This document shows positions 1 to 32,184 of a stretch of DNA of 32,184 nt, piece by piece; positions within the stretch are counted from its first letter, which is position 1; each line of letters begins with the position of its first letter. A program made the position numbers and the translations under genes. The notes under the pieces are model-generated. The model was not told the DNA's origin, did no database searches, and was given only the letters and a program-made list of their open reading frames with translations. This DNA comes from Verrucomicrobiota bacterium. Lineage in GTDB: Bacteria > Verrucomicrobiota > Verrucomicrobiia > JAWXBN01. The stretch is from NCBI GenBank assembly GCA_034440155.1, contig JAWXBN010000007.1:1-32184 (forward strand), read 5' to 3'.

Positions 1-1404
1 AGGAAAAATCGCGGATTTACCCATGAAAGCAGGACTGATCAGAATCAGAATGATCGAGGAAGTAAGTCCGGTGGCCATGCCAGCGACAGCGCCCGTGGTG
101 TTAAAACGTCGCCAGAAAAGGGAGAAAACAATGGCCGGGAGATTTGCCGAGGCCGCCACGGCAAAGGCTAGGCCGACGAGAAAAGCGACATTAGCCTTCT
201 CCGTGAGAATAATGGCGATACCCATGGAAAGACCGCCGACAGCGAAGGAGGTGATGCGCGCGACTTTGACCTCTCGACCCGGAGCCTGCGGGCGGCCATG
301 ATGCAGGACATTTGTATAGAAATCATGAGCAAAGGATGTCGATGCACTGATGGTGAGTCCTGCGACCACAGCGAGAATCGTGGCGAAGGCCACTGCGGAA
401 ATAAAAGCAAAGAATATCTCGCCGCCCAAAGCCTGTGCGAGTAGAGGCGCACTCATATTCGTGCCGCCGTGTCCGGCAATAAAGTCTTTACCCAGGATCG
501 TGGCCGCGCCAAATCCGAGGAATGTGGTGAGAATATAAAAGAGACCGATAATGATCATCGCCCACACGACGCTCACTCGCGCCGTTTTGGCATCAGGGAC
601 GGTGTAGAACCGGACGAGAATGTGCGGGAGCCCGGCCGTCCCAAAAAGCAATGCCATCCCCAGGGAAATCAAATCCAGAGCCCCATAGGGCGGCTTGAAC
701 TTGAGTCCGGGCTGGAGAAAGTTCTTCACCACCTCTGTCCCGGTCGTGGGGTCGGTGTAGGTGACGGTGGCGATCGCGTTAAAGAAATTTGCAAAGCTAA
801 ATCCGAAATGTCTCATCACCAAAATGCTCAGGAAGATCGTGCCACTCATCAGGAGCACGGCCTTTATGATCTGCACCCAGGTCGTCGCCAGCATCCCGCC
901 GAAAACGACATAGATAATCATAATGAGTCCCACACTGACTACGGCGATATTAAAGGGGATGCCGGGCATGAGCAGCGAGACCAGTGCGCCCGCGCCGACC
1001 ATTTGTGCGACCATGTAAAAGGTACTCACCGTGAGCGTGCTCAGCGCTGCCATAGCCCGCACAGGGCGCGCTTTGAGTCGATAGGCCAGCACATCGGCCA
1101 TCGTGTATTTTCCTGCATTCCGGAGGGGCTCAGCCACAATCAGCAGTACCGTCAGGTACGCCACGAGCCAGCCTACTGAGTACATAAATCCGTCATAACC
1201 GAAGGCGGCGATCATGCCCGTAATGCCTAGAAAGGAGGCCGCACTCATATAATCACCTGCGACCGCCAGACCATTCTGCCAGCCCGTAATCGAGCGGCCA
1301 GCGGTGAAGTAGGCGCTCGACCCTTTGGACTTCCCCGCCGCCCAGTAGGTGACCCCCAGAGTGACCAAGACGAAAGCTAGAAACATCATGAGAGTAATAG
1401 TCAT
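1..1404 (-). CDS. actP: Acetate/solute:cation symporter (SSS family, ActP-like), 3' end cut by window edge
   Basis: Reading the minus strand from the ATG at 1404-1402 gives 468 codons with no stop down to base 1. The gene is therefore partial at its C-terminus; ActP proteins are about 550 residues. The N-terminus begins MTITLMMF and is followed by the family-typical stretch [20 protein letters not shown] and then [14 protein letters not shown], which match ActP closely. The rest is a run of hydrophobic helices with short loops, as expected for an inner-membrane sodium:solute symporter that takes up acetate or related short carboxylates. It starts 13 bp after the stop of the DUF485 gene, the usual yjcH-actP arrangement. 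No good Shine-Dalgarno sequence precedes it, so translational coupling is possible. The substrate is inferred from family and neighbour. Family assignment is very likely. Confidence 0.93.
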
Positions 1405-1417
1405 ATTTTTGCTTTTT

Positions 1418-1771
1418 TTATCGGGGGGATACTGTGACGTTCTGCGAGGCGACTATCTCCGCGGCCATGGCGTCGAAGCGCGCCGATTTCCGGACATAAA
1501 GGTAGGCCAGGATCCATGCCATAAAAAACTGGGATAACGCAAAGAGATAAGCCAGATTTACATGTCCAATCACTGTCATTTCCATCAGCCGGGGGAAGTA
1601 ACCGACCATGATGGGCAGGGCGAAATAGTAGAGCACAAAAAAGATCGTCGCCGGAATAATGAACCGCCTTTTGGCGGCAACGAGTGCTTGGAATTCTGGA
1701 GAGGCCGCAATTTGCGACCAGTCCGTGGCGGTGAGAGGATTTGATGGATCAGGGGGATTTGTATGATTCAT
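1418..1771 (-). CDS. DUF485 (YjcH-like) inner-membrane protein, symporter partner
   Basis: This 117-residue protein has two hydrophobic segments (about residues 38-57 and 70-92). Between and before them lie the family features: a '[19 protein letters not shown]' stretch before helix 1 and YFPRLM in the loop. DUF485/YjcH proteins are almost always encoded directly upstream of acetate-type SSS symporters, as here, and are thought to be membrane partners of the permease. Their biochemical role is not settled. The N-terminal 25 residues are polar and Pro/Thr-rich, an ordinary extension. The gene is first in a two-gene minus-strand operon. Assignment is confident from both sequence and context. 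Confidence 0.9.
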
Positions 1772-2028
1772 AAAAAAGAAAAGTTTCCGAGTGACATGCG
1801 GTTTAACTCAAATTTTTCATTAGGGGAACTTAAAAATAAGCGGGTTTCACGGCACAAATTTGCGGAGGAACTCATAGGGAGCAATTTGCACCGCGAAGAA
1901 GACGAAAGGCACGAAGGGAAAAAAGGCCTGTCGGGCGAGTGTGTAGGGGGAGGGGGACCTTACCCCGTTGCCGCTCTGGAGCAATTTGCATCAGGAATAG
2001 AGAAAGAGACGTGACGTTCTTTTTTGCT

Positions 2029-2295
2029 TTAGCCCGGGGGAAGGGGAGTATCTGTGGGTGGCACAGTCGGCGCGTCGTATTGTCTATAGGAGAGATAGAA
2101 GTCCTCCACCTTTGCCCGTGCCCAAGGAGTTTTCCGCAGGAATTGCAGGCTGGATTTGATACTCGGGTCGAAATTAAAACAACGAATCCGGATGGCCTGC
2201 CCGAGCTCATCCCAGCCGTAGTGAGCGACGAGCTCGGTGAGAATCGTCTCCAGAGTGATACCGTGGAGTGGATCTCTCGATTTAAATTCGCTCAT
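2029..2295 (-). CDS. VF530 / DUF2132 family small protein
   Basis: This 88-residue protein contains the conserved family core nearly intact: [16 protein letters not shown], then HYGWDELG, then IRCF, then DPSIKSSL and [11 protein letters not shown]530 proteins are small helical proteins for which DNA binding has been proposed; the cellular role is unknown. The core covers about residues 8-68. The C-terminal 20 residues are Pro-rich and probably disordered. The gene stands alone on the minus strand, with a 257-bp spacer to the DUF485 gene and a 495-bp spacer upstream. Family assignment is confident; function is not known. Confidence 0.88.
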
Positions 2296-2790
2296 AGGGT
2301 TATATTTTTTTTTAAAAATTGCGGTTCTTGGTAGGCGTGGCAGTGAGCCCTAACGATACAAGCTCAGCACCCGAGCGTCCAGAGAGATTTGTTGCAGTGT
2401 TTAGCTAAACAAAACCGCTGTCGCGGCAGGGATGACATTTCTCAAATTCATGGGTGCTGGTATGGTAAAAGGGCTTCGGTCTGTGACGTCGGATGCTTCC
2501 GCATCGACCATTCTCTCCCTTCCATTAAAAGTTAGGGCTCCTGATACGATTTTCAAACTGTGCTGAGTGATAAACAAAGGGTGCTCTCTTCTCGTCTAAA
2601 AATGGACTCTCATGAGCAATAGCTCGAATGCTGGAGCTCGTAACCTCTGCCATCCTCACTCCGTTCAGCACGCACGTCCAAGAGTGCCCGACTCCAGTAA
2701 CTGACGGAAGATAACCAGAAGAAATCTCCCTCGCGAATGCTGCTGGATCAATAAACGAATAAATCTCGACCGTCTTCTCGTGTGGTGCGC
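2296..2790. other. Intergenic gap with a start-less open frame (possible gene remnant)
   Basis: No recognisable gene was found in these 495 bp. On the minus strand, one frame stays open from inside the end of the metallo-beta-lactamase gene to a TAA at 2527-2525. It reads PHEKTVEIYSFIDPAAFARE and continues with mixed, protein-like composition. Its only in-frame ATG is late (2653), which would leave a 42-residue peptide. The 10-bp words GAGCCCTAAC (near 2347) and GTTAGGGCTC (2531-2540) are inverted copies. A second inverted pair, CTCAGCAC and GTGCTGAG (near 2363 and 2561), lies in the same order rather than nested, so this is not a simple hairpin. It could be a decayed gene or an unannotated small gene. 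Confidence 0.3.
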
Positions 2791-3573
2791 CTAGGCCAGT
2801 TCGAGGGTGGAGCAGGGTTCATCCTGGCTGGTGACCTGGGCTGAGACGTGCATGGCGCCGATAGTGCCGAGCATGGTGGAGACAGTCTGGAAGGCGAGCT
2901 CGGGGGAATTACAATCGCGGCTGAGGTGGCCGAGGTAGAGCTGGCGCAAATTGTCCGTGACGATTTCTTTGGTTAACTCAGCGGCGGCTTCATTTGAGAG
3001 GTGTCCGTGCCGGGAAAGGATCCGTTGTTTCACTGACCAAGGGCGTTTGGTGTCATTTTGGAGGAGCTTGAGGTCGTGGTTAGTTTCTAGGACAATGACA
3101 TTTGACTGGCGGATACGTTCGATCACCAGCCGCGTGGCGTAACCGAGGTCGGTGAGGAAACCGATTTTACTTTTTCCGGCTGTGAGTGCGAAGCCGACGG
3201 GGTCGTAAGCATCATGGGGCACACTGAAAGTTTCGATCCCGATATCCCTGATCATAAAAGTGCTGCCGGTGGAAAAAATCTGATAATTTGTGAAGCCGTT
3301 GAGATTTCCGGCGATGGCTTCCTGAGTAAGGCGATTGCAATAAAGGGGGATTTTGTGGCGGTTACACAGGATATTGAGGCCTTGAGTATGGTCGGAATGC
3401 TCATGGGTAAGGATAACGGCGTTAATATCCTCGATTTTACGGCCGATTTTCTCGAGGCGCTGGGCAATTTGTTTGCCGCTAAAGCCGGCATCAATGAGGA
3501 TTCGCGCCTGGTCTGTCTCCAGATAAGCGCAATTTCCGCTGCTGCCACTGCCAAGGATAGTAAATCGAACCAT
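2791..3573 (-). CDS. MBL-fold metal-dependent hydrolase, WalJ/YycJ-like
   Basis: The 260-residue protein begins with a short beta strand and the GSGSSGNCAYLE loop that is characteristic of the YycJ/WalJ branch. The metal-binding HxHxDH motif follows at residues 57-62 (HEHSDH). Later metal-ligand regions are visible as SVPHDA (about 147-152) and FLTDLGYA (about 174-181), with a final conserved histidine in LGHLSRDCN near residue 219. Relatives are thought to be nucleases or phosphodiesterases. In Firmicutes the gene sits with walRK, but no two-component genes are present here, so no link to that system is claimed. Length is normal for the family (about 260). The gene is divergent from the ATP synthase operon. 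The exact substrate is unknown. Confidence 0.88.
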   Translation of the reverse strand: MVRFTILGSGSSGNCAYLETDQARILIDAGFSGKQIAQRLEKIGRKIEDINAVILTHEHSDHTQGLNILCNRHKIPLYCNRLTQEAIAGNLNGFTNYQIFSTGSTFMIRDIGIETFSVPHDAYDPVGFALTAGKSKIGFLTDLGYATRLVIERIRQSNVIVLETNHDLKLLQNDTKRPWSVKQRILSRHGHLSNEAAAELTKEIVTDNLRQLYLGHLSRDCNSPELAFQTVSTMLGTIGAMHVSAQVTSQDEPCSTLELA

Positions 3574-3845
3574 GATTTCACTATCAATTTCTTACGAATG
3601 AAAACAAGAGTTATCTTCTTGAATGTCATCCATTCCGGTAAATCCGGGCTCTATTTTTCGCCATGTGCCGCCACAAAGGCAAGGAATGGGGGTAATTAAG
3701 TGTTAACTTAAGTGGTGGTCGGGATCATGGCTACCACGGCATGCGGGGATTGTTTCGATATTGTCAAAAAGTTCATAAAAAATTGAAAACCAATAGATTA
3801 CGATTTTTACTAAGCCTCTTGATGCTGTATCTAGAAAAAAAGGAT

Positions 3846-3874
3846 TTGACGCAAATTGTGGCACTGAATAGATT
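3846..3874 (+). promoter_or_regulatory. Sigma70-like promoter of the ATP synthase operon
   Basis: A TTGACG -35 hexamer (3846-3851) and a TAGATT -10 hexamer (3869-3874) are separated by exactly 17 bp, about 75 bp before the atpB start. One copy of the dispersed GCAAATTG word lies at 3851-3858, overlapping the last base of the -35 and running into the spacer. The rest of the 374-bp gap (3574-3947) is AT-rich and holds a short TTAAGT-GTTA-ACTTAA inverted repeat near 3698. No recognisable atpI gene is present in it. Predicted from sequence only. Confidence 0.6.
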
Positions 3875-3879
3875 GTCGC

Positions 3880-3899
3880 GCTCACTACAGGCAGTGAGC
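3880..3899 (+). promoter_or_regulatory. Hairpin in the atp operon leader
   Basis: GCTCACT (3880-3886) and AGTGAGC (3893-3899) form a perfect 7-bp stem with a 6-base loop. It lies just after the predicted transcription start and about 50 bp before atpB. There is no T-run after it, so it is not a classic terminator. It may protect the mRNA 5' end or be an operator. Function is inferred. Confidence 0.45.
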
Positions 3900-3947
3900 T
3901 TTATCCCCGTTGAATGGTGGTGATACTATTTTCGGACGTATACAAAT

Positions 3948-4937
3948 ATGATCTTTTTAGCTGATTTAACACAAGATGCACCGACGGTCTTTAATCTCAA
4001 GCAATTGGGTATCGAGATCACGAACTCCATGGTTTACACATGGGTGATCGCTATTGTGATTCTCTTGGTGCTGCGCCTGTCGACTAAAAAAATGCAAGAA
4101 ATCCCGAGTGGTGCCCAGAATGCGGTGGAAGCTGTGGTGGAAGGTATCCAAAACTTTTTATCCACGATTCTAGACCCGAAAGTCGTGAAATGGTCGATGC
4201 CCATTATCGCCTCGTTTTTCATCTTTATTTTGACAGCAAATCTCATGGGCCTGCTGCCCGGAGTCGGGAGTATTCTGGTCAAGAGTCACGACCATCGTGA
4301 GATCGCTGATGTCCAGGCTGAAGAAGGCGCGTTAGATATACATATTACTCCTGGGCTTTTGCATGAAGAAAAGAGGCTCGAAAAGAAAGAGTCCGGATTT
4401 TTTGAAAAATTGCCTTTGTATGTTTCTTCTTCTAATCAAAATTACGTCCCCCTTTTCCGGCCACCGACGGCTGATGCGAATATGACGATCGCCATGGCTT
4501 TTGTGTTTTTTGTGATGAATCTCTATTGGGCGATCAGATTTAACGGTGTCTGGGGGTTTTTCGTTCACATGTTCGGGCCGAAAGGTGGGATGAAAGGTTT
4601 TCTGTTAGTTATGTTAGTGCCTATCTTTGCGGCTGTCGGTATCTTGGAGGTCATTTCGATCTTGATCCGCCCTGTGGCATTGTCCATGCGTCTTTATGGA
4701 AATATCTACGGGGGTGAAAGTGTCCTGACGATTATGCTCGGGATGTTGCCTTTTGGTCTGGCGGCGATCCCCTTTTATTTTCTGGAAGTGATTGTGGCAA
4801 CGGTTCAAGCCTTAGTCTTTACGATTTTATGTGTCGCCTTTACGGCGACAATGTGTACCCACATCGACGACGGCAGTCATGGTAACGATCACGATCATGA
4901 TGATGAAGGCGAAAAAGGTCGCGCAGGCGGGCATTAA
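3948..4937 (+). CDS. atpB: ATP synthase F0 subunit a
   Basis: Subunit a forms the proton half-channels against the c-ring in the inner membrane. The essential arginine is visible as R248 in the LSMRLYGNIYGGE helix. The helices near residues 30-43, 86-106, 180-197, 215-240 and 265-302 fit the family fold. The protein is 329 residues, against about 271 in E. coli. The extra length comes from a charged stretch of about 60 residues after the second helix (about 111-170) and a C-terminal His/Asp-rich tail (about 305-329) with runs such as HGNDHDHDDE. The gene is first in the atp operon. Its start has only a weak ribosome site, but the N-terminal MIFLADLTQDAPTVF fits a subunit a start. No atpI gene is seen upstream. 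Confidence 0.95.
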   Translation: MIFLADLTQDAPTVFNLKQLGIEITNSMVYTWVIAIVILLVLRLSTKKMQEIPSGAQNAVEAVVEGIQNFLSTILDPKVVKWSMPIIASFFIFILTANLMGLLPGVGSILVKSHDHREIADVQAEEGALDIHITPGLLHEEKRLEKKESGFFEKLPLYVSSSNQNYVPLFRPPTADANMTIAMAFVFFVMNLYWAIRFNGVWGFFVHMFGPKGGMKGFLLVMLVPIFAAVGILEVISILIRPVALSMRLYGNIYGGESVLTIMLGMLPFGLAAIPFYFLEVIVATVQALVFTILCVAFTATMCTHIDDGSHGNDHDHDDEGEKGRAGGH

Positions 4938-5047
4938 ACCCCCCCCTCCGACAAATAATAATAATTTTGTCTGCGATGACCATTGCCAACGAGTGTGGGT
5001 CGCGGCAGAAACAACTAATCAAGTAATAAAAAACAGGAAAAAAAATT

Positions 5048-5269
5048 ATGAGCGCATTCTTAGCTGAAGTAGTGATTACAGGTGGACAATTGGCAATCGG
5101 TTTGATCGCCGCAGCCGCGGCCATTGCCGTCGGAATGATCGGGTCAAAAGGTGTCGAAGCCATTGGTCGGAACCCCGGTGCATTTGGTAACATTCTGGTT
5201 TTCGGTCTTTTGGGTATGGCTTTCGCTGAAGGTTTGGCGATTTTGGCTTATTTCGTTGTGAAATTCTAG
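5048..5269 (+). CDS. atpE: ATP synthase F0 subunit c
   Basis: This 73-residue two-helix proteolipid has an Ala/Gly-rich first helix, the polar loop GRNPGAFGN (R41) and a second helix carrying the ion-binding glutamate E61 in GMAFAEGLAIL. The sodium signature is absent: there is no Gln at the expected first-helix position (a Val aligns there), and E61 is followed by Gly-Leu rather than Ser/Thr-Thr. The ring is therefore inferred to carry protons. An AGGA ribosome site lies about 10 bp before the ATG. The 110-bp spacer from atpB contains a C-run and AT-rich DNA, and may help set the high c-subunit dosage. Confidence 0.95.
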   Translation: MSAFLAEVVITGGQLAIGLIAAAAAIAVGMIGSKGVEAIGRNPGAFGNILVFGLLGMAFAEGLAILAYFVVKF

Positions 5270-5311
5270 TCACAGGCATTTCAGTACACATCAAGAAAAG
5301 GGACGATTCAT

Positions 5312-5812
5312 ATGGAACAACTCATAGATATATTGGGCATTTCATGGCCGAAACTCATCGGGCAGATTGTTGGTTTCGGTGTCGTTCTTTTTGTCCTCCA
5401 GAAATTTGGATTCAAGCCCGTCTTGGCAATGCTCGATCAGCGTCGTGAAAAGATCACTGAGGGAATTGCCAATGCGGAGCGTGTTAAAAAGGAACTGGCC
5501 AATGCCCAGACCAAAGCTCAAGAAATATTAGACCAGGCCGAAAAACTATCTCAGAAACACATCGAGGAAGCCCGCGAGGCCGCGACGCGTATCCTCACCG
5601 AGCAGACCCAAAAAGCTATCGCCCAGGCCGAAGCCATTATCAAGCAGGCTAAGGAAGCCTCCGTCCTCGACTATGAGCGTATGCAAGCTGAGTTAAAAAA
5701 AGAAATCGGGCGTCTCGTCGTGGAGACCACTGCCAAGGTGCTTTCAAAGACACTGGATGATAATGACCGCAAACGCCTCAATGACGAGGCAGTCAAAAAT
5801 TTAATCGCATAA
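5312..5812 (+). CDS. atpF: ATP synthase F0 subunit b
   Basis: The 166-residue protein has one N-terminal membrane helix (about residues 12-30) followed by a long, charged, Ala/Glu/Lys/Gln-rich helix to the C-terminus, as expected of the peripheral stalk dimer. The conserved region at the membrane exit is PVLAMLDQRREKITEGIANAE. Length is normal (about 156-170). A purine-rich ribosome site (AAAAGGGA) precedes the ATG. Only one b-type gene is present, so the stalk is probably a homodimer. The gene lies 42 bp after atpE and 27 bp before atpH. Confidence 0.95.
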   Translation: MEQLIDILGISWPKLIGQIVGFGVVLFVLQKFGFKPVLAMLDQRREKITEGIANAERVKKELANAQTKAQEILDQAEKLSQKHIEEAREAATRILTEQTQKAIAQAEAIIKQAKEASVLDYERMQAELKKEIGRLVVETTAKVLSKTLDDNDRKRLNDEAVKNLIA

Positions 5813-5839
5813 CTTTTAGACCAGAATAGCCTATCCCGT

Positions 5840-6232
5840 ATGAAAAACTCCCGTGAAGCACTCAAAGAAGGCAAGAAATTCTTGCGTGCCTGCACATCTG
5901 GAGACACTTTGGACGAGGTGAAAGCCTTGAATATCGTGAAGGCTTTGATTGAAAAGAAACCACCGGGCTTCCGTGATATCCTGAATGCTTTCACGCGCCT
6001 CTTGCGATTGGAGCTCCAGAAACGCAGCGTCTTAGTCGAGTCAGCAGCCGCATTAGACAAGGCGACTTTTGACCAGATCAAAGTAATCTTGGAAAAAAGT
6101 TACGGAAAGGGATTAGACTTTACGCAGAAAACTAATCCCGGACTTTTGGCCGGTATCAAAATCCGCGCCGGAAGTGATATTTATGACGGTTCGGTCGCCG
6201 GACGTCTCGAAAAACTTAAAGAATCATTTTAA
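5840..6232 (+). CDS. atpH: ATP synthase F1 subunit delta, short form
   Basis: Subunit delta links the b stalk to the top of the F1 alpha/beta hexamer. The C-terminal signature is present: [20 protein letters not shown], then [10 protein letters not shown]. The protein is only 130 residues against about 175-185 in most bacteria. The N-terminal helical bundle that binds alpha is cut to about 70-80 residues. The ATG at 5840 follows the atpF stop by 27 bp, and no in-frame upstream start seems available before the atpF stop, so the shortness is probably real. The position between atpF and atpA confirms identity. Confidence 0.9.
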
Positions 6233-6260
6233 TCGCAAAAACAATTCGAGGAAAAATAAG

Positions 6261-7787
6261 ATGAGCACTCTGTTACAGGATATTGAAACACAAATCGCCG
6301 GTTTAAAAGCCAGTGTCTCCCGCCAGAATGTCGGTACCGTTCGTGAGATCGGTGACGGTGTGGCCAAGATTGAAGGCTTGGGCGATTGTATGATGAATGA
6401 GATGATTGAATTTGATAACGGCACCATCGGGCTGGCATTGAACCTCGAAGAGACACAGGTCGGTGCGGTGATTATCGGTGATTACACCCACATTAAAGAA
6501 GGTTCCGAAGTCAAAACAACGGGCAAATTGCTCCAGGTCCCCGTGGGTAAAGGCCTCTTGGGACGTGTGGTGGATGCCCTCGGACGCCCGATTGACGGGA
6601 AGGGCCCAATCAAAAGCGACGTGACTTATCCTGTTGAAAAAATCGCCGCAGGCATCATCAAACGCAAAGGGGTGAACCAGCCTCTGCAAACTGGAATCAT
6701 GGCTATCGACGCGATGATCCCGATCGGTCGCGGACAACGCGAGTTAATCATCGGAGACCGTGCCACTGGGAAAACAACGGTCGCGATAGACACCATTATT
6801 AATAATGCCAATATCAACCGGCAAAATCACGATACACCCGATTTCCGCCCGATTTATTCCATTTACGTGGCTGTCGGCCAGAAGAGCTCGAATATCGCCC
6901 GCATCGTCGGCATCTTAGAAGAAAAAGGTGCTCTTGAATATACGATCCTAGTCGTCGCCGGTGCTTCCGACTCCGCCACAAACCAATACCTCGCCCCGTT
7001 TGCCGGTTGCGCCGTGGGTGAATGGTTTATGGACAATGGAATGGATGCCTTGATCATTTTTGATGACCTTTCCAAACATGCCGCGGCTTACCGTCAGATT
7101 TCCCTCTTGCTGAAACGTCCCTCGGGCCGTGAAGCTTATCCCGGTGACGTTTTTTACCTGCACTCCCGTTTGCTTGAACGTTCCGCACGTTTGAATGAAA
7201 AGAACGGGAATGGTTCACTCACCGCACTTCCGATTATTGAAACACAAGCCGGTGACGTTTCTGCTTACATCCCGACGAATGTCATTTCGATTACCGACGG
7301 TCAGATATATTTGGAGACAGACCTTTTTTACCAAGGTGTGCGCCCTGCGATCAATGTCGGTCTGTCCGTCTCCCGTGTCGGATCTGCCGCTCAGATCAAA
7401 GCCATCAAACAAGTCGCCGGAAAAATCAAAGGTGAATTAGCCCAGTTCCGGGAATTGGCTGCATTTGCACAGTTCGGCAGCGACCTCGACGCCGGCACAA
7501 AAGCAAAGCTCGACCGCGGTTCCCGTATTGTGGAGCTTTTTAAACAAACCCAATACAATCCTTTCACTGTCGAGCTCCAATCGGCGATCCTCTGGACGAT
7601 CCAGAATGGTTTCTTGGATGATATCGCCGTCGATAAGATCAAGGATTTCCAATTAAAGCTCACTGATTATTTCATGACCCGCAAAGCAGCCCTGCTGGAG
7701 GCGATCCGTAAGGAAAAAGCTTTTAATGACACGATTAATGCCGATATCAAAGCGGCTGTGACTGAATTCAAAAGCACTTATAAATAA
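6261..7787 (+). CDS. atpA: ATP synthase F1 subunit alpha
   Basis: This 508-residue subunit alternates with beta in the F1 hexamer and carries non-catalytic nucleotide sites. Visible motifs are the N-terminal beta-barrel ([21 protein letters not shown]), the P-loop GDRATGKTT, the Walker B strand ALIIFDD, and the alpha signature region [17 protein letters not shown]. The P-loop has Ala where most alpha subunits have Gln (GDRQTGKT). A polar insertion of about 15 residues ([14 protein letters not shown]) follows the P-loop helix, as in a number of other bacteria. A longer in-frame start at 6174 exists. The ATG at 6261 is preferred because GAGG lies 9 bp before it and [16 protein letters not shown] is a normal N-terminus. 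Confidence 0.96.
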
Positions 7788-7804
7788 CCGGATAAACAAA
7801 AACC

Positions 7805-10158
<2,354 letters not shown>

Positions 10159-10184
10159 ATTAACAACATCAGCGGATTCCAATT

Positions 10185-10592
10185 ATGGCCAAGCTTAAGG
10201 TAGAAATAATCACGCCGGAGCAAATTGCTTTCAATGAAGAGGCTGACTCTGTCGTCATGCCCACCGTTGACGGTGAGATCGACGTGCTTCCCGGCCACAT
10301 TCCTCTGATGACATTAGCTCAGCCTGGTGAACTCAAAGTATCCAATGGGGGTAATCTCCAGCATATGGCGATCGGTCGCGGGGTCATCCAGGTGGTGGAA
10401 GACACCATCTCGATCTTGACCGATATGGCTATCTGGGAGAAGGATATCGATATAGGTAAGACTGAAGCAGCCCTTAAGAGGGCCGAAGAAGCCATGGCCA
10501 AGAAAGATTTTAGTGGTTATGACGGGGAAGCAGCCCTCCAGGCCCACATTTCCAAACAATCCGCGATGATCCGTGTGAAGTCCCGCCGTTAA
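10185..10592 (+). CDS. atpC: ATP synthase F1 subunit epsilon
   Basis: The 135-residue protein has the N-terminal beta-sandwich with the family motifs MPTVDGEIDVLPGHIPLMT and IGRGVIQV, then a C-terminal helical pair rich in Ala, Lys and Glu (AALKRAEEAMAKKDFSG). That pair is the part which inhibits ATP hydrolysis in other species. Length is normal (about 130-140). It is the last gene of the operon. Only 15 bp separate its stop from the stop of the convergent small gene, with no clear terminator hairpin in between, so transcription probably ends inside the next gene. Confidence 0.95.
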   Translation: MAKLKVEIITPEQIAFNEEADSVVMPTVDGEIDVLPGHIPLMTLAQPGELKVSNGGNLQHMAIGRGVIQVVEDTISILTDMAIWEKDIDIGKTEAALKRAEEAMAKKDFSGYDGEAALQAHISKQSAMIRVKSRR

Positions 10593-10607
10593 AATCGCGG
10601 TTGGACT

Positions 10608-10910
10608 TTATTCGTCAGTTTTCTCGTCTCTATTTATGTTACTGCCTTTTTCGGTGTCGATCTGTGCCCCGGTTAATTCATCGTCGACACTGTTGTAGAT
10701 TGTCTTAATACCGCTAAACCCTTGTTTTCTGTCAGTTTTTGACATTTTTACTTTGGTTTCTTTATCCAAAATCTTTACCTGCTCATCTGATAAGGCAGCG
10801 TTTCCCCAGCCATTCCACAAAACGTATGCACCTATTGCTATTCCAGTAAAGATGACAATTTTAAATATGCGGGAAAAGAGTCGATCTAAAAAATGTTTAA
10901 AATTGCCCAT
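10608..10910 (-). CDS. Small membrane-anchored hypothetical protein
   Basis: Not recognised. The ATG at 10910 gives 100 residues beginning MGNFKHFLDRLFSRIFKIVI. A single hydrophobic helix spans about residues 16-34. A hydrophilic, Lys/Asp-rich tail with no clear domain follows (DEQVKILDKETKVKMSKTD). It is predicted to be a single-pass membrane protein. A start 12 codons upstream (10946) is possible but adds an odd Ile-rich leader. The local DNA is more AT-rich than the atp genes, so the gene may be recent or weakly conserved. It faces atpC tail-to-tail. Coding status is probable, not certain. Confidence 0.55.
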   Translation of the reverse strand: MGNFKHFLDRLFSRIFKIVIFTGIAIGAYVLWNGWGNAALSDEQVKILDKETKVKMSKTDRKQGFSGIKTIYNSVDDELTGAQIDTEKGSNINRDEKTDE

Positions 10911-11037
10911 AACATTATTGGTAATGCTTATTTCTATAATTATCAAGAATTTCTATGAATATTTTCATATTCAAGTGTAACTTTCCCAGATGAAATAAGA
11001 GAATAAAATGAAAGTCTAATTAATTGATTCCTAAAGA

Positions 11038-13542
<2,505 letters not shown>

Positions 13543-13722
13543 ATCGTCCGGACAAGTTATGGTGAGTCAGATGAAGAATCAAGCCTGCCGGTTTTTTATC
13601 CTGGATTTCCTCTGGACTCAATGCTCGCGCCCAAAGATATTTTATTTCCACTCTGGCCCGATAATTTAGCAAGGGGGGCGGGCACTTTACCGTTTATCTA
13701 ATACAATCTACTTGCAATAATA

Positions 13723-13749
13723 AAGGAGATAAGGTTAAATGGGCTGATG
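13723..13749 (+). promoter_or_regulatory. Ribosome site and two-codon upstream ORF before the metal-binding lipoprotein-like gene
   Basis: AAGGAG (13723-13728) lies 10 bp before an ATG at 13739 that reads ATG GGC TGA. The stop of this ORF overlaps the real start (TGATG at 13745-13749). The spacing to the real ATG at 13747 is 18 bp, too long for direct use, though a weaker AAGG at 13731 could serve. The minimal ORF may couple or tune translation of the importer operon. This is inferred from spacing only. Confidence 0.4.
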
Positions 13750-14658
13750 AAAAAAATCCTATTCTTCACCTTCAGTCTTATATTCTCCTTGGCTTTTCTG
13801 TCAGCCGAACCGGTGAAAGTCGTTACCCTAAGCTCTGTCCTGTCGGATTTTGTGAAAAATGTGGGGGGTGACCGGGTTAAAGTCATAGACATGGTGAAGC
13901 CGGGTCAGGATCCCCATGAATTTAACCCCACCGTCATCCAAATGCGGGAGATGTCCGCGGCTCCCCTTATTTTTGCTTCGGGAAAAGGAATGGAAAATTA
14001 TCTCGGTAAATTAGAAGATACGAGCAAAGGCAAAACCCAGATCATTAATATCGGGGCAGGCATCCCTTCACAGTGGATTGAGCAGGGACAAGAGAAATGC
14101 GAAGGTCACGACCACGCAGGAACGGTCAAGGATGGTAAGTCCGAGGATCCTCATTGGTGGCACAGTATTCCCAATGCGATAAAGGCCACTGAAATCATCC
14201 GTGACGCCTTGATCTCTGCCGACCCGTCGCAGAAAGAGATTTTTACCAAAAATGCGAAGGATTATATTGCCCGGCTTAAAGACCTCCAGAAATGGGTCGA
14301 TGGCCAGATCGCGCAAATTCCTCGTGACAAAAGAATCTTGATCACGTCCCACGATGCCCTAGGTTATTTCGCCAAGGATTATGGATTTAAGATTCATTCA
14401 ATCGAAGGGGTCTCGACCAAAGACACGGCGACATCCAAACACATCGCAGAGTTAATCGCTGAAATCAAAAAGGAAGGGGTCAAAGCCATTTTTGCCGAAA
14501 ATATCAGTAATCCAAGGGTCCAAAAACAAATCGAAAAAGAAACAGGCGCAGTCCTCGCAGGCACCTTGTATGCAGATGGATTGGGCACGGGGGCGGAATC
14601 CACTTATATCGGTATGTATAAACATAATGTCTCGACAATTGTCGATGCGCTGAAATAA
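13747..14658 (+). CDS. Zinc/manganese ABC transporter substrate-binding protein (ZnuA/TroA family)
   Basis: The 303-residue protein has an N-terminal signal peptide (hydrophobic residues 4-20, likely cleavage near A20) and the cluster A-1 metal-binding fold. Probable ligands are H57 in DPHEF, H136 in DPHWW, H202 in SHDALGYF, E251 in FAENISNP and D277 in YADGLG. A short, modestly His-containing loop (CEGHDHAG, 118-125) sits where zinc-specific members have a longer His-rich loop. Zinc or manganese are the likely substrates and the sequence does not decide between them. It is first in a four-gene operon. No clear Zur or MntR box was identified in the 204-bp divergent spacer. Confidence 0.9.
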   Translation: MKKILFFTFSLIFSLAFLSAEPVKVVTLSSVLSDFVKNVGGDRVKVIDMVKPGQDPHEFNPTVIQMREMSAAPLIFASGKGMENYLGKLEDTSKGKTQIINIGAGIPSQWIEQGQEKCEGHDHAGTVKDGKSEDPHWWHSIPNAIKATEIIRDALISADPSQKEIFTKNAKDYIARLKDLQKWVDGQIAQIPRDKRILITSHDALGYFAKDYGFKIHSIEGVSTKDTATSKHIAELIAEIKKEGVKAIFAENISNPRVQKQIEKETGAVLAGTLYADGLGTGAESTYIGMYKHNVSTIVDALK

Positions 14659-14677
14659 TCACAGACCATCATACCAC

Positions 14678-15124
14678 ATGCGGGGTTCACCACTCATACA
14701 GGCCGTTATTGCGGCCTTTTTTATTCTGTTGCTGGCGTGGCCGGTTTACCGGGTGACCCGCCCTGCTCCCATTCCTGCTAGCCATGGACAAATCATCCCT
14801 CCACCAGCCGCAATGGTTTATCACCTTGAGATTTATTTTGGGGATGAACCCACCTTTTACACATTTGAGTACCTGGGCAAATTGCTTTTGGACAAGAGGC
14901 AGGCGAAAATGATCGACCGGAAACCCGGAGGGGAAATCATTGTCGGGCTACCCCCCACGATCACGGTCAAAGGCCTCGACTTGATGGGTGAGGTGAAATG
15001 GGCGGATACATCTCGCCGCCATGCTTTTGAGGTGAAGTTCATCGACGGCACTGGTGCCGTAGTGGCCGAACGTACCCTTTGGTCGGAGAACGGCAAATTT
15101 GAAGGAAGGATCTCCCTGCCATGA
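14678..15124 (+). CDS. Unknown membrane-anchored protein inside the metal ABC operon
   Basis: Not recognised. The 148-residue protein has one N-terminal hydrophobic helix (about residues 7-25) and a Pro-rich linker (APIPASHGQIIPPPA). A soluble, probably periplasmic beta-rich domain of about 100 residues follows (VYHLEIYFGDEPTFYTFEYL, later GLPPTITVKGLDLMGEVKWA). No Cys or His cluster suggests metal binding. It starts 19 bp after the substrate-binding gene. Its stop overlaps the start of the ATPase gene (ATGA at 15121-15124), so it is translationally coupled to the importer. A role in assembly, metal delivery or sensing is possible but unproven. Confidence 0.75.
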   Translation: MRGSPLIQAVIAAFFILLLAWPVYRVTRPAPIPASHGQIIPPPAAMVYHLEIYFGDEPTFYTFEYLGKLLLDKRQAKMIDRKPGGEIIVGLPPTITVKGLDLMGEVKWADTSRRHAFEVKFIDGTGAVVAERTLWSENGKFEGRISLP

Positions 15125-15885
15125 GCCATACGCATGTCAAACTAGAGGTGGAGGATTTAACCGTGTCTTATAACCGGATTCCTGCCATTCACCATATTGA
15201 TTTTGGCATTGGGGACAATCATTGTGTCGGGCTTTTCGGTCCGAATGGTGCCGGGAAATCCACCCTGCTGAAAGCCATTGCTGGGCTCGTACCATTAGAA
15301 ACCGGGCATGTGCATTTGAATGGTTGCAGTTACCACCACCACCACGGGGCTGCCGAGCACCACCGTCATAAGATTTGTTACCTCCCCCAGAAACTCGTTA
15401 TCGACCCTGATTTCCCTTTGACTGTCGAGGGGTTAGTCGAGATGGGCCGTTATACCGCTCTCGGGTGGCGGAAAAAATTCACCTCTCAAGACGCGCAAAT
15501 TGTCCAGCAAGCCCTTTCCGACATGGATTTGAAAGACATTGCCCACCGGCAAATCAGTGAATTATCCGGGGGCCAGCAACAAAGGGTTTTTATCGCGCGA
15601 GCCCTCACTCAGGAATCGATCGTGCTCCTGCTGGATGAACCCTTTGCCGGGCTGGATAAGAATTCCCAAGCCTCCTTGGGCAAGACATTCCGGCGGCTCA
15701 GGGAACTGGGCAAATTATTGATCGTTTCCCATCATGACTTAAATCAAGCTGGGGATTTTTTCGACCATGCGATTTTACTCAATGGTGAATTAATCTCGTG
15801 CGGGCCGGTGGCAGACGCACTCAATGAAGAAAATATAACGAAGGCCTATCATACAAGGATCTTTTCGGGGGAGCACGTGTCATGA
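15121..15885 (+). CDS. Metal ABC transporter ATP-binding protein (ZnuC/MntB type) with His-rich insertion
   Basis: The 254-residue ATPase shows Walker A GPNGAGKST (40-48), the Q-loop in YLPQK (87-91), the signature LSGGQQQR, Walker B VLLLDEP, the D-loop AGLD and the switch His in IVSHHD. These place it as the energy-coupling subunit of the manganese/zinc importer family. Unusually, the segment before the Q-loop is His-rich (about 72-83, seven His in twelve residues). This is a place where a metal could bind near the nucleotide site. The N-terminus also has SHTH. The gene overlaps its neighbours by 4 bp on both sides (ATGA), which implies tight stoichiometry. Confidence 0.93.
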   Translation: MSHTHVKLEVEDLTVSYNRIPAIHHIDFGIGDNHCVGLFGPNGAGKSTLLKAIAGLVPLETGHVHLNGCSYHHHHGAAEHHRHKICYLPQKLVIDPDFPLTVEGLVEMGRYTALGWRKKFTSQDAQIVQQALSDMDLKDIAHRQISELSGGQQQRVFIARALTQESIVLLLDEPFAGLDKNSQASLGKTFRRLRELGKLLIVSHHDLNQAGDFFDHAILLNGELISCGPVADALNEENITKAYHTRIFSGEHVS

Positions 15886-16769
15886 ATTGGTTGATTGAAC
15901 CATTCCACTACGATTTTATGCAACGGGCACTTTTGACCTGCCTGATGGTGGGGTTTACCTGCGGGTTCATGAGTGTCTTTATCATATTACGCCGGTTAGC
16001 CCTGACGATCGATTCGTTATCCCACGCGCTGCTACCGGGGCTGGCCTTATCGGTTGTTTTTTTCGGGCTGGGTTCCATTGCTCTTTTTGCCGGGGGCCTG
16101 ATTGCCGCCCTATTTGTCGCGGTCGGGGGCGAGGTGATTTACCGCTGTAGCCGGGTCAAACACGACACGGCCGTGGGCATCCTCTGTGCATTTTCTTTTG
16201 CGATCGGGGTGATTATTATTTATGTATTCAAGAATGATATCCGTGTCGACCTCATGCATTACCTTTTTGGTAATGTCCTGGGTGTATCGGACTCCGACCT
16301 CTGGGTGCAATTTGCGACAATGCTGGTGATTGTCCCCACCATGGTCGTGCTCCAGCGGCCGGTTCTCCTTACCTTGTTTGAAAGTTCCATCGCCTCCAGT
16401 ATTGGGATCCACACCCGGGCGCTGAATTTCCTGATCGTGATTTTTATGGTGTGCACCGTCCTGTCTGCCCTGCAGACAGTGGGTTTGACCCTGAGCCTCG
16501 GGCTGATGGTCGCCCCGGCGGCGACGCTTTATCTTTTTTCGAATTCCGTCCGGTTCCTCATGTGGGGTGGGGCGGTGATCGGGGCATTGGGTTCTGCCGC
16601 CGGGCTCTGGTTATCTTATTGGATCGAGGCTCCTGCCGGCCCCTGCATGGTTCTGGTCATTGCCGGTATTTTCCTTTTGGCTGTGGTTTTCAGCCCGAAA
16701 TATGGCGTCATCCGTTTTTTCCTCCACAGTAAACACCGCCATGAAGAGTCGCTCAAGAGATGGCAATAA
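15882..16769 (+). CDS. Metal ABC transporter permease (ZnuB/MntC type)
   Basis: This 295-residue protein has about eight hydrophobic helices and belongs to the ABC-3 permease family. The family region DSLSHALLPGLALS follows the first helix pair, and SALQTVGLTLSLGLMVAPAATL lies in the second half. The C-terminal tail is short and His/Lys-rich (HSKHRHEESLKRWQ). It forms the membrane pore of the importer with the upstream SBP and ATPase. It overlaps the ATPase gene by 4 bp and is the last gene of the operon, with the terminator about 100 bp downstream. Confidence 0.92.
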   Translation: MNWLIEPFHYDFMQRALLTCLMVGFTCGFMSVFIILRRLALTIDSLSHALLPGLALSVVFFGLGSIALFAGGLIAALFVAVGGEVIYRCSRVKHDTAVGILCAFSFAIGVIIIYVFKNDIRVDLMHYLFGNVLGVSDSDLWVQFATMLVIVPTMVVLQRPVLLTLFESSIASSIGIHTRALNFLIVIFMVCTVLSALQTVGLTLSLGLMVAPAATLYLFSNSVRFLMWGGAVIGALGSAAGLWLSYWIEAPAGPCMVLVIAGIFLLAVVFSPKYGVIRFFLHSKHRHEESLKRWQ

Positions 16770-16867
16770 AGCATCCCCCGTACACAAGGCAGCCAAGGGG
16801 AATATTTCATCCAGAGGGCCTCTGTAAAAACTGCTTTGTAATCAGGCTCTATACAATTTACGCAATA

Positions 16868-16899
16868 AAAAAGCGTGTCTGGTGACAGACACGCTTTTT
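16868..16899. terminator. Strong bidirectional-type intrinsic terminator
   Basis: AAAAAGCGTGTCTG and CAGACACGCTTTTT form a perfect 14-bp stem closed by a GTGA (GNRA-type) loop. T-runs are present in both orientations. It lies between the convergent metal-importer operon and glnII, so it probably ends both transcripts. Confidence 0.88.
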
Positions 16900-16951
16900 G
16901 TAGTTCATGCGGCCTCACGGGACCGCAGAGCAAATTGTTTTGGACGGCGAT

Positions 16952-17971
16952 TTACTTGGTCGGGACCGTGGCAATCGTCTTGAGGATACGGGAGGCGATT
17001 TGGTAGGGGTCGCCTTGTGAATTTGGACGGCGATCTTCGAGGTAACCTTTGTAATCGCTATTTTTGAAGCTGTGCGGGACACGGATAGAGGCTCCACGAT
17101 CAGCGAGACCATGGCTGAATTTATCAATGGATTGTGTCTCATGGAGACCGGTCAAACGCATGTGGTTATCAGGCCCGTAAACGGCGATGTGCTCTTCTTT
17201 AAACTTGTCGAAGGCAGCCATGAGTTTTTCGAAGTATTCTTTACCGCCCACCGTACGCATAAACTCCGTGGAGAAATTTGAATGCATGCCTGAACCGTTC
17301 CAGTCAGTGGCCCCGAGGGGTTTACAATGGTATTGGACAGTCACGCAGTATTTTTCACAAAGGCGGGAGAGGAGGTAACGGGCGACCCAGACCTCGTCGG
17401 CGGCGCTTTTGGAGCCTTTACCAAAGATTTGGAATTCCCATTGGCCTTTGGCGACTTCAGCATTGATTCCTTCATGGTTGATCCCGGCGTCGAGACAGAT
17501 GTCGATATGTTCTTCGACGATTTTGCGGGCGATATCACCGACGTTTTCAAAACCGACACCGGTATAATAAGGTCCTTGAGGAGCGGGATACCCGTCTTTA
17601 GGGAAACCAAGGGGACGGCCGTCCTGATAAAGGAAATATTCTTGCTCAAATCCAAACCATGCACCGGGATCGTCGAGAACGGTGGCGCGGGAGTTTGTAA
17701 TATGGGGAGTGACACCATCGGGCATCATGACTTCACTCATGATGAGCACACCATTTTTGCGGGTGGAGTCAGGGAAAACGGCCACGGGCTTGAGCATACA
17801 GTCCGAGCTTCTTCCTTCAGCCTGTTGAGTCGAGCTTCCGTCGAAGCCCCACATGGGCAATTCTTCAAGCTTCGGGAAGCTGGAGAATTCTTTAATCTGG
17901 GTTTTGCTGCGCAGGCTAGGAACGGGTTTGTACCCATCGAGCCAGATGTATTCGAGTTTGTATTTTGCCAT
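16952..17971 (-). CDS. glnII: Glutamine synthetase, GSII (eukaryotic-like) type
   Basis: Glutamine synthetase joins ammonium and glutamate using ATP. The 339-residue length and the motifs identify the GSII class, not the usual GSI of about 470 residues. Motifs are WGFDGSSTQQAEGRSSD in the beta-grasp domain, FGFEQEYFL, PQGPYYTGVG, GQWEFQ, DWNGSGMHSNFST and ADRGASIRVP. GSII has no GSI-style adenylylation loop, so control must be by expression or another route. The start at 17971 has no clear ribosome site. A near-consensus sigma54 promoter lies about 100 bp upstream. It is divergent from the kinase gene and lies in the same locus as glnB. Very confident. Confidence 0.96.
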   Translation of the reverse strand: MAKYKLEYIWLDGYKPVPSLRSKTQIKEFSSFPKLEELPMWGFDGSSTQQAEGRSSDCMLKPVAVFPDSTRKNGVLIMSEVMMPDGVTPHITNSRATVLDDPGAWFGFEQEYFLYQDGRPLGFPKDGYPAPQGPYYTGVGFENVGDIARKIVEEHIDICLDAGINHEGINAEVAKGQWEFQIFGKGSKSAADEVWVARYLLSRLCEKYCVTVQYHCKPLGATDWNGSGMHSNFSTEFMRTVGGKEYFEKLMAAFDKFKEEHIAVYGPDNHMRLTGLHETQSIDKFSHGLADRGASIRVPHSFKNSDYKGYLEDRRPNSQGDPYQIASRILKTIATVPTK

Positions 17972-18066
17972 AAATATTTGAATGATGTTTAGGTTTTTGT
18001 CTTTGGTTGTGTGATTAAATCATCAAATACCGTGAAGGCAAGTGACGAGTCATCTTTTGACTAATA

Positions 18067-18084
18067 CAGCAATTAGCATGCCAA
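18067..18084 (-). promoter_or_regulatory. Sigma54 (RpoN) promoter of glnII
   Basis: The minus strand reads TTGGCATGCTAATTGCTG. GG and GC are exactly 10 bp apart, and the match to the TTGGCACG-N4-TTGCT consensus is nearly full. The predicted start is near 18057, giving a leader of about 85 nt to the ATG. No rpoN or ntrC gene is in the window. An enhancer-binding site should lie further upstream, but no clear NtrC site was seen. Confidence 0.75.
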
Positions 18085-18163
18085 CTTAAAAGTAAATTAT
18101 TGCAATTTTTTAAAAATAATAATCCAGGAGGCATTTTTTATAAGTAACTATTTATAAGATATT

Positions 18164-18169
18164 TATAAT
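18164..18169 (+). promoter_or_regulatory. Possible -10 element for the kinase-phosphatase pair
   Basis: A perfect TATAAT lies 54 bp before the GTG start of the kinase gene, in AT-rich DNA. No convincing -35 hexamer is found at 16-18 bp, so it is a weak prediction. If right, the pair has a housekeeping-type promoter while the flanking nitrogen genes use sigma54. Confidence 0.3.
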
Positions 18170-18222
18170 TTACCTGAATAAATGGAATTCCCTAAACACA
18201 GGCTTGCAGGAGGGCATCCTTA

Positions 18223-18678
18223 GTGGCAGCTTGGGTGGAATCCATGCATGAAATTAAAGATACTCAGAGGGCTCTCGTCAGGATTGGTTACGACGGCAGG
18301 GTTCATAAAACTTTCCGGGGGCCTTATGCGGCGGAACGTTTCAAAAATGAAGTTCAAATCCTGAAGTATCTAGAAAAGAAAAAATGTGAATTTGTCCCGC
18401 GATTGCTGGAGATGGATGAAGAAAATCTTTACATGGTCACGACAAATTGCGGGGGGCGCGTGGAAATCATGGGTGAGGGAAGAGTTAAAGAGATTTTTGC
18501 GGAACTCGAAAGTTACGGAGTCCGGCATGACGACCCATTCCTGCGGAATATCACCTACCTCACCTCAGACGGGCGGTTTTGTGTGATCGATTTCGAGTTT
18601 GCATGCATCACCGACGATCCCGGATACGTTTCGCCCTTTCCAAAAGAATTGCTCGAGAAGCTGGACAATAAAGTATGA
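18223..18678 (+). CDS. Minimal protein-kinase-like protein (151 aa)
   Basis: The short protein keeps the kinase catalytic elements in order. K29 (VHKTF) fits the beta-3 lysine and E43 (FKNEVQIL) the helix-C glutamate. H102-D103-D104 with N109 (RHDDPFLRN) has the same spacing as HRDxxxxN, and D123 (VIDFEFA) fits the DFG aspartate. The glycine loop is poor and almost nothing follows the activation segment, so the C-lobe is truncated, as in Bud32/RIO or Kdo-kinase-like small kinases. The GTG start at 18223 is chosen because AGGAGGG lies 8 bp before it; the later ATG at 18244 has no such site. The stop overlaps the PP2C start (ATGA), so the two are coupled. Target unknown; PII or GSII are candidates by location. 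Confidence 0.78.
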   Translation: MAAWVESMHEIKDTQRALVRIGYDGRVHKTFRGPYAAERFKNEVQILKYLEKKKCEFVPRLLEMDEENLYMVTTNCGGRVEIMGEGRVKEIFAELESYGVRHDDPFLRNITYLTSDGRFCVIDFEFACITDDPGYVSPFPKELLEKLDNKV

Positions 18679-19511
18679 GTGACCAAGGAATGATTATGCA
18701 AAGAGTGGCTTGGTCGGGGATGACTCACCCGGGGCGGTTCCGGCAAAATAATGAAGACACCTTTCTTGCGTTAAATTTTGATGCCCGCGAAGTCCGGCAC
18801 TTGGGTAAGATCGGGGAAGGTTCGCTGGAAGGGTCTGATTATGTTTTTGCCGTCAGTGACGGGATGGGCGGGGCGAATTCCGGGGAATTCGCCAGCCGGA
18901 TCGCCGTGGATAAAATCACGAAGCTCCTACCAAAGAGTTTTGCGTTTTCGAATTGGAAGATCGATATGGGATTCTACGATATATTGAGTGAACTCTTTAG
19001 CCGCATCCATGATGAGATGCTGGTGATGGGACAGAATTATGAGGAATGTGTGGGGATGGGGGCGACATTGAGCCTGGGATGGTTCACCCCGGGGAAAATG
19101 TATTTTTCACATATCGGGGACAGCCGGATCTATCATGTGCCCGCGGACGGGAAAATGATCCAGCTCACCCATGATCATAGTCACGTGGGGTATTTGCGGC
19201 GACAGGGTAAACTCACCGAGCGGGAAGCGCGTAATCACCCGCGGGGCTCGATCCTGAATCAATCCCTCGGGGCCGGGCACCAATTCCTCGATCCCCATAT
19301 CGGGACCGTGGAGACACAAGCTGGGGATACTTTTGTATTTTGCACAGATGGTGTGGTGGACGGTATATGGGACCATTATTTGGAGGACCTGGCGAGAATG
19401 CCCGTGGGTGGGGATCAATATTCCACAATCGCTCAGAGGTTAGTGGAGACTGCCGTCAGTGAGTCAGGCAAGGATAATGCCACAGCTGTGGTCGTGCAAA
19501 TATCCGTGTAG
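18675..19511 (+). CDS. PP2C-family serine/threonine phosphatase
   Basis: The 278-residue protein has the ordered PP2C (PPM) motifs: HPGRFRQNNEDTF (metal-binding E27/D28), VSDGMGG (D62), GATLSLGW, IGDSRIY, QLTHDHSH, FCTDGVVD and KDNATAVVV. All metal-ligand aspartates appear intact, so it should be an active Mn/Mg-dependent phosphatase. There is no membrane segment or sensor domain, so it is probably cytosolic. It overlaps the kinase gene by 4 bp and ends 15 bp from the stop of the convergent glnB. In cyanobacteria, PphA of this family removes phosphate from PII Ser49. A similar role here is an inference from location. Confidence 0.92.
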   Translation: MSDQGMIMQRVAWSGMTHPGRFRQNNEDTFLALNFDAREVRHLGKIGEGSLEGSDYVFAVSDGMGGANSGEFASRIAVDKITKLLPKSFAFSNWKIDMGFYDILSELFSRIHDEMLVMGQNYEECVGMGATLSLGWFTPGKMYFSHIGDSRIYHVPADGKMIQLTHDHSHVGYLRRQGKLTEREARNHPRGSILNQSLGAGHQFLDPHIGTVETQAGDTFVFCTDGVVDGIWDHYLEDLARMPVGGDQYSTIAQRLVETAVSESGKDNATAVVVQISV

Positions 19512-19526
19512 TGCTCGGAAATGGAG

Positions 19527-19874
<348 letters not shown>

Positions 19875-19885
19875 TTATAAGTAAA

Positions 19886-19903
19886 AAGCATATCCTGTGC
19901 CAA
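19886..19903 (-). promoter_or_regulatory. Sigma54 (RpoN) promoter of glnB
   Basis: The minus strand reads TTGGCACAGGATATGCTT. GG and GC are exactly 10 bp apart and the -24 half is a perfect TTGGCAC. The predicted start is near 19876, only about 11 nt before the ATG, and no ribosome site fits in that leader. Confidence 0.75.
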
Positions 19904-20012
19904 ATGCAGGTTGCTTCGGGATTATTAGGGATATTGCTCCCCTGTATGTAGCTTCAAACGGCCCCCATAGCAAAGCATGGTTCTCTTTTTTCTCGGGAAT
20001 TTAGGATCATTC

Positions 20013-20039
20013 AGGTATTTTTTTACCTAATAAAGGTAA
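20013..20039. promoter_or_regulatory. Candidate operator with three phased AGGTA half-sites
   Basis: AGGTA (20013-20017), TTACCT (20023-20028) and AGGTAA (20034-20039) alternate in orientation at 10-11 bp steps. The last two form a perfect 6-5-6 inverted repeat. Helical phasing suggests binding of a regulator between glnB and the desaturase gene. The regulator is unknown. Confidence 0.4.
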
Positions 20040-20134
20040 GGTGCTCGGGTGGCGATCAAGACACGAGTTTCTTGTAGAGGTATCCTGACGACGTCGCAGA
20101 GAAGAAATGAAAATATCGTGCTGAAATGTATAGA

Positions 20135-20173
20135 TTGATTTAGGTCAATTATTTTGGTAGTTATGCATAGATT
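20135..20173 (+). promoter_or_regulatory. FNR/CRP-family site with downstream -10 before the desaturase gene
   Basis: TTGAT-TTAG-GTCAA (20135-20148) differs from the FNR consensus TTGAT-N4-ATCAA by one base. A TAGATT -10 candidate lies at 20168-20173. The spacing is 2-3 bp shorter than a standard class II promoter. A start near 20180 would leave only a few bases before the ATG at 20183, i.e. a near-leaderless mRNA, and no ribosome site is visible. Oxygen or redox control is inferred. Confidence 0.5.
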
Positions 20174-20182
20174 ATCCCCATC

Positions 20183-21574
20183 ATGAAAACAGTTACCCCC
20201 CTTAAAGATTATAGTCTCCTCGGACCGGAAGCCAAACGTGCAGAAGAACGGGGACTTTCCTCGGCAGACTGGTATATGACCCCGATTCCCCGTGAACGCA
20301 TGAAAGAACTCATGCAACGCCGCAACTGGCCGGCCATCCGGGATACAATTATTTGGTTCGCCGCGATCATCGCGGTTGGATGGCTGGGTTATTACACTTG
20401 GATCTCGTGGTGGTCGATTCCGGTTTTCCTGATTTACGGCGCCCTTTTTGCTTCAGCATCCGATTCACGCTGGCATGAATGTGGCCATGGAACCGCTTTT
20501 AAGAGCAAGTGGATGAATGATGTGATTTACGAAATGGCCTCATTTATGGTTTTGCGCGAATCCGTGCCCTGGAGATGGAGCCATCAAAGACATCATACGG
20601 ACACGATTATTGTGGGGCGTGATCCGGAGTTACTTTTCCAGCGCCCGCCTGACTTGAAAGGAATTGTTATGGGGGTATTTAATATCAAGGGCGGGATACA
20701 CGAACTTAAAAATATTTTTTATCATGCGGGTGGAAATGTTTCCGAAGTCGAAAAAACATACATTCCTGAGAGTGAATGGCCAAAGGTCGTCCGGAATGCC
20801 CGGATTTTTGTCACGATTTATATCGCTACGATTGTCGCAGCGCTCTGGATGAAAAGTTTCTTGCCCTTGATGTATATCATTCTCCCCGGCTTTTACGGGG
20901 CTTGGCATATGTTGCTGACCGGGATGACCCAACATGCTGCCCTCGCTGAAGACGTTCTCGATCACCGGTTGAATTGCCGCACGGTTTATATGAATCCTAT
21001 TTCGAGTTTCCTCTACTGGAATATGCAGTATCACGTGGAGCATCACATGTTCCCGATGGTCCCCTATTATAATCTCCCCGCCCTGCACAAGGAAGTGCTT
21101 TATGATACACCCAGACCGTATTCCGGATTCTGGGAAGCATACAAAGAAATCATTCCCGCCCTCTGGCGACAATCGAAGGATCCGACTTATTTTGTCGAAC
21201 GCACATTGCCCCCGTCTGCCCATCCTATTCTTGAAAAAACAGCGCAAGAACATAAGGTGCACGAAGGCTGGGTCGAGGCGGCCAAGGTGACTGAGATTCC
21301 AGAAGGTGACGTGATCCGTTTTGATTATGGTCCACGCACTTTCGCTCTTTACCATGGTAATGACGGGAAATTCTATGCGACTGACGGACTTTGTACACAT
21401 GGACGTGTCCACCTTTCCGGAGGATTGGTGATGGGTAATATCATCGAGTGCCCCAAACACAACGGATGTTTTGATTTCACCAATGGCGAAACCAAACGCC
21501 CACCGGTAAAAAAGAATCTCACCACATTCCCGGTCAAGGTGGAGGACGACAAAGTCTTTGTACAAATCGCCTAA
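20183..21574 (+). CDS. Membrane fatty-acid-desaturase-type oxygenase fused to a Rieske [2Fe-2S] domain
   Basis: The 463-residue protein has the three histidine boxes of membrane di-iron desaturases/hydroxylases: HECGH (98-102), HQRHH (134-138) and HVEHH (284-288). Hydrophobic helices lie near 52-92 and 205-245. A linker leads to a C-terminal Rieske-type ferredoxin (about 362-463) with CTH (404-406) and CPKH (423-426). The protein therefore carries its own electron donor. The nearest known theme is the separate MocD/MocE pair of rhizobia (oxygenase plus ferredoxin), here in one chain. The substrate could be an acyl chain or another hydrocarbon-like molecule; this is not decided by sequence. 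It needs oxygen and iron, which fits the FNR-type site upstream. It has its own promoter region and no partner gene nearby. Confidence 0.88.
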   Translation: MKTVTPLKDYSLLGPEAKRAEERGLSSADWYMTPIPRERMKELMQRRNWPAIRDTIIWFAAIIAVGWLGYYTWISWWSIPVFLIYGALFASASDSRWHECGHGTAFKSKWMNDVIYEMASFMVLRESVPWRWSHQRHHTDTIIVGRDPELLFQRPPDLKGIVMGVFNIKGGIHELKNIFYHAGGNVSEVEKTYIPESEWPKVVRNARIFVTIYIATIVAALWMKSFLPLMYIILPGFYGAWHMLLTGMTQHAALAEDVLDHRLNCRTVYMNPISSFLYWNMQYHVEHHMFPMVPYYNLPALHKEVLYDTPRPYSGFWEAYKEIIPALWRQSKDPTYFVERTLPPSAHPILEKTAQEHKVHEGWVEAAKVTEIPEGDVIRFDYGPRTFALYHGNDGKFYATDGLCTHGRVHLSGGLVMGNIIECPKHNGCFDFTNGETKRPPVKKNLTTFPVKVEDDKVFVQIA

Positions 21575-21707
21575 GGCACTGGTCACTTTTCTGAGTCAGG
21601 TGAACCCGCAACGGTGTATTTTAATCCTAGTGGGGGTTTTCTTTTCTTTGGGATAGATGGCCGACAAGTTTTATTGAAAGGGGGGAGTCAACGCAAACTC
21701 ATCCACC

Positions 21708-22373
21708 CTACATGCCCCAGCTATACAGGGAATCATCCGACGGGGGGAGCGTTCCATATTCCACACGTCCGTCTGAAAGGACAATATGGCCTTTATCCCC
21801 ACCGGCAAAATTCAATCCGCCTTTCACGAGTTGGGCTTCAAGAAAAACAATGACTCCTTTTGAAGACGATATATTTGCATAATATTCCCCCGAAAGACCC
21901 TTGCCCCACACTTGGGGATAACCCATCGAGTTAAAGGCGTAATCATTCCCGTACATTTCATAGTGTGTTTTCCCGCCCAAGGCCGCGATGGGTTTATAAT
22001 CACTTGGATGCCGGAAGATTTCGTTATTTTCACCCACGTAGATATTCAGAGGACGTGGGACAAATTTATTAAATAATCCTCCTTGTTCATTACTCAGGTT
22101 TCCCGTACTGCGTCCGCCATGGGCGAACCAATCCATTCCCTCTGTGGCGATATCCGCACCCCTCCAGAAACACTGGTCGTTATTGTCTCCCGCATACATC
22201 AAGAATGCTTGGTAAATTTGTCTGATGTTACTCCCACTTTTAGCAATTTGCGCGCGTTCCCGTGCTTTCATGACGGCTGGAATAGCTAAGGCCGCCAAAA
22301 TGGCAATCACACTGATGACAGCGAGTAATTCAATCAGGGTAAAGCCTGCCTTTGAAAGACAGCGTTTTTTCAT
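21708..22373 (-). CDS. Prepilin-type N-terminal methylation domain protein
   Basis: The N-terminus MKKRCLSKAGFTLIELLAVI is a type IV pilin/pseudopilin leader with cleavage after G10, glutamate at +5 and a hydrophobic helix. The rest (about 200 residues) is a soluble domain with an Asp/Gly-rich end (GHIVLSDGRVEY). That end resembles the H-X9-DG type proteins that occur in many copies in Planctomycetes and Verrucomicrobia. An ATG five codons upstream is possible but adds residues before the Lys-rich leader. No secretion or pilus genes are adjacent, so it is probably a stand-alone surface or secretion-linked protein of unknown function. Confidence 0.8.
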   Translation of the reverse strand: MKKRCLSKAGFTLIELLAVISVIAILAALAIPAVMKARERAQIAKSGSNIRQIYQAFLMYAGDNNDQCFWRGADIATEGMDWFAHGGRSTGNLSNEQGGLFNKFVPRPLNIYVGENNEIFRHPSDYKPIAALGGKTHYEMYGNDYAFNSMGYPQVWGKGLSGEYYANISSSKGVIVFLEAQLVKGGLNFAGGDKGHIVLSDGRVEYGTLPPSDDSLYSWGM

Positions 22374-22388
22374 AAGTTTGCATATCAT

Positions 22389-22810
22389 ATTCTAGACGGA
22401 GTCATTTACCAGTTTGAAACTAAAAAAGTTTAAAAATAATACTTAGAATCGATCACTTATGAAATTTTATACGCATTATTAATTATTATCATAAATTCTC
22501 GTTGTAGTGGGCCTATAAATTTTAGTAAAAAGTACCAGAAACCATTCTCTAGAGCTGTATTTCCGGCAAGTGATATTTTCACACAAAGAAATGATAAAAT
22601 TTGATTATTTGAGGGTATTTTAAGTCATTGATAGTAAGTATTTTATATTTAACGATAAACATTGTTCTCGTGTATTCATGGAGTGAATCAACCTTAATTT
22701 TCAGCCAGTAAGAGTAATTAAGTATGAATTTATAGAATTTTATTAAGAAAATATAATGACAGAAATTCTTAATTAGACTATTTGTCCACAGAGTATTATT
22801 TCTAGTAAAA
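22389..22810. other. AT-rich intergenic region
   Basis: This 422-bp spacer lies between the divergent prepilin-like and MFS genes. It is much richer in A+T than the flanking genes and holds no recognisable gene, RNA or terminator. It must contain both promoters, but no confident -35/-10 pair was found. No GCAAWTTGC site occurs in it. Confidence 0.5.
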
Positions 22811-24931
22811 ATGAGTACCGCACAAAATATCGAGCCACAGGATGGACCACGCATTAAAGAAATGAAATGTGGTACATTGACCTATACTAAGGTCACGATC
22901 ACGGTTCTTTTTGCTTGGTTACTTTGGGGTGACTTTTGTTTCACTCTCATGGAGGCGGTGGTGCCAACCATTGTCCCGCTCAAGCTGCAACAGCTGGGCT
23001 GTTCATCCACACTGCTGGCCATCATCACAGGCACTATTCCGGCCATACTAAACTTAATTGTCTGTCCTTGGGTAAGCTTTAAAAGTGATCGTCACCGCAG
23101 CAAGCTCGGTCGCCGTATCCCGTTCATTTTATACACGATCCCCTTTCTCTGCATCAGCTTGGTCCTGATGGGCTGGAGCCCCGAGATCGCCACTTTTCTG
23201 CGCACTTGGATTCCCTTCTTTAAAAATATGGCCCCCGCCAGCCTCACCATCGGGGTGATAGCGATTTTCCTCATCGTCTTCTCGTTCTTTAACCTCTTTG
23301 TCAATTCGGTTTATTGGTATCTCTTTAATGACGTGGTGCCCGGACACATGCTCGGGCGCTTCACCAGTCTCTTCCGCATTGTGGGGAACGGTGCCGGGTT
23401 CATGTATAATGTCCTCATCTTTCCGCTGGGTCTGACCCACACCCGGGAAATCATGACTGGCGCGGCCATCCTCTATTTCATCGGTTTCGGCCTTATGTGT
23501 TTTTTCGTCAAGGAAGGTGAGTATCCACCGCACGAGAACCCTAACGAGAAACACGTCGGCCCCATCCAGGAATTCATTGCGAATATCAAAATCTACGCCA
23601 ACGAATCTTTCCGGGTTCGTTTCTACTGGTACTTCTACCTATCCCAGGCCTTCTTTGCGATGTTGTGCTGCGTGGGCATGTTTAGTATGTTCCAGCAGAT
23701 AGAGCTAGGCTTGAACTTGACCCAGATGGGAAATATGAATGGGTTTAACATGCTGATCGGTATAGTGGCCCTATACTTTGCGGCGATTTATGTAGACCGC
23801 TGGCACCCGATGCGTGTGCTCGCCTATATGTCGGTCATCGGTGCCTTGGGAGCCTTTAACGGTGGTTGGCAATGGCTTTTTATGACCATGCCGTCTAATA
23901 TGTATTTCTGGGTGAGCTTTGCTAACGGTGTGGTCGGTGTTTTTGCCGGATCCCTTTACGGGGTCTGCCTCCTGCCCGCCATGATGCGGCTTATGCCGAA
24001 ATCCCGGTACGGCCAGCTTTCTTCCGCTTACTCCATGATCCGTTCCGTCGGGGCGATCGTTGGCAGCTTCCTCGCTGGCATCAGCATGGATGCCACCCTT
24101 TATTTGTGCCAGCATTTCGGACACAGTGCTACCTATGGCTACCGCTGGATATTCGTCTGGGGCGGATTTTTCAGTATCTGCACGACTATCTGTTACGCTC
24201 TCGCCTACCGCAAATGGCAGGAACTTGGCGGAGACAAGAATTATAAGGCTCCCGCGCCTTGGAATCCCTCTGGCTTTGAAGAAGTGAATGACAATACCCC
24301 GTCGATCCCCTGTAATCCTAAGCTCCTGATGAGGGGGCTACATCTGAATACAGTGACACTGATCCTTACTATTTTAGCGGCACCGCTTTTCCTCTATGCC
24401 ACTAGCCATCAAGGAGCCATTCATATTCCGCTTCCAAACTTGGAATCCATCCAATGGACCATCGCCTCTTGGAAAATCCCCTGGCACATCCCTATTAAGC
24501 CATTTGATATCCAGATGCACCAAATGCCCGTCGCCGAAATGTATGCCAAGTACCTTTATATCCCTTTCATGGTCTTGGTTTTGGCTGGCTGGCTCCGGCT
24601 GGTTTACGCGATCAAACGTGACCTCAAAATTGTTTTAGCAGGCGGACAGCCAAGGCTGGGCATCCCCCACCACGGCGTATTGATCGTGCTGGGCATCCAA
24701 GGTGTTTTCGCCATGGGCGTCGCTTGGGCACAGTATCTCTGGATGATTGATTTGAATATGGAGCACGAGCTCATGATTGTGGGCTTGGTCTCCATTATTG
24801 GATATGCTTGTACCGCTGGCGGTTACCACCTTCTGCGCCTACTGGAGAAGGGCCCAAATCAACAAGACCGTATTGCCATGCCCCATAACCATCCTTCTGC
24901 CCCTGAAGCCTCGGCTCCGGGAGTATCATAG
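22811..24931 (+). CDS. MFS transporter with extra C-terminal membrane region (SLC45-like)
   Basis: The 706-residue protein has 12 hydrophobic segments in the first 480 residues. The MFS motif between helices 2 and 3 is SDRHRSKLGRRIPF (92-105), of the type seen in sugar:cation and SLC45-like transporters. MFS proteins are normally 400-500 residues. Here a C-terminal part of about 220 residues adds a loop with IQWTIASWKIPW and about four more hydrophobic helices (near 513-531, 580-600, 625-645 and 652-672). A His/Pro-rich tail ends the protein. The substrate is not known; a glycoside or sugar is a guess from the motif. No sugar-catabolism gene is adjacent. The start ATG has no strong ribosome site. 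Confidence 0.82.
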   Translation: MSTAQNIEPQDGPRIKEMKCGTLTYTKVTITVLFAWLLWGDFCFTLMEAVVPTIVPLKLQQLGCSSTLLAIITGTIPAILNLIVCPWVSFKSDRHRSKLGRRIPFILYTIPFLCISLVLMGWSPEIATFLRTWIPFFKNMAPASLTIGVIAIFLIVFSFFNLFVNSVYWYLFNDVVPGHMLGRFTSLFRIVGNGAGFMYNVLIFPLGLTHTREIMTGAAILYFIGFGLMCFFVKEGEYPPHENPNEKHVGPIQEFIANIKIYANESFRVRFYWYFYLSQAFFAMLCCVGMFSMFQQIELGLNLTQMGNMNGFNMLIGIVALYFAAIYVDRWHPMRVLAYMSVIGALGAFNGGWQWLFMTMPSNMYFWVSFANGVVGVFAGSLYGVCLLPAMMRLMPKSRYGQLSSAYSMIRSVGAIVGSFLAGISMDATLYLCQHFGHSATYGYRWIFVWGGFFSICTTICYALAYRKWQELGGDKNYKAPAPWNPSGFEEVNDNTPSIPCNPKLLMRGLHLNTVTLILTILAAPLFLYATSHQGAIHIPLPNLESIQWTIASWKIPWHIPIKPFDIQMHQMPVAEMYAKYLYIPFMVLVLAGWLRLVYAIKRDLKIVLAGGQPRLGIPHHGVLIVLGIQGVFAMGVAWAQYLWMIDLNMEHELMIVGLVSIIGYACTAGGYHLLRLLEKGPNQQDRIAMPHNHPSAPEASAPGVS

Positions 24932-25078
24932 ATTTTCTATTGGATGATGTTGGATCCCCTGACGATAATGAGCGGCTAATGGAAGACATTCTTTTCACAG
25001 GCCACCAGTCCTCAAATACATTCAAACGCAAGAATCGGGTGGTCGATGGGGTACGTCTGTGATAGGATTCATGATCAG

Positions 25079-25951
25079 ATGAATGATTATGAACGTATGG
25101 CGAAGGTGATCCGGTATTTGGACGGGATTCATCCGGCGCGACCTTCTCTCGCGCAAATTGCGCACGAGACAGGGCTGAGCATGGCCCATTTCCACCGGAT
25201 ATTTGTCCGTAGGGCGGGGGTTACTCCAAAGGATTTTCTGCAATGCCTGACCTTGACCCGGGCAAAGGAACTCCTCTGCCAAGGGAAAAGTGTTTTGGAT
25301 ACAGCCCTTTCTTCCGGCCTTTCAGGGCCAGGCCGGCTTCATGACCTTTGTGTAAACTTAGAAGCAGCAACCCCGGGAGAAATAAAAAGTAAGGGTCAGG
25401 GCTTGAATATCATAGCAGGCTTTTCAGAAAGTCCATTTGGTGAGATATTTATCGCCGAGAGTCAACGGGGAATTTGTCATGTCTCATTCCCAGATGGAGA
25501 TAAAGAGGGGGCTTTAATTGATTTGCAAACTATTTGGCCAAAGTCGGTTATAAAAATGAATCAGGCTCGGGCAAAACAAATTGCTTCAATGATTTTTCCT
25601 CGATTACGGGAAGAAGCCATTACTGTGGTTAAAAAAGTCAGTTCATCAATCGAAAATAAAAATCAAGGAGGGCAGAGGCATTTACGTGTGTATGTGAAAG
25701 GCACAGATTTCCAAGTCCGTGTCTGGCGTGCTTTACTCGCGGTCTCTGAAGGGAATCTAACCAGTTATGGTACTCTGGCTAAAACCATCGGCCGACCCAC
25801 CGCCTGCCGTGCTGTGGGAACTGCAGTCGGGGCTAATCCTATCGCCTACCTAATCCCTTGCCACCGTGTCATACGAGAAACCGGTGTCATCGGCCATTAT
25901 CATTGGCATGCGGAACGCAAACGCGCCATGCTCATGTACGAGACGGCCTAG
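25079..25951 (+). CDS. Ada-like protein: AraC-type HTH plus O6-methylguanine-DNA methyltransferase
   Basis: The N-terminal half (about residues 4-95) is an AraC-type helix-turn-helix domain (SLAQIAHETGLSMAHFHRIF, then GVTPKDFLQCLTLTRAKEL). The C-terminal half is an MGMT suicide repair domain with the active-site motif PCHRV (C261) and RPTACRAVGTAVGANP. The N-terminal zinc domain of E. coli Ada, with its methyl-phosphotriester acceptor Cys, is absent. Self-methylation can therefore occur only at the MGMT Cys. The start at 25079 is chosen because MNDYERMAKVIRYLD is the usual start in this family; an ATG at 25046 would add 11 residues. It is monocistronic. The role is repair of alkylated guanine and possibly control of an adaptive response. 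Confidence 0.9.
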   Translation: MNDYERMAKVIRYLDGIHPARPSLAQIAHETGLSMAHFHRIFVRRAGVTPKDFLQCLTLTRAKELLCQGKSVLDTALSSGLSGPGRLHDLCVNLEAATPGEIKSKGQGLNIIAGFSESPFGEIFIAESQRGICHVSFPDGDKEGALIDLQTIWPKSVIKMNQARAKQIASMIFPRLREEAITVVKKVSSSIENKNQGGQRHLRVYVKGTDFQVRVWRALLAVSEGNLTSYGTLAKTIGRPTACRAVGTAVGANPIAYLIPCHRVIRETGVIGHYHWHAERKRAMLMYETA

Positions 25952-26008
25952 ATTCTTTAAAAATTTTCACTTCGGCTTTTTCTTCCCCTGTGGAGTGGGT
26001 ACTGGTGA

Positions 26009-27061
26009 TTAGGGGCCGTTTTCGAGGATCTCGCGAAGGGTTTTCCCCCCGTCAGGTTTAATGATAAAAGTGTTATGATGATTTTCACGGATAAGGAAGG
26101 GGGTGCGCCAGATCCGGGTACCCGATTCATCGGTGAGTTCACCGAGAATATAGTAGGAGCCGGGGCTTAACTCGATGTTTTTAAAAACCGCCACGCCCTT
26201 TTGATCTGTCGTCATGGATTTCATCGCAGTGGCCCTGTAGATGGATAATATCCGGGGTAGGTAAGGCTCGGTGGCATTATCGAGGAAAGCTTGGATTTCA
26301 TCACGTTCGATTTGCATGCGGGCTTGTTTTGCCATGAGAGGCTCTTTTTGATTTTCGACGACGGGCGCCTCGACTTTGAGTTTAGCTAGCTCTGATTTCT
26401 TTTTATCATCGATGACGCGGCCCTTGATCATGGCTTTATCCATGCGTTTATGCCATTCCTTCTGGTAATTTACCCACTCCTGGAAAACCTCATCGGACCA
26501 TTGTCTTTCGGCCACCGCGTTGATATTCGTCCCTACATTGTAGAGGGACAGGCGGTAGGCACTCGAGTAGGCATCGACGGATGGGAGTTTCGGTTCTTTA
26601 AAATTCGTTTGTAATGTCGCGGCCTTTTCCTGGAATTTTTTCAAATACTCATCTCTAGTTGTTTCATACTCCTGCTCTAGCTCCGCACTGGCATTATTCC
26701 AGACTTCCTTGGCTTGGTCTTCAAATTTCTCACCAGTGTGGACAAGATTATTTTCAAAATCAGTTTTTTGGGATTCGAGGTCCGCGAGGGTTTCGGAAAT
26801 ATCTTTGAGTTGCTGGTTGATTTTTACCAGTTGGTCGCGTTTCGGTTTTAAGGAGGCGGCATATTCAGCCCTGATTTCTTCAATGACTTGGATATTACCT
26901 AAGGCTAACGAGACCGCGATGGGCGGGACGGGATTGGTAAATTTCTCCGCGCGGATGGTTACTTTCGTTTCCTGTGCGCCGCGGTAAACCATTACGACGG
27001 TACCTAAGATCACCAGCAGCAGGATGATACTGGTAATCGTCGTTTTTTTCATCTGCTTCAT
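26009..27061 (-). CDS. Membrane-anchored coiled-coil hypothetical protein with C-terminal beta domain
   Basis: Not recognised. The 350-residue protein has an N-terminal membrane helix (about 7-26). Long charged helical regions follow with coiled-coil character (about 65-150 and 210-265). A C-terminal beta-sandwich-like part (about 285-340) reads GVAVFKNIELSPGSYYILG and resembles carboxypeptidase-regulatory-like domains. Most of the protein should lie outside the cytoplasm. AAGGA precedes the ATG by a suitable distance. It starts 15 bp after the chorismate-mutase-like gene and is last in the scpA-scpB operon. No function is claimed. Confidence 0.75.
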   Translation of the reverse strand: MKQMKKTTITSIILLLVILGTVVMVYRGAQETKVTIRAEKFTNPVPPIAVSLALGNIQVIEEIRAEYAASLKPKRDQLVKINQQLKDISETLADLESQKTDFENNLVHTGEKFEDQAKEVWNNASAELEQEYETTRDEYLKKFQEKAATLQTNFKEPKLPSVDAYSSAYRLSLYNVGTNINAVAERQWSDEVFQEWVNYQKEWHKRMDKAMIKGRVIDDKKKSELAKLKVEAPVVENQKEPLMAKQARMQIERDEIQAFLDNATEPYLPRILSIYRATAMKSMTTDQKGVAVFKNIELSPGSYYILGELTDESGTRIWRTPFLIRENHHNTFIIKPDGGKTLREILENGP

Positions 27062-27076
27062 CTTCTATTATTCCTT

Positions 27077-27910
27077 TCAAATCGGGTAGGAACCGATTAT
27101 TTTTACCGCATTACAGCCTGATGCAAATTGCTCCAAGGCTTTAGCCATCTTCGGTTCATCGGCGTGCCCGTCAAGATCGATAACAAAATGATATTTGAAT
27201 CCCGCACGCCAGGAGGGACGGGACTCGATTTTCATGAGGTTCACCCCGGCTTTAGCCAGGACTCCGAGGCTCAGAGCCAAGGCGCCGGGTTTATCCGGTA
27301 ATGAAAAAAGGATGGTTGTACGGTCGATACCCGTCGGTGGGGGGCACTTGCGGCCGATGACAAAAAAACGGGTGGGCTCTTGCTTCGTTTTTTTCTTTTT
27401 TCCGTCTTCGAGCACGATTTGTGCACAGATGCGCAACGGGAAATCGATAAAAAAATCAAACACATCGAGCAGCGTGCTGTCGCCTTGGATCTCGACAGGC
27501 ACCACACCGTAGTCGGCCTTTTTGTCACCCACAGTTTTAAAAATGGAACGCACGTCCTTCTGGAAAGTGTAACGGAGGCTTTTGCCAAATTTGCTTTTTG
27601 CCGCATTGGCGGAGATGCTCGACTCCGGTCCGAGGGCGGCGATCACGATGGGTTTTTCCAGCGAGATGGCGCTCGACATGATCTCCCGGTAAATCGCCTT
27701 GAGCGAATCATTTGGGAGCGGCCCTGGATTCATCCCGGTCAAGCGTCGTAAAAGGGCTTGTTCGCGTTCCGGCGCGTAAATATCCTGGCCGGAAGCGTGT
27801 TTGATTTTACCGACTTCCAGCACCAGGTTCACACGTTCGTTGAGCAGCGAGAGCAATTTGCTGTCGATCGCGTCGATTTGAGTACGGACATTTTTCAGGT
27901 CAAATGCCAT
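27077..27910 (-). CDS. Chorismate mutase-ACT protein with shrunken prephenate dehydratase domain (PheA-like)
   Basis: The 277-residue protein has an AroQ-type chorismate mutase domain (1-85; R9, R26, K37, R49 and E50 fit the active site) and a C-terminal ACT domain (about 200-277) with the Phe-binding motifs PGAL (208-211) and ESRP (229-232). Full P-proteins are about 360 residues. Here the prephenate dehydratase part (about 88-185) keeps IAALGPESSISANAA and the catalytic TRF (180-182). About 80 residues of the second subdomain are missing, and the Asn of the PVEN motif is Ile. The mutase may be active, but dehydratase activity is doubtful. It may be a Phe-regulated chorismate mutase, or a paralog of a full PheA elsewhere. 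It lies 5 bp after scpB. Confidence 0.85.
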   Translation of the reverse strand: MAFDLKNVRTQIDAIDSKLLSLLNERVNLVLEVGKIKHASGQDIYAPEREQALLRRLTGMNPGPLPNDSLKAIYREIMSSAISLEKPIVIAALGPESSISANAAKSKFGKSLRYTFQKDVRSIFKTVGDKKADYGVVPVEIQGDSTLLDVFDFFIDFPLRICAQIVLEDGKKKKTKQEPTRFFVIGRKCPPPTGIDRTTILFSLPDKPGALALSLGVLAKAGVNLMKIESRPSWRAGFKYHFVIDLDGHADEPKMAKALEQFASGCNAVKIIGSYPI

Positions 27911-27915
27911 AGGGA

Positions 27916-28734
27916 TTAAGCCTTCGGTTTGGTGGTCTGATCAGATTCTTCCTCGCCGCCGGGAATCGTATCGAGGTCCTCATCTGCCGCAATTTGCGCG
28001 AATTCTTTGACGGGAGTAGAGGGTTCGGTTTCCGGGGAGTCTTCCCCGGCAGAAGCGATTGACTCCTCGGGATGAGTTTCCTCGGCAGCGGCGGCAGCTT
28101 CACCCGCTAAGGGGAGTTGCTGTTCACTATCTGTGGGCGGACTTTCCGGTGGAATCTCCGCTGTTTTAAGTTTGAGCGCGCGTAATTCAGCAGCATTGGG
28201 CATTTCATCGAGGTTTTTGAGCCCGAAATGCTCGAGGAAAGCCTGTGTGGTCTCGTAAAGCATCGGCCGACCGGGTAACTCTGCGCGTCCGGCGATTTTG
28301 ATCATGCCCCGCTCCATCAAAGTCTGGACCATGGCATCGACTTGCACGCCACGGACGGCCTCGATATCGGCGCGGGTAATGGGCTGGCGGTAGGCGATGA
28401 TCGATAGGGTCTCTAAGGCTGATTGGCTGAGGCGCTGAGGGCGGTACTGGTCGAAAAGCTGTTTGATCCAGGCACCGAATTGTGGACGGGAGGCAAATTG
28501 GTAGGTGTCCCCGATCTCCTGGAGGAAAAAGGAACGCTGAGAGTCTGCCTCATAGTCTGCCCTGAGATTTAGCAGGGCGGCTTTAATGTCATCGAGGCTC
28601 CATTCCTTGTGTGTTTCGGTATCGGCCGATGGCTCGTATTCAGCCGCGTCTTTGAGGATGGATTTGAGTTCCTTCACGGAAAGCGGTTTGCCATTAGCGA
28701 AAAGGACGGATTCCAGAATGTATTTGAGTTCCAT
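27916..28734 (-). CDS. scpB: Segregation and condensation protein B
   Basis: ScpB dimers join ScpA and SMC in the condensin complex that helps organise and separate chromosomes. The winged-helix family motifs are visible: ELKYILESVLFANGKPLSVKEL, then QRLSQSALETLSIIAYRQPI, TRADIEAVRGV and LPGRPMLYETT. The last 80 residues are an acidic, low-complexity tail (Glu/Pro/Ser/Thr) that is probably disordered and longer than usual. The ATG at 28734 is preferred (MELKYILESVLF), 7 bp after scpA. An upstream in-frame ATG at 28767 overlaps scpA. The smc gene is not in the window. Confidence 0.93.
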   Translation of the reverse strand: MELKYILESVLFANGKPLSVKELKSILKDAAEYEPSADTETHKEWSLDDIKAALLNLRADYEADSQRSFFLQEIGDTYQFASRPQFGAWIKQLFDQYRPQRLSQSALETLSIIAYRQPITRADIEAVRGVQVDAMVQTLMERGMIKIAGRAELPGRPMLYETTQAFLEHFGLKNLDEMPNAAELRALKLKTAEIPPESPPTDSEQQLPLAGEAAAAAEETHPEESIASAGEDSPETEPSTPVKEFAQIAADEDLDTIPGGEEESDQTTKPKA

Positions 28735-28741
28735 GTGTTTT

Positions 28742-29479
28742 TTATAATTCGTATTTGGTGATTTCAATGTCCCCGAATGGATCGGGTTGTGCAGCGAGGA
28801 TTTGTTTCAAACGGATCAACTCCAGCAGGGCTAGGAATGTCACCACGATTTCACTGCGGGAACGGGCATTAATAAATAGCTCGGTGAAGAGGATTTTTGT
28901 GTGTGTCTGGATTGTTGTCAGGATCAGGTCGATTTTGTCCGAGACAGTGAATCGCTCATCATAAATCTCACGCAGGTCATCATCGATATTGAGTTTCTTG
29001 AGGATTTTATTAAAGGCATTAAGCAGGTCAAAAATCCCGACGTCCGAAAGGGGGCGGGAGGAGTCGCTCTCTTCGAAATCAGGTTTTTCCGGTGCCCGGA
29101 CAAAAATATTCTCCTGTAAATACTCCCGATTCATCAGGTCGAGGGCCACATCCTTGAATTTCTTGTATTCAACCAGCCGTTTGATGAGATCCCAGCGCGG
29201 GTCGATGTCCTCCTCTTCCTGCTCTTCCATAATGACCTGTTGGTCCTCGGGCAGGAGGGTCTTGCTCTTGATATACATCAGGGTCGCGGCCATCACGAGG
29301 AATTCCCCAGCGATCTCGAGGTCGAGCATCTGCATGAGCTTGAGGTATTCCAGATACTGACGGGTAATGTGTTCGATAGGAATATCGTTAATATTGAGTT
29401 CGTCGCGCTTGATCAGATACAGGAGCAGATCTAGCGGACCCTCAAATACTGGCAATTTAACTTTTAATTCCTCGGTCAT
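28742..29479 (-). CDS. scpA: Segregation and condensation protein A
   Basis: ScpA is the kleisin that bridges the SMC heads. The N-terminal region VKLPVFEGPLDLLLYLIKRD, then IDIPIEHIT-like NDIPIEHITRQYLEYL, and the stretch AATLMYIKSKTLLP are diagnostic. The C-terminal winged helix ends SEIVVTFLALLELIRLKQI. The 245 residues are normal for the family. The gene is first in a minus-strand operon with scpB, the chorismate-mutase-like gene and the coiled-coil membrane gene. No upstream promoter was identified with confidence. Confidence 0.94.
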   Translation of the reverse strand: MTEELKVKLPVFEGPLDLLLYLIKRDELNINDIPIEHITRQYLEYLKLMQMLDLEIAGEFLVMAATLMYIKSKTLLPEDQQVIMEEQEEEDIDPRWDLIKRLVEYKKFKDVALDLMNREYLQENIFVRAPEKPDFEESDSSRPLSDVGIFDLLNAFNKILKKLNIDDDLREIYDERFTVSDKIDLILTTIQTHTKILFTELFINARSRSEIVVTFLALLELIRLKQILAAQPDPFGDIEITKYEL

Positions 29480-29766
29480 GGGTAAACAATGCTTTTAACG
29501 CCCACGCCGCACAGCGCAACCCTCATTTTCGAATTGTCAAATCCGGTGTCACGGTAAAATAACAGGTTTCCCCTAAAATCCACCCAGTCCGTGGTGCAAT
29601 TTGTTTTTGTTAATATTACTGAATTCTTGTCATTTGACAGGATTGCCTTGCAGGCGGATGAGATTCCAGTAAGGAAACCCCGAGAATCACATTTCCCAAA
29701 AAAATTCTACCTTTTGGGTGAAAAATAGATTTGTAATCAGCGAGAGCCGTGATTACTTTTAGCCCC

Positions 29767-30426
29767 ATGATCAAACATATTACTCTCATCGTGTTAGCCG
29801 TATTTGCTCTCACCCTTTCCGCCCAAACACTCAAGGCTGAAAGTCTGAATAAACGAATCAATGAAGGAATCGAAATCCTCGCCTCCAAACAAAAATCTCA
29901 GAACCCGATGCCAGCCGCCCTTTTGGCTAAAGCCAAAGGGATTGCCATTATCGAAGTCACCCGGGGCGGCATCGGGGTCGGCGGCTCCGGTGGTAGCGGG
30001 ATCATCTTGACGAAGACTGCTTCAGGCGGTTGGTCAGCTCCTATCGCCTTTAACCAAGGTGGTGCCACAGTCGGACTCCAGCTCGGTTTCGATGAGAAAA
30101 AATATATCTACGTCATTATGACCGACGAAATGCTCCAGCATTTCTTGGGTGATGATCAATTTAATTTCGACGCAAAAGCCACCGGTACAGCCGGCCCGAA
30201 TAACGTGAGCGAAATCGCCACCGCCCCCAGCTCCATTTATATTTATCAAACGTCCAAAGGGGCATTTGGAGGAGCCACCATCGGCGGCCAATGGGTTAAA
30301 GCCGACGCCGATGCTAACCGTGAAGCCTACGGGATCGCGGTCGTCACGAAAGAAATCGCCTCCGGGAAAATTCCCGCCCCCGCCTCTGCTGCGACCTTGT
30401 ATAACCTTTTGAAACTCTCGAAATAA
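29767..30426 (+). CDS. Secreted SYLF-domain (Ysc84-like) lipid-binding protein
   Basis: The 219-residue protein has a signal peptide (hydrophobic 4-18, cleavage near Ala24). It then has the SYLF/Ysc84 core: AKGIAIIEVTRGGIGVGGSGGSG, WSAPIAFNQGGATVGLQLGF, a strand with VIMTDEMLQHFL, and the later SSIYIYQTSKGAFGGATIGG. SYLF domains bind phospholipids, especially phosphoinositides in eukaryotes; bacterial roles are unclear. An in-frame GTG at 29749 is possible, but the ATG at 29767 gives a cleaner signal peptide. The export site is predicted to be periplasm or outer membrane. It precedes the patatin-like gene, so the two may act on membrane lipids together (inference). Confidence 0.87.
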   Translation: MIKHITLIVLAVFALTLSAQTLKAESLNKRINEGIEILASKQKSQNPMPAALLAKAKGIAIIEVTRGGIGVGGSGGSGIILTKTASGGWSAPIAFNQGGATVGLQLGFDEKKYIYVIMTDEMLQHFLGDDQFNFDAKATGTAGPNNVSEIATAPSSIYIYQTSKGAFGGATIGGQWVKADADANREAYGIAVVTKEIASGKIPAPASAATLYNLLKLSK

Positions 30427-30500
30427 TTTTTCGGAGTTTCCGCCGATGCCATTCTCGTGATGGAAGAAATGATCTAAAATCTCAGCCTACACCCTATCGA

Positions 30501-31556
30501 ATGGCCATTAATAATCGTAAGCGTTCTTTGGTTTTATCAGGTGGTGGAGGACGCGGAGCTTATCACGTGGGTGTTCTGCGTTTTTTAGAAGAGCATGAAT
30601 GGATACCCGGTGTGGTGACCGGCACCTCCATTGGGGCAGTAAATGGTGCGGCGATGGCTTCGGGGCATAACTCGCGCTCTTTGTGGGCCTTGTGGCAGGG
30701 GCTACATACCAAAGATGTGCAGAAAGTTAACTTAAACCCACTCCACGGCAATTATTTACTGGATACAGCCCCCTTGCGGGCGACGCTTGAGCGTGAGGGT
30801 TGGGTGGATTTTGAGCGGATTAATTCACCGGAAGCGGCCATTCATTTGCGTGTGACAGGCACGGAGATGAATACCGGAAAATTGCGTGTTTTTGGTAACA
30901 GCGATGACCTGCACCCGAGTCAAATGATCCGTGAAACACTGACCCTCGACCACATTATCGCCAGTTGCTCTATTCCTATAGTCTATCCGGCTACCCTGCT
31001 GAATGAAAGTTTGTATTGGGATGGGGCGACAGTCGCTAATACCCCACTGGGGCCGGCCATTGATGCCGGGGCCGAAGAGTTCGTGGTGGTGATCATGACC
31101 CCGTGGGATGATGATGAAGCGGCTGCAGCGAGCCGCATACAGCGACCAACCGCCGTTCTCACGCCTCATAACTTGCTTACCGCCGCCAGCACTATGATGG
31201 AGTGGGCTTTGCTTGCTTCCTTCCAAGCCGACCTCAAAATGTTCCGACGCGTGAAGGAATTAGTCAGCTTGCAGTTAGAAAATGCCCGCTTACGCGCCGC
31301 CAACGCCGTCCTGCAAAAGCAGTTGAGCGGAGAGCACGTGGCGATGACCGATAAAGATAACGATGGGATTCCCGATAATTTGAAAAATCACAAATACCAT
31401 AAATTGTCCCACCCTATCGTCGTCGCACCACTCAAACCTATTTCGGTGGAGCAAATTTTGTCTTATACCTTAGAAGGCCACCAAGAGTTGTATGAATTAG
31501 GCTACAACGATGCCAAACGAGCCTGGCAAGCGGCTGGTCGCATTGTGAATGAATAG
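30501..31556 (+). CDS. Patatin-like phospholipase with a calcium-loop motif
   Basis: The 351-residue protein has the patatin catalytic set: oxyanion loop GGGGRG (14-19), nucleophile S43 in GTSIG, and catalytic D174 in the DGATVANTPL stretch. It should hydrolyse lipid acyl esters. No signal peptide is visible, so it is probably cytoplasmic or delivered by another route. A coiled-coil stretch (about 247-276) follows the catalytic domain. The sequence DKDNDGIPD (284-292) then matches a thrombospondin type 3 / calcium-binding loop. The C-terminal 50 residues are helical. The gene lies 74 bp after the SYLF gene, separated from the RAYT region by the direct repeats. Confidence 0.88.
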   Translation: MAINNRKRSLVLSGGGGRGAYHVGVLRFLEEHEWIPGVVTGTSIGAVNGAAMASGHNSRSLWALWQGLHTKDVQKVNLNPLHGNYLLDTAPLRATLEREGWVDFERINSPEAAIHLRVTGTEMNTGKLRVFGNSDDLHPSQMIRETLTLDHIIASCSIPIVYPATLLNESLYWDGATVANTPLGPAIDAGAEEFVVVIMTPWDDDEAAAASRIQRPTAVLTPHNLLTAASTMMEWALLASFQADLKMFRRVKELVSLQLENARLRAANAVLQKQLSGEHVAMTDKDNDGIPDNLKNHKYHKLSHPIVVAPLKPISVEQILSYTLEGHQELYELGYNDAKRAWQAAGRIVNE

Positions 31557-31564
31557 AAATAGTC

Positions 31565-31640
31565 AATAGGGGTCAGGCTGAGTTTTGAGATATTGACAGT
31601 CAAAAAATAGGGGTCAGGCTGAGTTTTGAGATATTGACAG
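31565..31640. repeat. Two 35-bp direct repeats upstream of the RAYT gene
   Basis: Bases 31565-31599 and 31606-31640 are identical 35-bp copies (41-bp period), beginning AATAGGGGTCAGGCTGAG and ending GAGATATTGACAG. TTGAC-A-GTCAA forms a short palindrome at the junction between copies. Such GGGGTCAGGC-type repeats are typical neighbours of Y1/RAYT transposase genes. They are probably the element's recognition sequence (inference). Confidence 0.8.
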
Positions 31641-31668
31641 GGAGCGGTCGGAATGATAAGGATGGATG

Positions 31669-32184
31669 ATGCCAAGAGGATTACGAATAGAACGTGCGGG
31701 AGCCTTATACCATGTGATGAATCGTGGGAACCACTATAAAAAGATCGTGAGGGACGGGAAGGACGTGGCGATGTTTTTAAAGACGGTGGGGGAGGTGTGT
31801 GAATTTGCCGGATGGAGCATCCACGCGTATGCGGTCATGGGAAATCACTACCACCTGCTGGTGGAAACACATCAGGCGACATTGATAAAGGGGATGCAGT
31901 GGCTTAATGGGACATATACGCAGAGGTATAATGCGCGGTATAAGCTCCGAGGCCATCTATTTCAGGGACGCTACAAGTCCATCATCGTGGATAATATTCC
32001 CCACTACCTGCAAATGGCCATCGATTATATACATATGAACCCGGTGAAAGCGGGAATAGTGGGCAAATTTAAGGAGTTTCTGGCCTGGCCGGGGGGGAGT
32101 GCCGGGCTATTGACCGGGGATCGAAAGGAGTGCCCCGAGTGGCTGAGGTGGGAGAGGGTGTATGGACTCTATGGGATGGATGAA
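31669..32184 (+). mobile_element. RAYT / Y1_Tnp (REP-associated tyrosine) transposase, 3' end cut by window edge
   Basis: The ATG at 31669 opens a frame of 172 codons with no stop to the right edge. The N-terminus RIERAGALYHVMNRGN and the metal-binding HxH in GNHYHLLVET mark the Y1 transposase fold. QGRYKSIIVDN and the helix with the presumed catalytic Tyr (IDYIHMNPVKAG) complete it. These enzymes cut and move short palindromic repeats (REP) and are usually single-copy and domesticated rather than part of an insertion sequence. The two 35-bp direct repeats just upstream fit that pattern. The gene may be broken or intact beyond the window. Confidence 0.88.

Follow-up and report, generated by a model that had tools for sequence, protein, structure and literature searches.

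A probable chorismate mutase derived from a P-protein by loss of the second prephenate dehydratase lobe, a short form that recurs among Verrucomicrobiota

The window analysed here, by which we mean the whole 32,184-nucleotide stretch of DNA from a Verrucomicrobiota bacterium, carries on its minus strand a gene (27077..27910) for a protein of 277 aa in which Pfam recognizes an AroQ-type chorismate mutase (CM) domain, the first lobe of a prephenate dehydratase (PDT1) and an ACT domain, in that order. The open reading frame is intact, running from the ATG at 27910 to the stop codon at 27077-27079. Directly upstream is scpB (27916..28767, minus strand; PF04079, E 1.6e-53), the stop codon of which is separated by 5 bases from this ATG, and scpB is in turn overlapped by scpA (28742..29479, minus strand; PF02616, E 1.2e-36). 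On the other side, 15 bases downstream, lies a minus-strand gene of 350 aa (26009-27061) that has no clear Pfam family; in some relatives a distant homologue of it directly follows the CM gene.

The CM domain (residues 1-86; 27653..27910, minus strand) gives a complete CM_2 match over residues 8-86 (PF01817, E 1.4e-24) and has all of Arg9, Arg26, Lys37, Arg49 and Glu50, the first four of which we take to correspond to Arg11, Arg28, Lys39 and Arg51 of E. coli. The dehydratase part is represented by PDT1 (residues 87-167; 27410..27652, minus strand), where the PDT profile is matched over residues 90-167 (E 3.2e-11), that is, at positions 1-78 of the 181 of PF00800 only, and where the PVEN motif at residues 138-141 reads PVEI, with Ile141 in place of Asn. 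Alignment with full-length homologues places a 12-residue Lys-rich linker of low pLDDT, EDGKKKKTKQEP (27374..27409, minus strand), where the second PDT lobe of about 80 residues is missing. Beyond the linker, the return strand TRFFVIG (residues 180-186; 27353..27373, minus strand), recognized in the structural model and the motif table, retains TRF at 180-182, Thr included. The ACT domain (residues 198-276; 27083..27319, minus strand) is complete by Pfam over residues 198-262 (PF01842, E 7.2e-11), aligns with the L-Phe-inhibited prephenate dehydratase 2qmx_A over residues 188-276, and has intact GAL (209-211) and ESRP (229-232) motifs that, judged from sequence alone, make up a predicted Phe-binding site. 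Full-length homologues at the scpA-scpB locus have about 356 aa, or 79 residues more than the window protein. An earlier note on this DNA had described complete CM and ACT domains around a dehydratase reduced to its first subdomain and TRF, lacking about 80 residues and with Ile for the Asn of PVEN, and the Pfam matches, motifs and model agree with it on each of these points.

Measured against established family profiles, the window protein exceeds the cut-off of the CM_P2 profile TIGR01807 (89.2 vs 69.55) and does not reach those for prephenate dehydratase NF008865 (106.9 bits vs 219) or for the P-protein family NF007910 (92 bits vs 577). It has the three-helix fold and active-site residues of an AroQ enzyme, as seen in the model and by Foldseek, together with two of the attributes of a P-protein, namely a full-length PF01817 domain with its catalytic residues and an ACT domain with GAL and ESRP; a two-lobe PDT with PVEN and TRF is absent.

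An AlphaFold2 model of the window protein, built on an alignment of 35 homologues, is a well-packed, single-lobe structure (mean pLDDT 89.1, pTM 0.82) with CM helices at residues 5-40, 47-60 and 67-85 and with PDT1 as a complete alpha/beta lobe, the last strand of which (180-186) returns past the gap and closes the sheet. Strand 160-167 leads directly to this strand with nothing of the second lobe between them, whereas in a full-length homologue from Prosthecobacter (L080), modelled likewise, the second lobe lies between strands 158-167 and 254-262 and contributes at least 8 secondary-structure elements there. Solved prephenate dehydratases, L-Phe-inhibited 2qmx among them, are the best Foldseek matches of the window model, and AroQ chorismate mutases match its first domain with a TM-score to target of about 0.9 or more. 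The second lobe is inserted between two strands of the first, so that its excision is structurally cheap, and the domain that remains after the deletion is, as modelled, a closed one. The capability for dehydratase chemistry is structurally gone, and the window protein cannot be a PDT.

The genome to which the window belongs is a 2.76 Mb draft, 97% complete, in 132 contigs. The window gene is its sole CM_2 match, and searches of this draft with PF01817 and PF07736 found no further CM and no AroH, respectively. TyrA is present. As the only CM found, the window gene must serve both the Phe and the Tyr branches, unless another CM lies in the missing 3%. The earlier note had proposed looking for a full-length pheA or an arogenate route elsewhere in the genome, and there is a second, complete PDT-ACT gene on another contig (G000:C62, 5517-6059), in which the ACT motif reads YSRP and TRF reads TKF.

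Genes scpA and scpB adjoin both full and short forms of the fusion on contigs named Verrucomicrobiota, Lentisphaerae and Omnitrophota. Short forms (CM-PDT1-ACT) lie mostly at this locus, the site of the full P-protein elsewhere, with copies in family f67 and in Candidatus Xiphinematobacter sitting away from it. Since full and short forms share this neighbourhood, most deletions happened in place, and both the origin from a P-protein and the recurrence of the short form beside scpAB in relatives, the one proposed and the other to be looked for according to the earlier note, are borne out. Two loci at scpAB also have a stand-alone PDT-ACT gene in tandem, one with the short gene (L069, 5971-8180 of DAOUQC010000004.1) and one with the full-length form (L103, 6004-9010).

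We examined recurrence in 286 genomes of the class, plus family f67 from another class of the phylum. About a dozen families carry the short form (f1, to which the window belongs, f4, f14, f18, f26, f27, f29, f30, f41, f49 and f67), and it is present in the finished single-contig genomes G016 and G025. Two PDT loci occur in 36 of the 286 class genomes; 25 of the 36, that of the window included, combine the short form with a complete PDT, and 9 combine a full fusion with a second PDT. Another complete PDT is found in 28 of 29 short-form genomes, and the exception (G053) is only 75% complete. When corrected for phylogeny, the co-occurrence of short form and second PDT amounts to three independent pairs for and none against, a number too small for significance (p = 0.25). 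In f67 the other PDT takes one of two forms, a full P-protein in G504 and a PDT-ACT behind an apparent DAHP synthase in G454 and G521. The latter genes (L249 at G454:C22 and L248 at G521:C127; 655-697 aa), with a C-terminal PDT-ACT and the DAHP-synthase-like motif IDCSHGNS in the N-terminal part, appear to be DAHPS-PDT-ACT fusions in genomes that also hold a short CM-PDT1-ACT. One of the finished genomes is that of Candidatus Xiphinematobacter (G016, 915,884 bp; PMC4607532), a nutritional endosymbiont with a presumed role in providing aromatic amino acids; its short form is its only CM_2 match and has ASQS for ESRP, a degenerate site that would make sense if feedback is not wanted there. Several nearly complete genomes of f9 and of part of f26 have no PDT match at all, and these organisms probably either require Phe or rely on a different dehydratase. 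Two apparent cases were set aside: L133, a full-length gene cut by a contig end, was dropped from the short forms, and the supposed split PDT of G229 (L059/L148) is a stand-alone PDT-ACT gene broken by a frameshift, due to sequencing error or to decay into a pseudogene.

A tree of 33 short and 56 full proteins, calculated from the columns of CM, PDT1 and ACT with those of the second lobe removed, needs six switches between the full and the short state, and the strongly supported branches alone force six. A single origin is rejected when all 30 short forms in the tree for the class are constrained to one clade (delta lnL 236, p-AU 3.6e-65). The changes are read as losses because regain of a homologous 80-residue lobe is implausible, so that the second lobe is taken to have been lost independently at least six times, with copy-to-copy recombination as a possible complication. 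The excision junctions are nearly alike each time (profile positions of about 165-178 and 246-257), at the borders of the lobe. The window sequence forms a long branch with uncertain nearest kin, and its grouping with the short forms of f4 has support of only 80/14.

Around the short form, relatives present what look like earlier and later stages of the same process. Six full-length fusions of f27, in genomes with a second PDT, have PIEH for PIEN and ARF for TRF, and another genome of this family, G170, carries the short form. The heavily degraded PDT motifs of L177 (G110) and L178 (G151), each in a genome with another PDT, make these genes candidates for early stages of the decay seen in short forms. 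The stand-alone PDT partners nearly all fall in one supported clade (97/97), apart from the fused PDTs; the partner in G174 falls outside it, and therefore more than one PDT source took over. At the eroded end of the series, mostly at the scpAB locus, are proteins of 164-170 aa that consist of CM and a PDT1 remnant without ACT (f13, f16), CM alone with 94-95 aa (f2, f10), and proteins of 273-325 aa (L215-L220 of f7 and f20) with a clear CM and a remainder that is unrecognisable save mostly for a GSYP-like end, possibly through extreme divergence of the PDT1-ACT shell. The genes L207-L214 and L221-L223 at scpAB are of the first two kinds, CM with a PDT1 remnant (164-170 aa) or stand-alone CM (about 95 aa). 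Extant stages thus comprise the full fusion, the full fusion with dead motifs and a second PDT, the single-lobe form, CM with a remnant, and CM alone, and events would have followed this order, from full through dead motifs and short form to further erosion.

Selection on the short form was gauged by dN/dS (NG86) in close pairs, for some of which dS is near saturation; the window family, a single genome, gives no pair. Values are mostly 0.02-0.25 for CM, PDT1 and ACT alike, and 0.25-0.36 in all three domains of a more distant pair (L007/L004). PDT1 and ACT are therefore under purifying selection that is about as strong as that on CM in most close pairs. The individual motifs have fared differently. 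The four CM residues Arg9, Arg26, Lys37 and Arg49 never vary, in either the short (30/30) or the full proteins (55/55); the PVEN Asn survives in 0/30 short vs 48/55 full forms; the Thr of TRF is gone in nearly all short forms, the window copy being one that retains TRF; and the Glu of ESRP is kept in 11/30 short forms (lost in 19/30) vs 51/55 full forms. The shell is thus constrained, and by its motifs the canonical Phe site appears to persist only in some short forms, the window copy included. The stand-alone PDTs of short-form genomes have lost the ESRP Glu in 23 of the 25 cases read, that of the window's own genome among them, whereas those coexisting with a full-length fusion in f27 retain ESRP. 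In this set (L001, 1489-2325, and partners) the Glu is mostly replaced by Val, Ile or Tyr, and the Arg of TRF is often Asn, His, Gln or Lys.

The explanation that we consider probable is that the window protein is a chorismate mutase of P-protein descent, shaped by excision of a lobe once a stand-alone PDT had taken over, and that here it is probably still regulated by Phe. The ancestor would have been a bifunctional P-protein (CM-PDT-ACT), the dehydratase step of which passed to a stand-alone PDT-ACT gene; the freed dehydratase of the fusion could then lose its catalytic Asn and afterwards the whole second lobe in frame. Prephenate made by the CM of the window would feed two enzymes, the separate PDT on the way to Phe and TyrA on the way to Tyr, and the leftover PDT1 would tie CM to the ACT domain. 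L-Phe bound at the ACT dimer may partly restrain CM by way of PDT1, and in the window copy the GAL/ESRP site would probably be responsible. In the P-protein of E. coli, Phe lowers CM activity by about 55% and PDT activity by 85% (PMC10520331); only partial inhibition would fit here, because a cell with its sole CM fully inhibited would run out of Tyr. For the window protein we thus propose CM activity, Phe binding and passage of the signal through PDT1. The Phe-regulated CM suggested in the earlier note is plausible for this copy, in which ESRP is intact, and does not extend to all short forms: on their motifs, Phe control is no general property of the short form, because most have lost the ESRP Glu and some related families have lost ACT altogether. 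More tentatively, and with less than even confidence, we suggest that excision of the second lobe is a repeatable path, open to selection, from bifunctional P-proteins to a conserved class of single-lobe, Phe-sensing CMs, with the brake moved from dehydratase to mutase and PDT1 kept as the transmitter from ACT to CM.

The widespread loss of the ESRP Glu among short forms also suits another reading, in which the protein is a plain CM with an inert shell, PDT1 and ACT serving merely to stabilise or dimerise it without sensing Phe, as a way-station to a stand-alone CM. The erosion series at scpAB, which ends in CM with a remnant and in CM alone, points the same way, as does the short form of Candidatus Xiphinematobacter, kept as the only CM_2 match despite ASQS. 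We regard this as unlikely for the window copy, where GAL and ESRP are intact; in most close pairs of short forms, PDT1 and ACT are also selected about as strongly as CM, a constraint for which a passive tail would have no need. A further proposal, which refines the derivation from a P-protein with retained Phe control and is compatible with it, is a division of regulatory labour, with Phe control moved to the CM step and the stand-alone PDT freed of feedback. The contrast between stand-alone PDTs of short-form genomes and those of f27 in their ESRP Glu speaks for it; it is nonetheless doubtful, since many short forms have lost that Glu too, so that neither ACT is canonical in those genomes, and Phe binding may rest on more than this Glu alone.

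That the short gene reflects an assembly error or a recent deletion in this one genome would accord with the window family being a single genome in the sample, with no sister for the exact junction. It is nevertheless very improbable, and as a lone error it is rejected, given the intact frame, the change of PVEN to PVEI and the presence of the short architecture in about a dozen families, finished genomes included. Most relatives are full-length at the locus, yet the deletion recurs, and the stable in-frame deletion envisaged in the earlier note is upheld by the intact frame, this recurrence and purifying selection; conservation of the short architecture across families under such selection likewise excludes chance. 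Just as hard to credit is a single lobe that still has dehydratase activity, whether by itself or in a dimer. The TRF of the window copy would be in keeping with it, but there is no two-lobe active-site cleft, and with the PVEN Asn gone from every short form and the TRF Thr from nearly all, residual dehydratase activity is rejected on motif and lobe loss.

PheA-type fusions are usually treated as stable, and the Verrucomicrobiota undo this one many times by a single structural step. With the resulting forms as a natural series, one can ask by what route allosteric control acts on the CM of a P-protein, through which dehydratase half the signal travels, and how piecewise loss becomes possible under redundancy. 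They also carry a warning for annotation: short-form genes exceed the Pfam cut-off for PDT yet cannot be dehydratases. In the open-access literature, the only kind searched, we found neither a conserved CM-single-lobe-ACT protein nor its repeated origin by lobe excision; the individual parts are known. With the P-protein PheA (NF007910), full-length homologues of which in Verrucomicrobiota and neighbouring phyla share the scpA-scpB locus, the window protein has CM, PDT1, ACT and domain order in common, and it differs in having neither the second PDT lobe nor the PVEN Asn. Monofunctional PDT-ACT proteins (PDB 2qmx, 2qmw, 3mwb, 4lub) have the same first lobe, ACT fold and GAL/ESRP motifs, to which the window protein adds an N-terminal CM while lacking the second lobe. 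The CM domain is shared with AroQ chorismate mutases and AroA(G)-CM fusions (PDB 2d8d, 5gmu, 5go2, 3nvt), with 32-34% identity and a TM-score to target of about 0.9 or more for 2d8d, 5gmu and 5go2, although these proteins have no PDT lobe or ACT domain. The closest parallels in the fate of a fusion are the inactive AroQ that precedes TyrA in Nostoc/Anabaena and the enteric lineage in which the pheA domain of aroQ-pheA has turned into a pseudogene (PMC1173090), for in these, as in the short form, one partner decays and the other stays; unlike them, the short form has arisen by clean excision of a lobe, at least six times, and has been conserved under selection.
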